Shown piece by piece: positions 1 to 64,000 of a stretch of 64,000 bases of DNA; within the stretch, counting starts at the first letter, position 1; each line of letters opens with the position of its first letter. This DNA is from Candidatus Saccharimonadota bacterium (GTDB lineage Bacteria > Patescibacteriota > Saccharimonadia > Saccharimonadales > Saccharimonadaceae), in the NCBI GenBank assembly GCA_017459705.1, contig JAFUCJ010000006.1, forward strand, positions 124,001 to 188,000, in the 5' to 3' direction. The position numbers and the translations under genes are program-made. A model generated the notes under the pieces. The model did not search any database. It saw only the letters and a program-made list of their open reading frames with translations, and was not told the origin of the DNA.

Positions 1-941
1 CTTCCGGAGCGACAGAGAGTAATAATACAGTCGTGAGAACATTTGAGGGGTGCGAGATAGAGACTTCACCATTCGAGCATCATTCGGTGATTGAAGCGGC
101 GAAGAAATATCGAGGCGAGAAGCTACCGAAACTCTATTCGTATATGCTAGCCAATAACGAAACTGGTGCGATTTTGAATTTACCGCATCCAGAAGTAAGC
201 GCCTGTCATTTTTCCGTAAATACAGACCTATTTGCGGCCAAAAACGAGTGGGGTAAGGAGCTGGCAACAGACCGTAGAAGTGCGTATTTCCATTCGGATT
301 TGACGCAGGCTCTCGGTAAAATACCGGTGAACGTGAAAGATTTGGGGCTAGACTATGCAACATTTAGTGCGCACAAGATAGGAGGTCCGGTGGGGGTGGG
401 GGCTCTGTATGTACGACGGGGTGTGCCATTTTGTCCGCTACTAATCGGCGGGCGCCAAGAGGGAGGTCGGCGTGGTGGAACTTATAATACAATAGGTATT
501 ATTGGTTTCGGGGCAGCGCTTGACGAGGTAGAACGGAATGGCGATATCGAAGAGTACAATACGCGAATTAGAAATATGCGAGATACTCTGGCGCGGATGA
601 TTCTGAAAGATATCCCGGGTAGTTCGCTGAACACAGATCTGATGCCGGGGCGCAGTTTGCCGAACATTCTCAATGTATCATTTGCGGCGGCGGAGGGTGA
701 ATCGATACAACTTTATCTTGATGCTGAGGAGATTGTGGTGTCAACGGGGTCAGCCTGTGCCGCGGGTGATATTAAGCCGTCACATGTGCTGATGGCACTA
801 GCTGGTGATGCCGAAGTGGCACATTCGTCGATTAGATTTTCATTTGGGCTCGCGAATACGATGCGCGACGTGGAGGCAGTGATGCGAGTTTTGCCTGGCA
901 TTATAAAGAAGTTACAAGGAGTGAGTACGGTTGCATTATGA
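1..941 (+). CDS. iscS: Cysteine desulfurase, IscS/NifS type (5' end outside window)
   Basis: PLP enzyme that takes sulfur from cysteine for Fe-S cluster assembly and tRNA thiolation. The reading frame is open from base 3 and begins with SGATESNN, the family's cofactor-loop motif, so the true start lies upstream and the GTG at 33 is internal. Also visible are NNETG, HSD, the PLP-lysine motif SAHKIGG, GGRQEGGRRGGT and the catalytic cysteine in STGSACAAG. The stretch between NNETG and HSD is about 40 residues, longer than the roughly 20 I expect for this family, so there is an insertion next to the active site. It overlaps iscU by 4 bp (ATGA), implying translational coupling and a donor/scaffold pair. 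Family assignment is secure; IscS versus NifS naming is not. Confidence 0.93.
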   Translation, partial: SGATESNNTVVRTFEGCEIETSPFEHHSVIEAAKKYRGEKLPKLYSYMLANNETGAILNLPHPEVSACHFSVNTDLFAAKNEWGKELATDRRSAYFHSDLTQALGKIPVNVKDLGLDYATFSAHKIGGPVGVGALYVRRGVPFCPLLIGGRQEGGRRGGTYNTIGIIGFGAALDEVERNGDIEEYNTRIRNMRDTLARMILKDIPGSSLNTDLMPGRSLPNILNVSFAAAEGESIQLYLDAEEIVVSTGSACAAGDIKPSHVLMALAGDAEVAHSSIRFSFGLANTMRDVEAVMRVLPGIIKKLQGVSTVAL

Positions 942-1348
942 CAAAGCAAGATTGGGTATATTCAGAGACGGTAAAAGAACACTTTTTGAATCCGAGGAAC
1001 TTTTTGATGGGTGATGAAAGCGGGTTTTCGTATGATGCGGTGGGGACGGTAGGAAATCCGGTCTGCGGCGACCAGATGAAAATGTATATCAAGGTGGCGC
1101 GGCGGGAGGATGGTGCGGAAGTGATTGACGATATACGATGGAAGACGTATGGGTGCGCTTCGGCAATCGCTTCGACTTCGGCGCTTTCGGAAATTGCGAA
1201 GGGCAAGACTCTGGACGCGGCATTATTGATTTCGGCGGAGGATATCGACGCGTATCTCGGTAAGTTACCAAAACACAAGTTTCACTGTTCGATTCTGGGG
1301 CACGATGCACTGCGTGATGCGATCGAACAATATCGCAAAAACCATTAA
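938..1348 (+). CDS. iscU: Fe-S cluster scaffold protein IscU/NifU N-terminal type
   Basis: Scaffold on which Fe-S clusters are built with sulfur from the upstream desulfurase. The 136-residue protein has the three cluster ligands in context: C43 and D45 in NPVCGD, C73 in YGCASA, and H116-C117 in FHCSILG. The C-terminal helix HDALRDAIEQY is typical. The IscU LPPVK chaperone motif reads LPKHK here, so interaction with a dedicated HscA is uncertain and no hscAB is seen nearby. The start overlaps the iscS stop by 4 bp, so the two are one transcription unit. It could equally be called NifU-like. Confidence 0.93.
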   Translation: MTKQDWVYSETVKEHFLNPRNFLMGDESGFSYDAVGTVGNPVCGDQMKMYIKVARREDGAEVIDDIRWKTYGCASAIASTSALSEIAKGKTLDAALLISAEDIDAYLGKLPKHKFHCSILGHDALRDAIEQYRKNH

Positions 1349-1354
1349 CCTGCA

Positions 1355-1363
1355 TGATATAAT
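1355..1363 (+). promoter_or_regulatory. Extended -10 promoter of gpsA, leaderless geometry
   Basis: TGATATAAT; the hexamer ends at 1363 and the gpsA ATG begins at 1370, exactly where transcription from such a -10 is expected to start. No -35 is evident. Confidence 0.7.
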
Positions 1364-1369
1364 AGTGAT

Positions 1370-2149
1370 ATGAAAATAACTATTCTAGGAGCGGGGGCGT
1401 TTGGGACGGCGCTGGGCGGAGTGTTAGCAGAGAAGGGCTATGATATAGATTACTATGACTCGCAGATTCAACGTAGAAGCCTAAGCGAAGCACTTTCTGG
1501 TGCACAGACGATGATATTATGTGTACCGTCGGCGGCGGTTCCGCATTTGTTGCCATATTTACCGAAAGACAAGCCAATGGTCGTGGCGACGAAAGGCATC
1601 CTGGGAAAGCAGGCTTTTTCGGAGTTTCGCGACGTAATGGTGCTATCGGGGCCGGGGTTTGCGGATGATATAAAGGCGCGTCGTGAAACATACCTGACGG
1701 CAACCGACGAGCGTGTAGTAGAGCTTTTTACGACTGATTATTTGAATTTTGATAAAACCGGCGATGTGCAGGGGGTGCTACTGTGTGGGGCACTAAAAAA
1801 CGTCTATGCGATTCTCGCTGGATGGTACGGGCTAACGCGTGGGAGTGTAGAGTGGGAGCGCTACATAACAGAGGCGGCGGAAGAAATGCAGGCGCTTATT
1901 TCAGCCAACGGCGGAGAAGCGGCGACGGTGGATTTGGCGTGTGGTATCGGTGATTTAAAATTAACATGTGGATTGCCATCGAGAAACTACGAATATGGAC
2001 AGATGCTAAGGTCTCAGCAAAATACCGAGCCTCAAAAGACAGTCGAAGGGCTCACGACACTTCGGAAGATATTGAAGGGTGATCTGGCGGTGCCAGAGTC
2101 GGCGGTGCATTTAAGAGAATTAATGGATTTAAGTAAAAATTGGGGCTAG
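1370..2149 (+). CDS. gpsA: NAD(P)-dependent glycerol-3-phosphate dehydrogenase
   Basis: Reduces dihydroxyacetone phosphate to sn-glycerol-3-phosphate, the backbone of phospholipids. The N-terminal Rossmann motif GAGAFGTALG, the segment VVATKGI, SGPGFA, the catalytic-helix segment CGALKNVYAILAG, and GIGDLKLTCG with SRNYEYG are all recognisable. At 259 residues it is shorter than typical GpsA (about 330), mainly through trimmed loops in the nucleotide-binding half. It has its own promoter just after iscU. It is the first of several phospholipid-synthesis genes in the window (cdsA, pgsA and an acyltransferase-like gene are far downstream). Confidence 0.9.
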   Translation: MKITILGAGAFGTALGGVLAEKGYDIDYYDSQIQRRSLSEALSGAQTMILCVPSAAVPHLLPYLPKDKPMVVATKGILGKQAFSEFRDVMVLSGPGFADDIKARRETYLTATDERVVELFTTDYLNFDKTGDVQGVLLCGALKNVYAILAGWYGLTRGSVEWERYITEAAEEMQALISANGGEAATVDLACGIGDLKLTCGLPSRNYEYGQMLRSQQNTEPQKTVEGLTTLRKILKGDLAVPESAVHLRELMDLSKNWG

Positions 2150-2168
2150 CCCCGCAAACGGAGGTAAT

Positions 2169-5100
2169 ATGGGACTTAATGCTGGACAGAAAAAAGCCGT
2201 AGAATATCTGGAAGGGCCACTACTAGTGCTTGCTGGTCCGGGGACTGGTAAAACGCAACTTTTGTCGGAGAAGATTGCATATATTCTGAAAACCACCGAC
2301 ACTAATGCGGAAAATATCCTGTGTCTCACTTTTACGGATACGGGTGCGAAAAATATGCGCGAGCGGCTGAAAACGGTGATCGGCAAGGATGCTTTAAAGG
2401 TAACGATTGGAACATATCATGCCTTTGGGCAGGAGATTTTGGCGCAATATAAGTCCTATTCGGTAGACTATGATCGGCGGCTTGATGCGGCGATTGATGA
2501 AGTGCGTCAGTACAAAATCGTGAAGTCGATTCAGGATCGGTTGCCGGGAACGGATATTCTGCGGGGGGATTCCGTAAAAGATATTATTTCGGTTATCAGT
2601 GATGCTAAGGGAGCAAATTTGTCGGCCGAGGATTTAACGCTGGTTGCGAGTCAAAATATCGCCGACTCGGAAGTGCTATCGGAGACCATCTCGCCGCTAC
2701 TTCAAAATATCGTGCCGCGTAAGTTTCGCGAATCATATGACAATGCCTATCAGCCAATTTATGAACTGCTAAAAACACATATTGACGATGCGTTTATCGT
2801 GAAGAATATTGAGCGCAATATATCTGGACTGGCGCGAAGTATGAAAGAAGCTATACTGGCGGCAGAGGAAGCAGAGAGCATTAAGCCCCTGTCGGCATGG
2901 AAAGACGCTAATTTTGAAAAGACTGAGCAGGGTGAATATCGACTAAAAGACCGAGTGGCGAATAAGAAACTATTGTCGATTGCGCGGGTGATGCAAGAGT
3001 ACGAGGAGTACTTGCGGGCCGAGGGGTTGTTTGATTTTGATGATATGATTCAGGAGGCTATCTTTGCACTTCGCAATGACGCTGGATTCAAGGCGACTTT
3101 GCAAGAAAAATATCAGTTTATCATGCTGGACGAGTTCCAAGATACCAATCCGTCACAGCTAGCGATTGTTAAAGAGCTGACTGACTATGAGAAGCCATTG
3201 GTGATGGCGGTAGGCGATGATGACCAGGCGATTTATGAGTTTCAGGGGGCGAATGCGTCGAATTTGACGGATTTTCAGAGGTATTATGAGGCGGAGGTGG
3301 TGCCGCTGACCGAGAATTACCGAAGTACACAGGAGATTTTGGACTTTTCGCGCGAGATTATCAATCAGGCTCCGGATAGATTTGCCGATAAGGTATTGAC
3401 GGCGCACAAGCCAAATCCTGCGAAATCGCAGATTTATCGATACGAGTTCAACTCATCTGATGCAGAGTATGGGTTCGTGGCGGAGAAGATTGCAGAGCTA
3501 ATCAAGAGTGGGGTGCGACAGGATGAAATTGCGGTGATTTCGTATAAAACGAAGTATTTTGAGCCGCTATTGCCATACCTCAAAGCACATCCGGAAATCA
3601 AAATTGCTTATGAGAAGCGTGATAACTTGTTTGACGACGAGCAGATACATGAGATTTTGACGGTATTAAGATTTGTGTGGGAAATCGCGAATGAGAAGCG
3701 CCCGACGGTGCAGATTATGGAGGTGTTATCGTATCCATTCTGGGGAGTGGACGTGCTTGAAGTGGTGCGGCTCGTGGGGGCGGCGCGTGCGTCGCATCGC
3801 CCGACATTTGACTATCTGTCAGGGGAAGGAAGCGAGACGATGCAAGCCACAATGCGTTTTCTGGCAGAATTGGCTGCAAAATCTTTCACGGAGCCGTTAG
3901 AAGTCATGTTGGACTACATGATTGGGCTAATGCCGCTGGGCGATTATCGTTCGCCGTTTTTGCGGTTTTATACAGGGGTGGGGGCGAAAGTAAGCGCCTA
4001 TCAATCTTCCGCAGAAAAACCCGAAAATTCGCGCGAATATCGGACTTTTGTGTTATACGAGAATCTAGCGTCACTAAGGGGGAAACTAATGTGGCATTTC
4101 GGCGATCAGCGGCTTTCGCTTTCACATTTAATCGAGATGGTGGATGACTATACGGCGGCGGATATGATGCTAACTACGACTAGCCCTTATCGAGATGCGG
4201 ACGAGGCGGTGCAGATTCTTACGGCACATAAGTCGAAGGGTTTGGAGTTTGAACATGTGTTTATCCTTTCGGCCGACCATACAGCGTGGGGCAAGGGTAA
4301 AGGAAATAACAATTTGTTGGTACTACCGAAAAATCTGATTCAGATCCGTCATACCGGTACGACGGATAGTGAAAAGTTGCGCGTGCTCTACGTCGCGCTA
4401 ACGCGAGCGAAGCAGGCGCTATATATCACCAACTCACTGAGCGATTTCAAAGGGAAATCACCCGAAAGGTTGGAGTATCTGGAAGAATATGTTGCGAAGA
4501 ATGCAGATGGTGAGGAGGAAGTGATTTCGCCGTTTTTGCCGGAGCGCAAAGTGCGATTGATGTATAACATACAGAGTGCGGCGGTGCGTGAGGAAAACGT
4601 GCGGAATTGGCTAGCGGCATTCATCAATGAATCGCCAGATATGCGGGCGATTTATCGGGAGCGCGTCGAGAAGCTAAGAATGTCGGCGTCGGCGCTGACG
4701 TCGTTTATCGATATTGTTTATGCGGGGCCAGTGAGTTTCTTTGAATCGTACATTTTGCAGGCGCCGCGCGAGGCGATGACGGAAGCTCTGGCCTACGGAG
4801 ATTTGATTCATCGGGCATTTGAATACGTGACAAAACATAAAACAAGCGATGCGGAGGCGACGGCCTATTTCCTAGACGAATTGGCGAGATTGGATTTGCC
4901 GTCTGATGTAATGCAAAAAATTCGCGAGAAAGGGCCGGCGGATCTGGCGGTGGGGTTGTCGCGGTGGGGTGAGATTTTGCGTAGCGGCGAGGCGGAGGTG
5001 GATTTCTATACGGAACGAATAACGGTTAACGGAGTGCCAGTAACGGGTAAAATCGATCATATTATCGTGGATGAAGAAAAGAAAACGATCGAAGTATTTG

Positions 5101-5471
5101 ATTTCAAAACCGGAGCATATCATAAAGAAAAATGGCAAGGGCATGCGACTTTGTATAAATATATGTTGCAACTTTTGTTCTACAAAACGCTACTTAACCA
5201 TTCGGCGAAATATGCGAAATATCGAGTCGAGAGGGCGCATATTCTATTCGTGACGCCAGATAAAGACGGCGAAGTTTATGATAAAATATATGAATATGAC
5301 GATGCGGACGAAGCGGAGTTCCTAGCTCTACTCGCGGCGGTATATAATGAGGTTTCGTCGCTGAGGTTCCTGGACGAACCGGAGATCTTGGTAGAGGCCA
5401 ATACGGCGCTGGGGCTAAAAGACATCAAAAACTTCATCGCGCTACTGCTTGATAAGAACGCCGACTTGTAG
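2169..5471 (+). CDS. UvrD/Rep-type helicase fused to PD-(D/E)XK nuclease (AddA/RecB-like)
   Basis: Single-chain helicase-nuclease, probably for double-strand break processing. SF1 motifs occur in order: Walker A GPGTGKT (K28), motif II DEFQDT (321-326), motif III GDDDQAIYEFQGA, motif IV LTENYRS, motif V TAHKSKGLEFEHVF and motif VI LYVALTRAK (about 740). A RecB-family nuclease domain follows: GDLIHRAFEYV, KIDH (D963), then D978 and K980 in FDFKTG, and the QLLFYKTLL helix. 1100 residues. An SD (GGAGGT, 2160-2165) sits just before the ATG, 19 nt after gpsA, so it probably shares the gpsA transcript. I see no separate AddB/RecC partner in the window; it may act alone. Confidence 0.9.
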   Translation: MGLNAGQKKAVEYLEGPLLVLAGPGTGKTQLLSEKIAYILKTTDTNAENILCLTFTDTGAKNMRERLKTVIGKDALKVTIGTYHAFGQEILAQYKSYSVDYDRRLDAAIDEVRQYKIVKSIQDRLPGTDILRGDSVKDIISVISDAKGANLSAEDLTLVASQNIADSEVLSETISPLLQNIVPRKFRESYDNAYQPIYELLKTHIDDAFIVKNIERNISGLARSMKEAILAAEEAESIKPLSAWKDANFEKTEQGEYRLKDRVANKKLLSIARVMQEYEEYLRAEGLFDFDDMIQEAIFALRNDAGFKATLQEKYQFIMLDEFQDTNPSQLAIVKELTDYEKPLVMAVGDDDQAIYEFQGANASNLTDFQRYYEAEVVPLTENYRSTQEILDFSREIINQAPDRFADKVLTAHKPNPAKSQIYRYEFNSSDAEYGFVAEKIAELIKSGVRQDEIAVISYKTKYFEPLLPYLKAHPEIKIAYEKRDNLFDDEQIHEILTVLRFVWEIANEKRPTVQIMEVLSYPFWGVDVLEVVRLVGAARASHRPTFDYLSGEGSETMQATMRFLAELAAKSFTEPLEVMLDYMIGLMPLGDYRSPFLRFYTGVGAKVSAYQSSAEKPENSREYRTFVLYENLASLRGKLMWHFGDQRLSLSHLIEMVDDYTAADMMLTTTSPYRDADEAVQILTAHKSKGLEFEHVFILSADHTAWGKGKGNNNLLVLPKNLIQIRHTGTTDSEKLRVLYVALTRAKQALYITNSLSDFKGKSPERLEYLEEYVAKNADGEEEVISPFLPERKVRLMYNIQSAAVREENVRNWLAAFINESPDMRAIYRERVEKLRMSASALTSFIDIVYAGPVSFFESYILQAPREAMTEALAYGDLIHRAFEYVTKHKTSDAEATAYFLDELARLDLPSDVMQKIREKGPADLAVGLSRWGEILRSGEAEVDFYTERITVNGVPVTGKIDHIIVDEEKKTIEVFDFKTGAYHKEKWQGHATLYKYMLQLLFYKTLLNHSAKYAKYRVERAHILFVTPDKDGEVYDKIYEYDDADEAEFLALLAAVYNEVSSLRFLDEPEILVEANTALGLKDIKNFIALLLDKNADL

Positions 5472-5477
5472 TATAAT
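5472..5477 (+). promoter_or_regulatory. -10 box abutting the helicase stop codon
   Basis: TATAAT follows directly on the TAG stop of the helicase gene. It would give a leader of about 65 nt before the small zinc-protein gene, with a possible 6-bp stem (ACTTAC/GTAAGT). Confidence 0.5.
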
Positions 5478-5544
5478 AGTTGTCAAACTTACAAGAACGG
5501 TGGTGAATAAGTAAGTCAGTACATTTTGAAAGGGGGTGTAGGAT

Positions 5545-5754
5545 GTGGCGCAGACTACTTGCCCGAAGTGCGGCAAGGTGCTTGTAGGCGATCTCTATGA
5601 TTTGCCTCGCTTGCTGGACCGGCATGAGGAAATGGAGCACCGGCAGGGGTTCCGCGGTAGTTCCAGCTGGAACAAGTGCAGTGCGTGCGGCGGCACCGGC
5701 AGAGATGCTTATCGTTTGCCGTGCAAGATTTGCCGCGGTAGCGGCATGGTGTAA
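5545..5754 (+). CDS. Small putative zinc protein: C2H2-like plus DnaJ-type half finger (69 aa)
   Basis: Unrecognised 69-residue protein. GTG start, supported by a strong purine-rich SD (AGGGGGTG at 5530-5537); an out-of-frame ATG at 5543 is ignored. The N-terminus has CPKCG (C6, C9) followed by RHEEMEH (H27, H32), a C2H2-like spacing. The C-terminus has CSACGGTG and CKICRGSG, two CxxCxGxG units as in the DnaJ cysteine-rich domain, enough for one zinc site. So two metal sites are likely. No J-domain is present. Base composition looks more GC-rich than its neighbours and the strong SD is unlike the leaderless genes around it, which could mean acquired DNA. Function unknown. Confidence 0.7.
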   Translation: MAQTTCPKCGKVLVGDLYDLPRLLDRHEEMEHRQGFRGSSSWNKCSACGGTGRDAYRLPCKICRGSGMV

Positions 5755-5794
5755 GTAAAATGAGTAAAGAAGTAAGCAACACATCAATATCGGA

Positions 5795-5816
5795 GCAAGG
5801 GCCTCTTGGCCCTTGC
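5795..5816 (+). terminator. Hairpin after the small zinc protein
   Basis: GCAAGGGCC and GGCCCTTGC form a 9-bp perfect stem with loop TCTT. The following T-tract is poor (TAATTC), so it may be an inefficient terminator or an mRNA 3' end. Confidence 0.55.
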
Positions 5817-5831
5817 TAATTCAAAATAACT

Positions 5832-5841
5832 GTGATATAAT
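5832..5841 (+). promoter_or_regulatory. Promoter of rpmG
   Basis: GTGA then TATAAT (5836-5841). Predicted transcription start is near 5848, 4 nt before the rpmG ATG. The GGAG at 5843-5846 would lie upstream of the transcript and so is probably not used. Confidence 0.6.
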
Positions 5842-5851
5842 GGGAGTAATT

Positions 5852-6061
5852 ATGGCAAAGAAGAATAATACTAAGCGCAAGTTGGTCGGTCTGGTCTCTG
5901 AGGAATCTGGGGTGCGTGCTTATTACACTAAGAAAAACACCATGAACACTCCTGATAAATTGAGCCTGAGAAAATACGATCCAGTACTTCGCAAACATGT
6001 CCTCTTCGTGGAAACCAAAAAGAATCTCGGCCGAAACGAAGTTAAGGAAAAGAAACGTTAA
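5852..6061 (+). CDS. rpmG: Large-subunit ribosomal protein bL33, zinc-free form
   Basis: 69-residue bL33 of the 50S subunit, near the E site. The ATG at 5852 gives the normal N-terminus MAKKNNTKRK; an in-frame ATG at 5840 overlaps the -10 box and is rejected. The family pattern SGVRAYYTKKN, KLSLRKYDP and RKH is present. All four zinc cysteines of C+ type L33 are replaced: S16 and S19 for the first pair, D43 and L46 for the second. It is therefore a C- protein. A basic C-terminal tail (NEVKEKKR) is added. Single gene with its own promoter and a strong terminator. Confidence 0.93.
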   Translation: MAKKNNTKRKLVGLVSEESGVRAYYTKKNTMNTPDKLSLRKYDPVLRKHVLFVETKKNLGRNEVKEKKR

Positions 6062-6088
6062 AAATAATCCCGTAAGGGATTATTTTTT
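6062..6088. terminator. Bidirectional terminator between rpmG and GH57
   Basis: AAATAATCCC, loop GTAA, GGGATTATTT, then a T run. The T/A runs on both sides serve both strands; the last codons and stop of the minus-strand amylase (6080-) lie in the 3' arm. Confidence 0.85.
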
Positions 6089-7273
6089 GGTGCGATATTC
6101 AATGTCGCGGAGAACATTCATGAAGTACATAAATGATTCGTATGGTGATGCGTAGGCGGAGAAATAGGCATGGACGTCGCCGTCGTTCCAATACTTAGTA
6201 CACATAGAATACGGGTGGTCGCTAGTGGTAAGTTTGCGCCAGTCGCTGATGAGGGTCAGGTCGTGGGTGGCAAGGACGGCGTTTTTAAGGTTATAGAGCG
6301 TGGAGGAAGCCTCTTGTTGCATGGCGTTGGAGGCCCAAGCGGATAAATCGCGTTCGGTGTCGGCCCAAGTGACGGTTTCGGGCATTGAAATCTCGGCAAC
6401 GGGTGGCTCTAATGCGGCGGCCTCGGAGACGGTGACGAATTTGTTTTCGTACTGAGAAAGCCACGCTGGAATCAGACTGTCTAGGAAGTTAAAGATGCCA
6501 GTATCACGCCATTGGTGCTCGCCGAAGGTCTCGAAATCCATGAAAAGATTGATGAGTGGGCCATTCAAGCAGGCGTTATCAAGCCAGCGAAGATATTTGG
6601 CGGTAGTGAGTGGCCACTCTTTCCAGCCTCGGTCCGAGAAACGAAAAGCGATATCGTCAGAAAGACGGTAGTTTTTGAGGAGGAGTTTTGTGGTGCGACA
6701 GCCGGCGGGAGAATATACATGATTGGGGCTGCGCCATTCGAGAACTTTATCCCAACCTTCGGCGAGAATGGCTTGGTAGCCTGATGCGTCCGCCCAACGC
6801 GCCAAGGCGTCATTGTAGGCAAATTCGGTATTGCGAAAACTGCGCGGTGTGATGCCGAATAGCTCACGGATTTTCTCGGCGTGCATTTGTACCTGAGCGA
6901 CAAACTCGTCGAAATCATAGAAAAAGGCCAGGGAATGATAGTAAGTCTCACCGACGATCTCGGCTTGACCGCGGCGAACCATATAGCGGATAATGTCGAC
7001 GAGCTCTGGCGCGAAGCGCTCGGCTTGTTCGAGCCAAGTACCAGTGATGCTGAATGAAACTTTGAAATCTGGGTAACGTTCCATGTTGTCTTTCAGGAGA
7101 TTTAACATGGGGAAATAAGATTTCGTGGCAACTTTCTTAAAAATACGTTCGTTGTTTTCGCGGGCAGAGTACGGCATATCGAAATATCGTGAATTGTTGC
7201 CAACGTCAAAAATTGAGTATTCACGATAGCGAATCGGTTGATGAATATGTAAATACAAACAAATCGCGCGCAC
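6080..7273 (-). CDS. Glycoside hydrolase family 57 (alpha-amylase type)
   Basis: Retaining alpha-glucan hydrolase or transferase. GH57 regions are visible: HQP at 11-13 (region 1), the nucleophile region FRNTEFAY with E150, and the acid/base region MDFETFGEH with D246. Length (397) fits the short alpha-amylase subgroup. No signal peptide, so cytoplasmic. GTG start, chosen because the YLHIHQP strand must be at the N-terminus. It begins 6 nt after the stop of the glycosyltransferase gene, so the pair forms an operon, an arrangement that suggests joint work on a storage glucan. Substrate specificity cannot be told from sequence alone. Confidence 0.9.
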   Translation of the reverse strand: MRAICLYLHIHQPIRYREYSIFDVGNNSRYFDMPYSARENNERIFKKVATKSYFPMLNLLKDNMERYPDFKVSFSITGTWLEQAERFAPELVDIIRYMVRRGQAEIVGETYYHSLAFFYDFDEFVAQVQMHAEKIRELFGITPRSFRNTEFAYNDALARWADASGYQAILAEGWDKVLEWRSPNHVYSPAGCRTTKLLLKNYRLSDDIAFRFSDRGWKEWPLTTAKYLRWLDNACLNGPLINLFMDFETFGEHQWRDTGIFNFLDSLIPAWLSQYENKFVTVSEAAALEPPVAEISMPETVTWADTERDLSAWASNAMQQEASSTLYNLKNAVLATHDLTLISDWRKLTTSDHPYSMCTKYWNDGDVHAYFSAYASPYESFMYFMNVLRDIEYRTKK

Positions 7274-7279
7274 CCTAAA

Positions 7280-8500
7280 TTAAAACCTCTTATGTTTAAT
7301 GTTTTTATTATACACCTTCAAGCATTTTTTCGCAACATCATTCCAGGAAAATTGGTGATATTCGTGTGCGACGTTGGTGGTCAGGGTAGTGCGTAAACCT
7401 TCGCTACCTGCGATAGCAATGATTTCGTCAGCGAGTTTCTGTTCGTCCCAGTAGTCGTATTTCAAACTTGACCAGATAATCTCGGACACGCCAGATTGTT
7501 TTGAGAGAATGAGTGCGTCGCCATGGTGGGCGGCTTCGAGAGCGGTGAGGCCAAATGGCTCTGAGACGGAACTCATGACAAAAATGTCGGTAATACTATA
7601 TATATCGCGGAGACGTTTGCCGCGGATAAAACCAGTGAAGACAACATTCTTGCTGATGCCGAGATCGGCAGCAAGTTCGATGAGGCTATTGCGTTCCTCG
7701 CCGTCGCCGGCTAGCACGAACACGAGCCGGGGATTTTGCTCGATGGCTAAGGCGGCGGCATGAAGAAAATTGTGGAGGCCTTTCTGTATGGTAAAACGGC
7801 CGACGGTAGAAACGATGGTGAAGCCGGATGATTTGAGATGTTCAAGGTAATGATAAGGGGTGGCGGAAAAACGATAGGCGCTTTTTTCGTAATCTTCGTC
7901 GAGAGAATTGTAGATGACGGAAATCTTGCTAAGCGGGATGTGGTATTTGTCGTGAATAAGGCGCTTCGTGGACTCGGATACGGCGATAATTTCGTCGGCG
8001 AGAAGTAGGCCCTCTTGCTCGATTTCATGAATGAGGGGATTGCCGACATGCATACCAGCACGATCGAATTCAGTAGCATGAACATGGGCTATGAGTGGTT
8101 TGTGGAGGGACTTCTTGGCGAGAATACCAGCTTCGTAGGTGAGCCAGTCGTGGGCGTGAATGACGTCCGGACGAAACTCGCTGAGATGCTTTTTAATAAA
8201 ATCCTGGTATGCGTGCTGGACGTCGCGAATGGAAAGATAATTGGTAGGGGACTCGGTAGGGATAATTTTGTCGCAAATGCGCATATTGTCGTAGGCGCCG
8301 CCAAAACGGTAGATTGGGTCTAGATTGGTAGCGGGAATAACGTGCATGAAATCGATTTCTTGATGGTCAGCGGTATATGGTATTATAAAATCTATATCCG
8401 CTCCTTCACGGGCGAGAGCGCGTGCCATATTAAGACAGGCAACACCAAGCCCCCCAGAATTGTGAGGTGGAAGTTCCCAGCCAAGCATGAGTATTTTCAT
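7280..8500 (-). CDS. Glycosyltransferase, glycogen/starch synthase-like (GT-B, GT4/GT5)
   Basis: Probable sugar-nucleotide glucosyltransferase of 406 residues. It begins MKILMLGWELPPHNSGGLG, typical of synthase-like GT-B enzymes; the second half has STVGRFTIQKG, LAGDGEE and the EPFGLTALEAAHHG segment with the E-x7-E motif. The frame is open through the adjacent tRNA region, but the start is taken as the ATG at 8500: a minus-strand TGTGATAAAAT ends at 8508, 8 nt before it. The ATG at 8509 overlaps the -10 and is rejected. With the GH57 gene it forms a two-gene operon, probably for intracellular alpha-glucan. A GT4 role in another polysaccharide cannot be excluded. Confidence 0.88.
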   Translation of the reverse strand: MKILMLGWELPPHNSGGLGVACLNMARALAREGADIDFIIPYTADHQEIDFMHVIPATNLDPIYRFGGAYDNMRICDKIIPTESPTNYLSIRDVQHAYQDFIKKHLSEFRPDVIHAHDWLTYEAGILAKKSLHKPLIAHVHATEFDRAGMHVGNPLIHEIEQEGLLLADEIIAVSESTKRLIHDKYHIPLSKISVIYNSLDEDYEKSAYRFSATPYHYLEHLKSSGFTIVSTVGRFTIQKGLHNFLHAAALAIEQNPRLVFVLAGDGEERNSLIELAADLGISKNVVFTGFIRGKRLRDIYSITDIFVMSSVSEPFGLTALEAAHHGDALILSKQSGVSEIIWSSLKYDYWDEQKLADEIIAIAGSEGLRTTLTTNVAHEYHQFSWNDVAKKCLKVYNKNIKHKRF

Positions 8501-8503
8501 CTC

Positions 8504-8536
8504 TTCCATTTTATCACACTTTGTGCTAAAATGGAA
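8504..8536. promoter_or_regulatory. 33-bp palindromic divergent promoter
   Basis: TTCCATTTTA-T-CACA-CTT-TGTG-C-TAAAATGGAA: a palindrome with one mismatched pair around a 3-nt centre. Each half is a TGTG(A/C)TAAAAT extended -10, pointing left to the glycosyltransferase and right to tRNA-Trp. Confidence 0.7.
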
Positions 8537-8553
8537 ATATAACTTATTTAGGT

Positions 8554-8568
8554 ACGGACTAAGTCCGT
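8554..8568 (+). repeat. Short hairpin in the tRNA-Trp 5' leader
   Basis: ACGGACT-A-AGTCCGT, a 7-bp inverted repeat a few bases before the mature tRNA. With only one centre base the RNA stem would open to a larger loop; it may be a processing element. Confidence 0.4.
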
Positions 8569-8571
8569 CGT

Positions 8572-8647
8572 AGGGGCGTAGCTCAGTTGGTAGAGCAGCG
8601 GTCTCCAAAACCGCGTGTCGTGAGTTCAAGTCTTGCCGCCCCTGCCA
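8572..8647 (+). tRNA. tRNA-Trp (CCA)
   Basis: Acceptor arms AGGGGCG/CGCCCCT pair fully; the D-arm contains AGCTCAGTTGGTAGAGC; the anticodon stem GCGGT/ACCGC holds loop CTCCAAA with anticodon CCA; the T-arm contains GTTCAAGTC. Discriminator G at 8644 and an encoded CCA at 8645-8647. The next gene's -10 begins only 11 nt later. Confidence 0.96.
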
Positions 8648-8652
8648 TTTTT

Positions 8653-8663
8653 TGTGCTATAAT
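8653..8663 (+). promoter_or_regulatory. Promoter of the polysaccharide deacetylase
   Basis: TGTGC-TATAAT; the start ATG at 8671 lies 8 nt after the hexamer, so the mRNA should be leaderless or nearly so. Confidence 0.7.
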
Positions 8664-8670
8664 ATGTAGT

Positions 8671-9696
8671 ATGAAGATGTCACGGCGCCGGCAACACGCA
8701 ATGTCACATTTATTAATTGCAGTTTTGTTTGTGGCTTTTGCGATATTTATTGGAATGACAGTGGCAACTGGCCTAAATGAGAGTTATGCGCAGCGACCGA
8801 TTGACGACAAATCTGCCATTTATTGCTCTGAGCAGGACGATCGACCGCCAGAAATCGAAATACGAGGTGAGGCTAGTGTGACTTTGGTTGTGGGGGCTGA
8901 GTATGACGATGCTGGTATTGAGGTATATGATTATTGTGAGATTTTAACGAATGAAACGATTGGGGCAGTAGATACTACCACTCCTGGAACTTACGAAATA
9001 AAATATCGTGTGGTGGATTCGCGCGGTAATGAAGCTACGCAGACACGAACAGTGCAGGTCATCCAAGCGAGCCGCGGTATAGTATATCTAACTTTTGATG
9101 ATGGGCCGGGGCCGTACACGGCGGAATTGCTAGATATTCTAGCCAAATACAATGTTAAGGCGACATTTTTCGTGACTGGTGCTGGCGACGACGCACTAAT
9201 TGTGCGAGAATATAACGAAGGCCATGCGGTAGGGTTACATACTATGTCGCACAATTACGCGTATATTTATCAAAATATCGATACGTTTTTCGGTGATTTG
9301 TATGCGGTGCAAAATCGCGTAAAGAATATAACTGGTCACACTTCGACGTTAATGAGGTTTCCGGGAGGAAGTTCAAATGTGATTAGCGCGCTATACGACG
9401 GTGGAACTAGAATTATGTCGCAACTCACTAGCGAGGTCGAGCGAAGAGGATTTTCGTATTTTGATTGGAATATCTCATCTGGCGATGCCGGTGGAGCATC
9501 TACGGCGGACGAAGTATATGCAAATGTCGTAAACGGTTTCCGTGAGGGTGGAAGTTCCGTGGTTTTGCAGCATGACATTAAGGGTTTCTCGGTGGCGGCG
9601 GTGGAGCGCATCATTCAATATGGACTAGCGAATGGCTGGACGTTTGATAAACTATCGGCTAGCTCTTTTGCGGCGCATCATGGCGTAAATAACTAA
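8671..9696 (+). CDS. Polysaccharide deacetylase (CE4/NodB) with Ig-like domain, membrane-anchored
   Basis: Probably removes N- or O-acetyl groups from peptidoglycan or another cell-surface glycan. 341 residues: a basic N-terminus and one membrane helix (about 13-35), an Ig-like DUF5011-type domain (about 58-131, ending in SRGNEATQTRTVQV), then a NodB domain from 137. NodB motifs: TFDDGP (141-146), HTMSH (H190, H194) for the metal, RFPGG, FDWN and LQHD. The frame runs upstream through tRNA-Trp, but the ATG at 8671 is chosen from the promoter and because the basic, hydrophobic anchor starts there. The active site should face outside. Single gene. Confidence 0.9.
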   Translation: MKMSRRRQHAMSHLLIAVLFVAFAIFIGMTVATGLNESYAQRPIDDKSAIYCSEQDDRPPEIEIRGEASVTLVVGAEYDDAGIEVYDYCEILTNETIGAVDTTTPGTYEIKYRVVDSRGNEATQTRTVQVIQASRGIVYLTFDDGPGPYTAELLDILAKYNVKATFFVTGAGDDALIVREYNEGHAVGLHTMSHNYAYIYQNIDTFFGDLYAVQNRVKNITGHTSTLMRFPGGSSNVISALYDGGTRIMSQLTSEVERRGFSYFDWNISSGDAGGASTADEVYANVVNGFREGGSSVVLQHDIKGFSVAAVERIIQYGLANGWTFDKLSASSFAAHHGVNN

Positions 9697-9720
9697 AAAT
9701 CTGCACAAAAATATATTTTC

Positions 9721-9731
9721 TATGCTATAAT
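9721..9731 (+). promoter_or_regulatory. Promoter of the P-loop kinase
   Basis: TATGC-TATAAT; the ATG follows 10 nt after the hexamer, leaving a predicted leader of about 3 nt. Confidence 0.6.
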
Positions 9732-9740
9732 GGAAACAGT

Positions 9741-10238
9741 ATGGAAGGTAAAAAATCAAAACCTCGCGCAATTTTAGTTTTCGGGGCGCCGTGTAGCGGT
9801 AAAACTACTTTTGCGGAAAAATTTGCTAAGAAATTTGATCTCGCCTACTATAATTTTGATGAGATTCGCGAGCAATACCGGCTAACGCGTAAGAACATGC
9901 TGCTTGTGATTGAATTACTCGGGCGGACAGGCAAGACAATTGTGATCGAGGGCGGTCTGGATACAGAGAAGGAGCGCGCGGAGATGCGAAACGCCCTGAG
10001 AAGTTCCGGATATGAGCCTTCTCTCGTATGGGTGCAGACTGATATTGCGACGATACGGATGCGGATGAAGTTCCGCTACAAATCGGTTGCCAAGGCAAAA
10101 GAAGCCTATGATGAGGCGGTCGAGACTATGGAGGCTCCGATTGAGAGTGAGCATCCGATTATATTGTCCGGGAAGCATACCTTTGAGACCCAGACGAAGC
10201 ATATTTTGGCTGGTTTAGCCGATACCGACAAGAAATAA
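9741..10238 (+). CDS. P-loop kinase/ATPase (AAA_33/zeta-like), small-molecule kinase
   Basis: 165-residue nucleotide-binding protein with Walker A GAPCSGKTT (K21), a following NFDEIREQYR segment, a second strand TIVIEGGLD that places an acidic residue as in shikimate/gluconate kinase folds, and a basic lid segment RMRMKFRYKS. This resembles the AAA_33 (zeta toxin/polynucleotide kinase-like) group of small kinases. Substrate unknown; no antitoxin-like gene is next to it, so a toxin role is unlikely. It lies 9 nt upstream of the metalloprotease gene, probably cotranscribed. Confidence 0.75.
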   Translation: MEGKKSKPRAILVFGAPCSGKTTFAEKFAKKFDLAYYNFDEIREQYRLTRKNMLLVIELLGRTGKTIVIEGGLDTEKERAEMRNALRSSGYEPSLVWVQTDIATIRMRMKFRYKSVAKAKEAYDEAVETMEAPIESEHPIILSGKHTFETQTKHILAGLADTDKK

Positions 10239-10247
10239 CCTGCCGAT

Positions 10248-10793
10248 ATGATTATCGAAGATGACGAATTTGGTGAGGTCATTGTGCGCAAATCTCCGCT
10301 GGCGCGGAATATTAAGTTTTCGATTTCGACTTCGGGTCGACTCGCGATGTCGGTTCCGGCACATACTTCTGATTTTTTGGCAAGGAGGTTTCTAAATCGT
10401 AACCGTGAAATGGTGCGCGAAAAACTCCCCGTGAAAGATCCACGCGAGCAAAAGGCGCGTGACTATCAAAAAAAGGTCTTGATGAAAAAAGCGCGTGAGT
10501 ATTTGCCGTATAGGTTGGAGTATTTTGCAAAGTTATATGGGTATGAATATGAAAAATGTCGTTTGACGCACGCCAATACGCGGTGGGGTAGTTGTTCGAG
10601 TAACCGCACGATTTCTTTGAACATTGGGTTGATGAAATTGCCGGAGGCCCTGCGGGACTACGTGATCGTACATGAACTGGCGCATCTTAACCACATGGAT
10701 CACTCGAAGGATTTTTGGGCGGAGGTGGCGCTACATGACAAAAATTACAAAAATCACGAAAAAAAGTTGAAAATGTTTTCGCCTGGCGTGTAG
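10248..10793 (+). CDS. YgjP-like (DUF45) M48-related metallopeptidase
   Basis: 181 residues with the family signature TRWGSCSSNRTISLN, the zinc motif HELAH (142-146) and the downstream HMDHSKDFW that supplies the third ligand. No signal peptide or membrane helix, so cytoplasmic. In some bacteria this family sits near restriction genes; here it follows the small kinase and no such genes are present. Its stop (10791-10793) directly abuts the stop of the opposite-strand GH97 gene with no spacer. Confidence 0.88.
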   Translation: MIIEDDEFGEVIVRKSPLARNIKFSISTSGRLAMSVPAHTSDFLARRFLNRNREMVREKLPVKDPREQKARDYQKKVLMKKAREYLPYRLEYFAKLYGYEYEKCRLTHANTRWGSCSSNRTISLNIGLMKLPEALRDYVIVHELAHLNHMDHSKDFWAEVALHDKNYKNHEKKLKMFSPGV

Positions 10794-12758
10794 TTATGAG
10801 ATGAGCGGCGACAAAATGATAGCGAAGCCGCCGCCGGGGGCAAGGTAAATATCGAGATTGTCGCGCCTAGTGATGCGGCGCTTTAATATCTGGTGAGCAT
10901 AAGGGTTGTCGCGATAGTGAGCGTCAGGGGCGTCGGCATAGATTGTGGCGAGATAAGTATTAGAGTCCAGAAAATTGAAGTCTAGGATGACATGACGCGA
11001 GGATTCGTTGGTGACCCCACCGATATACCATTCGTGGTCGTCGCTCTCGCGGGCTACAACGTAGTATTCTCCGATTTCGCCAGCGAGCGGCACGGTGCGT
11101 TCGTAGGTGGTGGGCACGCGACGGATGAATGTAAAGAGGTCAGGGAAGCGCTCCTCGTACATGAATGGGCGATCGGCGGCCATGGTCATGCCTGAGTAGA
11201 TGGTGACATAGTAGGCTAGTTGGCGCGTGATGGTAGTGGATAGACGTTTGACACTGTTTTCGATATCAAAAATGCCTGGCGTGTAGTCCATGCCGCCGGA
11301 TAATAATCTGGTGTAGGGCAAGAAACAGGCGTGCGACGGGCTGATGGCTCCGCCCTCATACTCTTGACCGCGAGCGCCCTCGCGAGAAAGCAGATTGGGG
11401 AAAGTGCGTTCAATACCGGTACCTTTGATGGGTTCGTGAATATCGAGGCAGATGTGCTTCCTTGCGGCAAGCTCGATGGTTTTCTGGTAGTGATTGACAC
11501 CAATTTGCGAGTGATGATACTCGTGTCGGCCGTTGATAGTCATCATGCTGCCGGCATAGCCGGTCTTGATAAAACGCACACCGCGGGCGGCATAATAATT
11601 ATAGGCGTCTTCGAGTTGAGATTCGTAATTGTCAACGAAACCGACGGTTTCGTGATGGCCGACAAGCTCGATATTTTGGCGTCTAGCGTAGCGGGCGACG
11701 GCGTCGAAGTCAAAGTCTGGCGTAGGGGTAGTAAAACTGTTATGGATGCCGTTTTCGAGCCAGTTGCCTTCCCAACCATCGTTCCAGCCCTCGATGAGAA
11801 GCCCGGAAATGCCGAGGCGGACGGCTGCGTTGATATATTCTATGGCGTGCTGAGTGGTGGCACCGTGTCGTTCGCCAGGCGCCCAAGTCCATTCGCCAAC
11901 ATACATGGCCCACCAGATACCGATGAACTTCAGAGTGTGCACCCATGAGAAATCCATGGTCGGGGCAGGATTTAGTGCATACATAACGCGGTTGGCGGTG
12001 AGGGCGAGAGCCGAATCGGCGATCATGATGAGGCGCCAAGGGGTTTCAAATGGTAAATTGACATGGGCTTTGGTGTGGTCAGAAAGTGGAGTGATGTCGG
12101 CGGCGAGGATATTGTTGTCGTTTAATTTGAGAGTCATGGAGCCATAATTATAGAGGGCGGCTTCGTGGATGGACAAGAAATATCCAGCGGGCGTGCTGAT
12201 AGTGAGTGGAGTATGCACGGAGGAGATGAGATTATAAATGTAGCTTTTCTCGTAATTATATTCATAACGATCAGGCTGATAGGCGGGGATTTTCCAGGTC
12301 GTAGCGTTGGGGCTGACGTTAAACTCGGTGAGTTCCTCAGTGATAGTGAGGCGTTGAAACTTGGGTTGGGGCGGTATTTCGTAGCGAAAAGCGACAGCGT
12401 CATTAAAAACTCGGAAACGCACAGTAAAGATGCGCGGGTTTTTGGTAGATTCGGTTAAATAGAATGCCGATTCGTGGTAATTGTTGTCGATGAAGCGATC
12501 TTCGCCCCATTGGAGCTCGATTTTTTCGTTTTTGATGCGGTTCTTGGTGCGAACGAGACGGAGGTTGCGACGCAGTGGCGCTTCGCCGCTCAAATTGAAA
12601 CCGAGCCTGGAATAGTCAATGATAGTCTTGTGGTCACGCATAACTTGATAGCAGATGGCGCCACTTTTGATGGCGAAGCGACAGACTGTGCGCCCGTCAG
12701 GCGAGGTGATTTCGCGAGTTAGATTGTCCTGTCGTAAAAGTTGTGCCCACTTGAACAT
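10794..12758 (-). CDS. Glycoside hydrolase family 97 (inverting, SusB-like alpha-glucosidase type)
   Basis: Predicted exo-acting alpha-glucosidase, 654 residues, no signal peptide. Order: N-terminal beta-sandwich (about 10-265), (beta/alpha)8 barrel (about 275-540), C-terminal beta domain. GH97 hallmarks: IHEA (E199, Ca site), GHHETVG (E370), HEPIKGTG, RTFPNLLSREG (E460) and ARGQEYE (E466). Where retaining members have the Asp nucleophile this protein reads IKTGYAG (G400), which together with E370 and E460 fits the inverting subgroup. GH97 is best known from Bacteroidetes with signal peptides, so a cytoplasmic copy here suggests acquisition and use on internal glucan or imported oligosaccharide. 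Its leaderless promoter is divergent from capA. Confidence 0.88.
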   Translation of the reverse strand: MFKWAQLLRQDNLTREITSPDGRTVCRFAIKSGAICYQVMRDHKTIIDYSRLGFNLSGEAPLRRNLRLVRTKNRIKNEKIELQWGEDRFIDNNYHESAFYLTESTKNPRIFTVRFRVFNDAVAFRYEIPPQPKFQRLTITEELTEFNVSPNATTWKIPAYQPDRYEYNYEKSYIYNLISSVHTPLTISTPAGYFLSIHEAALYNYGSMTLKLNDNNILAADITPLSDHTKAHVNLPFETPWRLIMIADSALALTANRVMYALNPAPTMDFSWVHTLKFIGIWWAMYVGEWTWAPGERHGATTQHAIEYINAAVRLGISGLLIEGWNDGWEGNWLENGIHNSFTTPTPDFDFDAVARYARRQNIELVGHHETVGFVDNYESQLEDAYNYYAARGVRFIKTGYAGSMMTINGRHEYHHSQIGVNHYQKTIELAARKHICLDIHEPIKGTGIERTFPNLLSREGARGQEYEGGAISPSHACFLPYTRLLSGGMDYTPGIFDIENSVKRLSTTITRQLAYYVTIYSGMTMAADRPFMYEERFPDLFTFIRRVPTTYERTVPLAGEIGEYYVVARESDDHEWYIGGVTNESSRHVILDFNFLDSNTYLATIYADAPDAHYRDNPYAHQILKRRITRRDNLDIYLAPGGGFAIILSPLIS

Positions 12759-12764
12759 AATATT

Positions 12765-12775
12765 ATTATAACACA
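12765..12775 (-). promoter_or_regulatory. Promoter of GH97, leaderless geometry
   Basis: On the minus strand TGTGT-TATAAT ends at 12765; the ATG begins at 12758, exactly 7 nt on. Confidence 0.7.
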
Positions 12776-12776
12776 G

Positions 12777-12787
12777 TATGCTATAAT
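12777..12787 (+). promoter_or_regulatory. Promoter of the CapA-like gene, leaderless geometry
   Basis: TATGC-TATAAT ends at 12787; ATG at 12794, exactly 7 nt on. It is back to back with the GH97 promoter, so 35 bp between the two starts serve both genes. Confidence 0.7.
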
Positions 12788-12793
12788 TGGAGT

Positions 12794-14287
12794 ATGAAGC
12801 GAAGACGGGAAAGTGTACTTAAAATCGCGGTGATTATAGGCTGCTTACTTTTGGCTGGTGCAGGAGTGTTCTTTGGTGCACAATTCGTAACGAAAACTGG
12901 CGTATTTCGAGTACCAGGCGTAGTGTATTATGATGACAATTTGACAGAAGAGGAGCGTGCGGCGATTGCGGGAGTATTGGAGGATGACGTCGTCTTGGAT
13001 AAGGATGTGATAGTCAAGGTTCGGCACGAGTTGATTCTGCCGGCGCTAGCTGAAAACGAGCGGCTGGTCGGAGTTTATGTGCCGGTAACTGGCTTTTATA
13101 ATGACGAAACTGATGTAGTGGTGTCGAGGGCGGACGAGCTTTGGCCAAATTGCGACTGTGGATGGCGGATGATAGATGTCTCCGAGCTAGACCACACGCA
13201 GAAATTATTGTCAATCAATGGACGATATTATCTTGATGATTATGCTGGTGGGGCGGTATTTCGGATTATAAGTTTCGAGTCGGAGAAATACGCCGAGGAA
13301 ATCTCGCCGCTGGTCGGTGGGCTATTCCAGAGTGAATACCCGCGCGCCGAGACGGTGACGACTCTGGCGCAGACTGGGGTAACGGCTTTTTCGCGACTAA
13401 TGAACGCCAAGATGGACGTTGTTGATAGCGGTGAGTATTTTGCGGCAGGTTTGTCTGATTTTCTGTCAAAGTATGACTTCGTGCATACGTCTAGCGAGGC
13501 TTCTTTCTACGAAGCGGCTTCACGTTCGGGAGCAACTGGAACGCCAATATGCAGTGACCCGAGGTTTATTGATACATTGAAAGCAATCAAACTGAATATC
13601 GTAGAATTAACTGGTAATCACAATGCGGACTGCGGGTATAAAGCGGCGGCCGAAACGGTAGATATTTATCGTGAGAACGGTATCCGTATAGTGGGTGGCG
13701 GCAAAAACGCTGATGAAGCGGCGGTGCCTTTGGTGCTAGATGACGGTGGGTCGGAAGTGACACTCCTTGCCTATAATTTATCGACGGGCGGAGCGACGCT
13801 TGGCAATTATCCTGGGGCGAACCAGTATTATGAGGAAGTTGCCGCGGCACAAATCCGCGAAGCAAAAGCGCGAGGCAATCTAGTAATAGTGGACATGCAG
13901 TATTATGAATGCTCGGCATACGTATCAGACATTGAGGATGCCACTTGCGATTCGCCAGCGGCGACACCGGGAGACGAAGTAGGATTTTTCCGGCACTTGG
14001 TTGATCTCGGTGCAGACGTGGTAGTGGGGACTAGCGCACACCAACCGCAAACATATGAACTGTATGGCGGCGGGGCGATCTATTATGGGCTTGGCAACTT
14101 GTTTTTTGATCAATATCGTTGGCCGGGCACAACACGCAGTCTGATACTGGTACACCATATATATAATGGTAAGATTCTGCAAACAGAGGTAAGACCGACG
14201 CAGTACGATGGCGATTTTGTACCGGAGCTTTTGGATGCGGAATCGAGCGAGGCCTTCCTCAACAGATTAAAAGGTTCCCGACCGTAG
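12794..14287 (+). CDS. CapA/PgsA-type metallophosphatase-fold surface protein
   Basis: 497 residues: basic N-terminus, one membrane helix (about 9-32), an N-terminal domain without clear family (about 35-190), then a CapA domain. CapA features: VHTSSEAS, ELTGNHN followed by GYKAAAETVDIYRENGI, GTSAHQPQ, and YYGLGNLFFDQYRWPGT near the end. CapA proteins are needed for poly-gamma-glutamate capsule and related surface polymers, though their reaction is unclear. No capB/capC neighbours are visible, so a poly-glutamate capsule is not supported. Convergent with the beta-helix gene. Confidence 0.85.
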   Translation: MKRRRESVLKIAVIIGCLLLAGAGVFFGAQFVTKTGVFRVPGVVYYDDNLTEEERAAIAGVLEDDVVLDKDVIVKVRHELILPALAENERLVGVYVPVTGFYNDETDVVVSRADELWPNCDCGWRMIDVSELDHTQKLLSINGRYYLDDYAGGAVFRIISFESEKYAEEISPLVGGLFQSEYPRAETVTTLAQTGVTAFSRLMNAKMDVVDSGEYFAAGLSDFLSKYDFVHTSSEASFYEAASRSGATGTPICSDPRFIDTLKAIKLNIVELTGNHNADCGYKAAAETVDIYRENGIRIVGGGKNADEAAVPLVLDDGGSEVTLLAYNLSTGGATLGNYPGANQYYEEVAAAQIREAKARGNLVIVDMQYYECSAYVSDIEDATCDSPAATPGDEVGFFRHLVDLGADVVVGTSAHQPQTYELYGGGAIYYGLGNLFFDQYRWPGTTRSLILVHHIYNGKILQTEVRPTQYDGDFVPELLDAESSEAFLNRLKGSRP

Positions 14288-14299
14288 CCGAGAACCTTT
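14270..14299 (+). terminator. Hairpin over the capA stop codon
   Basis: AAAGGTTC and GAACCTTT form an 8-bp stem; the capA TAG lies in the loop. No T-tract follows, so termination activity is uncertain. Confidence 0.5.
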
Positions 14300-14350
14300 C
14301 GAAATGGGTTATATTACCATTATAGCACATATCGTCATATTTGTCAATGG

Positions 14351-15922
14351 CTAGCGTCTTCCGCCGTTTTGCATCATGTTGTTGTAGTTCTGGTTTGAAT
14401 TGCCAACTGTGGTGGTGATTGCTGAAATGGTGAACGACTGGTATTGTTCACCGTTGACGTAGACGGTGTATGTTTCACCGGATTTGAAATCTGGCGTACC
14501 AACCGCCATGTGATTGAAAGTCTTAGCGCTAGTATGCTCTATAATCGTGTTTCCGGCAGAGTTTTTGATTTCGATGGTAGTGCCGGCGGCCTGGACGGAA
14601 GTAAAGTAGATGCTGGCATTGTAAACGCCGCTGGTGCTGCCGAGAGTTTCCGCCATCCCGCTAGCACCAATTGCGATGACGGTGCCGCCATTTTGCTGGA
14701 TACTGACACCAGTGTCGAGGGCGCCGTTGCCATTATTGGTGGGGCCGTCAACGGTAACGGTGCCGCCATTGAAGTAAATATAGCCGTTACTATCGATGCC
14801 GTCTCCGGAGGCGTTGACATAGATGTTGCCGCCGGCGATGATGAGGACACAGGACGTATTGGCGTCAAAGGCGCCAGCTCCGGGACGATTCATAGCGGAG
14901 GAGTCGGCTCCGCCACCAGCGTTAATACCATCATCGGAGGCCACAATACTAATTTCGCCGGCGTTGATTGTAATGGCTTGGGCTTCCAGACCCTCGTAGG
15001 ACTTTTTGATGTTGATTTTGCCACCATCGATGATGAGTTCGCGGTCGGCATGAACTCCGTCGTCGGACGACGTGAGTGTGAAGTTACCTCCTGCGATACC
15101 GACGTAGTTGTTGGAGTGGATGGAGTCATCGGTCGAGGTAATGACGAAGGAGCCATCGTAGATGAGGGTGCTATTGATAGATTTGATGCCTTTGGCACCG
15201 GATTTGATAGTGAAATTGCCGTCCTCAATCAAGACGAAACCTTTATTGCCATCGGTTTCGTTAGTGGATTTGATGGCGTCGGCGGTTGCGGTGAGATTAT
15301 ATGTGCCGCCTACAATATAGACGGAATCTTTGCCACGAATGGCGTCATCGGCGGCAGTGATATTGTAGGTGCCGGAGTTGAATTTGAGGTCGTCCTTACT
15401 GACGATACCGTCTTGGTAATGGGCGGTGAGACTAAGGGTACCGTTGCCCTGGAAGGTGAGGTCGGATTTGGAATAAATAGCACCTTGGACATCTTCGTCG
15501 TAGGATGCGTCGTATTTGCTGGCGTCCTCGATGGTATTGTCGCCAACCAGTTCGATGACGAGGTCGTCGGCGTTGTAGCAGGCGATGGCCGGGCCATTGG
15601 GATTTTTGATGGTGACATTGTCAAGAACAAGCTTAACTACGTTGTCGCTGCTGGCGTTGATGATGATGGCGCCGGACGTGAGGCTACCGGTGAGGTGATA
15701 AGTACCAGAAGCTGTGATAGTATAGGAATAATGTTCATTGAGGTTTACTTCGTAGGTGGGGTAACGATCCCAGTTGATTTTGAGGTCGCCATTATCGGTG
15801 GTGATGGTTCCGGTTATTTTGCCACTGCCCGTAGGGGCGTGATTCAGATTTAGTACTACACCGGTTGCAACAAGAGCTATGCCGGCGGCGCCGAGCGCGA
15901 CGAATTGATATGGTTTAGCCAT
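14351..15922 (-). CDS. Beta-helix carbohydrate-binding surface protein (Cthe_2159/DUF4353 family)
   Basis: 523-residue exported protein. N-terminal signal anchor (about 1-26), then a linker rich in T and G, then repeated units around SDDGI/SDDGV/ADAIK with GG(T/N)(Y/F)(N/T) strands, the pattern of a right-handed parallel beta-helix with acidic, probably calcium-binding, turns. Founder Cthe_2159 binds cellulose and acidic sugars. A C-terminal beta domain ends in a low-complexity N/Q/M tail. The start at 15922 overlaps the previous stop by 1 nt (TAATG) and has SD GAGGAGG; an in-frame upstream ATG at 15943 is rejected. Last gene of the VTC-DUF4956 operon. Confidence 0.85.
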   Translation of the reverse strand: MAKPYQFVALGAAGIALVATGVVLNLNHAPTGSGKITGTITTDNGDLKINWDRYPTYEVNLNEHYSYTITASGTYHLTGSLTSGAIIINASSDNVVKLVLDNVTIKNPNGPAIACYNADDLVIELVGDNTIEDASKYDASYDEDVQGAIYSKSDLTFQGNGTLSLTAHYQDGIVSKDDLKFNSGTYNITAADDAIRGKDSVYIVGGTYNLTATADAIKSTNETDGNKGFVLIEDGNFTIKSGAKGIKSINSTLIYDGSFVITSTDDSIHSNNYVGIAGGNFTLTSSDDGVHADRELIIDGGKINIKKSYEGLEAQAITINAGEISIVASDDGINAGGGADSSAMNRPGAGAFDANTSCVLIIAGGNIYVNASGDGIDSNGYIYFNGGTVTVDGPTNNGNGALDTGVSIQQNGGTVIAIGASGMAETLGSTSGVYNASIYFTSVQAAGTTIEIKNSAGNTIIEHTSAKTFNHMAVGTPDFKSGETYTVYVNGEQYQSFTISAITTTVGNSNQNYNNMMQNGGRR

Positions 15923-16593
15923 TAGATTTCCTCCTCGCAACACGGCTCGGACAAGAGGACTTTGAGGTTCATGTTCTTGACGCGAATGGCATCGAGGAAC
16001 TCTTTTTCTTTGACGCCATGTTTGATTTTGACATCGTAAGTAAGTTTATAAAGACTGCCCATATTCATAGTCTTCATGCGAACTAAGTGATGGCGAGAAG
16101 TGTATTGCTTGAATATATCGGAGAAGACTTCTTCGTAGTCGAGATCTTCTGGAATGACGATTTTGAGGACGCGTTCATGACGATCCGGTTCGAGTAAGTG
16201 CGTGTAGGCAAAAATGATACTGGCGATAATGTAGATAGCCATGATGACGACCCCGAAGAGAACGTGTCCCATACCGCAGGCGAGACCGATAGTCATGGCC
16301 GCAAATACTGCCATGAGGTCCTTGGCGCGGCCAGCAATCGAACGGAAGCGGATGAGCGAGAATGCGCCGAGAATTGCAATGGATGTGCCGAGGTTGCCAT
16401 TAATCATAATCATAACTGCCATGACGAGTACTGGCATAATAGCCAGCGTAATCATCATGCCCTTGGTGGTCTGGTTGGTTTTAGCATGGGTAATCGCAAG
16501 GGCGATACCCAGTATCAGGGCCACGCCGGCGGCGATAAGCGCGGTGGGGATTTCGAGCCCCGTAGTACTCGTGTCGAATATAGTGTTAAACAT
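15922..16593 (-). CDS. DUF4956 membrane protein
   Basis: 223 residues, four predicted membrane helices in the first 130 residues, with the conserved segment GAFSLIRFRSIAGRAKDL between them, followed by a cytosolic alpha/beta domain ending in EPCCEEEI. Matches the DUF4956 family, whose function is unknown but whose genes commonly accompany VTC-domain genes. SD AAAGGAG lies 4 nt before the ATG, inside the end of the VTC gene (8-bp overlap), so the two are coupled. A role with the VTC protein at the membrane is inferred from gene order alone. Confidence 0.85.
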   Translation of the reverse strand: MFNTIFDTSTTGLEIPTALIAAGVALILGIALAITHAKTNQTTKGMMITLAIMPVLVMAVMIMINGNLGTSIAILGAFSLIRFRSIAGRAKDLMAVFAAMTIGLACGMGHVLFGVVIMAIYIIASIIFAYTHLLEPDRHERVLKIVIPEDLDYEEVFSDIFKQYTSRHHLVRMKTMNMGSLYKLTYDVKIKHGVKEKEFLDAIRVKNMNLKVLLSEPCCEEEI

Positions 16594-17353
16594 TTTGCTC
16601 CTTTCTTATTTGTTCATATATTTTGCCGATTTTGCTAAATCTTTGTGGGTAAACGTGTTCGGTAGACATGGTGCGAACTAACCAGAGTGGCAGTCCGCCG
16701 TTTGCCTTTACTTCCATTATAATATGATTTTGGTCAGGAAATAAAGCCTTATCGATTGATTTTTTATGAAACTTTAAGCTTCGATTGCGATATTTCAGGT
16801 TGGTATCGAAGGTAATACGCAGACCATCTTCGTTTCGGTAGCTTTCGCGATTGTAGTAAACGAGAATCTTGGGTTTCAAATCAAAGTGTTTTATCATGTA
16901 GTCGATTTCTTTGGCAATTTGGAGATCGGCGGGCTGTTCGATGTGCTGAGCGGCCAAATCGCCGACGGTATTTTTGCCCTTGCGAAGCATTTCGAAATCG
17001 TGGTGCGTGATGAGAACACGGCGTTTGTAGCCGAGATTGACATCCTTCATCAGGTCATCCGGGTCGAGTATTTCGTCACGATATGCGGCGCCACGAATTT
17101 TGGTTTTGATTTCGAGGAAGACTTTGTCGTAACCGCCGTAGCTGCGGGCGCGAAGTTTTTCTTTAAACGCCGGCTGATCGATCGACTGGATAATGAGATC
17201 ATAATTATCGGTGTCGAAATATAAATTATAGATTTCGGACTGATAATACTGGTCCTCTTGCATTTTTTGTTTAATACGTTGAATAATGGCGTCGTATTGA
17301 CTTTTGGTGATGAGGTATTTTTTCTCGACGCGGTTAAACTTTTTTTCGTCCAT
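16586..17353 (-). CDS. VTC-domain protein (polyphosphate polymerase-like)
   Basis: 255-residue triphosphate-tunnel-type domain. Tunnel features are in order: VEKKYLI at the N-terminus, NLYFDT, KEKLRARSY, VFLEIKTKIRG followed by YRDE, ILVYYNRESY, LRITFDTNL, and IIMEVKANGGLPLW near the end. In yeast Vtc4 this domain makes polyphosphate from ATP; many bacterial homologues are untested. No membrane helix of its own; the next gene (DUF4956) could supply the membrane part. The ATG at 17353 fits the promoter exactly; an in-frame ATG at 17377 lies upstream of the promoter and is rejected. Confidence 0.87.
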   Translation of the reverse strand: MDEKKFNRVEKKYLITKSQYDAIIQRIKQKMQEDQYYQSEIYNLYFDTDNYDLIIQSIDQPAFKEKLRARSYGGYDKVFLEIKTKIRGAAYRDEILDPDDLMKDVNLGYKRRVLITHHDFEMLRKGKNTVGDLAAQHIEQPADLQIAKEIDYMIKHFDLKPKILVYYNRESYRNEDGLRITFDTNLKYRNRSLKFHKKSIDKALFPDQNHIIMEVKANGGLPLWLVRTMSTEHVYPQRFSKIGKIYEQIRKEQNV

Positions 17354-17359
17354 ATTTTT

Positions 17360-17365
17360 ATTATA
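17360..17365 (-). promoter_or_regulatory. Promoter of the VTC operon, leaderless geometry
   Basis: Minus-strand TATAAT ends at 17360; the ATG begins at 17353, exactly 7 nt on. No TG extension here (GGG precedes it). Confidence 0.65.
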
Positions 17366-17383
17366 CCCTAGAATCATAAAATG

Positions 17384-17445
17384 AACCTTAAAAAACTGCG
17401 TGGCATTTTTTGCTATAAGGGTAGTTTATCCGGAGTTTTAAGGTT
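17384..17445. repeat. Inverted repeat between VTC operon and two-component system
   Basis: AACCTTAAAA (17384-17393) and TTTTAAGGTT (17436-17445) are a perfect 10-bp inverted repeat around 42 bp. One arm lies upstream of each divergent promoter. Possible operator for the adjacent response regulator. Confidence 0.5.
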
Positions 17446-17458
17446 AATTTTACCTAGA

Positions 17459-17469
17459 TATGGTAATAT
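17459..17469 (+). promoter_or_regulatory. Promoter of the response regulator, leaderless geometry
   Basis: TATGG-TAATAT ends at 17469; ATG at 17476, exactly 7 nt on. Confidence 0.6.
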
Positions 17470-17475
17470 AGTAAT

Positions 17476-18150
17476 ATGAGAATATTATATGTAGAAGACG
17501 AGAAATATCTGGCGGAGGCCGTGATACATTTATTGAAAAAAGAGAAGATCATGGCTGACTTGGCCGAGGACGGTGAGGAGGGGCTGAGGTTAGCACTAAA
17601 ACCAAATTATGATGCGGTGGTACTTGATATCATGCTTCCGAAAATGTCGGGGCTCGAAATACTACAAGCGATGCGGGCACGTGGAGTGAAGACGCCGGTA
17701 ATAATGCTTTCGGCGCTAAATGAAGTCGAGGATAAAGTAAAAGGGCTTACGCTAGGTGCGGATGATTATCTCGCGAAGCCGTTCAAGACGGCGGAACTAA
17801 TTGCGCGAATCAATGCGATTTGTCGGAGACCGGCACTTAGTACTGCGACTATCCTGGAATGTCAAGACTTGACATATGACGTAAGTAATCGAACATTGAA
17901 TGGCGTAGCACTGACGGATAAGGAAGCAGAAATCCTGACGATGCTAATGAAAAATCCGGACGTGGCAGTCACAAAACAACAAATACTGGCGCGGGTATGG
18001 GGCGCAGATGCAGAGCTGGACGAGAATTACGTTGAAGTATATATATCGTATCTACGCAAAAAGTTAAAAGAACTGGGGTCAAAAGTAACAATTAAAACCA
18101 TCCGCGGGTTAGGATATAAGTTGAACTATGTTCAAGAAATTGCGAAATAA
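17476..18150 (+). CDS. OmpR-family response regulator
   Basis: 224 residues. Receiver domain with acidic pocket E7-D8, phosphoacceptor D51 in VVLDIMLP, a serine at the conserved switch Thr/Ser position (MLSAL) and K in LAKPF. Winged-helix DNA-binding domain from about 128, ending GLGYKLN. Overlaps the sensor kinase gene by 23 bp, so they are coupled. Targets are not known; the divergent VTC operon is the obvious candidate because of the shared intergenic inverted repeat. Confidence 0.94.
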   Translation: MRILYVEDEKYLAEAVIHLLKKEKIMADLAEDGEEGLRLALKPNYDAVVLDIMLPKMSGLEILQAMRARGVKTPVIMLSALNEVEDKVKGLTLGADDYLAKPFKTAELIARINAICRRPALSTATILECQDLTYDVSNRTLNGVALTDKEAEILTMLMKNPDVAVTKQQILARVWGADAELDENYVEVYISYLRKKLKELGSKVTIKTIRGLGYKLNYVQEIAK

Positions 18151-19060
18151 ATTAATACTAATTAATGTGGGAATTACGACCGTAGTGCTGGTCGTGGCTT
18201 TTTCGGCGGTCTATTTCGTATCGACGCATACGGCGAATAATCGCCCACCCGTACCGAGCGAAGTAACAATGCAGGAAACTACAAATGGTGTCGATATCAA
18301 TAAAATTATTACCTTTACGATTCGCGAAGAGAAACAGGCCGCGGCACGAGATTTGCTAGTCATGCTGATTGTGTCTGGTATAGTAGTGGACGTGGCGGTA
18401 CTTTTCGTGTCGTACCTGCTGGCCGAGCAAGCAATTAAGCCAGTGCGCGAGGCATACGAAGCACAGAAAATCTTTATCGCCAACGCTTCGCACGAAATCA
18501 AGACGCCACTTGCGGCGATTTCGGCGAATCTTGAAGCGGCGGATATCCATGATAATAAGTGGATTGACAATGTAGTGATCGAAGCTGACAAATTGGCGGC
18601 GCTTAATGGCGAGCTATTGACGCTCGCGCGAACGGATTTGATGACAGAAAGACATACTGAGGAAGTGGATGTCTCAGAAATTGTGCAAGTGTCACTGACA
18701 AGATTTAATCCGCGGATGAAAAATCTTAAACTCACGAAAAAAATCATAAAAAACGAAAAGGCAAAGATTAACAGGGAAGATTTCGTGCAGATTATTTCTT
18801 GTCTGATGGATAATGCGGTTAAATATGCTGGCACCAAAATACGAGTCGAACTGCAACCGCATCGCCTGACTATCGCGAATGACGGAGCGACAATTAGCGA
18901 TCAGGCTTTACCGCATATTTTTGAAAGGTTCTATCAAGCAGACAAAACAGCCGAAGGCGTAGGGCTAGGACTTTCGATAGCGAAAAACTTAGCCGATAGG
19001 AATGGGTGGGATCTATCAGCTAAGTCGGACAAGTTGACCGAGTTTGCTTTAAGTTTTTAG
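18128..19060 (+). CDS. Membrane sensor histidine kinase
   Basis: 310 residues: two membrane helices (about 10-32 and 75-98) around a short external segment of roughly 40 residues, no HAMP domain clear, DHp domain with H122 in ASHEIKTPL, and HATPase_c with MDNAVKYA, IANDG, IFERFYQ and GVGLGLSIAKNLA. The short external segment makes it more likely to sense a membrane or envelope condition than a large ligand. Partner of the preceding response regulator. Its last 41 bp overlap the 3' end of the opposite-strand MATE gene. Confidence 0.93.
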   Translation: MFKKLRNKLILINVGITTVVLVVAFSAVYFVSTHTANNRPPVPSEVTMQETTNGVDINKIITFTIREEKQAAARDLLVMLIVSGIVVDVAVLFVSYLLAEQAIKPVREAYEAQKIFIANASHEIKTPLAAISANLEAADIHDNKWIDNVVIEADKLAALNGELLTLARTDLMTERHTEEVDVSEIVQVSLTRFNPRMKNLKLTKKIIKNEKAKINREDFVQIISCLMDNAVKYAGTKIRVELQPHRLTIANDGATISDQALPHIFERFYQADKTAEGVGLGLSIAKNLADRNGWDLSAKSDKLTEFALSF

Positions 19061-21017
19061 CGTACTCCGCGATGATTTTGGCTGTGGCGGTGTTACCAAT
19101 GGAGCTATCGATACAGAGGTCGTAGTTTTCGCGAGCGCCCCAGGTAAGACCAGAGATGGTATTGTAATATGAAGCGCGATTTTTGTCGGATTTTTTGATG
19201 GATTTTTTAGCGGCGGCGAGGTCGTCACCGTACATTTCTTTGAGTTTTTTGATGCGATAGCTTTCCGGTGCGAAGATAAAGACGCGGAAGAGAAGTTTGT
19301 TGCCGCGTAAAACATAGTCAGCGGCGCGTCCGACGATGACGCAGGAGCCATGCTTTGCAATTGAATGAATAGCCTGCTGTTGCGCTTTGATAGCGTATTC
19401 GGCTGGCTTAGAACTAAGGTAAAGGTCACGCATGGCACCTTCGTCGTCACGATTATTGATTTCGTTTAGATATTGTTCAGAAAGGCCAGATTCTTTGGCG
19501 GCGATCGCGATGAGGTCTTTGTAGTAGTATGGGATGTTTAGTTCTTCGGCAACGAGGCGACCAATCTCCTTGCCGGCGGAGCCATGCTCGCGGGCGATGG
19601 TAATAATGATGCCCGGGTGAGATTTAGCGACTGATTCTGGCGCGGCGGCACTAGTCGTCATGCGTCCTAATTTGATATAGAAACGGACGGCAAGAGCGCC
19701 GGCGACAATGATGCCGATACCATCGGCAACCGGGGCGGCATAGAGAACGCCATCAATACCAAAAGATTGTGGCAAAATGAGGCAGAGCGGGACAAAGCAG
19801 ACGAGGTCGCGCATTAGTGAGGAGATGGTGGAGCGCTTAGGCTCGCCGACAGCCTGAAAGAAAATCGAGATAGCCTTAATAAGGAGCGTAAAGATAATAA
19901 ACATGAGGAAGATACGGAACATTTTGCGAGCGAACTCCATATATAATTCGTCGGATGCGCCGAAGATGCTGATAACGACGTCGGGGAAAAGTTGAAAAAT
20001 GAATGTGGCGACGGCGCCAATAATGATAGTGCCGATGACGACAATCCGGAATGTTTCGCGGACGCGAGCGTATTTGCCGGCGCCGTAGTTAAAGCCAAGG
20101 ATAGGTTGCGCTCCGACAACGAGACCAACGACGATATTGATGACAATCATAAATACCTTCATGGTAATGCCCATGACGGCGATCGGAATGTCGGCACCGT
20201 AAATGGACTCGGCGCCGTATTTGGCGAGCATGATATTGCCAACGAGGGCAGTAACTACGATGGCCATTTGAGTAATGAAGGTGGAGATACCGAGTTTGGT
20301 AAACTGCCAAAAAACGCGAAAACTAAACTTGAAACTATCTAATGAGAGTTTGAAAGTTTTGGCGCGGAAGAAGACGTAGTAAATGCCAATGAGGAAAGAG
20401 ATGATTCGGCCGATAATTGTAGCGTAAGCCGCGCCCTCAATACCGAGGTTGAGTCCGAAGATAAAAATCGGATCAAGTATAATGTTGAGGACAGCGCCAG
20501 AAACCGTGACGACCATAGAAAATGCGGGCGAGCCGTCGGCACGAATAATGCCGGAGAGCACGCCGCCCATAACCGAAGCCGTGGTGGCAGTCAGGATAAT
20601 CGTGAAGTACGATTTGGCGAGTGGGAGCGAGGCGTCGGAAGCTCCAAAAAGTCCGAGGAGCGGATCCATGAAAACAAAACAGAGTATGATAAATATGATG
20701 CTGATGGCGATATTAGCAACAATGGCATTGCCGATAATCTTACTGACGCCTTTATCGTCTTTTTGTCCTTGGCGGATGCTCATGAGGGCGACGGCGCCGT
20801 CACCAAAACACCATGCGAAGGCAAATGAAATAATTGTGATAGGAAAGACAACTGAGGTGGCGGCGTTGCCGAGGTAACCGAGCGATGAGTTGCCGATGAA
20901 AATCTGGTCAACTATATTATATAGTGCGCTAATTAGTAGCGACAAGATGCACGGGATGGCAAATTTGCGAAGCAACTTGCCAATGCGCTCCGTGCCGAGC
21001 GCTTGATTGTTTTCCAT
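19020..21017 (-). CDS. MATE-family transporter fused to a cytidylate kinase-like domain
   Basis: 665 residues in two parts. Residues 1-450 are a complete 12-helix MATE transporter (NIVDQIFIG, GAVLNIILDPIFIFG, VGAQPILGFNYGAG, FFQAVGEPKRS). After a short linker, about 468-655 form a cytidylate kinase-like domain (Pfam AAA family type) with ITIAREHGSAGKEIG as its nucleotide loop, IPYYYKDLI, CVIVGRAADYVL and a basic lid RIKKLKEMYG. The fusion puts a putative nucleotide kinase on the cytosolic side of a drug/cation exporter. SD AAAGGA precedes the ATG; a minus-strand TGTAAAAT about 75 nt upstream is a possible promoter. Convergent with the histidine kinase (41-bp overlap). Confidence 0.88.
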   Translation of the reverse strand: MENNQALGTERIGKLLRKFAIPCILSLLISALYNIVDQIFIGNSSLGYLGNAATSVVFPITIISFAFAWCFGDGAVALMSIRQGQKDDKGVSKIIGNAIVANIAISIIFIILCFVFMDPLLGLFGASDASLPLAKSYFTIILTATTASVMGGVLSGIIRADGSPAFSMVVTVSGAVLNIILDPIFIFGLNLGIEGAAYATIIGRIISFLIGIYYVFFRAKTFKLSLDSFKFSFRVFWQFTKLGISTFITQMAIVVTALVGNIMLAKYGAESIYGADIPIAVMGITMKVFMIVINIVVGLVVGAQPILGFNYGAGKYARVRETFRIVVIGTIIIGAVATFIFQLFPDVVISIFGASDELYMEFARKMFRIFLMFIIFTLLIKAISIFFQAVGEPKRSTISSLMRDLVCFVPLCLILPQSFGIDGVLYAAPVADGIGIIVAGALAVRFYIKLGRMTTSAAAPESVAKSHPGIIITIAREHGSAGKEIGRLVAEELNIPYYYKDLIAIAAKESGLSEQYLNEINNRDDEGAMRDLYLSSKPAEYAIKAQQQAIHSIAKHGSCVIVGRAADYVLRGNKLLFRVFIFAPESYRIKKLKEMYGDDLAAAKKSIKKSDKNRASYYNTISGLTWGARENYDLCIDSSIGNTATAKIIAEYAKNLKQTRSTCPT

Positions 21018-21137
21018 AGAATCCTTTCGTTTAGTTTTGCTGATTTATGTTTGTACGCCTCCGAGAGACTGTTTCGTCAGAACTTCTATTTTACACCATT
21101 TTTGAACAAAAGACAAGGGTTTTGTTTTACTAGGGTC

Positions 21138-21148
21138 TGTGGTAATAT
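21138..21148 (+). promoter_or_regulatory. Promoter of the ABC exporter
   Basis: TGTGG-TAATAT; ATG at 21158, 10 nt after the hexamer, so a very short leader. An alternative TATATT (21147-21152) overlaps. Confidence 0.5.
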
Positions 21149-21157
21149 ATATTATAT

Positions 21158-24100
21158 ATGCTTGAAATTCGAGGTGTGACAAAGGTCTATGAGACTGGCG
21201 GGCTGAAACATAAGGCACTGAATAAAGTCTCAATCAATTTTCGGACTTCGGAGTTTGCTGCGATTTTGGGGCCAAGTGGTTCCGGTAAGACAACTTTGCT
21301 CAACATTATTGGTGGGCTTGATCATTATACTTCGGGGGATTTGAAAATCAACGAAGTTTCCACGAAAAACTTTCGCGATAAAGATTGGGATGCATATAGG
21401 AATCATCGAATTGGTTTCGTATTCCAGTCGTATAATTTGATTCCGCATCAGACGGTCTTGCAAAACGTACGACTCGCCCTGACACTGTCTGGCATTTCTA
21501 AGCGCGAGGGGATTCGGCGCGCGAAAAAGGCCTTGACGGATGTGGGATTGAAAGATCAAATCGATAAGAAACCCAGCCAGTTGTCAGGTGGGCAGATGCA
21601 ACGTGTAGCGATTGCGCGGGCGCTAGTCAATGACCCAGATATTTTGCTGGCGGATGAGCCGACCGGAGCACTAGATTCGGACACGTCGGTACAGATTATG
21701 GAGCTTTTGAAAGAAATCTCCCAGGAGAAGCTGGTAATCATGGTGACACATAACCCGGAGCTGGCGGCCGAGTATGCGACGAGAACAATTACGCTGAAAG
21801 ACGGTGAGATTACGTCGGACTCGAATCCGTACGACGGAAAGGTTAAGACTAATCTCGACACAGACGCGGTAGCTAGGCGCCAGCATAAGACGCGGATGTC
21901 ATTCGTGACGGCTTTGTCGCTGTCGCTGAAAAATCTTTTGACCAAGAAAGGGCGGACGGTCTTGGTGGCTTTTGCTGGTTCGATTGGTATTATCGGCATT
22001 GCGCTGATTCTCGCGGTTTCGACTGGTTTTCAGGCCTACATAGATTCAATCGAGCATGATACGCTGACTTCGTACCCTTTGGCCCTGATGAAAGAATCTA
22101 CGAATATCACAGGTATACTGCTCAATTTGACCGGCGCCGGCGACAGCAAAAAGGCCGAGGATGGCAAAATTATTGAAAATCAAGTCTTGACAGGTTCGCT
22201 GGGTAATGTTACGCAGAATGACCTAGCGAGTTTCATGACGTATTATGACAACCGCCGCGATGAGTTAAAGGACGACGTACGGCTCACAGAGTACGAATAC
22301 AATATTGACCCGCTGATTTACACGATCGATGCAACTGGCGAGCTAGCTAAGCTAAATCCGAGTAGTTTGTTCTCGACTATCATGGGGAGTGGCTCGCTGC
22401 TAAACTCATACTCCAATCTTACTTCTGTGTTTCGGCAATACGAGCTTGATAATATGGTTGCAGATACTGAAATCGTCGCCGGCCGCTATCCGGAGGCGTA
22501 TAATGAGATGGTGGTGTATTTGCCGAACTATGGCGAAATCTCCGAGCTTCTGACTTATTCGCTGGGATTTCATGATACGGATGAGCTTAGCAATATCATC
22601 AAGGCGATTATGGGCGGGGAAAAGGTCAATATCAAAAATGAGCCATTGGCGCTCGGATACGACGATTTGATGGGTGTAGATTTGCGACTAATTGATGCGG
22701 CGGACACATATCGATACAACGATAAATATGATGTTTACGAGGACATGTCTAATGATACTGCATACATGCGTGGCTTGTATGATAATGACTCGGAGCGTCT
22801 TAAAATCGTCGGCATAGTAACGCCGAAGTCTAGTATGCTATCTAGTGGGAGCGGGATATTTTACCTGCCGAGTCTGACGGAGCATATTATCGCTCAGTCG
22901 GCCGAGACGGAAATCGTGAAAAAGCAGATTGCAAATCCGACGATAGACGTGTTCTCGAATACCAAGTTTGGCGAAAATGGCAACAATTTTAATTTTGGTT
23001 TTTCAGATTTGGTGAGTGTCGATCAGGCGAAGCTCGCTTCGGCGATTCGAGTGAATCTTGACCAGAATGCCGTAGCGCTAAAAACGCAAGAGTATATAAC
23101 GCAGATTGGTAACGACATCACGGCGGATGTGTCGCCAGTCCGTGATGAGTTGAAGACGAAGCTCGACGATATATATAATGGTTTCTTGCTGTGGCTACAA
23201 AACGAGCAGAGCAAGCCGGATTTTGATATGTCGAAAATGGAGGAATATATCGAAAAATATGTCGAGAGTCAAGATTTCGGCGATTTGGAGGGGAAGTATC
23301 TAATTCCTGTGGCTACTTTCAAGGATGCCTATACTGGGCTATTAAAACTCAAAATGTCAGGGCCGGCAGTGCCAAATGCTGATGAACTAATCGATACTAC
23401 TATCGAGACGCTAGCAATCAAGATTACGGAAGTAGTAATGAAATCGGAGGTTCTGACGAAGGTCGGCAATTTGACGGCATATCTGACATCGAGCTTCGCA
23501 GATTCGTTCGGCATCGACTCCAATGCTTTGCTTGGCGCGTTCACGCTCAATTTCTCAGAAGATGAGTTGGCGAGAGTAGTGTCGGCGATGTTTAACGAAA
23601 AAGAGGCCACCTATAATACCAATCTGGCGATGCTCGGGTATCAAGATTTGAATGACCCGATGGAGATTGCGTTTTATTTCACTTCTTTCGATGGCAAAAC
23701 GAGATTCATGGAGTTCCTAGATAACTATAATGCACTAATGAAAAGCTATGGGCAGGAAGACAAAGTCATCGAGTATTCGGATACGACTGGGATGTTGATG
23801 GAATCAGTGAAAGTAATCGTGGATGCCGTGTCGTATGTACTCATTGCTTTTGTTTCGATTTCACTAATCGTATCGTCGATAATGATTGGCATTATTACCT
23901 ATATTTCGGTATATGAAAGGACAAAGGAAATCGGAATCCTGAGAGCGATTGGTGCCAGCAAGCGCAACATTTCGTCGATATTTAATGCTGAGACATTTAT
24001 CGTGGGACTACTTAGCGGATTATTTGGTATCGGCATATCGTATTTACTGATTCCGATTATTAACGTAGTGCTTCACCATTTCACCGGGGATATACCATTG

Positions 24101-24232
24101 TCAGCGCAGCTGGCGCCAGTATCGGCGTTGATATTGATTGGTATCAGCATTGTATTGACTCTAATCGGTGGGTTGATACCGGCGAAATCGGCTTCGAAAA
24201 AAGATCCGGTAGAGGCACTTCGGTCCGAATAG
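21158..24232 (+). CDS. MacB/FtsX-type ABC exporter, ATPase and permease in one chain
   Basis: 1024 residues. ATPase domain 1-225: Walker [11 protein letters not shown]-loop FQSYNLIP, signature LSGGQMQR, Walker [14 protein letters not shown] and switch MVTHN. The permease begins with a membrane helix at about 267-290, then an extracytoplasmic domain of some 600 residues, then three helices near the C-terminus with the FtsX pattern [19 protein letters not shown] and the ending [10 protein letters not shown]. Such transporters use mechanotransmission to move lipoproteins, peptides or antimicrobials. The external domain is much larger than MacB's (about 220), so its client may differ. No MacA-like adaptor is visible. 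Probably followed by the MMPL gene's own promoter. Confidence 0.9.
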
Positions 24233-24298
24233 TGGGCGCGCCGGGGGTGCAGACCGGAGTAAAATGGAGAGGATTCCGCCTGAAACAGATACGTACTA

Positions 24299-24327
24299 TT
24301 GACTTTTAAGCATAAGTGTGCTATAAT
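24299..24327 (+). promoter_or_regulatory. Canonical sigma-70 type promoter of the MMPL gene
   Basis: TTGACT (24299-24304), 17-bp spacer ending TGTGC, TATAAT (24322-24327). One of the few promoters here with both hexamers and a true leader (about 32 nt). Confidence 0.8.
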
Positions 24328-24365
24328 ATATAGGATATACCTATTATTAGAGTTTGGAGTACGAA

Positions 24366-27300
24366 ATGCATGTTTTGAGTGAGATCGAAAATATTATCGA
24401 AGAGACTTTGCCTGTCAATGTAGAGGTGGCTTTCAAATTTGTCCTCGCAGCGGCGATTGGTTGGCTGGTGCTCCATGTATATGATTTTGTGGCGCGATTT
24501 ATCTTATTTAAGAAAGTAGGAATCGCGCGGTGGAAAGCTCTAATTCCTTTTTACGGAGCAGCACTAAACTACAAGGCGATTGGCATGAGTGGGCTATGGG
24601 CGTTTTCACAGCTGCCGATAATTATTGTGACCATTTTTGAATTGAAGCTGCCAGTCTGGCTGACTGGGGTTGTGATTTTATTGGAATATGGCGTAGATTT
24701 TGTCTATGCGGTGCATTTTGCAAAAAGTTTTCAGCGCAAGTGGGGAACTGGCGTGCTGGCTTTCGTGATTCCTCGGACGATGAAAATCGTAGCGGCATGC
24801 TCCTCGAAGTTTAAGTACGATGAAAAGCAGAATCGTTTGAAATACGCTTATGTCGGCGGTAAATACGTACCGGCCAGCGAGGCGAAGAAGGAACGGATGC
24901 TTTTAGCAGAGCAGGAGAGGCAGAAAACGATAGAAGAATTGCGTCGTGAACCAGAGCCACCGGAGAAAAAAGGTTTTCTGAAAAAAATCACTGACGGTAT
25001 CGTGAAACATCATAAGGTGGTCCTCGCGGTGGTCACTCTGCTTGCGGCTGGATCGCTCGTGCTGATGACGCGTGTCAATGTAAACAAAGATTTGACTCGT
25101 TACATGCCGGAGAGCTCCGAGACATCGCAGGGACTTAATATTATGTACTCGGAGTACGACGAAGTGCTTGCGATGCCACTAACTGTGATGGTCAAAGACC
25201 TCGACGCCAACGAGCGAGAAGTCGAGCGGGACTATTTGAAAAATCTAGACGGCGTGAAATCCTTGGATTATGAAGACTCTGAGGACTACCACAAGGAGAA
25301 TCAGACTCGCTACGAGCTAACCATCAAAGGAAAAGCCGACAGCGATAATGCCAAGAAGGTGCTCGATGCAATCAAGGCACATTATGCCGAGCTAGGCAAG
25401 GAAATCAAGTTGCGTGGCGAAGTGTCGATGATGAATACGCCGTCGCTGGAAATCTGGGTGGTGGCGATCGCAGTGCTGGCGGCACTTGTGATTTTGATTG
25501 TGATGTCCGAATCGTATGTGGAGCCAGTATTATATCTAATATCCATCGGGCTTGCAATCGCAATCAACATGGGAACGAACGCGTTTTTGCCGAGCGTGTC
25601 GCAGGTGACAAATTCGATTACGGCAGTCTTGCAGCTGGCGCTGTCGATGGACTATTCGATCATGCTCGCAACCGAGTTCCACCGTGAAAAAATGCGCGGC
25701 AAGGACAAAATTACGGCGATGAAAGCAGCGCTTGCGCGGTCGTTCACGGCAATCTCGGCAAGTTCGGTGACGACGATCGTGGGGATGCTGGTGCTCCTGA
25801 TGATGAGCTTCACGATTGGGCGCGACCTCGGTATCGTGCTGGCGAAAGGCGTCCTGCTGTGTCTACTCTCGATTTTTACAGCCTTACCAGCGCTATTGAT
25901 TATCTTCGATGGACTAATCGAGAAAACTCGTAAAGCAGCCTTCCAGCCGAAATTGGATTTGTTGGGTGACGTCGCGTTCAAGATTCGTAAGTTTGCCGTC
26001 CCGGTCTTTCTCGTCATCATGGGCGTCAGTTTCGCAATGCAAATGCGCGTAAATAATCTCTATTCCAACACGGACAGCGAGAGTATCGACGAGGTATTTG
26101 GCCCGTATAACCAAACGGTAATTTTGTATGACCAAGAGGACGAGGAAAAGGCTGCTGATTTGTGTAAGAAAATCGAGGCAGACAAACCCGATGCGAAAGT
26201 CATGTGCTATGGCAACACGATAAATCAGCCGGTACGAAATAATGAACTGGTGCCGCAACTTGCGAAACTTGGCACTACGACCGAATTGTCTGACGAAAAA
26301 ATCAATTTTGTGTATTATCACGCTTTCGATCGCGACGAGCAACATGCAGTAACCATAGGTGACTTCGTTGATTTCTTAATAAACGCGGACGGAGAGCTTG
26401 CGAAGCAAATCACGCCAGAAATGCGGGAAAAACTTGGACGCCTCGCGGTATTTACACGTGCAAATTCGGTACACGCATGGCGAAGCAACTCTGAGCTGGC
26501 AGAGATTATGAACCTACCATGGGATAAAATCCAAGATCTGATGGTACTATACGGTGCGCGTTATGATAGTGGCGCGAGAATGACGATGCCGGAAGTGGCC
26601 AGCTTTGTTCGTAGCAGCGTAATGACAAACCCGACTTATGCGGCGATGCTACCATCGGATATCAACGACAAGCTCGAAATGCTTGATGCGGCTCTGGAAC
26701 TGATTGACTGGATCGGAGCGGATACGATTATTGCGATTGACGACGGCATAAATAATAGCACGATTACCGACGCCGACATCCGTGAAATACTAGACGACCT
26801 AGGCGTGCCGGCCGGGATGCAGTCATATGTAGCGAAAAAACTAAAAACTGGGCGCTTCCTATTGCGTTTACTCGCGGACAATACGTCAATGACAGCGACT
26901 GATTTAGCGACGAACCTTGGTCTCGATAGTACGAGCACGCGACTATTATATTCTCTGCGCGCGCAACTGAACGGATATGGCACATATGGCATGAGCCTCT
27001 CGGACCTAGTGTATTTCATCAGAGATTATGTAGCAAATTCATCGTTTGCGAACAGAATTGGCGAAAACGAGAAAACCATGGTTGACGCCATAGGACATAT
27101 TATCGATCGGATTGATGCTCCGCAGACGGCCTCACAGCTTTATGAGCTAATTTCGCCACTATCCAATGATTTGGCACGAAATAAAATTGAGCTCGCGACG
27201 ATTTACCACGGTGCGAAAACTGCGTTGCCACAGGACTTCACTATGACCGTCGAGAAACTTATCGCGTTCCTGAGTGACGATATGCTAAATGACGATAGAT

Positions 27301-28082
27301 TCGATGAAGTGATTGATGATGATACGAGACAACAAATTATCAGTGGCGATGAAAAAATCACCGATGCGAAGGAGCAACTGCTCCACGGCGGGTATGGACG
27401 CATCATCATACGGACGAAGCTGCCGGCGGAGGGCGAGGAGACTTTCGCTTTCATCAAGCAGATACGCGAAGAGATTGATACCCGCGAACTCAGCCAGCCT
27501 GCTTATATTATCGGGAACTCGGCGATGGCGTATGAAATGTCGAAAACCTTTACTCAGGAGAGTAATCTCATTACCATCGTGACGGCGATTGTGATTTATC
27601 TAGTAGTGGCGATTTCGTTCAAATCTTGGTCGATACCGGTACTTCTTGTCGCAATTATCCAGACGGCGGTGTGGGTCACAATGACCATCACAGGATTGAC
27701 CGATGGCAGCATCTACTTCCTCTCTCTTATCATCGTGCAGTCGCTACTGATGGGCGCAACGATTGACTACGCGATTATGTATACTGAACAATTCGTGGCC
27801 GCAAGGGAACGTGGCGAAAAACTAAGTACGGCCGTCGCGACGGCATACAATAAGTCCATCCAAGCAATATTGACCTCAGCGGGCGTATTGACGATCGTGA
27901 CAGCAATCGTAGGAAACCTTGCGGGTGGTACTGCGGCGAAAATTTGTAAGACAATTTCCGATGGCACTTTCTTCTCAACGCTACTTATTTTACTACTCCT
28001 GCCAGCTATGATTGCTGCATGCGATAAGATTATTATCAAGAAAAAGAAAACCGTAGCCAAAACGAAAAAATCTTCTAAATAA
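24366..28082 (+). CDS. MMPL/RND-superfamily transporter with extra N-terminal membrane domain
   Basis: 1238 residues. N-terminal part (about 1-150) has three to four membrane helices and WKALIPFYGAAL, resembling a DUF5684-type domain, then a charged linker (EEKRE-rich), then a standard MMPL architecture: helix at about 216-235, an external domain, five helices with the proton-relay segment ALSMDYSIMLATEFHREK, a second large external domain (about 560-1060), and five final helices with MGATIDYAIMYTEQF. MMPL proteins export lipids or drugs using the proton gradient. Start at ATG 24366, because GGAG (24356-24359) is properly spaced from it; an in-frame TTG at 24354 overlaps that SD. Confidence 0.87.
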   Translation: MHVLSEIENIIEETLPVNVEVAFKFVLAAAIGWLVLHVYDFVARFILFKKVGIARWKALIPFYGAALNYKAIGMSGLWAFSQLPIIIVTIFELKLPVWLTGVVILLEYGVDFVYAVHFAKSFQRKWGTGVLAFVIPRTMKIVAACSSKFKYDEKQNRLKYAYVGGKYVPASEAKKERMLLAEQERQKTIEELRREPEPPEKKGFLKKITDGIVKHHKVVLAVVTLLAAGSLVLMTRVNVNKDLTRYMPESSETSQGLNIMYSEYDEVLAMPLTVMVKDLDANEREVERDYLKNLDGVKSLDYEDSEDYHKENQTRYELTIKGKADSDNAKKVLDAIKAHYAELGKEIKLRGEVSMMNTPSLEIWVVAIAVLAALVILIVMSESYVEPVLYLISIGLAIAINMGTNAFLPSVSQVTNSITAVLQLALSMDYSIMLATEFHREKMRGKDKITAMKAALARSFTAISASSVTTIVGMLVLLMMSFTIGRDLGIVLAKGVLLCLLSIFTALPALLIIFDGLIEKTRKAAFQPKLDLLGDVAFKIRKFAVPVFLVIMGVSFAMQMRVNNLYSNTDSESIDEVFGPYNQTVILYDQEDEEKAADLCKKIEADKPDAKVMCYGNTINQPVRNNELVPQLAKLGTTTELSDEKINFVYYHAFDRDEQHAVTIGDFVDFLINADGELAKQITPEMREKLGRLAVFTRANSVHAWRSNSELAEIMNLPWDKIQDLMVLYGARYDSGARMTMPEVASFVRSSVMTNPTYAAMLPSDINDKLEMLDAALELIDWIGADTIIAIDDGINNSTITDADIREILDDLGVPAGMQSYVAKKLKTGRFLLRLLADNTSMTATDLATNLGLDSTSTRLLYSLRAQLNGYGTYGMSLSDLVYFIRDYVANSSFANRIGENEKTMVDAIGHIIDRIDAPQTASQLYELISPLSNDLARNKIELATIYHGAKTALPQDFTMTVEKLIAFLSDDMLNDDRFDEVIDDDTRQQIISGDEKITDAKEQLLHGGYGRIIIRTKLPAEGEETFAFIKQIREEIDTRELSQPAYIIGNSAMAYEMSKTFTQESNLITIVTAIVIYLVVAISFKSWSIPVLLVAIIQTAVWVTMTITGLTDGSIYFLSLIIVQSLLMGATIDYAIMYTEQFVAARERGEKLSTAVATAYNKSIQAILTSAGVLTIVTAIVGNLAGGTAAKICKTISDGTFFSTLLILLLLPAMIAACDKIIIKKKKTVAKTKKSSK

Positions 28083-28094
28083 GTGTTTTTACCG

Positions 28095-28102
28095 CCCCCC
28101 CC
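28095..28102 (+). repeat. Run of eight C at the -35 position
   Basis: A homopolymer C8 begins 23 bp before the TATAAT at 28118, exactly where a -35 hexamer would be. Slippage there could change promoter spacing. Confidence 0.5.
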
Positions 28103-28112
28103 TTTGCTATTT

Positions 28113-28123
28113 TGTGCTATAAT
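28113..28123 (+). promoter_or_regulatory. Promoter of the MscS-related gene
   Basis: TGTGC-TATAAT, followed by a leader of about 22 nt with a strong SD (AAAGGAGG, 28141-28148). Confidence 0.7.
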
Positions 28124-28151
28124 ATATATATAGTATAAATAAAGGAGGACA

Positions 28152-29078
28152 ATGGAGAACTTATCTCATATGTGGGATAACGTATTTGGTGGGTTGCCGA
28201 GTATTGTCGTAGCGCTGATTGTGCTAGTTATCGCGATTTTACTTGGCTGGCTGACTAAATATCTTATCGTAAAATTACTTAAAGTCGCAGGATTGCCAAA
28301 GGCCTTGATGAAAGCCGGCATCAAAAACGACAAAATCAATGGAGTCTTAGGATTCATTGGGCGCCTAGCGTTCCTAGTGGTATTCCTACTATTCTTGCCC
28401 GGGATTTTCTCGAAACTGGGGCTTGAAAGTATCGGCGTACCAATTACGGCGATGATGAATGATTTTATGGTGTATCTACCAAAGATCATTGGTGCAGTGT
28501 TGATCCTGATGGTTGGACTTTTCATCGCGCGCTTGGTCAAGGAACTACTCCGTCCGATTCTACACAAGACGAAGCTGAACTCCTGGGTAGAAAAGGCGGG
28601 TCTGGATGTTGAGAAAATTAGTATTTCTGACATCCTGGTAAACCTAATCTATGTAGTGATTGTGGTGTTCTTCACCGTTGAGGCTATCAATACATTACAG
28701 CTCGATATTCTAACGAAAATTGGCGAGGAGATTATTCACTATCTTCCATACGCTCTCAGTGCCGCGATTATTATGCTACTGGCGTACTTGCTGGGTAGCT
28801 GGGTCGAGACGGCTCTCGTCAAGAACTTCAAGACCAGTAAAGTGGTTGCCCTCGCCGTAAAAATCGTCGTAATTGTGATCGGCGCATTCTTGACGCTATT
28901 CCAACTCGGCGTTGCCCCAGAAATGGTCAATGCGGCATTTATTATTATGCTGGGTGCGGTCGGTGTGGCTTTTGCAATCGCCTTCGGCATTGGTGGACGC
29001 GATTTTGCCGCTCATACTATGCGCAAAATCGAAATGCGCATGGACGAGCGTGAACGCATGAAAAAGATGCGAAAATAA
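28152..29078 (+). CDS. Mechanosensitive-channel-related membrane protein (conserved TM helix family)
   Basis: 308 residues with about seven membrane helices and three repeats of the small conserved-TM-helix unit (for example PKIIGAVLILMVGLFIARLV and LPYALSAAIIMLLAYLLGSW), ending in the MscS-like pore segment VGVAFAIAFGIGGRDFA and a charged tail. It lacks the large MscS cytosolic domain. Proposed role: small-conductance or stretch-responsive channel. It has its own promoter, SD and a strong terminator. Confidence 0.85.
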   Translation: MENLSHMWDNVFGGLPSIVVALIVLVIAILLGWLTKYLIVKLLKVAGLPKALMKAGIKNDKINGVLGFIGRLAFLVVFLLFLPGIFSKLGLESIGVPITAMMNDFMVYLPKIIGAVLILMVGLFIARLVKELLRPILHKTKLNSWVEKAGLDVEKISISDILVNLIYVVIVVFFTVEAINTLQLDILTKIGEEIIHYLPYALSAAIIMLLAYLLGSWVETALVKNFKTSKVVALAVKIVVIVIGAFLTLFQLGVAPEMVNAAFIIMLGAVGVAFAIAFGIGGRDFAAHTMRKIEMRMDERERMKKMRK

Positions 29079-29087
29079 GTTCTGTGA

Positions 29088-29121
29088 AGTGAAGCCTCTC
29101 GCAAATGAGGCTTCACTTTTT
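29088..29121 (+). terminator. Rho-independent terminator after the MscS-related gene
   Basis: AGTGAAGCCTC (29088-29098), 8-nt loop, GAGGCTTCACT (29107-29117), then T5. Perfect 11-bp stem. Confidence 0.93.
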
Positions 29122-29129
29122 GTTCATTG

Positions 29130-29140
29130 TGTGGTATAAT
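29130..29140 (+). promoter_or_regulatory. Promoter of tRNA-Gln
   Basis: TGTGG-TATAAT ends 14 nt before the mature tRNA 5' end. Confidence 0.7.
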
Positions 29141-29153
29141 GTAATTATACCGA

Positions 29154-29228
29154 TGGGGATTCGCCAAGTGGTAAGGCAGTGGGTTCTGGTCCCACCATTC
29201 GGGGGTTCGAATCCCTCATCCCCAGCCA
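29154..29228 (+). tRNA. tRNA-Gln (CTG)
   Basis: Acceptor TGGGGAT/ATCCCCA; D-arm GCCAAGTGGTAAGGC; anticodon stem GTGGG/CCCAC with loop TTCTGGT, anticodon CTG; T-arm GGGGGTTCGAATCCCTC; discriminator G and encoded CCA (29226-29228). The 3' half is repeated 78 bp downstream. Confidence 0.96.
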
Positions 29229-29308
29229 CGGTCTGGCGACCGTGCGGTAAAAAGCGGGGTCTTCGGACTTCGCTATTACTCAGTGCGAATCCCTCATCCC
29301 CAGCCACG
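29208..29308 (+). repeat. Direct repeat of the tRNA-Gln 3' end (att-like)
   Basis: A 23-bp sequence covering the tRNA T-arm 3' half, acceptor, CCA and the next two bases occurs at 29208-29230 and identically at 29286-29308, 55 bp apart. A degraded 15-bp relative (about 13/15) lies at 29476-29490, at the subtilase stop. Pattern of an integration scar or a decayed tandem tRNA copy. No integrase gene is in the window. Confidence 0.7.
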
Positions 29309-29405
29309 TGTATAGAATAAGGCCTCTGGGTCTTTTTTCTATGCATCTGATTTCTGTACTAATGAAGGATAAGAACCCGTAGGGTTCGGCCGGACGACGA
29401 AGTAA

Positions 29406-29435
29406 AAAAAGTCCATAACTTATTATGGACTTTTT
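29406..29435. terminator. Bidirectional terminator
   Basis: AAAAAGTCCATAA, loop CTTA, TTATGGACTTTTT: perfect 13-bp stem with A and T runs, suited to ending both the tRNA-Gln transcript and the minus-strand subtilase transcript. Between the second tRNA repeat and here I see only a small GAACCC/GGGTTC hairpin. Confidence 0.85.
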
Positions 29436-29452
29436 GATCGGGGAGGACCGGA

Positions 29453-29475
29453 AGGCTTTTGTAAAACAAAAGCCT
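29453..29475 (-). terminator. Second hairpin after the subtilase
   Basis: AGGCTTTTGT, loop AAA, ACAAAAGCCT, perfect 10-bp stem 12 bp beyond the subtilase stop; probably part of its 3' end structure. Confidence 0.55.
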
Positions 29476-29487
29476 AGTCCCTCATCC

Positions 29488-32400
29488 TCAAACATTTTTG
29501 TTCGCTGACCGAATGGCTCGCTTTACACAATAAACGAGTGAAACCACAGCGATTATAGCAAGAGATACAGTCGTAGCAGACACGCTGCTGTTTTGCCCTA
29601 GGTCAGCACCATCGCCTTCACCTGAATCTGGAGCCTTAGGGATAACGGGCTCTAAGGCTTCGTCTTCTGCTGGCTCTGCCATCATCTGGCTTGACCTAAA
29701 TGCGACGCGATTTTCCTCCATAGGCGCATAACCCATGGCATAGATGCGTCCCTTACGGCCTATTGCAATCAAGTTTGAGAGCAGAGAATCGCTGAGTCTG
29801 CGTTCATATGGGACGAACTTGCCGTCTTCGAGAATAAAGGTATCCGTGCCGGCGGCGAAGTTTGCCGGCCCCACCAATACCAATTTATCACCCACTTCTG
29901 CCAAGTTCATTGCAAATTGCGGGACGGCTGCCTTGGCCTGATTGCTAAATAGTGCGTCTTCCGCCAACGTGCTAAATGCTTCTGTCAAAGTTTCTACACT
30001 CCCATCTGGTTTTACTAGTTGCAATATAGGCAGAGAGTTTTTATTGCTATCTGTATAACCAAGGACATACAAACCATCTTTGGTTGATTGAGCAGTTTCC
30101 CCATAGACTGGTACATCTAGCACGGCAAATGGCTCTGCGGTGCCGCTTCTATAGTCATAGATATACAACTTATTGTTTGGTCCAGGTTGGGTTTCATCCA
30201 TAGCATAAGTAACAATTAGCTGCCCATTAAAGTCTTCTAGTGCAAGTGGGGTTACGCCCGATAAGCCAAGCCTATCCATGTCTAGTTCTTCCCAACTATT
30301 GCTTGCGATGTCATAAACATACCCCTTTGCTATTTGTCCATCTGTACCAAGCACGAATATTTTACCATCCAGTTCTGCACCTTTTGCCGTGTAGAAAACT
30401 GCCGGAATGCTTGCCATTTTTTGCCAACTGTCCGCCGCAAAATCATACCGATAGAGATTATCCATCTTTGTTACTACGCCTACGGAAGTTCCAGCCATTA
30501 CATACATGTAGCCATCATATTCTACCGCAAAACCATTGAGCCCATTATTATTGAAAGCGGACGTGTCGCCACTATTTTCATCTTCAAAATTCGGCACAAG
30601 AGCAAAGTTACTCTCATATACTTTATCCGATACACCAGAGTAAATCATCCGCTTGGTGCTTTGACCACCATGTTCTATTGGAGCAGTTACAGTGGCGTAG
30701 AAAAGCCCATTTGGTGCTCCATCAGTAAAGTTAATAACAATCCGATTGTTGATTATTGCTGAGTTTGCGGTGACATCAATTTCACTAGCGTTTTCATACG
30801 GGCTGGCCTGAGTTAAAGTAACCTTACTGCCTTGCGTAAAGTTCTCACCCTTCAAGACAAACTGATTACCATTCACACTAGTAGTCGTAATTACTGGCGC
30901 ATAAGCCGTGCTGTTAACCGACAAATCAATTATACCCCCAGTTTTAGACGGGAACTCTGTTAGAGAAATCTTGCGGACATGCGAAAGTAGCATTGTTTTG
31001 GCCTCGTCTGCGGTTGGCGTGAATGGGGTGTTGCCTAGCAAAACCGCTAAGGCGCCCAAAGCGCTTGGCGTAGCCATAGAAGTACCGCTCATGTACTTAT
31101 AGCTTACCGTATTAGTCTTATCACCAATACCAAGACCATCTAGGTAGAAAGTAGAATCCGATTCTGCTTGGGAGCTTAAAATCATCTGCATTGTAAAATC
31201 TGCGTAATCCGTATCGCCTGGTAGGTTGTAATCGCAGTATCCTAGACCACTGCCGGCAGAAGTTTCATCGCAAACTAGCGCCGTGGCTTGCCCCATCTCA
31301 CCACTCGTAGTCTTGACCATAATATCATAGCCAGTCAGGCCTGCATCCGTCGTGATGGCGTAGTCTTGTTCTGTTGACAAATAGAAACCTAGCATTTTTG
31401 GATCAGTCCCATTTACGTCTTGGCTTAGATCACCAAGACTTATGGTGACGAAATAGCGGTAAAACGCCCCCAACACACTATAACTGTCCGGACTAAACCC
31501 TAGCGCCATAGAGTGGCTACCCTCACTTACCTTTTTGTCGCTGAGACTTGGCGTAATATTTACTGTACTCCCGTCTTCCAGTGTTTGCTGGACGGAAATA
31601 TTGGTAAGGTTTGCGTCATTTTCGAAGCCATTGAGATATTCCGATTCTGTTAAGGAGTCAAACGGCTCTTGCGTAGACCCGGTTGGCACGGTGGACATGA
31701 TGTCACTACCAGGAGCATATACATCCACTATAGTATCGCTATAATTACTAAAAGAAGAACGCTTGCCGTCTTTAGTACTAGAACCAATCACAAGTGCATA
31801 TGGACTTTCGTAAATCGTACTAGAAGGCAATTTAAAATTGAAATCCAGATTTTGGTTCTCATTACCGGACGCAAAGAAACTGACCGCCCCAAGCTCGCCA
31901 ACCTCGTTCACTAGTGCTTTCATCGCCAGGGAGCCCTGCGCACCGGACCAAGAGTTGTTAATAGCCTGGATTTTAATACCCATTTCCATCATTTTTTTAA
32001 TTTGAGCATAGCCCTTGATAGACGCCAACACATCTACGTGGCCCTCTGTGCCGGCATTGCGAACGTCTATTATTTTGACGTTAGATGCCACCCCGCTGAC
32101 TCCGTAATCATTCCATGCGGCGCCGATAATACCTGCAACGTGCGTACCGTGGGAGTTTAGCTCTGGCGTACCAATATTATCACACCTGAGCTCGCTACAA
32201 CCTGTGGCAGCTTGCACATCGGCCGGCAAATGATAAATCTTATCCTGCAAATCAGCATGTTGGTTATCTATGCCGCTGTCCATAACGGCTACAATCACCT
32301 CGTGTGCCATGTTGCCACCAGTCTCATTCCAGTGTGGTATATGCATACCGTAACCATCTACGTTGCCCCATTGTATATCTGTGCGATCATCAGCATCTGT

Positions 32401-32865
32401 TAGGGTGCTGGCTAGCTGCCCAGTGTACGACTCTATAACGGAAGTTCTAGCGACGTAGTTTGGCTCAGCAAAGACTACAGCGCTATCGCCGCGCAAAGCC
32501 TCCATTATTTCACGAGTAGTCATGTCGTCGCGGCGGATTATTTCAATACTAATGTCTTTATCCGCGCTTTCATGGGTGGATAATTCTAGAGAGTCTTCCG
32601 ATATGGTGGTGATTTCGTCGCCCGTGTCTGATAATTCTTGTCCGCCAAAGAATCTCTTGAAGGTTAAAGATTTCTTACTGCTATCTATACCTACAATTAC
32701 CTCGCCCTCGACATAATCACCCGTCAGGAGTTCTTCTATGTGATCGGCCCAGCGATATGTTTGTAGCGATGGCTCACTTGTTGCCATGGCACTTATTGGA
32801 ATATTTGCACCAATTAACACAGCAACCGCTAGTATAATTAGGGATTTGCGAAAAAATGATTTCAT
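29488..32865 (-). CDS. Large surface-anchored subtilisin-like serine protease (S8)
   Basis: 1125 residues. Signal peptide (about 1-28, cleavage after SAMA), propeptide-like region (about 45-140), S8 catalytic domain with D196 (VMDSGID), H239 (NSHGTHVAG), SGNENQN for the oxyanion hole and S596 (SGTSMATP). A roughly 150-residue beta insertion lies inside the catalytic domain between VPTG and the serine. Then an IPT-like domain (about 650-740), several Kelch-type repeats (about 760-1040), an acid/proline linker and one C-terminal helix (about 1093-1112) with a basic tail. So it is anchored outside by its C-terminus. SD AAGGAAAG precedes the ATG. Codon choice seems more mixed and less rich in GCG/CGN than its neighbours, and it lies beside the tRNA-Gln repeat, both hints of acquisition. 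Likely used on host or neighbour proteins (inference). Confidence 0.9.
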   Translation of the reverse strand: MKSFFRKSLIILAVAVLIGANIPISAMATSEPSLQTYRWADHIEELLTGDYVEGEVIVGIDSSKKSLTFKRFFGGQELSDTGDEITTISEDSLELSTHESADKDISIEIIRRDDMTTREIMEALRGDSAVVFAEPNYVARTSVIESYTGQLASTLTDADDRTDIQWGNVDGYGMHIPHWNETGGNMAHEVIVAVMDSGIDNQHADLQDKIYHLPADVQAATGCSELRCDNIGTPELNSHGTHVAGIIGAAWNDYGVSGVASNVKIIDVRNAGTEGHVDVLASIKGYAQIKKMMEMGIKIQAINNSWSGAQGSLAMKALVNEVGELGAVSFFASGNENQNLDFNFKLPSSTIYESPYALVIGSSTKDGKRSSFSNYSDTIVDVYAPGSDIMSTVPTGSTQEPFDSLTESEYLNGFENDANLTNISVQQTLEDGSTVNITPSLSDKKVSEGSHSMALGFSPDSYSVLGAFYRYFVTISLGDLSQDVNGTDPKMLGFYLSTEQDYAITTDAGLTGYDIMVKTTSGEMGQATALVCDETSAGSGLGYCDYNLPGDTDYADFTMQMILSSQAESDSTFYLDGLGIGDKTNTVSYKYMSGTSMATPSALGALAVLLGNTPFTPTADEAKTMLLSHVRKISLTEFPSKTGGIIDLSVNSTAYAPVITTTSVNGNQFVLKGENFTQGSKVTLTQASPYENASEIDVTANSAIINNRIVINFTDGAPNGLFYATVTAPIEHGGQSTKRMIYSGVSDKVYESNFALVPNFEDENSGDTSAFNNNGLNGFAVEYDGYMYVMAGTSVGVVTKMDNLYRYDFAADSWQKMASIPAVFYTAKGAELDGKIFVLGTDGQIAKGYVYDIASNSWEELDMDRLGLSGVTPLALEDFNGQLIVTYAMDETQPGPNNKLYIYDYRSGTAEPFAVLDVPVYGETAQSTKDGLYVLGYTDSNKNSLPILQLVKPDGSVETLTEAFSTLAEDALFSNQAKAAVPQFAMNLAEVGDKLVLVGPANFAAGTDTFILEDGKFVPYERRLSDSLLSNLIAIGRKGRIYAMGYAPMEENRVAFRSSQMMAEPAEDEALEPVIPKAPDSGEGDGADLGQNSSVSATTVSLAIIAVVSLVYCVKRAIRSANKNV

Positions 32866-33017
32866 ATAGCTTTCCTTACCTTATATTATATACATAATAT
32901 CATATCGGCTTACTTTTCGTCAAATAATATTGAGTTAAGGCACGGTTTTGCGAGTATGCGGCGAAAGTACGTCCTATTTAGGTCTTTTTTGTTATGTTTT
33001 GTTTTTCTAGCGATTGA

Positions 33018-33026
33018 TGATATAAT
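33018..33026 (+). promoter_or_regulatory. Promoter of the pyrophosphatase gene
   Basis: TGA-TATAAT followed by a purine-rich leader of about 56 nt and SD GGAGG (33076-33080). The rest of the 32866-33088 gap is AT-rich and holds the subtilase promoter on the other strand (minus-strand TATAAT near 32885). Confidence 0.65.
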
Positions 33027-33088
33027 ACACTGAGGCAGAGGGGGAGTAGGGGGCCTGCTTTGCACTTTTAGAATTGGAGGTTTAAAAA

Positions 33089-35311
33089 ATGGCATTTCTC
33101 TACGTATCTATTTTCGGAGTGGTTTCCGTGGCTTTCGCACTAATGGTGTACAACTTCGTGGACCTCAAAGCCCACGATGAGGGCACCGTGGAGATGATCG
33201 AACGGGCGGCAATCATTCGGAGCGGAGCGAAGACTTTTCTGCGGCGTGAATATCGAGTAATCGTCCCAGCGGTACTAATTATCGCCGTCGCTTATTCGCT
33301 ATTTCGCGAGGCGGGTGCCGGAGTATCATTTATACTCGGAGCGGTCATGAGCGCCACCGCGGTCGAAATCGGTATGCGTGGCGGCACTTATGGCAACGTT
33401 CGCACCACGAACGCCGCTAAAGAAACCGGGGCCATGAGTCGAACGATCCGCATTGCGCTGATGGGCGGTAGTATTAGTGGCTTCGCAGTACCAGCGTTCG
33501 GGCTGTTTGGATTCCTGATAGTATGGATTGCTTCTGGTGGTCCTAGCGGGGCCATAGGATACAGTCTAATCGGACACAATCCATGCGCCATCGCCACAAT
33601 CCGGCTAACGACATACTCGCTAGGCTGCTCGGTGGTGGCGATGTTCAATCGCGTGGCAGGTGGTAATTACACAAAATCCGCCGACATCGCGGCCGACAAC
33701 GTGGGTAAGAACAACCACAACCTAGCCGAAGACGACCCGCGCAACGTCTGCTCAATCGCTGACCTGATCGGCGATTGCGTGAACGACATTGCGGGGAACA
33801 TTTCCGACCTGCTAGAAAGTTTAGTAGCGACCCCGACGGCATGTATCCTGATTGCGATGCAAGTTTTCACCGGCGACGACAAGTTACTGCTGGCAACATG
33901 CGTTTATCCGATGATTCTAATCGCGGCAGGTTTACTCAGCACGCTCGTCGGCGTAATGTTTATCGTTCTCAAAAATCGCAAACGCCACAAGTGGGTCGAG
34001 ATGCGAACGGCAGACTATGTGGCAAAATACCCTGACAAATCCACAAGACCGGCGGCCATCTCGCTAGGTAGCGGCCGTGTTCGAGTACTCATAGTATACT
34101 CGCTCGACGTGGAAGACCCCGGTGCCGAGCTGAATCTCGCGACCTGGATGAGCGCAATCGTCGTAGCTGGCATGGGACTCTATGGCGCCAATATGGTTTT
34201 TGGCTCCATAGATACGACCGAGTTTCGGCTTGGTTGGATATCGCCGTGGATTGCGGCACTGCTCGGCATTATCAGTTCCGTGGCGGTCGGCATGATCACA
34301 GAATACTATACCAGCACAAAATACCGTCATGTCAAGGAGCTTGCCAACATGGCGCCCGAAGGTGTCGCCTACATGGTAACTAAGGGCACCGCAATTGGTA
34401 ATAGATCCGTACTCGCCGCCGTAGTAGTGATTGGCGTATCAATGCTGATTTCCGGCAAATTGTGCGGTTCGTATGGCGTCGCGATTGCGGCGGTCGGCAT
34501 GTTGTCCTTTGTCGGGACAACGGTGTCGATTGATGCTTTCGGACCCATCGCGGATAACGCTGGTGGTATTGCTGAGGGCTGTGGACTAGACGAGAATGTT
34601 CGCAAAATCACCGACGAACTGGACGCGGTAGGCAACACAACCGCAGCCATCGGCAAAGGCAACGCGATTGGTTCGGCGGCGTTTGCAGTAGTAGCCCTGA
34701 TTATCTCGTATATCGGGAGTTACCCGATGCCTGACTATACTGATCCTAATGTGATTATCAGCGTCATCGTGGGTGGGATTTTCGGCATGGGTATCATCAA
34801 GTATTTTATCGGAATGCTCGGCAACAATACCATCAATGCGTCGAAGAAGTTGGCCCTCGAAGCCGAGCGCCAGCTTGCGATTCCTGGCGTCATGGAAGGC
34901 AAAGTAAAGCCGGATTATAACAAGGCGATCGAGATCGCCGCCGACAACGCTTTGCGCTATATGCTGGTGCCGTCGATACTGTCGCTATTATCGCCTATCG
35001 TGCTAGGTTTTCCGTTCGGGCCGGAAGTGGTACTCGGGATGCTGGCAGGTATGGCTTTCACCGCGATTGGCGAAGCCATCTTTAACGGTAATGCGGGTGG
35101 CGCGCGCGACAATGCGAAAAAGGCAATCGAGATGGGTCTGGTGCCTGGATGCACAAAAGGCTCCGAAGCACACAAAGCCGCGGTCGCCAACGATACGGTC
35201 GGCGACACTGAAAAGGATGTCATCGGCGTTTGCTGTGATATTTCTATGAAGAGCGCAACCACCGTGGCAAATTCGATGGCGATGCTGTTTCACAATTATC
35301 GTATTTTCTAA
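33089..35311 (+). CDS. hppA: Membrane-bound ion-pumping pyrophosphatase (divergent)
   Basis: 740 residues, about 16 membrane helices. Hydrolyses PPi to pump H+ or Na+. Catalytic loops are recognisable but unusual: YTKSADIAADNVGK (D199, D203, K207), EDDPRN, then D225, D229, D233 and D240 in the second acidic loop where the usual VGD is VND; AFGPIADNAGGIAE; AVGNTTAAIGKGNAIGSAA; GGARDNAKKAIE; and KGSEAHKAAVANDTVGDTEKD where families normally have a GDTVGDPFKDT-like end. Ala at 519 and Gly at 522 match K+-dependent enzymes. All metal-binding Asp appear kept, so it is probably active, but the Glu after K207 is missing and the C-terminus departs from the norm. H+ versus Na+ cannot be told. Confidence 0.9.
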   Translation: MAFLYVSIFGVVSVAFALMVYNFVDLKAHDEGTVEMIERAAIIRSGAKTFLRREYRVIVPAVLIIAVAYSLFREAGAGVSFILGAVMSATAVEIGMRGGTYGNVRTTNAAKETGAMSRTIRIALMGGSISGFAVPAFGLFGFLIVWIASGGPSGAIGYSLIGHNPCAIATIRLTTYSLGCSVVAMFNRVAGGNYTKSADIAADNVGKNNHNLAEDDPRNVCSIADLIGDCVNDIAGNISDLLESLVATPTACILIAMQVFTGDDKLLLATCVYPMILIAAGLLSTLVGVMFIVLKNRKRHKWVEMRTADYVAKYPDKSTRPAAISLGSGRVRVLIVYSLDVEDPGAELNLATWMSAIVVAGMGLYGANMVFGSIDTTEFRLGWISPWIAALLGIISSVAVGMITEYYTSTKYRHVKELANMAPEGVAYMVTKGTAIGNRSVLAAVVVIGVSMLISGKLCGSYGVAIAAVGMLSFVGTTVSIDAFGPIADNAGGIAEGCGLDENVRKITDELDAVGNTTAAIGKGNAIGSAAFAVVALIISYIGSYPMPDYTDPNVIISVIVGGIFGMGIIKYFIGMLGNNTINASKKLALEAERQLAIPGVMEGKVKPDYNKAIEIAADNALRYMLVPSILSLLSPIVLGFPFGPEVVLGMLAGMAFTAIGEAIFNGNAGGARDNAKKAIEMGLVPGCTKGSEAHKAAVANDTVGDTEKDVIGVCCDISMKSATTVANSMAMLFHNYRIF

Positions 35312-35319
35312 CCCCCTAC

Positions 35320-35350
35320 ACCCTCGCCCTATATGGGCGGGGGTATTTTT
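35320..35350 (+). terminator. Terminator of hppA
   Basis: CCCTCGCCC, loop TATAT, GGGCGGGGG (one G-T pair), then TATTTTT. The next promoter begins 2 nt after the T run. Confidence 0.85.
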
Positions 35351-35351
35351 A

Positions 35352-35362
35352 TATGTTATAAT
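35352..35362 (+). promoter_or_regulatory. Promoter of the acyltransferase-like gene, leaderless geometry
   Basis: TATGT-TATAAT ends at 35362; ATG at 35369, exactly 7 nt on. This excludes the in-frame upstream ATG at 35333, which lies in the terminator. Confidence 0.75.
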
Positions 35363-35368
35363 ATATAT

Positions 35369-36322
35369 ATGGGCAAAAAGATTTTTACTAATGATCAACT
35401 AATGACCCTTTCGGCGACAGAAGTCATCGAGAAAATTCAGCACGAGAATTACTCGTTGCTCAAAACTCTCGGTGCAGAGAAACTACGCAAGGAGATGGTG
35501 CCAGTCGGGAAGATTTGTAACGTGGCAATTAACTATGTACTAGGAACGACGGGGCCAAGTGGTGTTTCGAGCGAACATTCACGAGCGGCGCGCGCCAAAC
35601 TAGTAAAGAGACTTCGCAAACTGACCCCCGGTACTTATGGTGGTTTTCCGCATGATGCGGAGAACGGGCTTGTGATAGGGTTCAACCATCCGTCGTTAGG
35701 CGAAATCGCGCGTATCCTAATGATGAAAATGGACGTAATGGGTGAAAAACCGATGTTATTCCCAGTCAATCTACCATGGTATGAGGCACTAGCGACTGAC
35801 TATGACCGGATTTTGCAGCTTGGCATTATTATTACACCAACAATCACGCCTTCGACCTGGACCAAAATGAACCTACGCAAGGGTACATTAAAATTCGAGG
35901 CAGGTTCGCGACTGAAACGCGAATTTCGCGATTTATATACTCGTCTGTCGTATGATGCCGTGAAGAACGGCGGCGTAATATTTGTGGCGCCGAGCGCAAC
36001 TAGGCAGGGTACAGTATTTAAGTCGCGCGAGGTTTATAACCACGAAGAGCCAATCATCCCGACAATGTCCGTGCTGGCGATTGATTTATACCGTGACCCT
36101 AAGATGAACTGTGATTTTCTACCCATGTCAGTCCTGCCACCGAAAGATTATAAGAAAGGATTGAACTTCTTCAAGTCGTATAAGTTAATTCCGGGGAAGC
36201 CTTTTACAGCCAAGGAAATTCGCAAGAAGTACTTGAAGCCTGATGCCGAACGTCTGCCGGATTTTGACTATGATTTTCATAAGCGAATTGCTGAAAATCT
36301 GCCGCGAGATATGTGGTATTAG
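35369..36322 (+). CDS. Acyltransferase-like protein (PlsC/GPAT fold, tentative)
   Basis: 317 residues. The segment IGFNHPSLGEIARIL looks like acyltransferase motif I (usually NHxxxxD, here NHPSLGE), and IFVAPSATRQGTVF occupies the place of the EGTR motif. A hydrophobic segment precedes motif I and PMSVLPPKDY resembles motif IV. Glycerolipid acyltransferase is therefore plausible and would fit between gpsA and cdsA in phospholipid synthesis, but the catalytic Asp is replaced by Glu, so the call is tentative. Separate transcription unit with leaderless start. Confidence 0.55.
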   Translation: MGKKIFTNDQLMTLSATEVIEKIQHENYSLLKTLGAEKLRKEMVPVGKICNVAINYVLGTTGPSGVSSEHSRAARAKLVKRLRKLTPGTYGGFPHDAENGLVIGFNHPSLGEIARILMMKMDVMGEKPMLFPVNLPWYEALATDYDRILQLGIIITPTITPSTWTKMNLRKGTLKFEAGSRLKREFRDLYTRLSYDAVKNGGVIFVAPSATRQGTVFKSREVYNHEEPIIPTMSVLAIDLYRDPKMNCDFLPMSVLPPKDYKKGLNFFKSYKLIPGKPFTAKEIRKKYLKPDAERLPDFDYDFHKRIAENLPRDMWY

Positions 36323-36331
36323 TTTCGTGGT

Positions 36332-36342
36332 TGTGCTATAAT
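36332..36342 (+). promoter_or_regulatory. Promoter of the phosphorylase-like gene
   Basis: TGTGC-TATAAT ends at 36342; predicted start near 36349 and ATG at 36353. An in-frame GTG at 36344 would precede the transcript and is rejected. Confidence 0.7.
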
Positions 36343-36352
36343 TGTGAGTAAT

Positions 36353-38095
36353 ATGGATAGTGGGCGGTATTTTAGTCAACCTTTGGAAAATATCGAGGAC
36401 ATTGATGTTTTTGAAGAGGCGGTTGATAGAAAGAAATTGACGCGTCGGGTTTCGGAAGAACGTCCATATACTTACTGGACATTGGAATACTATGACCAGG
36501 ACAACGGTATCCGTGGCGGAGGTGGTCTTGGAGTATTGGCGGCAGACATGCGGCGCGTAGCAGAACGAATGAATGTGCCGTTTGTCCTGATTACGCCTTT
36601 TTATCCGCGTGAGGTGCACCAGGTGCGACGCAAGGAGACGTACGGAGAATTATACGCCGAATGCGATTATCGCAACTTTGACTATCGGCTTGTTGATTCG
36701 GTATTTATCAAGTGCTGTGGCAATCTATGCAAGTTGGATGTAATTGAAAAGCGGCTGGGCAGTACACGAATCTTGTGCATAACGGAACCTGGATTCCGCG
36801 AGTTATACGCTGATGCGAGTGGGTCCGACCACCGGTTATATCAGGAAGTAGCGCTCGGGTTTGGTGGCTATGCGGCGTTGAAGTTAGTTGGACTGAGGCC
36901 AGCTGTAATGCAACTCAACGAAGTGGCAACGTTTTTTGCTGCTCTGGCGCGACTCGACGAGCTTGTAAATAACGGCATGGATTTTTATGAAGCAATGGTA
37001 TACACCAGGAAACATACTCTGTACACGAATCATACCTTGGTGCAGGCGGCGGAGGCAGAATTTGGCGCTGAGCAGTTTGAGAGATTCGTGTTGCCAAATT
37101 TGAAATCGCGAGCTGTAAGGAAATGGCTGATGGATAAGTTTACGGACGGGCGACTGCGCTTATCGACAGTAACGATTGAGATAGCAGAGCTGAGGTCGGG
37201 TGTGTCTAAGTTGCATGCGAGAGTAGCGAATTATCGGGACGTAGCTGGTGAAAAAGTAAAGTTTAAGGCTATCACAAACGGTATCGACGTGTATCGGTGG
37301 GTGGCACCACAGACCTTGACTTTTTATCGTGAATGTGGTATAATAGATATTATGGGGCGACCTACCGCTGATTACGGTGAGGCGCTTAATAAACTGACGT
37401 CTGACGAAATACGACACTTGAAAGCTCAGGGAAGAGCCATACTGAACGAGATTTTGGCGGATTATCCAGACCAAAATGGAGTGATTTTGCAGTTTACCGA
37501 AGGTGATTTCATCTTTGATTTCAAAAGGAGATTTGTTGACTACAAACGGCCGGAGATGCCTTTTGCGGATATTCGGCGACTACGGGAAGTTTTGGAGCCG
37601 CGCGGAGCGCACTACATCTTGACTGGCCGCGTTCATTCGGGCGATACGCGGATGATGGGGGTACTGTCCGAGGTGCTAGACAAAATCGCGACGGATGATT
37701 ATCTGAGGGCGCACGTGCATTATCTGGCGGACTACGACGAGAGATTGGCGTTTGGTTTGTCGTGCGGATGTAACGCGGCGATAAACTTGCCGATTGTGGG
37801 GTTGGAAGCCTGCGGTACTTCATGGGAGAAAGACGTAGCAAATTTGCAGGTGCTCATTTCTACTAATGACGGCGGTGTGGCGGATGTGGATGCAAAATAC
37901 CATCTGGACGTGAGGGGAGTGGATTTTGACGAGGAACTGGCGTCGCTCTATGCTAGGATGAGAGAGGCGATTCAGATTTGGGACAGTGATTTTGATTTGG
38001 AATATGTAATGCGTGAGCAATTGTACGGGTTTTTGCCGATTGTGTCGGGGGCAAGGATGATGCAAGAATATCTTGACTATATTTTTCCGGCGTGA
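36353..38095 (+). CDS. Short alpha-glucan phosphorylase (GT35-like)
   Basis: Predicted to release glucose-1-phosphate from an alpha-glucan with PLP as cofactor. 580 residues, shorter than classic glycogen phosphorylases (about 800) and similar to compact bacterial ones. Family landmarks: GGGGLGVLAADMRRVAERM, LNEVATFFAALARL (usually HLNEGHAAF), TNHTLV, ITNGIDVYRWV, RRFVDYKRPEM, TGRVHSGD, and GTSWEK with K493 at the PLP-lysine position, then STNDGGVADVDAKYH. Several normally invariant residues differ, so activity or substrate may be altered. With the synthase-like transferase, GH57 and GH97 it suggests a storage-glucan cycle. Confidence 0.78.
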   Translation: MDSGRYFSQPLENIEDIDVFEEAVDRKKLTRRVSEERPYTYWTLEYYDQDNGIRGGGGLGVLAADMRRVAERMNVPFVLITPFYPREVHQVRRKETYGELYAECDYRNFDYRLVDSVFIKCCGNLCKLDVIEKRLGSTRILCITEPGFRELYADASGSDHRLYQEVALGFGGYAALKLVGLRPAVMQLNEVATFFAALARLDELVNNGMDFYEAMVYTRKHTLYTNHTLVQAAEAEFGAEQFERFVLPNLKSRAVRKWLMDKFTDGRLRLSTVTIEIAELRSGVSKLHARVANYRDVAGEKVKFKAITNGIDVYRWVAPQTLTFYRECGIIDIMGRPTADYGEALNKLTSDEIRHLKAQGRAILNEILADYPDQNGVILQFTEGDFIFDFKRRFVDYKRPEMPFADIRRLREVLEPRGAHYILTGRVHSGDTRMMGVLSEVLDKIATDDYLRAHVHYLADYDERLAFGLSCGCNAAINLPIVGLEACGTSWEKDVANLQVLISTNDGGVADVDAKYHLDVRGVDFDEELASLYARMREAIQIWDSDFDLEYVMREQLYGFLPIVSGARMMQEYLDYIFPA

Positions 38096-38102
38096 TATAC
38101 TA

Positions 38103-38130
38103 TTGACATAGTCGGTTAGACTATTTTTTA
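38103..38130 (+). terminator. Short hairpin before secE, overlapping a TTGACA box
   Basis: ATAGTC, loop GGTTA, GACTAT then T5 (38108-38129): a weak terminator. TTGACA at 38103-38108 could be a -35 for secE, but the matching -10 region is poor (TTTTAA). Confidence 0.5.
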
Positions 38131-38155
38131 ATGACAGTTTAGCGATAGGAGAGAA

Positions 38156-38539
38156 ATGGCCAACGTAACAAGAATCAAAGCTAGCGACTCTGGTAAAGCG
38201 GAGCCAGCGAAGGAAAAACCGGCAAAAGACAAGCCGACGACAGATGCACCTGCGAAAACGGCGATTGTCGCGCCAGCGGACAACAAAGCAAAGCAAAATA
38301 AAAAACCGGCAAAGTCTACCGATAAAAAGGTTTTTATCCTGTTCCGTCCATTTGTGGCTTTTTTCCGGTATTTACGCGAATCTTGGCGTGAAATTCGTCA
38401 GGTACGGTGGCCGAATCGTAAAGCCACTTGGAAAATGGTGCTGGCAGTACTAGTCTATACGGCGATTTTCGTGATTTTGATTTCGTTGCTGGATTTGTTA
38501 TTTACGTGGCTATTTAATTTAATTTTAGGAAGTAAGTAG
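38156..38539 (+). CDS. secE: Preprotein translocase subunit SecE with long charged N-terminus
   Basis: 127 residues. The C-terminal half is SecE: amphipathic helix and conserved RESWREIRQVRWPNRKAT followed by one membrane helix (about 98-120). The first 58 residues are a Lys/Ala/Pro-rich, probably disordered extension not found in short bacterial SecE. SD GGAG at 38147-38150. First gene of secE-nusG, the usual order before the L11-L1 operon. Confidence 0.93.
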   Translation: MANVTRIKASDSGKAEPAKEKPAKDKPTTDAPAKTAIVAPADNKAKQNKKPAKSTDKKVFILFRPFVAFFRYLRESWREIRQVRWPNRKATWKMVLAVLVYTAIFVILISLLDLLFTWLFNLILGSK

Positions 38540-38550
38540 AAAGGAAATAT

Positions 38551-39099
38551 ATGGCAGTAAACAGGTATGATGACACTCGGGCGTGGTATGCGATTTCGAC
38601 ATACTCCGGATACGAGGACAAAGTGGCCGACTCCATCAATCAACGTACGGGGACAGTTGAGATGGCTGATAAGATTTTTGAGGCAATCGTGCCAAAAGAA
38701 AAGCAAATCGAAATCAAAAATGGTAAGCGCAAGGTCGTGGACCGCAAGATTTTGCAGGGCTACGTGCTGGTCGATATGAAATTGTCGGATGAGACTTGGT
38801 ATATCATCCGCAACACGCCAGGGGTGACTGGGTTTATCGGCACCGGCACGCAGCCGACACCTGTATCGCCGAAAGAAATCGCGAAGATCAAGAAACGTAT
38901 GGGCGTAGAGGACCCGAAGTTCTCGGTGAAATACGAAATCGGCGAAGTCGTATCCATCACAGATGGGCCATTCAAGGGATTTGAGGGTAATGTTTCCGAA
39001 ATTGACGCCGCAAAAGGCAAACTCAAAGTGATGGTGTCGATGTTTGGACGCGAAACACCAGTAGAGCTTGATGCTTTGCAGGTGAAGCAACTTAATTAG
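38551..39099 (+). CDS. nusG: Transcription antitermination/termination factor NusG
   Basis: 182 residues with NGN domain (WYAISTYSGYEDKVADSI, GYVLVDMKLSDETWYIIRNTPGVTGFIG) and C-terminal KOW domain (GEVVSITDGPFKGFEGNVSEID, GRETPVELD). Normal length. SD AAAGGA. Cotranscribed with secE, 11 nt apart; terminator at its 3' end. Confidence 0.96.
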   Translation: MAVNRYDDTRAWYAISTYSGYEDKVADSINQRTGTVEMADKIFEAIVPKEKQIEIKNGKRKVVDRKILQGYVLVDMKLSDETWYIIRNTPGVTGFIGTGTQPTPVSPKEIAKIKKRMGVEDPKFSVKYEIGEVVSITDGPFKGFEGNVSEIDAAKGKLKVMVSMFGRETPVELDALQVKQLN

Positions 39100-39119
39100 C
39101 AATTTTAGTTGCTTTTTTA
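39085..39119 (+). terminator. Terminator over the nusG 3' end
   Basis: AAGCAACT and AGTTGCTT form an 8-bp stem followed by TTTTTT. The 3' arm also contains the TTGCTT used as -35 for rplK. Confidence 0.65.
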
Positions 39120-39137
39120 TCTATTTTTTGGTATAAT
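39109..39137 (+). promoter_or_regulatory. Promoter of rplK-rplA
   Basis: TTGCTT (39109-39114), 17-bp spacer ending TGG, TATAAT (39132-39137). The same TTGCTTTTT start and spacing recur before rplJ. Confidence 0.7.
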
Positions 39138-39168
39138 ATAACACAGTTACGCACTAGAAAGGTATTTT

Positions 39169-39597
39169 ATGGCAGAAAAGAAAGTAATCGGTAATTTGAA
39201 ACTACGGATTCCCGGTGGCAAAGCAACGGCAGGACCTCCGGTTGGTTCGACACTCGGTCAGTGGGGTCTCAATATGATGGATTTCATCAATCCATTTAAC
39301 GAGAAAACGAAAGAATACGCAGGCAAGAATGTGATTGTGCATATCCGCGTATTTGAAGATCGTACTTTCGACTGGACTTGCCTTGGTCAGCCAGTTGATG
39401 ACTTGATCCGCGAAGCGATTAAAATCGAAAAAGGCTCCGGCAAGCCAAATGTCGACAAAGTGGGCAAGATTACACGCGCACAACTTGAAGAAATCGCATC
39501 AAAGAAGATGGAACAGCTCAATGCTGTCAATCTCGAAGGCGCGGTCAAGGTTGTGGCCGGCACTGCTCGTTCGATGGGTGTCGTGGTAGAAGGTTAA
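39169..39597 (+). CDS. rplK: Large-subunit ribosomal protein uL11
   Basis: 142 residues, normal length. N-terminal domain with PPVGSTLGQWGLNMMDF and FNEKTK; C-terminal rRNA-binding domain with GSGKPNVDKVGKITRAQLEEIA and the final GTARSMGVVVEG. Binds the GTPase-associated region of 23S rRNA. SD AAAGG. Operon with rplA. Confidence 0.97.
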   Translation: MAEKKVIGNLKLRIPGGKATAGPPVGSTLGQWGLNMMDFINPFNEKTKEYAGKNVIVHIRVFEDRTFDWTCLGQPVDDLIREAIKIEKGSGKPNVDKVGKITRAQLEEIASKKMEQLNAVNLEGAVKVVAGTARSMGVVVEG

Positions 39598-39604
39598 AGA
39601 TAAT

Positions 39605-39633
39605 TGTGGGAGGGTTCGCCCGCTAGCACCACA
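39605..39633 (+). promoter_or_regulatory. Hairpin before rplA, possible L1 autoregulatory site
   Basis: TGTGG/CCACA outer stem, GGG-TTCG-CCC inner stem, and an asymmetric internal loop (GA opposite GCTAGCA). It directly precedes the rplA SD. The shape resembles L1-binding mRNA sites that mimic the 23S L1 site; not proven. Confidence 0.5.
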
Positions 39634-39645
39634 GAAAGGATAATT

Positions 39646-40554
39646 ATGGCCGAAGAAGAGGTCAAAAAAACTGAATTAGAAGACGAAGCGACTCAGGTCG
39701 TGGAAGCAAAAGAAGAGACTTTTGCGAAGTCTGGCAAAAAATCCAAAAAGCATATCGAGGAAGTTAAGGCTGAGGAAGAGCGTCTAGCCCGCAAAGAAGA
39801 GCGTGTGGCGCTTGAGGCCGCTGGCGAGAAACCAAAGGGTGCCGCGCCGGTAACACGTCCTCGCATTGAGCGTCGTGGCAAGAAGTATCAAGAAGCATAT
39901 AAGCTGATTGAAAAAGGGAAGATTTACAACCTGCAAGATGCGCTTAGCCTTGCGATTAAGACCAGCCCGGTCAAGTTCGATGCTTCCGTCGAAGTGCATG
40001 TGCGTCTAGGCGTCGATCCGAGACAAGCCGACCAAAACATCCGCACTACTATCGTACTTCCAAATGGTAACGGCAAGACTGTGCGCGTAGCAGTTTTCGC
40101 TCCGCTTGATGTATGCAAGGCCGCTAAAGAAGCCGGTGCCGACATCGCCGAGGACGAGGAGTTTCTCAAACAACTCGAAAAGGGCGTGATCGATTTCGAC
40201 GTACTAATTTCCACTCCGCAATACATGCCGAAGCTCGGTAAATTCGCACGTTTGCTCGGCCCGAAAGGCCTGATGCCAAATCCAAAGGCTGGCACCGTCA
40301 CCATGGATGTCGCCAAAGCAGTTGCCGAGTCGAAGGCGGGTAAGGTAGAATATCGTGTCGACAAGCAGTCTATTGTGCATATCGGACTAGGCAAAGTATC
40401 GTTCGGTGCTGATAAGTTGCTCGAAAATGCCAATACTTTCTTTGACTCTCTGAAATCCCAGAAGCCAAACTCACTAAAAGGTACCTATGTGAAGTCGGTT
40501 TTCGTGACTACCACCATGGGACCGTCGATTGAAGTTGAAAACTTGTATAATTAG
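39646..40554 (+). CDS. rplA: Large-subunit ribosomal protein uL1 with N-terminal extension
   Basis: 302 residues, about 70 more than usual. Core from about 83: RRGKKYQEAYKLIEKGKIY, NIRTTIVLPNGNGKTVRVAVFA, FDVLISTPQYMPKLGKFARLLGPKGLMPNPKAGTV (signature), and the C-terminal KGTYVKSVFVTTTMGPSIEV. The first 75 residues are rich in Glu, Lys and Ala and probably helical or disordered. The ATG at 39646 follows SD AAAGGA; an in-frame TTG/GTG-type upstream extension from 39604 reads through the hairpin and is rejected. Confidence 0.95.
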   Translation: MAEEEVKKTELEDEATQVVEAKEETFAKSGKKSKKHIEEVKAEEERLARKEERVALEAAGEKPKGAAPVTRPRIERRGKKYQEAYKLIEKGKIYNLQDALSLAIKTSPVKFDASVEVHVRLGVDPRQADQNIRTTIVLPNGNGKTVRVAVFAPLDVCKAAKEAGADIAEDEEFLKQLEKGVIDFDVLISTPQYMPKLGKFARLLGPKGLMPNPKAGTVTMDVAKAVAESKAGKVEYRVDKQSIVHIGLGKVSFGADKLLENANTFFDSLKSQKPNSLKGTYVKSVFVTTTMGPSIEVENLYN

Positions 40555-40567
40555 TTTTCGGTTAGTG

Positions 40568-40595
40568 CAAAAATAGCTCTGCGGAGCTATTTTTG
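40568..40595 (+). terminator. Terminator of rplK-rplA
   Basis: CAAAAATAGCTC, loop TGCG, GAGCTATTTTTG: perfect 12-bp stem with T5 in the 3' arm. Confidence 0.88.
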
Positions 40596-40606
40596 TGTGT
40601 TATAAT
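40596..40606 (+). promoter_or_regulatory. Promoter of the DUF4203-like gene, leaderless geometry
   Basis: TGTGT-TATAAT ends at 40606; ATG at 40613, exactly 7 nt on. The promoter directly abuts the rplA terminator, and the in-frame ATG at 40607 is rejected. Confidence 0.75.
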
Positions 40607-40612
40607 ATGTTT

Positions 40613-41179
40613 ATGAATATCGTGAACCTGAGCGAGCTGAATGATATTGAGGTGATAGCGATGCTGATTGCTGGCGTGTTGCTTCTTTTTGCTGGGTATA
40701 AAATCAAGAAAATCGGTTTTTTCATCGTGTGGTTTATTCTGGGGGTGAGTCTGATGGGGTATTTGATGCCCACGATCAACCATGCGGTGCCAGAAATTGC
40801 CCAGAATAACTTATGGCAGTCTCTACTACCAATCGCCGGAGGATTACTACTCGGACTGATGGGGTTCTCGGTCGAGAAGATTTGCGTAGGCGGTATCGCT
40901 TTCGGATTGACGCTCGCGATCACCGCGCAATATTTTGGAACTAATATGCAGACGATGCTAATCGGTGGGGTCGTCGGCGTAATCTTGGCGGGGGTGTCCG
41001 TGTTTTTGATGAAACCGGCGATTATCGTCGCGACTTCGCTTGCTGGCTCGTATGCCGTAACAATGTCTATCCTGCATTGGGGCGTCGGGATAGATCCGAC
41101 AACCTTTTATTTCCCAATGCTGTTTGGTGGCACAGGGTTAGGCTCGGTCGTGCAATTCTTAACCACGCGGCGTGAGTAG
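40613..41179 (+). CDS. Polytopic membrane protein (DUF4203/TMEM198-like)
   Basis: 188 residues with seven predicted hydrophobic helices, glycine-rich (AGVLLLFAGYKIKKIG, GGLLLGLMGF, GGVVGVILAG, FGGTGLGSVVQF), which resembles the DUF4203 group. No catalytic motif seen; function unknown. It interrupts the common rplA-rplJ order and has its own leaderless promoter, while a separate promoter follows for rplJ, so it is probably regulated independently. Confidence 0.7.
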   Translation: MNIVNLSELNDIEVIAMLIAGVLLLFAGYKIKKIGFFIVWFILGVSLMGYLMPTINHAVPEIAQNNLWQSLLPIAGGLLLGLMGFSVEKICVGGIAFGLTLAITAQYFGTNMQTMLIGGVVGVILAGVSVFLMKPAIIVATSLAGSYAVTMSILHWGVGIDPTTFYFPMLFGGTGLGSVVQFLTTRRE

Positions 41180-41181
41180 TG

Positions 41182-41210
41182 TTGCTTTTTGTCATAAAGT
41201 ATGCTATAAT
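41182..41210 (+). promoter_or_regulatory. Promoter of rplJ-rplL
   Basis: TTGCTT (41182-41187), 17-bp spacer ending TATGC, TATAAT (41205-41210). Predicted start near 41217. Confidence 0.75.
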
Positions 41211-41216
41211 GGAATT

Positions 41217-41337
41217 AGTTACCAAAGACAGTAGCCGCCGCCAGGCTTAATCTGCTACCGAGGAATTACTTGTAATTATTTGGTGACGAAGTTTAACAAT
41301 TCGTCAACATAATATTAAATAACCAAAGGAACTTTTT
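41217..41337 (+). promoter_or_regulatory. Ribosomal protein L10 leader (autoregulatory RNA)
   Basis: Closing stem GTTACCAAA (41218-41226)/TTTGGTGAC (41279-41287), inner stems GTAGC/GCTAC and AATTAC/GTAATT, and the conserved stretch AGGCTTAATCTGCTACCGAGG, the layout of the L10 leader family bound by the L10-L12 complex. A second hairpin GACGAA (41285-41290)/TTCGTC (41300-41305) shares bases with the closing stem, so the two should exclude each other. SD AAAGGA precedes rplJ. Confidence 0.85.
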
Positions 41338-41922
41338 ATGGCAATTTCCAAAGATAAAAAGAATACATTGGTTGCTGATTTGACCTCGCTGCTTTCTGAT
41401 TCCAAAATGGTCGTCTATGCAAAATACCAAGGCTTGACCGTAGCGGAACTAGAAGATTTGCGCAAAGCGGCACGCGAGGCCGGCGTTAAAATCAAAATCG
41501 TCAAGAACCGGTTAGTGAAAGTCGCGATGAAAGAAATCGCCGCTTATAAAGACACCGAGACTGACGGTCTCACCGGTCAACTGCTTTATGCACTTGGCAC
41601 CGATGAGGATTTCGACGCCGCGAAAGTTTTGACAAAGTTCGCTAAGACTCACGACAAGATGGAACTCGTCGGCGGTTTCAACGCCGAGGGTGCAAGTCTT
41701 TCGACAGAGGAAGTCAAGACGCTCGGCTCGCTCCCGACCAAGAACGAACTCATTGCTCAGGTGGTGGATACACTTCTATCTGGTATCAATGGTATCGTTT
41801 CTGGACTCGAAAACAAGCCGGAAACCGTCGAGGCGAAGCCAGCTGAGGCTGCTACCGAGCCTGCTGAGGCAAGCGAAGCCGCTGAACCGGCTACGGAAAC
41901 AAAAGAAGAAGCAACCGCTTAA
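41338..41922 (+). CDS. rplJ: Large-subunit ribosomal protein uL10 with acidic tail
   Basis: 194 residues. The rRNA-binding N-terminal domain is typical (KYQGLTVAELEDLRKAAREAGVKIKIVKNRLVKVAM) and the C-terminal L12-binding helix follows (about 140-165). The last 30 residues are an Ala/Glu/Pro-rich acidic tail. Forms the base of the L12 stalk. Operon with rplL, 27 nt apart; translation probably controlled by the leader above. Confidence 0.96.
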   Translation: MAISKDKKNTLVADLTSLLSDSKMVVYAKYQGLTVAELEDLRKAAREAGVKIKIVKNRLVKVAMKEIAAYKDTETDGLTGQLLYALGTDEDFDAAKVLTKFAKTHDKMELVGGFNAEGASLSTEEVKTLGSLPTKNELIAQVVDTLLSGINGIVSGLENKPETVEAKPAEAATEPAEASEAAEPATETKEEATA

Positions 41923-41949
41923 TTATAATCCTAAGAAAGGAACTACTAT

Positions 41950-42324
41950 ATGGCAACTGATATCAAGAAGTTGGCAGAAGAGTTGGTCAACATGACCGTA
42001 CTCGAAGTCAATGAACTCAAAACCGTCCTGAAAGACGAATATGGCATCGAGCCTGTGGCAGCTGTGGCTGTTGCGGCCGGTGGTGATGCTGGCGCAGCTG
42101 GCGCGGATGAAAAATCCGAATATGACGTCGTATTGAAAGATGCTGGCGCACAGAAGATTGCGGTCATCAAGGCCGTCAAGGAAGCTACTGGACTTGGTCT
42201 CGGCGAGGCTAAGGCTATCGTTGATGGTGCTCCTGCTACCGTCAAGGAAAAGGTCGCTAAGGCCGACGCAGAAGCGATGAAGAAAGCCCTCGAAGACGCT
42301 GGTGCTACCGTCGAGTTAGCTTAA
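41950..42324 (+). CDS. rplL: Large-subunit ribosomal protein bL12
   Basis: 124 residues, normal. N-terminal dimerisation domain, Ala/Gly hinge ([18 protein letters not shown]), and the C-terminal factor-binding domain [39 protein letters not shown] read here in pieces along the sequence. Factor-recruiting stalk. SD AAAGGA. Followed by a strong terminator. Confidence 0.97.
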
Positions 42325-42360
42325 TTTTAGCTTAAAAAATCCAAGTTGACGAATTGTGAC

Positions 42361-42391
42361 AAAAATCCACTCTTTCAAAGGGTGGATTTTT
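42361..42391 (+). terminator. Terminator of rplJ-rplL
   Basis: AAAAATCCAC (42361-42370), 11-nt loop, GTGGATTTTT (42382-42391). Perfect 10-bp stem. Confidence 0.92.
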
Positions 42392-42394
42392 ATG

Positions 42395-42400
42395 TATAAT
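42395..42400 (+). promoter_or_regulatory. Promoter of the SufS-like gene
   Basis: TATAAT 4 nt after the rplL terminator; ATG at 42408, 8 nt after the hexamer. Confidence 0.65.
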
Positions 42401-42407
42401 AATATAT

Positions 42408-43571
42408 ATGGAAGATTTCGATTATTTAGGTGATGGGCAGGTTTATCTGGACTCGGCATGCCAAAGTCTGAGACCGCGACCGGTGATTAATGCAATAAAT
42501 AAGTATTACACTGAGCATAATTCATGCGGCGAACGAGTTAAATACAAATGGGGGCGCGAAACCGATACACTGGTCGAAGCGACGCGCGAAAAAGTCCTAA
42601 AATATCTAAAACTGAAACCCCGTAAGTATACTGTATCTTTCACTTTGAACACCACTTACGGAATCAACTTGATTTTGTCGCAGATAGATGCGTCGAAGTT
42701 CACGAAGGTAATGACGAGCGAAATCGAGCACAATTCGCCGTTTCTTGGCACTCTGGGGTTTGCTGAGCGGACTGGTTTGCCACGCGAAGTGATGACACGA
42801 AATGAAGATGGCTCAATTGACACTGATGCCTATGATTTTTCCGGTGCGATTGTCGTAATAAACTGCGCATCGAACTTTGACGGACGCAAACTCAGCAATA
42901 TCGAGGAGATCCTGAAAGCCGTACATAGAGCTGGCGGGATTTTGATTATTGACGCGGCGCAGGCTATGGCCCACTCGGTCGAGGTACTATGTGGTGTGGA
43001 GGTGGATGCGATTTGTTTTTCCGCGCATAAGTTATACGCTCCGTCGCTTGGCGTGATCGTCTGGCGCGACGACCTACTCGACAAATTACAGCCATGGTGG
43101 CTCGGTGGCGGCATGGTAGATGATGTGGACCGCGACTCGTTTGTGCTGTCAGCAGAGAATAAGGAGCATCGCTACTCGCGGTTCGAGTCGGGACTGATGG
43201 CATGGGGAGAAATTGTCGGACTCGGCGCGGCACTTGATTGGCTAGATGGCCTCAGTAAAAAAGATTGGCAGAACTTGACCGATAATTATACAGAATTGTA
43301 TAATTTCTTGTCGGAATCGCCCCGCGTGCATCTCGTGAATCACGAGGCAAACCCAACTATGTCGTTCTACATAGAAGGGTTGGATTCGCATTTGCTCGGT
43401 GAGGCTCTGTCGCGTGAGGATATTATGGCGCGAACGGGATACTTCTGCGTGCATTACTATCTCGATCACGTACTCGGATGTCCGCCACTAATGAGATTTT
43501 CTCTGGGGTTACACAATCGCCCAGACGATATCGAAAAAGTGAAAAAGGCTCTTTCCAAAATATTAAACTAA
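42408..43571 (+). CDS. Cysteine desulfurase, SufS/CsdA group
   Basis: 387-residue class V PLP enzyme. The N-terminal YLDSACQSLRPRPVI replaces the usual YLDNAA motif; TSEIEHNSPFLG, DAAQAMAHS, the PLP-lysine motif FSAHKLYAPSLGV and the catalytic cysteine in RTGYFCVHYYL are present. The second desulfurase of the window; unlike iscS it has no scaffold gene beside it and no sufBCD/U is visible. It may supply sulfur for tRNA modification or another acceptor. Probably followed by the thioredoxin-fold gene as a separate unit. Confidence 0.88.
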   Translation: MEDFDYLGDGQVYLDSACQSLRPRPVINAINKYYTEHNSCGERVKYKWGRETDTLVEATREKVLKYLKLKPRKYTVSFTLNTTYGINLILSQIDASKFTKVMTSEIEHNSPFLGTLGFAERTGLPREVMTRNEDGSIDTDAYDFSGAIVVINCASNFDGRKLSNIEEILKAVHRAGGILIIDAAQAMAHSVEVLCGVEVDAICFSAHKLYAPSLGVIVWRDDLLDKLQPWWLGGGMVDDVDRDSFVLSAENKEHRYSRFESGLMAWGEIVGLGAALDWLDGLSKKDWQNLTDNYTELYNFLSESPRVHLVNHEANPTMSFYIEGLDSHLLGEALSREDIMARTGYFCVHYYLDHVLGCPPLMRFSLGLHNRPDDIEKVKKALSKILN

Positions 43572-43574
43572 TGG

Positions 43575-43580
43575 TAAAAT
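43575..43580 (+). promoter_or_regulatory. Putative promoter of the thioredoxin-fold gene
   Basis: TGG-TAAAAT, 10 nt before the ATG at 43590, partly overlapping the end of the preceding gene region. Confidence 0.4.
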
Positions 43581-43589
43581 ACTAGTATT

Positions 43590-44642
43590 ATGGTGTGTAT
43601 TGCTGCGTTTATCATACTTGCTCTGATTGGCGTTTTTGTAGCCATTATCTCGATTTTCAAACCGACCGTAGGCAAAGCCTACTGGAAAATGTTCAAGAAG
43701 GCGTGGGGATGCCTATGGAAAAAGGTGCGTTTACAAAAGTGCGAGACTGGCTTCAAGGAAGATGTGAAAAACACGATACTATCTCGCGTAATCGTCAAGC
43801 ATCCGAAATGGGTGAAGCCGTTGTCGGTAATTATTGAGATAATATCCGTAGTAATCGTGATTGTAGCGGTATGGGCTATCTTGACTGCGGTGAAGTCGCT
43901 ACTGGCCTTGTGGGCGCTTGGCTCATGTAATGTGAGCAAACCCGAAGCGTGCGGGATGGGGGCGGAAGTATGTTCTATCAATGCTTCCGAGCCGCAGAAT
44001 CCCATCGAAGCGACGGGGCGATGGTTTGAGGAGTGGGGTGAGATTTTCGAGGCAATACCAGATAAGTTTCGCACATACAATGCCGCAGACTATGATTTTA
44101 ACTATGTGTCGGTGAACCCCGGCGTAAGCGCAGACAAGCCAGTTGCAGTTGACATATTCGATCCGGGATGCTCGATTTGCATGGTTTCATACCGGAATCA
44201 AAAGGAAGCTGGGTTCTTTGACTCGTATGACGTGCATCTAGTGCCGTTTGCAATACAAGACGCGGATGGAAATTACAAATTCGCCAATTCAGAAATCATC
44301 GTGCGATATATGTTTGCGGTTGAGCAGTTGAGGTCTGGCATGGCAGTTAAAATACTAGACCGTATCTTCACCGGGCGCAACCACGATGGGATTTCTTACC
44401 AAAATATGTTCAACGACTCATATACGCACGATGAGGCAGTAGCAAAATTGGAGTCTTGGATTGTGGCGGACGGGTTCGACGAAAAAAGTCTGGCGGAGCT
44501 ACGCACGATTGTTTCTTATCCGGAAATTACTGACAAGATGAATGAAAATCGCAATATCGTAGAAAATGAGCTGCACGTCAAGGGTATCCCGACTACTATA
44601 TACGACGGGATACGGCATACAGGGCTATGGTCCGCCGAATAA
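43590..44642 (+). CDS. Membrane-anchored thioredoxin-fold protein with CxxC
   Basis: 350 residues. Two hydrophobic helices (about 1-23 and 78-112) flank a basic cytosolic segment. The rest, probably outside the membrane, carries CNVSKPEACGMGAEVC, then a thioredoxin-like domain: VAVDIFDPGCSICMVSY with C194-C197, and the cis-proline segment VKGIPTTIYDG about 140 residues later. The fold and motif suggest a disulfide oxidoreductase like DsbA, with a helical insertion between strands. Substrates unknown; the Cys-bearing surface proteins nearby are candidates by inference only. Confidence 0.72.
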   Translation: MVCIAAFIILALIGVFVAIISIFKPTVGKAYWKMFKKAWGCLWKKVRLQKCETGFKEDVKNTILSRVIVKHPKWVKPLSVIIEIISVVIVIVAVWAILTAVKSLLALWALGSCNVSKPEACGMGAEVCSINASEPQNPIEATGRWFEEWGEIFEAIPDKFRTYNAADYDFNYVSVNPGVSADKPVAVDIFDPGCSICMVSYRNQKEAGFFDSYDVHLVPFAIQDADGNYKFANSEIIVRYMFAVEQLRSGMAVKILDRIFTGRNHDGISYQNMFNDSYTHDEAVAKLESWIVADGFDEKSLAELRTIVSYPEITDKMNENRNIVENELHVKGIPTTIYDGIRHTGLWSAE

Positions 44643-44712
44643 AAAAGTATTTTTTACAACATTCTGAGCACTACCGAAGTTAAATTGGTGGAAAACTTCT
44701 CGCGGAAAATCA

Positions 44713-44741
44713 TTGACATTTGAAGTGCGAAGGTATATTAT
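44713..44741 (+). promoter_or_regulatory. Canonical promoter before the 172-residue conserved protein
   Basis: TTGACA (44713-44718), 17-bp spacer, TATTAT (44736-44741). The best -35 match in the window; leader of about 29 nt. Confidence 0.75.
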
Positions 44742-44776
44742 ATATAATATATACTACATAGACAGGACGCGAGGTG

Positions 44777-45295
44777 ATGTCTGAAATACCAGATAAACAA
44801 ATAAAACGACTTAGGGGTCTTATTACTGATGCCGAAACGAGCCTGGCGGCTGCGAAGGAGCTTCTGGTGTCTATTTTGGGCGACGGTGAGACTATTACGG
44901 CACCGCGCGAGACGATTACATCCGGTCCGGATGGCAAGATTATCGAGGGGATTTTTGATGGACAAATCATGATAGGGCCAGATGGCAAGAATTATCCTGT
45001 GCCAGCGAATTACGCCTCGAAGTCGAAGTTAGTCGAAGGCGACATCATGAAGCTCACCATCACTGATGATGGTAAGTTTATGTACAAGCAGATCGGTCCG
45101 GTCGAGCGCAAGACTGTGATTGGCACTTTGACCCATCATGACGACAAATACTTCGTCGAAGTTGCTGGTCGTGAGTATCAGATTCTTTATGCTTCGGTAA
45201 CTTATTTTAGGTTGCACGAGGGCTCTCAGGTATCGGTGACGATTCCGGCAAATAACGACGAGGCGACTTGGGCGGCAGTCGAGGCTTCGCTATAA
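44777..45295 (+). CDS. Conserved protein of unknown function (172 aa)
   Basis: N-terminal helix, probably coiled coil (about 6-35: QIKRLRGLITDAETSLAAAK), then an all-beta part with EGIFDGQIMIGPDGKNYPVPANYASKS, EGDIMKLTITDDG, VERKTVIGTLTHHDD and a final beta region. The beta part looks like a small barrel that could bind nucleic acid, but I do not recognise a named family. ATG at 44777 chosen over GTG at 44774. It lies directly before dnaX and its stop codon forms part of the dnaX -10 box. Confidence 0.7.
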   Translation: MSEIPDKQIKRLRGLITDAETSLAAAKELLVSILGDGETITAPRETITSGPDGKIIEGIFDGQIMIGPDGKNYPVPANYASKSKLVEGDIMKLTITDDGKFMYKQIGPVERKTVIGTLTHHDDKYFVEVAGREYQILYASVTYFRLHEGSQVSVTIPANNDEATWAAVEASL

Positions 45296-45296
45296 T
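45291..45296 (+). promoter_or_regulatory. Promoter of dnaX embedded in the preceding stop
   Basis: TATAAT contains the TAA stop (45293-45295) of the upstream gene; the dnaX ATG is at 45302, 6 nt after the hexamer. Confidence 0.6.
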
Positions 45297-45301
45297 CTTT
45301 T

Positions 45302-46768
45302 ATGAGGAGTCTGTATAGAAAATACCGTCCATTAAGGTTGGGGGATGTCGTAGGTCAGGAGCAAGTGACAGAGACGCTCAGTAATGCGTTGAAGGCAGGG
45401 AAAGTAGGACATGCCTATCTTTTTGTTGGGCCGAGAGGATGCGGCAAGACGAGCGTGGCGAGGATTCTGGCGCACGAAGTGAATGGTTTCAAGTACGAGC
45501 TAGAAGATGACTATGTGGATATTATTGAGATTGATGGGGCTAGCAATCGTGGCATCGACAATATCCGTGAACTACGCGAGAAAGTCGCTATCGCCCCGAC
45601 GATGGGAAAGTACAAAATATATATCATCGATGAAGTGCATATGCTGACGAAAGAGGCGTTTAATGCGTTGCTCAAAACTCTGGAAGAACCGCCCGAGCAT
45701 GTGATTTTTATCATGGCGACGACCGACGCGTACAAGGTGCCGGTGACGATAACTTCGAGGGCACAGACGTACACTTTCAAACTGGCTGACGAATCGGTGA
45801 TGTTCTCCCACTTAAAAAACATTTGCGAAAAGGAAAGCATCAAAATCGACGACGATGCGCTTCGGATCGTAGTCCGACTGGGAGGCGGATCGTTTCGTGA
45901 TTCGATAAGTCTGCTCGACCAAATTTCGACACTTTCTGATGGTGAGATTACGAAAGCTCAGGTGATCTCCGCGATGGGACTTCCTGAGGACGAGAGAATC
46001 GCCGCACTAATTGACGCATATGTAGGTGGTGATTTTGCCGCAGTTAGCGCCAATCTCAAAGAATTGTTTAATGCAGGAATCAAGCCAGAGACCCTAACCG
46101 AGGAGCTAATTAGCTCAATCATCCATGCTCCCAGACCAGAACTGATGCCGCTGCTTTCAAAGTTGCCAGAAGTGAAAGCGCCGTATGCGGAAGCAAAGCT
46201 ACTCGTGGCGCTGTCTACGGCCGGCAATTGCTCTTTTTCCTCAGCGGACTCGGCTCCTGGAAATGTCATACGCAGGACCGCAGGGGGAACCGCCCTGCGG
46301 GCGAACCCCTCTGGGTCGTCTGGAATATACATTTCCAGCTCGCCGAATCAGGAGATACCTCGAAAAAAGAGCAATCTACCGGCTATGGATAGCGCCACGC
46401 TTCCAGCTGCCGGCGGCGCCACATTGTCTACGGACGTTGTCCCGGCACCAGTAGGGGGTGACTTCTCTTGGGATGGGTTCGTGGAGAGAGTGGGGGCGGC
46501 GGATGCGGGGATTGCGACGCAGCTTATGCATACTTCACATGACATGCGTGATGGTGCGCTGAATATTTATCCCGAGAAGAGTTTTGTGCAAAAATCTTTG
46601 TCACGCGACAAGAACAAGGCGATTTTGATTGAAAATGCCTGTGGCCTCAAAGTCGTAGTGCATGAAGTAGGCACTAGTCCAAATGCCAAAAAAGATGAAC
46701 TCATTTCCAAAATGTCTGATATAATGGGAGGTGAGGTAACAAATGATGGAGGAGACGACCCGTTCTAA
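45302..46768 (+). CDS. dnaX: DNA polymerase III clamp-loader subunit tau/gamma, zinc module missing
   Basis: 488 residues. AAA+ ATPase with YRKYRPLRLGDVVGQ, Walker A GPRGCGKTS, Walker B IIDEVHML, ALLKTLEEPPEHVIFI, SRAQ(R-finger region) and GGSFRDSISLLDQ. The four-cysteine zinc module that normally follows Walker A is absent: the chain runs ARILAHEVNGFKYELEDDY directly into VDIIEIDGASN. After domain III (ends about 310) a Ser/Ala/Pro/Gly-rich linker (315-390) is encoded by a large nested palindrome, then a small C-terminal domain, shorter than E. coli tau. The end overlaps dnaB by 26 bp. Confidence 0.93.
   Translation: MRSLYRKYRPLRLGDVVGQEQVTETLSNALKAGKVGHAYLFVGPRGCGKTSVARILAHEVNGFKYELEDDYVDIIEIDGASNRGIDNIRELREKVAIAPTMGKYKIYIIDEVHMLTKEAFNALLKTLEEPPEHVIFIMATTDAYKVPVTITSRAQTYTFKLADESVMFSHLKNICEKESIKIDDDALRIVVRLGGGSFRDSISLLDQISTLSDGEITKAQVISAMGLPEDERIAALIDAYVGGDFAAVSANLKELFNAGIKPETLTEELISSIIHAPRPELMPLLSKLPEVKAPYAEAKLLVALSTAGNCSFSSADSAPGNVIRRTAGGTALRANPSGSSGIYISSSPNQEIPRKKSNLPAMDSATLPAAGGATLSTDVVPAPVGGDFSWDGFVERVGAADAGIATQLMHTSHDMRDGALNIYPEKSFVQKSLSRDKNKAILIENACGLKVVVHEVGTSPNAKKDELISKMSDIMGGEVTNDGGDDPF
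46221..46382. repeat. Nested palindromic element inside dnaX
   Basis: Three nested perfect inverted repeats: ATTGCTCTTTTT (46227-46238)/AAAAAGAGCAAT (46364-46375), CTGGAAATGT (46257-46266)/ACATTTCCAG (46329-46338), GCAGGG (46280-46285)/CCCTGC (46293-46298), with CCGG at both outer edges. In frame in the dnaX linker. Confidence 0.75.
46717..46725 (+). promoter_or_regulatory. Promoter of dnaB inside dnaX
   Basis: TGA-TATAAT within the last codons of dnaX, followed by GGGAGG and the dnaB ATG at 46743. Confidence 0.6.
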
Positions 46769-48110
46769 AAATGGCGGCAGAGTGCCGCCGCAGGATATCA
46801 TGGCCGAGAAATCCTTACTAGGTGCAGTGATGATTTCGGGAAATGCAATTACGGATGTACTGAGTATCGTGAGGCCGAATGATTTTTATGATGATAAACA
46901 TCAAATTATTTACGAAGCGATGCTCAATCTCTACGATCAGCACAAGCCGATTGATTTGCTGACGCTGACCTCAGAGCTAAAAACGACTAAGAAGTTAAAG
47001 GACGTGGGCGGGGCAGCGTACCTCACCGAATTGTCGAACTTCGTGCCAGCAGCCTCGCACGCCAAGGCGTACGCGGAAATTATCGAAAAGGCGTCAACGA
47101 GGCGACGATTGATCGAAGCCGGCACAGAAATAGCCAACAAAGCGTACGAGGATGACGCGAACGTAGGGGAATTGGTCGGAGCAGCAGAGAAGAAACTATT
47201 TGAAGTGTCCGACAAGGTAGTAAAGAGCGATTATGTGGCAATGGACGAATTGCTCGCGGACGCTTTTGACCGCATCGAGGAATTACACAAGAACAAAGGG
47301 GCGCTGAGAGGCCTCAAAACTGGTTTCCGTGACCTCGACAAGAAGACGGCAGGATTCCAACAGGGCGACCTTATCATTATCGGCGCGCGTCCGGCCATGG
47401 GTAAAACGACTTTTGCCCAAAATCTAGCATATAATATTGCGAGCATCAACAAGCGGGGCGTGTTGTTCTTTTCGATGGAGATGGCGGCCAACGAAATCGT
47501 AGACCGGATGATTTCGGACGTTTCTGGTGTGGATAACTGGAAAATGCGCACTGGCAACCTTACCGACGAGGAGTTTTCGCGAATCAATGACGCTCTCGGC
47601 GAGATGGATGAATTACCAATCTATATCGACGACACTAGCTCGATGACGATTATGGACGTCCGCAATAAGGCGCGACGGGCGGCACACGACCACGATATTG
47701 GGATAGTGATCGTAGACTATCTCACTTTGATTCAGGGCTCGTCGAGATACGCAGGGAATCGCGTGCAGGAAGTGACTGAGATTTCGCGTGGTCTCAAAAT
47801 CCTCGCGAGGGAACTCAAAATACCAGTCATCGCGCTTGCGCAGCTTTCGCGTAACGTGACCGGACGTGACGACCCGAGGCCGGTGCTGTCCGACCTTCGT
47901 GAATCCGGCTCCATTGAGCAGGATGCCGACCTCGTAATGTTCCTGCACCGCCCGGATTACTATCGGCAAAATGACGACAACTACGAGGAAACACATATTA
48001 CCGAGCTATTAGTCCAGAAACATCGTCACGGCGCGGTCGGCAAGATTGAGCTGTACTTCCATCCGGAATTACTGCGTTTCATGTCGCTTGATAAGACTTA
48101 CGAAGAATAG
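46743..48110 (+). CDS. dnaB: Replicative DNA helicase DnaB
   Basis: 455 residues, normal size. N-terminal domain (PPQDIMAEKSLLGAVMI, VRPNDFYDDKHQIIYEAM), linker helix, RecA-like motor with Walker A GARPAMGKTTF, FFSMEM, VIVDYLTLIQG (Walker B), LAQLSRNV and DLRESGSIEQDADLVMFLHR. No intein seen. Starts inside dnaX, so replication genes are linked. An ATG at 46746 is an alternative start differing by one residue. Confidence 0.96.
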   Translation: MMEETTRSKNGGRVPPQDIMAEKSLLGAVMISGNAITDVLSIVRPNDFYDDKHQIIYEAMLNLYDQHKPIDLLTLTSELKTTKKLKDVGGAAYLTELSNFVPAASHAKAYAEIIEKASTRRRLIEAGTEIANKAYEDDANVGELVGAAEKKLFEVSDKVVKSDYVAMDELLADAFDRIEELHKNKGALRGLKTGFRDLDKKTAGFQQGDLIIIGARPAMGKTTFAQNLAYNIASINKRGVLFFSMEMAANEIVDRMISDVSGVDNWKMRTGNLTDEEFSRINDALGEMDELPIYIDDTSSMTIMDVRNKARRAAHDHDIGIVIVDYLTLIQGSSRYAGNRVQEVTEISRGLKILARELKIPVIALAQLSRNVTGRDDPRPVLSDLRESGSIEQDADLVMFLHRPDYYRQNDDNYEETHITELLVQKHRHGAVGKIELYFHPELLRFMSLDKTYEE

Positions 48111-48116
48111 TATAAT
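48111..48116 (+). promoter_or_regulatory. Promoter of the GT-C-like gene, leaderless GTG start
   Basis: TATAAT directly follows the dnaB TAG stop and ends exactly 7 nt before the GTG at 48123. Confidence 0.7.
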
Positions 48117-48122
48117 AGTATT

Positions 48123-49565
48123 GTGAAAAAGAAGATTGTCGTTTCTAAACTCTTTTTATATAGACACAGGTTCGTGATTGGTTATGTGATACTCGCACTT
48201 GCTTTCGTAGGTTTACTATTTGGACTGCCGGTGATTGCACAATATGGCCTATCAGAATCAGAGATGCAATCGGCAGTTAACTCATATGCGTTAGGGTTTG
48301 ACTCGCCGATGAATGGCGACTTGGTGGATTTGCCGTATAGGCTATTACAAAAGTTATCTATCATGATTTTTGGTTTGACACCATATGCCATTAAACTACC
48401 CAGTATACTAGTCGGTTTGGCTCTGGGTTTTCTACTAATACTTCTACTCAACCGATGGTTCAAGAATAATGTATCGCTACTTGCGTCATTTCTAATTATT
48501 CTATCAACACCGTTCTTGTTCTTGGCTGGCTCAGGGACGCCGCTCATCATGATAGTATTTTGGCCTACACTACTACTGTGGCTCGGCTCAAAAATACAAG
48601 GCGAGAAGAAGCCCAAGCCGCTTTATTCGCTGCTTTTCGCCGTCGTACTTCTACTTGCGATATATACGCCATATATGCCTTATTTTGCGATTTTCTGTGT
48701 GCTATTTGTATTCTTGCAGCCGCATCTCAGATTTATCGTAAAAAGTTTACCGCGCGGGCCGCTGATCGCCATAATCGTACTGACGCTCGGCGGTGTATTT
48801 GCGTTGATTTTTAACATGGTCAACCATCCGGAAACAATCATGGAATTATTGTTTTCTGAGGGGATGGAGATTTCACAGTTTATTCCAAATATCGGCAAGG
48901 GGCTGGCACCGGTATTCTCGTGGCTATCGACACCCGAGAGTGTGTTTTTATCCCCGCTGATGAGCCTACCAATACTGGCGCTCGCTTTGATTGGCCTATT
49001 TAGCACGACCAAGGGCTTTTTCGCCTCGCGCAACTCCATCGCTACACTACTACTAATCTTTACCGTCGTGATTACCGGATTTAACCCGGCGGCAGTAGTG
49101 TTCTTTATCCTGCCGACGGCGATATTAGTAGCGCATGGACTCAAATACCTACTCGAAAAATGGTACGGTCTATTCCCAGAGAATCCGTACGCTCGGGTAG
49201 CGGCGATTTTACCGTTATCGATACTATTTGCTATGATTATCATCCCTAGTCTGCTCCAATATGTTTATGGGTATCGCTACAATCCTGCCGTCGCGAGGGA
49301 GTTCCGCTATGATTTAGCGATCGTGCGCGATAATTTAACCGACCAAACTCTGGTAGCGGGGGAGGATTATGATTTCTATAAGATTCTGGAACATTCTACC
49401 GATATCAAGGTCGTAGCCGACGTGTCGGATGCGGAAGCGTCCAGGGAAACCGCTCTCCTATTCCACACGAGCGACGATGACAAATATGTCTTAAAACGTA
49501 TTATTACCTCACCAATGAAAGAAAAATCTGATATAATATATTTATATACTGCAAAAACAGAATAA
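48123..49565 (+). CDS. Polytopic membrane protein, GT-C glycosyltransferase-like
   Basis: 480 residues with 10-12 predicted helices and a soluble C-terminal domain (about 400-480). An acidic pair follows the first helix (GLSESEMQS) where GT-C enzymes carry catalytic Asp/Glu, and the arrangement of helix 1, external loop with PYRLLQKLSIMIFGLTPYAIKLPS, helix 2 is like the ArnT/PMT/Dolichyl-mannosyltransferase group. A lipid-linked sugar transferase is plausible but the catalytic motif is not definitive. The GTG start is fixed by the promoter. Confidence 0.6.
   Translation: MKKKIVVSKLFLYRHRFVIGYVILALAFVGLLFGLPVIAQYGLSESEMQSAVNSYALGFDSPMNGDLVDLPYRLLQKLSIMIFGLTPYAIKLPSILVGLALGFLLILLLNRWFKNNVSLLASFLIILSTPFLFLAGSGTPLIMIVFWPTLLLWLGSKIQGEKKPKPLYSLLFAVVLLLAIYTPYMPYFAIFCVLFVFLQPHLRFIVKSLPRGPLIAIIVLTLGGVFALIFNMVNHPETIMELLFSEGMEISQFIPNIGKGLAPVFSWLSTPESVFLSPLMSLPILALALIGLFSTTKGFFASRNSIATLLLIFTVVITGFNPAAVVFFILPTAILVAHGLKYLLEKWYGLFPENPYARVAAILPLSILFAMIIIPSLLQYVYGYRYNPAVAREFRYDLAIVRDNLTDQTLVAGEDYDFYKILEHSTDIKVVADVSDAEASRETALLFHTSDDDKYVLKRIITSPMKEKSDIIYLYTAKTE
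49532..49537 (+). promoter_or_regulatory. Promoter of ybaB inside the preceding gene
   Basis: TGA-TATAAT within the last codons of the GT-C-like gene; leader about 30 nt with SD AAAGGAG. Confidence 0.55.
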
Positions 49566-49574
49566 AGGAGTTTT

Positions 49575-49871
49575 ATGGGACAGACAATGGACCAAATGAA
49601 GTTACTAAATCAACTTCGTAAAGCACAGAAGGATTTGAAGAACGAAATCGTAGAGGTCGAGGCGGGTGATGGCGCGGTGGTCGTGCAAATTACCGGCGAA
49701 CTGAAAGTTAAGAAAGTTTCAATTGACCCGGACAAAGTTGATTTGGATGACATCCACGAACTAGAACGGTGGATCGAAAACTGTATGCGCGATGGTTTTG
49801 CAAAAGCGCAAGAAATTGCGACCGACAAGATGAAGCCGCTCATGGGCGGGCTATCGGGCTTAGGCTTATAG
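49575..49871 (+). CDS. Nucleoid-associated protein YbaB/EbfC
   Basis: 98 residues, normal length: N-terminal coiled helix MDQMKLLNQLRKAQKDLKNEIVEVEAGDGAV in family register, strand VVVQITGELKVKKVSIDPD and C-terminal helices ending MKPLMGGLSGLGL. Binds DNA as a dimer. Located directly before recR, its usual partner, and near dnaX as in many bacteria. Confidence 0.93.
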   Translation: MGQTMDQMKLLNQLRKAQKDLKNEIVEVEAGDGAVVVQITGELKVKKVSIDPDKVDLDDIHELERWIENCMRDGFAKAQEIATDKMKPLMGGLSGLGL

Positions 49872-49905
49872 GATAGCCTTTCGGTTGACTTTTTGGCAGA
49901 AATAT

Positions 49906-49913
49906 GATATAAT
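49906..49913 (+). promoter_or_regulatory. Promoter of recR
   Basis: GA-TATAAT (49908-49913) preceded by T49905, then GGAGGT (49915-49920) 10 nt before the ATG. The predicted start would fall inside the SD, so an upstream transcript may provide it. Confidence 0.5.
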
Positions 49914-49930
49914 GGAGGTATAGGGCAATT

Positions 49931-50536
49931 ATGTTGCCGACTGCTTTGACTAATGTGATTGATGCACTGGGGATGTTACCCGGCGTTGGACCGCGGACGG
50001 CGGAACGCTACGGGTATTATCTTTTCAAATCTAATCCTAAGGTGTCGGAGGCGATTGCCGAAGCGCTAACTTCACTTCACTCAGGCGTCAAGTCTTGCCC
50101 GGTGACATTTGCGCTAATCAACGCCGATGAGGAACTTTCGCCGCTCTATACCGACCCTACGCGCGACAAGTCAACTATTCTAGTAGTGGAAGAGCCCCTC
50201 GATATCTACGCGATCGAGTCCACCAAAGGCTTTCGGGGTGTGTATCATGTGCTTGGTGGTGCGTTGTCGCCTATTGACGGCATTACGCCCGACCAGCTTC
50301 ATATCCGCGAGCTAGTAGAACGTTTGACCACTGATGACGTACACGAAGTTATCATCGCTACTAATCCGTCGGTCGAGGGAGAGTCGACTGCGCTCCTGCT
50401 CGAAAAGGTACTACACGAAGCCAAGCCGTCGCTTGCGATTACCAGATTAGCACGAGGTTTGCCGCTCGGGGTAGATTTGTCATATGCTGACCAGATTACG
50501 CTGTCGGCGGCGCTTGAAAATAGAACGAAGTTATAG
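49931..50536 (+). CDS. recR: Recombination mediator RecR, zinc finger degenerate
   Basis: 201 residues. Helix-hairpin-helix LGMLPGVGPRTAERYGYYLF, then the region of the C4 zinc finger with only C56 left (C56, T59, S70, Y73 at the four positions), then Toprim domain ILVVEEPLDIYAIE, YHVLGGALSPIDGI, VIIATNPSVEGESTALLLEKVL and RLARGLPLGVDLSYAD. Length normal. Works with RecO/RecF in gap repair. The finger fold may persist without metal. Confidence 0.94.
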   Translation: MLPTALTNVIDALGMLPGVGPRTAERYGYYLFKSNPKVSEAIAEALTSLHSGVKSCPVTFALINADEELSPLYTDPTRDKSTILVVEEPLDIYAIESTKGFRGVYHVLGGALSPIDGITPDQLHIRELVERLTTDDVHEVIIATNPSVEGESTALLLEKVLHEAKPSLAITRLARGLPLGVDLSYADQITLSAALENRTKL

Positions 50537-50602
50537 AATGGCTTTGGGTTGGCTAGCCGGCGACACAGCGGACGAAGAGATTGACGTCCACCCATATATT
50601 AA

Positions 50603-52342
50603 TTATTTGTCGGAGATTTTTTCTAGGGCGAGGAAGTCGACCTTGCCTAGTTTGGTCTTGGGGAGTTCGTCAATAAAGGAGATTTCGCGGGGGGTTTCAT
50701 ACTTGGCGAGAAACTTCTTGTAAATATGGGCGAGGTCCTTGCGACAGAGGCGAGGCGAGGCGTCTTTCTGGAGAACCACGAAAACCTTGATGATTGCACC
50801 GCGGACTTTGTCTGGTACGCCAATACAGGCACACTTTGCGACGTACGACGAGCGAAGTGTCGCCTCCTCAACGATGGACGGGTAGACATTGTAGCCGCTG
50901 GTAATAATCATGCGTTTCAGACGAGATTTGAAGAAGACCACACCGCACTCGTCGACATGACCGATATCGCCGGTTCTAAGCCATTTTTTGCCGTCTATTT
51001 CGATAAAAGCGGAGCTGGTTTCTTTGGGGTTGTCGAGGTATTCACGCATGATAGTCAAACCACGCACGAGGATCTCGCCATCAATGCCGACCGGAACTGG
51101 CGAGTGGGTTTTGAGGTCAAGAATCAGCACCTCACTATCCGGCAAAGGGTAGCCGATGACGTCTTCCTCGCGCGCAATGGAGCCAGGTGAAAAAATCATG
51201 CCGCCAGCAGCCTCGGTGAGCCCGTAACCATTATGAATAATAGCGCGAGAGCCATGCTCGGAAAAGAGAGTATTGACTTCGTTTTTGAGAGCGACACTGA
51301 CCATGTCGCCACCAGATACGGCACCCTTGATTCGGCGCAAATCTCGCGAGCCGAATTTGATCCTGGTGAGATATTCGTAGAACGTTGGCACGCCGACCAG
51401 GATATTGATACGGTATTTCAGGATATATTTGCGGGTTTTCTTGGCACTGAACTGCGGAATCAGCACTGTACGCATACCGCAGAAAAATGGGATGTGCATG
51501 CAAACACCAAGCCCGAAAGCGTGGAAGTTCGGGAGGAAACAAAGCATTGCAAAGCGAGTTTTCAGGAGTTCGGGGACGAGGTATTTCGCGCCGAGTGCTT
51601 GTGAGTTGAAGTTGAGATTCGTCAGAACGACACCTTTTGGCTTGCCAGTGGTGCCACCAGAATAAAGTATGACCGCCGGGTCATCTGCGTTGACGCGAAC
51701 GTGGGGGTTGCCGATGTACTTGTTGCCGCTATTCAGAAAACGATCCCATGTGGTGACAATCTGGGTCTTCTTGACGTGGTTCTTGCGGCCCTTGGTAAGA
51801 TGATAGAGACCGCGTACCAAAAAATCCATTGAGCGAGTCGCTGAGACCACGATGACTTGTTCTAGGTCGGTGTCCTTGATGATATTTTCGACCTTCGGGT
51901 AAGCAATATCGATGACGAGCATATATTTGGACTTAGCGCGATTAACGTAATCTTCGATTTCTTTCTCGGAGGAGAGCGGATGCACCATGTTGGCAATAGC
52001 TCCAACTTCGTTCACCGCGTAGAACATATAGACCGCCTCGGGGGTATTGGGCATACAGATAGTCACCGTGTCACCACGTTTGACGCCAATTTGTTTCAGA
52101 GCGCGGGCCGTACGGTCGATTCGCTTAATCATTTCCTTGTAGGTAATATCGGTGTCGTAGTAAGTGATGGCAACATTGTATGCCCATTTACAACTAGACT
52201 CATAAATAACGTCGTAGAGTCCACCCTCGGGATACTCGATATCCTTGGGCAATTTGTCAATGTAGCCGTATTTGTTGCGTTCCAATCGCATATCGATAGC
52301 GCGGGCGGCCTTCCTCAGTTTATGGTAGATAAACTCCAACAT
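50603..52342 (-). CDS. AMP-dependent acyl-CoA/acyl-ACP synthetase (AMP-binding family)
   Basis: 579 residues of the ANL superfamily: P-loop YSGGTTGKPKGVVLT, NGYGLTEAAGG, motif LRTGDIGHVDECGVVFF with the hinge SRLKRMIITSGYNVYPSIVEE, and the C-terminal catalytic lysine in LPKTKLGKVDF. Most like long-chain fatty-acid:CoA ligases. Probably activates scavenged fatty acids, in keeping with its divergent pairing with cdsA; ACP or CoA as acceptor cannot be told. The promoter (below) fixes the ATG. Confidence 0.9.
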   Translation of the reverse strand: MLEFIYHKLRKAARAIDMRLERNKYGYIDKLPKDIEYPEGGLYDVIYESSCKWAYNVAITYYDTDITYKEMIKRIDRTARALKQIGVKRGDTVTICMPNTPEAVYMFYAVNEVGAIANMVHPLSSEKEIEDYVNRAKSKYMLVIDIAYPKVENIIKDTDLEQVIVVSATRSMDFLVRGLYHLTKGRKNHVKKTQIVTTWDRFLNSGNKYIGNPHVRVNADDPAVILYSGGTTGKPKGVVLTNLNFNSQALGAKYLVPELLKTRFAMLCFLPNFHAFGLGVCMHIPFFCGMRTVLIPQFSAKKTRKYILKYRINILVGVPTFYEYLTRIKFGSRDLRRIKGAVSGGDMVSVALKNEVNTLFSEHGSRAIIHNGYGLTEAAGGMIFSPGSIAREEDVIGYPLPDSEVLILDLKTHSPVPVGIDGEILVRGLTIMREYLDNPKETSSAFIEIDGKKWLRTGDIGHVDECGVVFFKSRLKRMIITSGYNVYPSIVEEATLRSSYVAKCACIGVPDKVRGAIIKVFVVLQKDASPRLCRKDLAHIYKKFLAKYETPREISFIDELPKTKLGKVDFLALEKISDK

Positions 52343-52348
52343 ATATTT

Positions 52349-52359
52349 ATTTTATCACA
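52349..52359 (-). promoter_or_regulatory. Promoter of the acyl ligase, leaderless geometry
   Basis: Minus-strand TGTGA-TAAAAT ends at 52349; ATG begins at 52342, exactly 7 nt on. Confidence 0.65.
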
Positions 52360-52375
52360 TATCGCAAAACTGTTG

Positions 52376-52381
52376 TATAAT
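52376..52381 (+). promoter_or_regulatory. Promoter of cdsA, leaderless geometry
   Basis: TATAAT ends at 52381; ATG at 52388, exactly 7 nt on. Together with the minus-strand promoter it forms a 45-bp divergent control region between two lipid genes. Confidence 0.7.
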
Positions 52382-52387
52382 AATAGT

Positions 52388-53101
52388 ATGGATAAGAACT
52401 TCAAGATACGAGTATCGGTCGGAGTAGGTATGTTCGTAGTGGCGCTCGTCGGGTTATATACCTTTAATTCGATTCCGTTCAAGATTATCTATGCATTATT
52501 TTCTGTGATGGCGGCAGTGGAGCTGGTTAGTTTCTTCAAGGATCGCAAGAAAAGACGCGTGCGGGTCAACAGTAGGCCAATACAAATTGTCTTGTCTTTG
52601 CTAGAACTTGCTTTTTTGGTCTGCGGCGTAATATTTGTGGCGAAGGTTGATCTCACACATTTTTGGTATATTATCTTGGGTGTGCCGGGATACGATATTT
52701 TTGCCTATCTTTTTGGAAAAATGTTCGGCGGGAGAGTCTTCGGCATGAAGCGGCCTTTTCCACGAATTTCCAAGAATAAAACTTGGGAGGGAACTATCCT
52801 AGGCCTCGCAATGGCAATTGGTATGGTGGTAATTTTGATGGCGACGAGAGGTACTTTTGCAACAGACTGGATGTATCTTCTGTGTGGCCCCTTGGCGCTG
52901 ATGGGCGATTTATTCGAAAGTTATCTGAAACGCAGATTTGACATCAAAGATTCTAGTGAAGTTATCGTAAAAAACAAGTTTTTTGCCGCGGTAGAGCACT
53001 TAGTCGGGGGGAGTGCGGGGCATGGTGGTTTTCTCGACCGCATCGATTCGACCGCTTTTACGACGACCGTATTGTTATTGATTAGTCTGGTGGTGCGTTA
53101 G
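52388..53101 (+). CDS. cdsA: Phosphatidate cytidylyltransferase
   Basis: Makes CDP-diacylglycerol from phosphatidate and CTP. 237 residues, about seven membrane helices, with PGYDIFAYLFGKMFGGR, ISKNKTWEG (usually SPKKTWEG), and the CdsA signature region GDLFESYLKRRFDIKDSS followed by GHGGFLDRIDS. The frame is open far upstream, but those residues are antisense to the acyl ligase; the ATG at 52388 fits the promoter and the family N-terminus. First gene of cdsA-yqeG-pgsA. Confidence 0.93.
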   Translation: MDKNFKIRVSVGVGMFVVALVGLYTFNSIPFKIIYALFSVMAAVELVSFFKDRKKRRVRVNSRPIQIVLSLLELAFLVCGVIFVAKVDLTHFWYIILGVPGYDIFAYLFGKMFGGRVFGMKRPFPRISKNKTWEGTILGLAMAIGMVVILMATRGTFATDWMYLLCGPLALMGDLFESYLKRRFDIKDSSEVIVKNKFFAAVEHLVGGSAGHGGFLDRIDSTAFTTTVLLLISLVVR

Positions 53102-53533
53102 ATGGGACTGTTTCATGCGGACCGCAAATTTGAACGATTTGAGGACGTCACGCCCGAGATTTTGGAACACGAATGTGTGAAATTGTTGCTATGCGACCTA
53201 GATAATACACTGCGACTGCACGGTGAGACGGAGCCGTCGGATGAGCTGGCAGTATGGATTCGCGATGTTCGTGGCGCCGGCGTGAAAGTCGTAGTGATTT
53301 CGAACAATGGTCGCAGAAAAATGATGCAAAAGTTTTGCAAGCCGATCGGCGTACCTTGTGTATGGTGGTCGAAAAAGCCAATTTCGACCAAACTGACGGC
53401 GGCGATGGATAAATACAAGTTTCGACCGGATGAGACGGCGATGCTCGGCGACCGCGTCATGACGGACGTACTGGCGGCGAAATTTGCAGGAGTTAAGGCA
53501 TGGAAAGTAGAACCAAGAAAAGACGTAATCTAA
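53102..53533 (+). CDS. HAD phosphatase, YqeG/Gep4 family (likely PGP phosphatase)
   Basis: 143 residues of HAD subclass IIIA: motif I LLCDLDNTL, motif II VVISNNG, Lys in VWWSKKPI and motif IV MLGDRVMTDV. This is the YqeG family, which includes yeast Gep4, a phosphatidylglycerophosphate phosphatase. The gene starts on the base after the cdsA stop and overlaps pgsA by 34 bp, exactly the position expected for the enzyme that dephosphorylates the PgsA product. No PgpA/B/C is seen in the window. Confidence 0.88.
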   Translation: MGLFHADRKFERFEDVTPEILEHECVKLLLCDLDNTLRLHGETEPSDELAVWIRDVRGAGVKVVVISNNGRRKMMQKFCKPIGVPCVWWSKKPISTKLTAAMDKYKFRPDETAMLGDRVMTDVLAAKFAGVKAWKVEPRKDVI

Positions 53534-54078
53534 AAGCGCAGTCAATCAACACACCGACTCTTTTGACTTTGTTTCGCATCATACTCGTAATCCCGACGAT
53601 GGTATTTATATATATGGATACAGAATGGGCAAAAGCAGTGGCAATCGTGTGTTTCATAATCGCGAGCGCGACGGATTTCATAGACGGAAGATTGGCGCGC
53701 AAATGGAACCAAGTCACGACGCTCGGAAAGTTTCTCGACCCGCTTGCCGACAAGATGCTGGTAAACTTGACTTTTTTGGCACTCACGTTGCTCGGACAAG
53801 TGCCAGTATGGATGTTCGCGATAATACTAGTGAGAGATTTTGCCGTGGATGGGCTTCGGATGCTCGCCGCTGGATCCGGAATAACCGTCGCCGCATCCTG
53901 GCTCGGCAAAGCAAAAACTATGGTCCAGATGATTACCGTGACAATTCTGATATCGAACATGATTATTAAAAGTCAGGCAGTCGGTATAGTTGCCACCATA
54001 TTATTATATATAGTGGTGGTCTTGACGGTTGCTTCTGGGGTAGACTACCTTTATAAAGGCCGAAAACTTGTGTTATAA
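53500..54078 (+). CDS. pgsA: CDP-diacylglycerol-glycerol-3-phosphate 3-phosphatidyltransferase
   Basis: 192 residues, CDP-alcohol phosphatidyltransferase with the full motif D-x2-DG-x2-AR-x8-G-x3-D-x3-D (ATDFIDGRLARKW, then GKFLDPLADK) and about five helices. NTPTLLTLFRI is the normal N-terminus after a basic lead of about 15 residues. Makes phosphatidylglycerophosphate. Start within yqeG. Its TAA stop is part of the next gene's -10. Confidence 0.94.
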   Translation: MESRTKKRRNLKAQSINTPTLLTLFRIILVIPTMVFIYMDTEWAKAVAIVCFIIASATDFIDGRLARKWNQVTTLGKFLDPLADKMLVNLTFLALTLLGQVPVWMFAIILVRDFAVDGLRMLAAGSGITVAASWLGKAKTMVQMITVTILISNMIIKSQAVGIVATILLYIVVVLTVASGVDYLYKGRKLVL

Positions 54079-54079
54079 T
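54069..54079 (+). promoter_or_regulatory. Promoter of the DHH gene embedded in the pgsA stop
   Basis: TGTGT-TATAAT; the pgsA TAA (54076-54078) lies in the hexamer; ATG at 54087, 8 nt after it. Confidence 0.65.
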
Positions 54080-54086
54080 ATATTAT

Positions 54087-55076
54087 ATGTATCATAAGTT
54101 TTTGGATTTTATTGGCGGCAAAAAGTCAATTCAGGTGATTCAGGCGGAGAATCCTGACGGCGACTCGCTCGGGTCGGCGATTGCACTAGATTATTTGCTG
54201 AAAGATATCGAGGTGTCAATGTATTGCCCGGTAGATATACCACGGTATTTGCATTATTTCGACGATTGGTCACGCGTGACTAATGAGTTCAATTATCGTG
54301 CCGACGGATATATTATCGTGGATACTGCCGCGTCAGTACTGCTCACGAAATTATTGGACGATACGGCCATTCGCAACCGACTTTACTCGGCGCCAGTGCT
54401 AGTGATCGACCATCACGAGACGGCGGATGATCTAGACTTCCCACACGAAAGTATTATCGAAGTGCGTCCGGCGTGTACGGAGTTGATTTACGATGTGGCA
54501 AAGGAGTGCCAGCTCGCAGTGCCGCGAGAGGCGGCAGATGCAATCTTCATGGGGATTATGTCAGACACGCTCGGGCTGACTAGTCCATCAGTGACGGCGC
54601 GGACATTCCGGGTCTGCGCAGAATTGACTGAGCTCGGGTCGGATATCGCGGCGCTCGAAGAAAAACGTCGTGAATATATGAAGAAATCCGTCCGCATCAT
54701 GGAGTACAAGGCGACGCTGATGCAAAGGGTGGATTTTTCGCTCGATAACACCCTCGCGACCGTACACATACCGTGGGACGATATTTCCGAATATTCCGAC
54801 GAGTACAATCCGAACGTTTTGATTCTGGAAGAGCTTAGGATGGTTGAGGGGGTCAAGGTTGCCGTGGCCGTCAAGACTTATCCGGATGGCAAGGTGACCG
54901 GCAAAATCCGTTGCATGGGCGACGCGGCGATTGCCGAGAAAATCGCTGGATATTTCGGCGGGGGCGGACACCCTTTTGCGGCAGGATTTCGGGCTTATGA
55001 TACCTCGTACGACGAGGTGCTGGCCGACCTTGTTAAAATCGTACCCGAGCTACTTGCGGAGGTGGCACATGATTAG
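54087..55076 (+). CDS. DHH/DHHA1 phosphoesterase (NrnA-like)
   Basis: 329 residues. Motifs: NPDGDSLGSA (first metal motif), IVDTA, VIDHHE (DHH) and the DHHA1 substrate motif GGGGHPFAAGF near the C-terminus. The family includes nanoRNase/pAp phosphatase NrnA and cyclic-dinucleotide phosphodiesterases; no GGDEF-like or PAS domain is present, so the stand-alone NrnA type is most likely. First gene of a tightly overlapping set with the hydrolase and cysS. Confidence 0.88.
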   Translation: MYHKFLDFIGGKKSIQVIQAENPDGDSLGSAIALDYLLKDIEVSMYCPVDIPRYLHYFDDWSRVTNEFNYRADGYIIVDTAASVLLTKLLDDTAIRNRLYSAPVLVIDHHETADDLDFPHESIIEVRPACTELIYDVAKECQLAVPREAADAIFMGIMSDTLGLTSPSVTARTFRVCAELTELGSDIAALEEKRREYMKKSVRIMEYKATLMQRVDFSLDNTLATVHIPWDDISEYSDEYNPNVLILEELRMVEGVKVAVAVKTYPDGKVTGKIRCMGDAAIAEKIAGYFGGGGHPFAAGFRAYDTSYDEVLADLVKIVPELLAEVAHD

Positions 55077-55824
55077 TATCAAATATGACTTGCTACACAT
55101 GCCGATTGAGCTCACGAAAACTCACGACCACTGCGCGTCGGGTAAGCCAAGATTAACCGTCGTGATGTTGCATGGTATCGCAAGCAGTTCGATCACTTTT
55201 CGTAATGCGCTCCGATATCTGGAAGGTACACAGTCGATGGCAGATGTGAGATTTGTGACTTTTGATTTGCTGGGTTCTGGAAAATCTTACAAAAATAATA
55301 AGTTGAAATACGGGTATACTGACCAGCTTGCCGCGCTTCAGCGTTCACTCGCCAGATTGCGCATTGACACGCCACTTATTTTGCTCGGACACTCCATGGG
55401 CACTTTCATCAGCACACGCTATGCGGCGACGCATAAAAAAGCCATACACAAGTTGATCCTATGCTCACCGCCGATATATACCGAAGCAGATTTGGATAAT
55501 CCGGCTTTTCCCGAGGCGATTGAGGGGTTCAAGAAAGCCGTGAGCGCACGAAATAGCAAGATTCTAAAAGACGCAGCTTTCAATAACGAAATGAAGAATA
55601 TCGTGATGAATCGCAAAAACTACAAGACGCTCACGGAATTGACTACACCGGCCGTATTAATTTATGGCGATGCGGATCCATACATTGCATCGCAAAACAT
55701 TCCGGCGACAATCAAAAAGAACCCGAAGTATTTGTCTGCAATCAAGACAGTCGGGCGGCACGGAATGTCGCACGAGAAATACTACAAGGTGCGTGAGATT
55801 TTGGAGGACGAATTGAATGCTTAG
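55069..55824 (+). CDS. Alpha/beta hydrolase
   Basis: 251 residues: oxyanion segment VVMLHGIASSSITF, nucleophile elbow GHSMG, acidic residue in YGDADPYI and histidine in GRHGMSHEKY. No signal peptide. Substrate unknown. The ATG at 55069 follows a good SD (GGAGGT, 55058-55063) and overlaps the DHH gene by 8 bp; the frame is open further upstream but antisense coding constraints and SD support 55069. Overlaps cysS by 8 bp. Confidence 0.85.
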   Translation: MISIKYDLLHMPIELTKTHDHCASGKPRLTVVMLHGIASSSITFRNALRYLEGTQSMADVRFVTFDLLGSGKSYKNNKLKYGYTDQLAALQRSLARLRIDTPLILLGHSMGTFISTRYAATHKKAIHKLILCSPPIYTEADLDNPAFPEAIEGFKKAVSARNSKILKDAAFNNEMKNIVMNRKNYKTLTELTTPAVLIYGDADPYIASQNIPATIKKNPKYLSAIKTVGRHGMSHEKYYKVREILEDELNA

Positions 55825-57160
55825 GCTATACAATACGTTATCACGCAAGCTGGAGACGTTCAAGCCGCTCGGCAACAGAGTGAAGATTTATACTTGCGGT
55901 CCGACCGTATATAATTATCAACACATAGGGAATTATGCGGCACAGATTTACTGGGATTTGCTCGTGCGAACGCTACTGGCAAATGGCTACCCGGTGAAAC
56001 GCGTACTGAATCTGACCGATGTGGGGCATTTGGTGTCCGACGGCGATGAGGGTGAGGACAAGCTAGAAAAAGGCGCTTCGCGCGAGGGCAAGAGCGTCTG
56101 GGATGTCGCAGATTATTATATAGCAGACTTTCAAAAGTGGTACCGGGAGCTTAATCTGACAGAGCCAGATGCGTGGGCGCGGGCTACCTCGTATATTGAT
56201 GATGACATACAGGCCGTAGATGCGATGACCGAGCGTGGGTTCACCTACGAGACTGCGGATGGCGTGTATTTCGACACATCGAAGTATGATAAATATGCGG
56301 ATTTTGCTAAACTGGACCTCGACGGGCTGCAAGCGGGGGCGCGAGTAACTTTTTCCGATGAGAAGCGGAATGCGGCGGATTTTGCAGTATGGAAGTTTAT
56401 CAAGCCGGGCGAGAAGCACGCGATGCGCTGGGAATACTTAGGCCGGCCTGGGTATCCAGGATGGCATTTGGAGTGTTCAACAATAATCCACGCAGAACTG
56501 GGCGAACCAATCGACATCCACACCGGCGGAATAGATCACATACCAGTACACCACACCAACGAAATAGCACAAACTTACGCCGCGTATGGACACGCACTTG
56601 CGAAAACATGGCTACATTGCAATTTCATCACCATTGATGGTGAAAAAATCTCAAAATCACTAGGCAACGTGTACCTATTTACAGATCTCGCAGAACGGGG
56701 ATTTTCGCCAATCGACTACAAAATGTGGGTGTTATCCGGCAGTTACCAAGGGGAGCGAAACTTCACGTTTGACTCGCTAGCTGGCGCGCGAAATCGCAGA
56801 CAGGCTTGGCGGGAGAGAATCGCGCTGTGCTATCAGAAAGAAATTGCAGGCGACGAAAGGGTGTTTTCAAGGATACTTGAAGCCGTGAATAATAATTTGA
56901 ACTCAGCGGAGGCTTTTGCAATTATAGATACCTCTCAATTGTCACTCGATGATTGGAGCAAAGTCGATGAGCTTTTTGGGTTAAAATTACTAGAAAATAC
57001 ACCGGATTTAGCGGAAGAAACCTACGCGCTTATTTCGCGCCGAACAGAGGCGAAAAAGGCGCGCGACTTCAAAACTGCGGATGAGATTCGCGATGAATTG
57101 TCGGAAATGGGAATCGGACTGAGGGATAATCAGGAAGGGAGCTACTGGTACTATTTATAG
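55817..57160 (+). CDS. cysS: Cysteinyl-tRNA synthetase
   Basis: 447 residues, normal. Class I signature YNYQHIGN (HIGH), zinc ligands C27 in YTCGPT, C in HLECST and H/E in HHTNEIAQ, and KMSKS as GEKISKS. Unlike DnaX, RecR and L33 here, its zinc site is complete because it reads cysteine. Last gene of DHH-hydrolase-cysS; its end overlaps the opposite tgt by 10 bp. Confidence 0.96.
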   Translation: MLRLYNTLSRKLETFKPLGNRVKIYTCGPTVYNYQHIGNYAAQIYWDLLVRTLLANGYPVKRVLNLTDVGHLVSDGDEGEDKLEKGASREGKSVWDVADYYIADFQKWYRELNLTEPDAWARATSYIDDDIQAVDAMTERGFTYETADGVYFDTSKYDKYADFAKLDLDGLQAGARVTFSDEKRNAADFAVWKFIKPGEKHAMRWEYLGRPGYPGWHLECSTIIHAELGEPIDIHTGGIDHIPVHHTNEIAQTYAAYGHALAKTWLHCNFITIDGEKISKSLGNVYLFTDLAERGFSPIDYKMWVLSGSYQGERNFTFDSLAGARNRRQAWRERIALCYQKEIAGDERVFSRILEAVNNNLNSAEAFAIIDTSQLSLDDWSKVDELFGLKLLENTPDLAEETYALISRRTEAKKARDFKTADEIRDELSEMGIGLRDNQEGSYWYYL

Positions 57161-58329
57161 TATCGCGTGAGGAAGCTATCCTTATACTCCGAGAAGTCGC
57201 CATTCATAAGTGACGCGCGTATTTGGTCGACGACGTGGACCACAAAATGCTCGTTGTGGATGCTCGCCAGTACTTTTGCGGTGATTTCATCAGCCTTGAA
57301 AAGATGGTGCAGATAGGCACGAGTGTAATTCTTGCAACATTCACAATAGCAATCCGACATTAGTGGGGTGAAGTCGTGTTTGAATTTGGCGTTTTTGATG
57401 TTGATGCGACCATCATAAGTATAGAGGGTGCCGTTCCTCGCCATGCGGGTCGGGCCAACACAATCAAAAGTATCGCAACCGTTCTCGGCGCCAATAAATA
57501 GGTCGCGCGGCTCTTGTCCCATACCGAGCAAATGCCTAGGTTTATACTCATCAAGTAGCGGGCAGACGGTCTGTAGCATTTCCGCCATACCATCCGCTGT
57601 AAAAACGCCACCGATGCCGAAGCCATCAGGATTTACCGAATTACAAAACTGGGCGGACTCGGCGCGGAGATCGAGGAATGTGCCGCCCTGAACTACGGCA
57701 TAGAGATATTGTGGATATGGTAGCATCCGTTCGGCGGATCCTGTCGACGATATGCGTCTATGCGCAATACGGTTATGCTCGTCAACGCAACGCGCCAGCC
57801 AGCGGTGAGTGCGCTCCATGGCATGCTTCATGTCACTGTAATTTTCGGATTTGGCTAGGTGGTCGAACGCCATGTGGATATCGGCACCAATCGACCATTG
57901 GGCCTGCATGGAACCCTCAGGAGTAAGTTCAAACTTATCGCCAGAAAGAACCGAACGGAACTTGACACCGTTTTCGGAGATTTTGACGTCGGGAAGTGAA
58001 AAAATCTGAAATCCGCCCGAATCAGTAAAAGTCGGCCCGTGCCAACTATTAAACTCCGCTAGACCCCCGGCTTCTTTTATCAGATCGGTGCCTGGTTGCA
58101 AAATCAAGTGATAGGTGTTTGCCAGGATCGCTTGTGAACCGAGACTCCGCATCTCACTCATGGTCAGCGATTTGACTGTGGCCTTAGTAGCGGCACCGAC
58201 AAAAGCCGGGGTCTTGATGTCGCCATGCGCGGTGTGAATAGTTCCAACGCGAGCGAGGCCTTCGCGTTTCGCGATGGTAAAAATGGTGCGCTCGGCGGGT
58301 CCTGTCAATAATGTGTTTTTCGTTAACAT
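57151..58329 (-). CDS. tgt: Queuine/preQ1 tRNA-guanine transglycosylase
   Basis: 392 residues. Exchanges G34 for preQ1 in tRNAs with GUN anticodons. D103 in FTDSGGFQIFSL, VVQGG, GIGGV, the nucleophile Asp in FDCVGPTRMARNG, and zinc site CYCECC with a following His (HHLF). Bacterial type. Start overlaps the queA stop by 7 bp, so the two form a coupled operon. PreQ1 synthesis genes (queCDEF) are not in the window. Confidence 0.95.
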   Translation of the reverse strand: MLTKNTLLTGPAERTIFTIAKREGLARVGTIHTAHGDIKTPAFVGAATKATVKSLTMSEMRSLGSQAILANTYHLILQPGTDLIKEAGGLAEFNSWHGPTFTDSGGFQIFSLPDVKISENGVKFRSVLSGDKFELTPEGSMQAQWSIGADIHMAFDHLAKSENYSDMKHAMERTHRWLARCVDEHNRIAHRRISSTGSAERMLPYPQYLYAVVQGGTFLDLRAESAQFCNSVNPDGFGIGGVFTADGMAEMLQTVCPLLDEYKPRHLLGMGQEPRDLFIGAENGCDTFDCVGPTRMARNGTLYTYDGRINIKNAKFKHDFTPLMSDCYCECCKNYTRAYLHHLFKADEITAKVLASIHNEHFVVHVVDQIRASLMNGDFSEYKDSFLTRYYK

Positions 58330-59327
58330 ATAAACATCGAATCTCCGTAACTTAGAAAGTTGTAATCTTGCGAAACGGCGTAATCGTAGGCGCGATGCAA
58401 ATTATCCCAACCAGCGAAAGCACTCGCGAGCATCAGAACGGTGGACCCCGGCGCATGAAAGTTGGTAAGAAGCGCGTCGACAATCTGAAACTTGAAGCCT
58501 GGATAAATAAAGATGTCATCTTCGCCGCTTGCTTTGCCGGTCCGAGCGTAGTACTCCAAAGTGCGAGCCACAGTAGTACCGACCGCGACAACTCGTTTGG
58601 CGTTTTGAATTGCGGTGATAGTGTCGGCCGGAATATTGTACCATTCAGAGTGCATTTTGTGATCCTCGACGCTATCAGTGCGAATAGGGAGAAAGGTACC
58701 CAATCCGACGTGGAGGGTGAGATATTTGATGTCGATACCTTTACTACGAATCCGAGCTAGTAAATCTTCTGTCATATTGAGACTGGCGGTAGGAGCGGCG
58801 GCGGAACCCATGTGGCTAGCCCAGACAGTCTGATAACGTTCGGTGTCGCTTTTATCGGCGTCACGATGTAGATACGGCGGCAAGGGAACCGAGCCATATA
58901 GTTCGGCTAGTTCATCTAGTGGGCGACTCGACTCAACTTCGGCAATGCCACCATCAAGAATGCGTGCGATGCGAATATGGTCGGGGCTCGACACGTCCGC
59001 GTCGCCTACGCTTAGAATATCGCCATCGTGCAGTTTGCCGCGGTACATGACGCGTGCTGACTCGTCGCCGTGTTTTTCGAGGACGACAAGTTCACGCGGA
59101 CGTCCGTCTGGGAGTTTACAAAATAGCCGCGAGCGCATGACCCGCGTGTCATTCAAAACTAGCACGTCGCCAGGGCGAAGCAACTGGTCCAGTTCAGCAT
59201 ATTTAGAATCGGTGATAGCCCCAGTTTGCCTGTCGAGCACCAAAAGTCGCGTCGCGCCACGCTCTTTGGGCGGATATTTAGCAATACGTTCCTCTGGCAA
59301 ATCATAATTAAAATCAGATACTAACAT
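58323..59327 (-). CDS. queA: S-adenosylmethionine:tRNA ribosyltransferase-isomerase
   Basis: 334 residues, normal. Transfers the ribosyl moiety of SAM to preQ1-tRNA, forming epoxyqueuosine. Motifs FNYDLPEERIAKYPPKERG, VLNDTRVMRSRLF, PLPPYLHRD, TASLNMTEDL (usually AAPTAGLHF), HVGLGTFLPIR and NFHAPGSTVLML are in order. A minus-strand TATTAT ends 8 nt before the ATG. Paired with tgt. Confidence 0.95.
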   Translation of the reverse strand: MLVSDFNYDLPEERIAKYPPKERGATRLLVLDRQTGAITDSKYAELDQLLRPGDVLVLNDTRVMRSRLFCKLPDGRPRELVVLEKHGDESARVMYRGKLHDGDILSVGDADVSSPDHIRIARILDGGIAEVESSRPLDELAELYGSVPLPPYLHRDADKSDTERYQTVWASHMGSAAAPTASLNMTEDLLARIRSKGIDIKYLTLHVGLGTFLPIRTDSVEDHKMHSEWYNIPADTITAIQNAKRVVAVGTTVARTLEYYARTGKASGEDDIFIYPGFKFQIVDALLTNFHAPGSTVLMLASAFAGWDNLHRAYDYAVSQDYNFLSYGDSMFIC

Positions 59328-59334
59328 TGTATAT

Positions 59335-59343
59335 ATAATAACA
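59335..59343 (-). promoter_or_regulatory. Promoter of queA-tgt
   Basis: Minus-strand TGT-TATTAT ends at 59335; ATG begins at 59327, 8 nt on. Confidence 0.5.
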
Positions 59344-59442
59344 TATTTCTGATATTTTTTCTAGCATCGGTTGTCTGCACGAAAATAGCTGGACGTGCGT
59401 ATGGCATGAGTTTTGATATATTAGTGACTAATTTTCGATTTT

Positions 59443-59470
59443 TGTGGTAAAATAGTTTTATGAAGGAGGT
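59443..59470 (+). promoter_or_regulatory. Promoter and SD of the AI-2E-family gene
   Basis: TGTGG-TAAAAT (59443-59453) puts the predicted start on an ATG at 59460, which opens an 11-codon frame overlapping the SD (AGGAGGT) and start (59473) of the main gene. Confidence 0.5.
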
Positions 59471-59472
59471 TT

Positions 59473-60582
59473 ATGTCCAAGGTAATAGAGACTGATTTGA
59501 AAACTTTTGTTAAGTTTTGGCTGGTACCGCTGGGGATTTTTCTGGTCGGGCTTTTCGTTATTTCGGCCAAGACAGCACTGATTGTAATTGGACTGTCGAT
59601 ATTTTTGGCGTTGGCGTTAAAGCCGCTAGTGCGCAAGGTGAACGGTTTCTTCGTTAAACATTTCGGCACCGAGAAGAAGCATCAAACAGCCTCAGCGATT
59701 TTGGCATATTTAATCGTCGTAATCGTAATCGGCGGAATTATTGCCGTAATCGGACCGGTCGTGGTAACGGAGACGTCAAAGTTTATCCAGAACTTTCCGG
59801 AAACTTTCGAAAAGACTTTCGGCGGCTGGGAAGGAATTAACGAATTCGGCAGAAAGATTGGCGTGGCAGATTTGCACGCCGAAATCACGAGATCGCTCAA
59901 TGACTTATCCAACAATATCCTAGGATTCTTGGGCAATAACTTGGTGGCGAGTGTGGGCGGAGTAGCTGATGTGGTAATGAAGATAGTTTTGATTTTAGTG
60001 CTAACGTTGTTGTTTTTGCTTGAAGGACCGTCACTCATGGGTGCTTTTTGGCGAGCAGTAGCTTCCGGTGAAGATGACAAGAAGCCAGTTTCTGTTGCCA
60101 AGCGTATTGTGTCGCGAATGGCGAATGTTGTATCGACCTATGTTTCGCGTCAGACGATTGTGGCGGCCATAGATGGTTGTGCGTCGGCGTCGATCGTCTT
60201 TGTGTTGTCATTATTTACGGATGTTGGTTCTAATATTGCTATACCGATGGGACTTATCACGATGTCGTTCTACCTTATCCCGATGTTTGGTCAGTTCATT
60301 GGTGGGTCGCTAGTAACAGTATTGCTGTTCTTTTCGAGTCCTCTTGCGGCAGTGATCTTCGCCGTAATCTACATTGTTTACTCGCAAATTGAGAACAATA
60401 TGATAGCGCCGAAGATTCAGGGTAGCGCCTTGAAGCTCCCAGCGGTGATGATTCTGGTAGCGATCGTGTTCGGTATGTATATGTTTGGACTGCTCGGGGC
60501 AATTATCGCGGTGCCAATCGCTGGCTGTATCCGCGTCATCGCCGACGAATACCCCAACATAAAAGCAGCTAGGCGAGCATAA
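59473..60582 (+). CDS. AI-2E family (PerM/YdiK) membrane protein
   Basis: 369 residues, about eight helices in the family pattern: two helices, central amphipathic region (FPETFEKTFGGWEGINEFGRK), then helices with LLEGPSLMGAFWRAV, SRQTIVAAIDG, YLIPMFGQFIGG and NNMIAPKIQGSALKLPAV. Members transport varied small solutes or ions; AI-2 export is proven for few. SD AGGAGGT is strong. Overlaps the next gene by 1 bp (TAATG). Confidence 0.9.
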   Translation: MSKVIETDLKTFVKFWLVPLGIFLVGLFVISAKTALIVIGLSIFLALALKPLVRKVNGFFVKHFGTEKKHQTASAILAYLIVVIVIGGIIAVIGPVVVTETSKFIQNFPETFEKTFGGWEGINEFGRKIGVADLHAEITRSLNDLSNNILGFLGNNLVASVGGVADVVMKIVLILVLTLLFLLEGPSLMGAFWRAVASGEDDKKPVSVAKRIVSRMANVVSTYVSRQTIVAAIDGCASASIVFVLSLFTDVGSNIAIPMGLITMSFYLIPMFGQFIGGSLVTVLLFFSSPLAAVIFAVIYIVYSQIENNMIAPKIQGSALKLPAVMILVAIVFGMYMFGLLGAIIAVPIAGCIRVIADEYPNIKAARRA

Positions 60583-61718
60583 TGGTTGATTCTGCGAAAA
60601 TCGTAGAACGCGGCGACCAAAAAATCAGGGAGTACACCACTCGCCGTAAGAAATCCGAAAAGAAAACCTGGAAACAGCGTTTCGGCAAGCCGCTATTATT
60701 CTTAGTATTTATCGGTATCAACGTGGGAGTGATTGCCGCCACGGCCATAAATGAATTTGGCAATTCCAAGGAGGCGGCTGAGCTCGCTGAGATTCGCATC
60801 AATTGGTGGTTGCTCATACCGGCGGCGCTGTGTTTTGTGGTTGCTTTCACGCTTGATTTGTACAAGTATGTATTGTTGCTTCGCAAAAATACCAAGCCCG
60901 GCACTTTCAAACGTGGGGAGGATTGGAAGTTGGCAAGACGCACAGTGATTTTTGGTCGATATTATGACAATATCACTCCGGCGGCGGTCGGTGGGCAACC
61001 GTTTCAGATTTACTATTTGCACAAGAGCGGCAAATTACCCTCTGGACTTGCTACGACTCTACCGATGATTGGGATGATTAGTCTGCAAATAGGCTTTATT
61101 ATCCTAGCGCTTGTCTGCTTCATTGCGGGGGCGAGCGACAAAATGATGATGCTCGGCGTCACGGCGTGGCTAGGTTTGTTGTTCTACGCTTTTTGGCCAG
61201 TCATGGTACTAATCGCGACATTTTTCCCGAAGACAACCGCCAAAATCATCAATTTTGTCGTAAAGTTACTTGCGAAAGTCAAAATTATCAAGAATCGTGA
61301 CGCGGCAGTTAAGCGCATCGAGTATGAAGTGGGAGAATATGCGGCTTCCGTCAAAATGATTCTGAAACAGCGGGGACTGCTCGCGAAACTGATTATTATC
61401 ATGGTAATATACAATATCCTGATCGCATCAATTCCGTTTTTCGTGTTGACGGCTTTTGGCGGCGACGTCGCGTATTGGCCTTCGCTCTGTCTCACTGTAG
61501 CAGTGATGAGCGCCGTCTATTTCGTGCCAACACCGGGCAATTCCGGAGCGGCGGAAGGAGCTTTCTATTTAGTATTTAATGCGCTGTCGACAGGATATGT
61601 GTTCTGGGCGATGCTGATTTGGCGGTTCTTTACGTATTACATATATATTATAATGGGGCCGATTACATACCTGATTATAAAAATTGAAAAGAAGAAGCAT
61701 AAAGACGGGAAAGTGTAG
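60582..61718 (+). CDS. LPG-synthase-type transmembrane protein (UPF0104/flippase-like)
   Basis: 378 residues, about eight helices. The family motifs are clear: GRYYDNITPAAVGGQPFQIYYL and VPTPGNSGAAEGAFYLVF. This is the membrane part found in MprF, without the C-terminal lysyl-transferase domain, so it may flip a lipid rather than synthesise lysyl-phosphatidylglycerol. A basic N-terminal stretch of about 35 residues precedes helix 1. Coupled to the AI-2E-family gene. Confidence 0.87.
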   Translation: MVDSAKIVERGDQKIREYTTRRKKSEKKTWKQRFGKPLLFLVFIGINVGVIAATAINEFGNSKEAAELAEIRINWWLLIPAALCFVVAFTLDLYKYVLLLRKNTKPGTFKRGEDWKLARRTVIFGRYYDNITPAAVGGQPFQIYYLHKSGKLPSGLATTLPMIGMISLQIGFIILALVCFIAGASDKMMMLGVTAWLGLLFYAFWPVMVLIATFFPKTTAKIINFVVKLLAKVKIIKNRDAAVKRIEYEVGEYAASVKMILKQRGLLAKLIIIMVIYNILIASIPFFVLTAFGGDVAYWPSLCLTVAVMSAVYFVPTPGNSGAAEGAFYLVFNALSTGYVFWAMLIWRFFTYYIYIIMGPITYLIIKIEKKKHKDGKV

Positions 61719-61732
61719 TATAATAGTATAAT
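61719..61732 (+). promoter_or_regulatory. Tandem -10 boxes of the ABC exporter operon
   Basis: TATAAT at 61719-61724 and again at 61727-61732, right after the preceding TAG stop; the first places the start 2 nt before the ATG at 61733. Confidence 0.6.
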
Positions 61733-63484
61733 ATGTTCAAGTTGATGAGGTTTTTGAAACCGTATTGGTGGCAGGTAATCATACTGATAATTGCGACTGG
61801 CGGTCAGGTTTATGCGACATTGCAGTTGCCAGCACTGATGGCAGACATTATCAATAACGGGATTGTGGCCGGAGATATTCCGCAAATTTGGCAGGATGGC
61901 GGCAGGATGTTACTACTTGCGGTTGTGTCGGCGGCGGCATCATTTGTAGCAAGTTATTTCTCGGCGAAGATTGGTGCTTATTTTTCGCGAGATTTGCGCG
62001 CCGCGGTTTTTCAGAAAGTATTAAACTTTAACTTGATTGATTTGAAAACGTTTAGCACGGCAAGTTTGATTACGCGCACGACGAACGATGTAAACCAAGT
62101 ACAGACGGTAATCACGATTATTCTATCGCTACTGCTGAGAGCGCCGCTTTTTTGTATTTTCGGTCTAATCATGGCGATTCAGACTGCGCCGGAAATGAGC
62201 TGGATTATCGTGGTGGGCATTACCGCGGTTGTGATTTCAGTAGCGGTGATTATGTCGCTAGTGGGCCCAAAGTTCAAGATTTTCCAGAAACTCGTCGACC
62301 GAGTGACTTTGATTACGCGAGAAAACTTAACTGGGCTCAAAGTCGTGCGCGCCTTCAATAACGAGCAAGTCGAGAAAAAGAAGTTCATCAAGACCAACGG
62401 CGAGCTCACTAAACTTTTGATTTTCGTGGACAGAATACTGGAATTGCAGAACCCGCTAATCAACATCATATTCAATGGTCTGACGCTCCTTTGTTCATGG
62501 GTGGGCATTTCATTACTGACGCAAGATTTTTCATACTTGGGCAACATGACGGCATTTGCGGAATATGTAACGTATGTAATGATGTCATTCTTGATGCTAT
62601 CAATATTCTTTATTATGATACCGAGGGCCAATGTTTCGGCAGGGAGAATTAACGAAATCTTGAAAACAAAAGAGAAGATACATTGGCTCTCAAAGACGAA
62701 GGGGATCCCAAACAAGCAAGCGCTAGTGGAGTTTAAGAAAGTTAGTTTTTCGTATCCAGACGCTTCGGAAAAGGTGCTGGACAATATATCTTTCGTCGCC
62801 CGGGCGGGCGAGACGACGGCCTTCATCGGGTCGACTGGCTCAGGTAAATCAACTCTGATTAATCTCGTGCCAAGGTTTTATGAAGCGACGAGCGGAGAAG
62901 TAACCGTGAATGGCATAAATGTACGAGATTACGAGAAAGATGATTTGATGAAGAGAATCGGCCTAGTGCCGCAGAGAGGGTTATTGTTCTCGGGGACGGT
63001 GGCCGCAAATATCAAATTCGGCGCGCCCAATGCAGCCGAAGAGCAGGTCAAGAAAGCAGCTGAGATTGCGCAAGCAGACGGTTTTATTAGAAAATTGTCC
63101 GGCGGATATAGCGCGCATATTGCGCAGGGTGGCACCAATGTATCTGGTGGACAGAAACAACGACTCTCAATTGCGCGTGCTATATGTAAGAATCCAGATA
63201 TATTTATCTTTGACGATTCATTTTCGGCGCTAGATATGAAAACTGACGCAAGACTCCGCGCCGCGTTAAAACCCATCACGAAAGACGCCGTAGTATTAAT
63301 CGTAGCGCAGAGGATTAGTACAATAAAGGATGCCGAGCAAATCATCGTTCTGGACAAAGGCAAAATGGTAGGCAAGGGCACACACCGAGAGCTAATGTCT
63401 GGTTGCGACGTGTATCGTTCAATTGTAAAATCACAATTATCCGAAGAGGAGTGGAGAAAGGAGACGCATGGGGCCAGGGCATAG
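61733..63484 (+). CDS. ABC exporter half-transporter (heterodimer subunit 1)
   Basis: 583 residues: six-helix ABC type-1 exporter domain (about 1-315) and ATPase with Walker A GSTGSGKST, Q-loop LVPQRGLLF, signature VSGGQKQR, Walker B IFIFDDSFSALD and the switch region VAQR, where Gln replaces His. FDDSFSALD has Asp in place of the catalytic Glu. Such a degenerate site is typical of one half of heterodimeric exporters like BmrCD/TM287-288. The partner gene overlaps by 17 bp. Confidence 0.92.
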   Translation: MFKLMRFLKPYWWQVIILIIATGGQVYATLQLPALMADIINNGIVAGDIPQIWQDGGRMLLLAVVSAAASFVASYFSAKIGAYFSRDLRAAVFQKVLNFNLIDLKTFSTASLITRTTNDVNQVQTVITIILSLLLRAPLFCIFGLIMAIQTAPEMSWIIVVGITAVVISVAVIMSLVGPKFKIFQKLVDRVTLITRENLTGLKVVRAFNNEQVEKKKFIKTNGELTKLLIFVDRILELQNPLINIIFNGLTLLCSWVGISLLTQDFSYLGNMTAFAEYVTYVMMSFLMLSIFFIMIPRANVSAGRINEILKTKEKIHWLSKTKGIPNKQALVEFKKVSFSYPDASEKVLDNISFVARAGETTAFIGSTGSGKSTLINLVPRFYEATSGEVTVNGINVRDYEKDDLMKRIGLVPQRGLLFSGTVAANIKFGAPNAAEEQVKKAAEIAQADGFIRKLSGGYSAHIAQGGTNVSGGQKQRLSIARAICKNPDIFIFDDSFSALDMKTDARLRAALKPITKDAVVLIVAQRISTIKDAEQIIVLDKGKMVGKGTHRELMSGCDVYRSIVKSQLSEEEWRKETHGARA

Positions 63485-64000
63485 TTACAAAGGGGCTGAC
63501 GGCAGAATCAAAAACACGAAGCGGGCGGCAAAAGAGTTTTTACATTCTGTGCGTCCTTACCGCTGGCCAATAATCGCGTCAGTCATACTATCTGTCGGGT
63601 CGGCAGTAGTCGGGCTTTTTGTGCCGAAACTACTTGGTGACATGACAAATATCGCCGTAGCTTCTTTTCCCGAATTGGACTGGGGCGCCATTTCCGGCAA
63701 AGCCATTACGGTCCTGATATTATTCTTGACGTCAGCTGCGCTACAATATGCACAGGCGTTCGTGCTGGCCGTAGTGTCGGCAAATTATACCAAAGATTTG
63801 CGCGAAAAAATCATTAGCAAAATAATGAAACTGCCAATTTCATATTTCGACAGACATAAGTTTGGCGATACTTTGTCACGCATGACTAATGATGTGGACG
63901 TACTGACGACTTCAATGTCACAGGAGATTGCTGACGTTTCTCTGTCGCTCACTGTCCTAATCGGAGTGATGATTATGATGCTGACGATTTCGGTACCGTT
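63468..64000 (+). CDS. ABC exporter half-transporter (heterodimer subunit 2, 3' end outside window)
   Basis: The first 177 codons are visible: a basic 30-residue lead, helix 1 (WPIIASVILSVGSAVVGLF) with PKLLGDMTNIAV, helix 2, then LREKIISKIMKLPISYFDRHKFGDTLSRMTNDVD, the intracellular-loop pattern of type-1 exporters, and the start of helix 3. SD AAAGGAG at 63457-63463. It overlaps subunit 1 by 17 bp and should carry the intact catalytic site. Substrate unknown. Confidence 0.92.
   Translation, partial: MGPGHSYKGADGRIKNTKRAAKEFLHSVRPYRWPIIASVILSVGSAVVGLFVPKLLGDMTNIAVASFPELDWGAISGKAITVLILFLTSAALQYAQAFVLAVVSANYTKDLREKIISKIMKLPISYFDRHKFGDTLSRMTNDVDVLTTSMSQEIADVSLSLTVLIGVMIMMLTISVP

Follow-up and report, generated by a model that had tools for sequence, protein, structure and literature searches.

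A CiaR-like two-component system as likely regulator of a VTC–DUF4956–beta-helix operon in ruminant-gut Saccharibacteria

What could join a polyphosphate-polymerase-like protein, a DUF4956 membrane protein and an acidic beta-helix protein in a single operon, and does the two-component system encoded divergently from them belong to the same set? We addressed this question in a stretch of 64,000 nucleotides (the window) from a Candidatus Saccharibacteria genome of the ruminant gut (728 kb, 99.9% complete). Contamination was ruled out as the source of the locus, since it amounts to 0.15% and dozens of Saccharibacteria genomes carry the same locus. All five genes lie where the original prediction had placed them:

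14351–15922, minus strand: Cthe_2159-type right-handed beta-helix protein, 523 aa (PF14262, E 5e-77)
15922–16593, minus strand: DUF4956 protein, 223 aa (PF16316, E 1e-13), with five transmembrane (TM) helices and a C-terminal ACT-like domain predicted
16586–17353, minus strand: VTC-domain protein, predicted polyphosphate polymerase, 255 aa, ATG start (PF09359, E 1e-34)
17476–18150, plus strand: OmpR-family response regulator with the CiaR-like recognition helix YVEVYISYLRKKL
18128–19060, plus strand: sensor histidine kinase (HisKA; PF00512 and PF02518) with two TM segments and a short extracytoplasmic loop

The overlaps behind the proposed translational coupling were verified: 8 nt between the VTC and DUF4956 genes and 1 nt between the DUF4956 and beta-helix genes. 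The 1-nt overlap depends on a corrected start: ATG 15922 was preferred over the ORF caller's GTG 15943 because GAGGAGG precedes this ATG and a TAATG overlap results. Pfam domains and sequence likewise confirm the divergent OmpR regulator and short-loop kinase. The VTC gene is without a Shine-Dalgarno sequence and its ATG starts 6 nt past the end of the -10 element; as judged from this layout, its mRNA is probably leaderless.

By Pfam there are no pel genes among the nine genes spanning 10.8 to 24.2 kb, the cluster of the window holds no glycan synthase, and an Rfam search gave no match. The absence of PADLOC and PHROGs matches for the gene set ruled out a defence or phage set. GH97, PGA_cap and MacB-like ABC genes maintain synteny with the triad within the genus; as parts of the system they were dropped, as they lack the promoter box described below and are missing from most other triad contexts.

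Promoter boxes between the divergent genes

Both divergent promoters present the same layout, TTTAAG-N5-TTTWA-N10-(-10):

17360–17365, minus strand: -10 element for VTC, TATAAT, 10 nt past the box, which is the CiaR-promoter spacing (PMC3091779)
17376–17392, minus strand: CiaR-type box facing VTC, TTTAAG-GTTCA-TTTTAT
17437–17453, plus strand: CiaR-type box facing the response regulator, TTTAAG-GTTAA-TTTTAC
17464–17469, plus strand: -10-like element for the response regulator, TAATAT, 10 nt past the box, read directly from the sequence

The published CiaR promoter consists of an NTTAAG-N5-TTTAAG box with the -10 at a distance of 10 nt; the second repeats found here, TTTTAT and TTTTAC, are without the G called important for CiaR in the same study (PMC3091779). 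In the 64-kb window, which the scan of this genome covered, the box with at most two mismatches occurs twice (0.03 copies expected), one copy facing each gene, and 17360–17392 is the only site scoring ≥14, its own one-base shift aside. As the second repeat is variable, the exact pattern missed many sites and a scored version was used instead, counting full-promoter sites at a score of ≥15. Such sites were found upstream of VTC in 30/94 loci compared to 1/696 other genes, and upstream of the regulator gene in 14/37; Bacilli loci sampled separately gave 8/40 for VTC compared to 1/146 other genes. Fisher values for these counts are optimistic because the sequences are related. No more than about half of the VTC operons have a good box.

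The response regulator is the sole full-length OmpR-type regulator of this genome. Its recognition helix is identical at 9 of 13 positions to that of CiaR, VVEVYVSKVRKKL (compared with Table 1 of PMC3091779), and a (H/N/Y)VEVYISxLRKKL helix is common to many VTC-linked regulators. A VTC-linked regulator is the best match of the window regulator in 13 of 20 Clostridia genomes (2.8 expected, P about 9e-8), and in the tree the VTC-linked regulators form one supported clade with those of Saccharibacteria. The shared CiaR-type promoter box ties the two-component system to the operon, a connection that the original prediction had not drawn. Regulation of the VTC operon by a CiaR-like system is well supported by these patterns, and this is what is new here: a likely direct regulator and a candidate box for VTC–DUF4956 genes.

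As far as sequence can tell, the system resembles CiaRH of streptococci in the box placed 10 nt from the -10 on its own and target promoters, in the similar recognition helix and in autoregulation. It differs in its phylum, in its 310-aa short-loop kinase and in having the VTC operon as the apparent main target. The ciaXRH operon of S. mutans also encodes a Ca-binding protein, via which calcium represses the operon (PMC8317062).

A conserved neighbourhood without functional linkage, where the genes co-travel and the two-component system has its target elsewhere, would agree with the GH97, PGA_cap and ABC genes being likewise syntenic in the genus. The triad, however, survives in unrelated contexts and phyla, and this reading is largely refuted by the boxes at VTC promoters, present even at loci without a linked two-component system; we regard it as very improbable.

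The VTC protein as a candidate polymerase

The closest solved fold to the AF2 model of the VTC protein (pLDDT 92) is, according to Foldseek, the Vtc4 tunnel domain 3g3r (E 4.5e-16), with a TMq of 0.71 compared to about 0.45 for other TTMs, and Vtc4 ranks far above triphosphatases. Mapping onto a Vtc4 alignment bore out the expected conservation of the tunnel: the residues checked are conserved or similar across 86 sequences, and the equivalents of K200, R264, R266, K281, K294, R361, R373, E426, K428 and K458 are invariant, the exception being H283, whose position is Lys in the bacterial VTC proteins aligned. In yeast, the Vtc4 R264A/R266A/E426N mutant is impaired in catalysis (PMC9911596). The triphosphatase motifs ExExK and ExE (PMC4641920, PMC8233210) are replaced by RxExK and ExK, R8 occupying the first Glu position and K216 the last. 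E10, at the Vtc4 T198 position, is invariant, and one residue of the triphosphatase acidic patch thus remains. This genome encodes neither PPK1 nor PPK2. The invariant Vtc4 residues, the altered triphosphatase motifs and the absence of PPK1/PPK2 argue for a polymerase, and on residues and predicted fold the VTC protein is probably a polyphosphate polymerase. The earlier suggestion that the set makes an anionic surface polymer is supported as to polyphosphate polymerase-type chemistry; a surface polymer, and its anchoring or sensing by the beta-helix protein, are conjectural. We know of no bacterial VTC protein of this type shown to make polyphosphate.

CYTH folds have varied activities, and the VTC domain could act without free polyphosphate synthesis, as a triphosphatase, as a polyphosphate or nucleotide sensor, or as a phosphotransferase modifying or regulating a surface polysaccharide such as Pel. 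The invariant E10 is consistent with this alternative, as are VTC clusters with Pel and chitin-synthase-like genes (PMC7112168, PMC2879425) and, at locus L084, the GT2-GtrA and NAGPA genes that come after the triad. The invariant K458 equivalent and Vtc4-type basic replacements, the Foldseek ranking and a window cluster without glycan synthase count against it, and we consider it unlikely.

The polymerase reading finds its closest parallel in the yeast VTC complex (Vtc4/Vtc3/Vtc1), with which the window protein shares the tunnel-domain fold, the catalytic residues and the combination of a cytoplasmic polymerase with a membrane protein. In contrast to yeast, its 255 aa comprise the VTC domain alone, without SPX or fused TM domain, and the membrane partner is a separate, MgtC-like chain.

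Membrane and surface partners

The DUF4956 protein had been described as a four-helix membrane protein; its AF2 model (pLDDT 81) instead predicts five TM helices and a cytoplasmic ACT-like domain. With hhalign, DUF4956 matches MgtC over 195 columns (prob 95.8, E 7.8e-9), compared to P 0.06–0.4 for seven other families. By this full-length profile match and the common five-helix, ACT-like architecture, DUF4956 is a distant MgtC homologue. It differs from MgtC in matching the DUF4956 model alone, below the MgtC Pfam gathering score, and in a conserved SLIRFRS motif of its own, predicted to lie on the cytoplasmic side. The genome contains no MgtC Pfam match; one Clostridia DUF4956 protein matches Pfam MgtC at E 8.5e-4. 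A PDB sequence search gave no match and Foldseek returned weak ACT/ferredoxin-like matches only. To our knowledge, MgtC proteins are regulators, not channels.

The beta-helix protein is of the Cthe_2159 type and acidic (pI 4.4), as originally proposed, and matches the Cthe_2159 structures 4peu/4phb at E 4e-25 in its right-handed beta-helix domain; it differs in its longer C-terminus and lack of a lipobox. Its hydrophobic N-terminal segment suggests that it is exported or membrane-anchored.

The association of these genes recurs across phyla, as anticipated. VTC and DUF4956 are paired in 63/63 sampled Saccharibacteria/Firmicutes loci, 60 of which add the beta-helix gene, indicating that the arrangement is not due to chance; the pair was found in 40/40 loci of the Clostridia sample and 39/40 of the Bacilli sample. 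The third slot holds mostly a beta-helix protein or a CotH kinase. As about half of the Clostridia loci have CotH instead, or no beta-helix gene, the beta-helix protein is not essential to the pair.

VTC–DUF4956–CotH is already known from Pel loci: Gram-positive Pel clusters include CotH–polyphosphate polymerase–DUF4956(–DUF4832) accessory genes (PMC7112168; PMC12345266). The pair had been called unexplained, which is nearly right, save that these Pel-locus versions and the MgtC/ACT assignment were published earlier (PMC7112168, PMC12345266). The window locus shares with them a VTC gene beside a DUF4956 (MgtC/ACT) gene and a secreted third protein, and differs in lacking pel genes and CotH, in its Cthe_2159 beta-helix and in its divergent CiaR-like system. 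No CotH–VTC–MgtC/ACT arrangement occurs outside Pel according to PMC12345266, whereas we found CotH–VTC–DUF4956 trios without recognised Pel neighbours among the Clostridia and Bacilli loci examined. In the S. intermedius Pel locus, deletion of the VTC gene leaves Pel and aggregation intact, and deletion of the DUF4956-type gene alters both (PMC12345266), a pattern that lends no support to a joint VTC/DUF4956 product.

Proposed mechanism and spread

The reading that we favour, at even confidence, places a membrane-coupled polyphosphate polymerase and its surface partner under the control of a CiaR-like system. The system would govern itself and the divergent operon, the phosphorylated regulator binding TTTAAG-N5-TTTWA boxes that stand in for the -35 of both promoters. 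The VTC protein would polymerise phosphate from ATP at the cytoplasmic face. The MgtC-like DUF4956 protein may tether and gate it, passing the chain through the membrane as the membrane part of yeast VTC does; the near-obligate VTC–DUF4956 adjacency, the DUF4956 fold and the MgtC homology point to such membrane coupling. In the weakest step, the acidic, Ca-type beta-helix protein might be exported and act at the surface on the product, Ca2+ or a partner polymer. The retention of E10, the S. intermedius deletions, the regulatory nature of MgtC proteins, the dispensable beta-helix protein and the good box in only about half of the VTC operons all count against this mechanism.

Alternatively, cytosolic polyphosphate could buffer phosphate and ATP, with the MgtC-like DUF4956 protein regulating VTC or other membrane enzymes, no export, and the surface protein as a further, independent response of the regulon to envelope stress. 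This agrees with the MgtC homology, with ATP synthase and PhoR being targets of MgtC according to the summary in PMC12345266, and with a sequence that gives no proof of a channel. Against it, the Saccharibacteria operons couple a secreted protein tightly, through translation, to VTC and DUF4956, and in Clostridia and Bacilli the third gene recurrently encodes a secreted beta-helix or CotH protein. We consider such an intracellular role rather unlikely.

A wider form of the export reading, which we advance tentatively, would be PPK-independent bacterial synthesis and export of polyphosphate by VTC and an MgtC-like protein, under CiaR-type control across phyla and with a secreted Ca-binding or kinase protein, acquired at least twice by Saccharibacteria; in this genome, where no other target of the one OmpR-type regulator was seen, it might help to build a host-contact surface. 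If true, this would be a second bacterial polyphosphate route, tie MgtC-like proteins to polyphosphate and account for a minimal epibiont retaining its only OmpR-type regulator.

The genes are widespread: DUF4956 genes are present in 128/243 sampled Clostridia genomes, VTC adjoining in every locus opened, and VTC is encoded by about a quarter (79/296) of the sampled Bacilli genomes. With a likely direct regulator and a matching box, this domain-of-unknown-function pair becomes a testable regulon. In the tree, the Saccharibacteria copies form two clades nested within Firmicutes, indicating horizontal transfer; the gene set was apparently acquired from larger gut bacteria. Gut Firmicutes would have passed it to Saccharibacteria of the ruminant gut on at least two occasions.

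Operon layout and divergent regulator genes

The five genes described in the original prediction were found at the following positions, and the operon overlaps of 8 nt and 1 nt are real.

16586-17353, minus strand: VTC, polyphosphate-polymerase-like domain protein, first gene of the operon
15922-16593, minus strand: DUF4956, membrane protein, operon
14351-15922, minus strand: Cthe_2159-type beta-helix protein, operon
17476-18150, plus strand: OmpR-type response regulator, two-component system (TCS)
18128-19060, plus strand: sensor histidine kinase, TCS

The host genome measures 728 kb and is 99.9% complete; its near relatives carry the name Candidatus Saccharibacteria and come mostly from ruminant guts. 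Strong Shine-Dalgarno sequences precede DUF4956 and the beta-helix gene. On reading the sequence, none stands before VTC or the regulator, and the -10 elements of both end 6 nt upstream of the ATG, so that the two mRNAs look leaderless.

Convergent with the kinase gene, and overlapping it by about 41 nt, lies a gene (19020-21017, minus strand) for a 665-aa MATE efflux protein-Cytidylate_kin2 domain fusion, not seen in the loci of sampled relatives. At 14270-14347 (minus strand), a strong hairpin (z -3.9), antisense to the end of the PGA_cap gene, comes after a sigma-70 promoter (12/12, with TG extension); this arrangement was not conserved among the relatives compared.

CiaR-type promoter boxes and the linked regulator

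The sequence TTTTAAGGTT(A/C)ATTTTA occurs twice in the 122-bp intergenic region, in opposite orientations with one copy toward each gene, and no third match at up to 2 mismatches was found within the 64-kb window (expected 0.03). A -10-like hexamer follows each box after 10 nt; the streptococcal CiaR site is NTTAAG-N5-TTTAAG, with the -10 ten nt further downstream, and the CiaR helix, VVEVYVSKVRKKL (PMC3091779), is identical at 9/13 positions to that of the window regulator, YVEVYISYLRKKL.

A simpler box pattern gave 22 matches in 17 divergent regulator/VTC intergenic regions, compared with 1.8 in shuffles. A scored search over 17 positions, fixed after sites had been seen in the 94-locus set, retrieved 30/94 VTC and 14/37 regulator upstream regions at a cut-off of >=15 (1/696 other genes), and 47/94 VTC upstream regions at >=14 (8/696); the window's regulator-facing box scores <14. 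The later Bacilli sample, an independent test, gave 8/40 VTC upstream regions versus 1/146. Boxes also precede VTC genes without a linked TCS at loci L052, L053, L054, L167 and L172; at the first three the CiaR-type promoters are near-perfect, and the upstream gene is of aspartyl-tRNA synthetase type.

The TCS appears to belong to the operon system. An OmpR-type regulator lies within 6 kb of 22/40 Clostridia loci, compared with 1/20 random regions of the same genomes, plus two partial matches. In 20 genomes picked for having a linked regulator, this was the best match of the window regulator in 13, against 2.8 expected with that choice accounted for (P about 9e-8; since the sequences in all our counts and tests are related, P values overstate independence). 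Linked and Saccharibacteria regulators form one clade (support 1.0), from which the regulators of most loci of the CotH kinase type differ. The window regulator is the only full-length OmpR-type regulator in its genome, the second match being a receiver segment (33% identical). Putative CiaR-type regulation of the VTC operon, in which this regulator would bind the boxes, is our main new result.

In S. mutans, calcium represses the ciaXRH operon by way of a Ca-binding protein that the operon itself encodes (PMC8317062). Because a Ca-type surface protein sits in the CiaR-like regulon, divalent-cation feedback might, speculatively, operate here by analogy.

Properties of the three proteins

A VTC profile built from 86 sequences aligns to yeast Vtc4 (E 1.6e-21). 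The tunnel residues, whose conservation the original prediction had made decisive, are conserved: K12=K200, R68=R264, R70=R266, K83=K281, K85=H283, K110=K294, R169=R361 and R179=R373 (window=Vtc4), together with E214=E426, K216=K428 and K241=K458, mapped through a weak second stretch of alignment, are all invariant among the 86 sequences. The AlphaFold2 model (pLDDT 92) is nearest to Vtc4 with AppNHp-Mn (TMq 0.71, versus near 0.45 for other triphosphate tunnel enzymes). The ExExK and ExE motifs of triphosphatases (PMC4641920, PMC8233210) read RxExK and ExK: two glutamates are replaced by basic residues, a likeness to Vtc4, whereas E10 is kept, a likeness to triphosphatases. VTC probably has polymerase activity; neither PPK1 nor PPK2 was found in the genome.

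For DUF4956, the model gives five helices (15-39, 44-63, 68-85, 90-107, 111-130), not the four predicted, then a C-terminal beta-alpha-beta-beta-alpha-beta domain. Comparison with an MgtC alignment by hhalign gave probability 95.8 (P 7.8e-9, 195 columns), while seven other families of the loci gave P 0.06-0.4 over <=35 columns; the Pfam MgtC model matched one Clostridia DUF4956 (E 8.5e-4). R82 is nearly and R84 fully invariant, and their loop would be cytoplasmic by the positive-inside rule. The acidic beta-helix protein (pI 4.4, hydrophobic N-terminus) matches the Cthe_2159 structures 4peu/4phb, and many Clostridia counterparts have an apparent lipobox, read by eye. Membrane coupling or export may be involved, with a part for the surface protein.

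Recurrence, transfer and known systems

DUF4956 is present in 27/60 relatives sampled, all belonging to the same genus, in 5/126 genera sampled across the class and in 128/243 Clostridia genomes. A gene-neighbourhood survey, as originally proposed, found VTC adjoining DUF4956 in 63/63 Saccharibacteria and rumen Firmicutes loci (beta-helix too in 60/63), 40/40 fetched Clostridia loci and 39/40 Bacilli loci selected by presence of VTC, counts that may err by one or two as ORF calls were mechanical. The triad is the sole gene set shared by every context among the 63. Adjacent genes include the beta-helix in 20/40 and CotH in 11/40 Clostridia loci, and in about 16 and 15 of the 40 Bacilli loci.

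Saccharibacteria copies form two supported clades, each nested within Firmicutes, which implies at least two transfers of the module between these groups. One Saccharibacteria group has GH97, PGA_cap and a MacB-like ABC gene alongside the triad; the GH97 glycosidase and PGA_cap proteins (10794-14287) flank the operon genus-wide. Most group-A Saccharibacteria have the ABC gene (21158-24232, plus strand; 1024 aa) close to the triad, and in two rumen Bacilli (L085, L086) it lies 1-2 kb away from the beta-helix gene; it was perhaps co-transferred.

The pair is recurrent, as predicted, and the view that it lacks an explanation is nearly right, but VTC-DUF4956 with CotH is known beside Pel genes (PMC7112168, PMC12345266), and an MgtC/ACT assignment is published for the S. 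intermedius Pel-locus DUF4956 homologue (PMC12345266). A C. perfringens locus likewise combines VTC genes with CotH (PMC2879425). The CotH-VTC-DUF4956 arrangement was reported as not found outside Pel loci (PMC12345266), whereas several such loci in our sample have neighbours without recognised Pel domains. The literature searched held no beta-helix variant, CiaR-type control or presence in Saccharibacteria. A shared product is putative: in S. intermedius, Pel-linked deletions had an effect when the DUF4956-type gene or CotH was removed and none when VTC was (PMC12345266).

In one rumen Bacilli genome (L084:10995-12922), a GT2-GtrA fusion and an NAGPA phosphodiester glycosidase lie immediately 3' of the triad, and at L190:3342-4988 a DHH-DHHA2-CBS-DRTGG gene (family II pyrophosphatase-type) lies immediately 5' of VTC-DUF4956-CotH. 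A VTC homologue (35% identity) is present in an unannotated record from human faeces labelled Bacteriophage sp. (MT835527.1:5221-5892).
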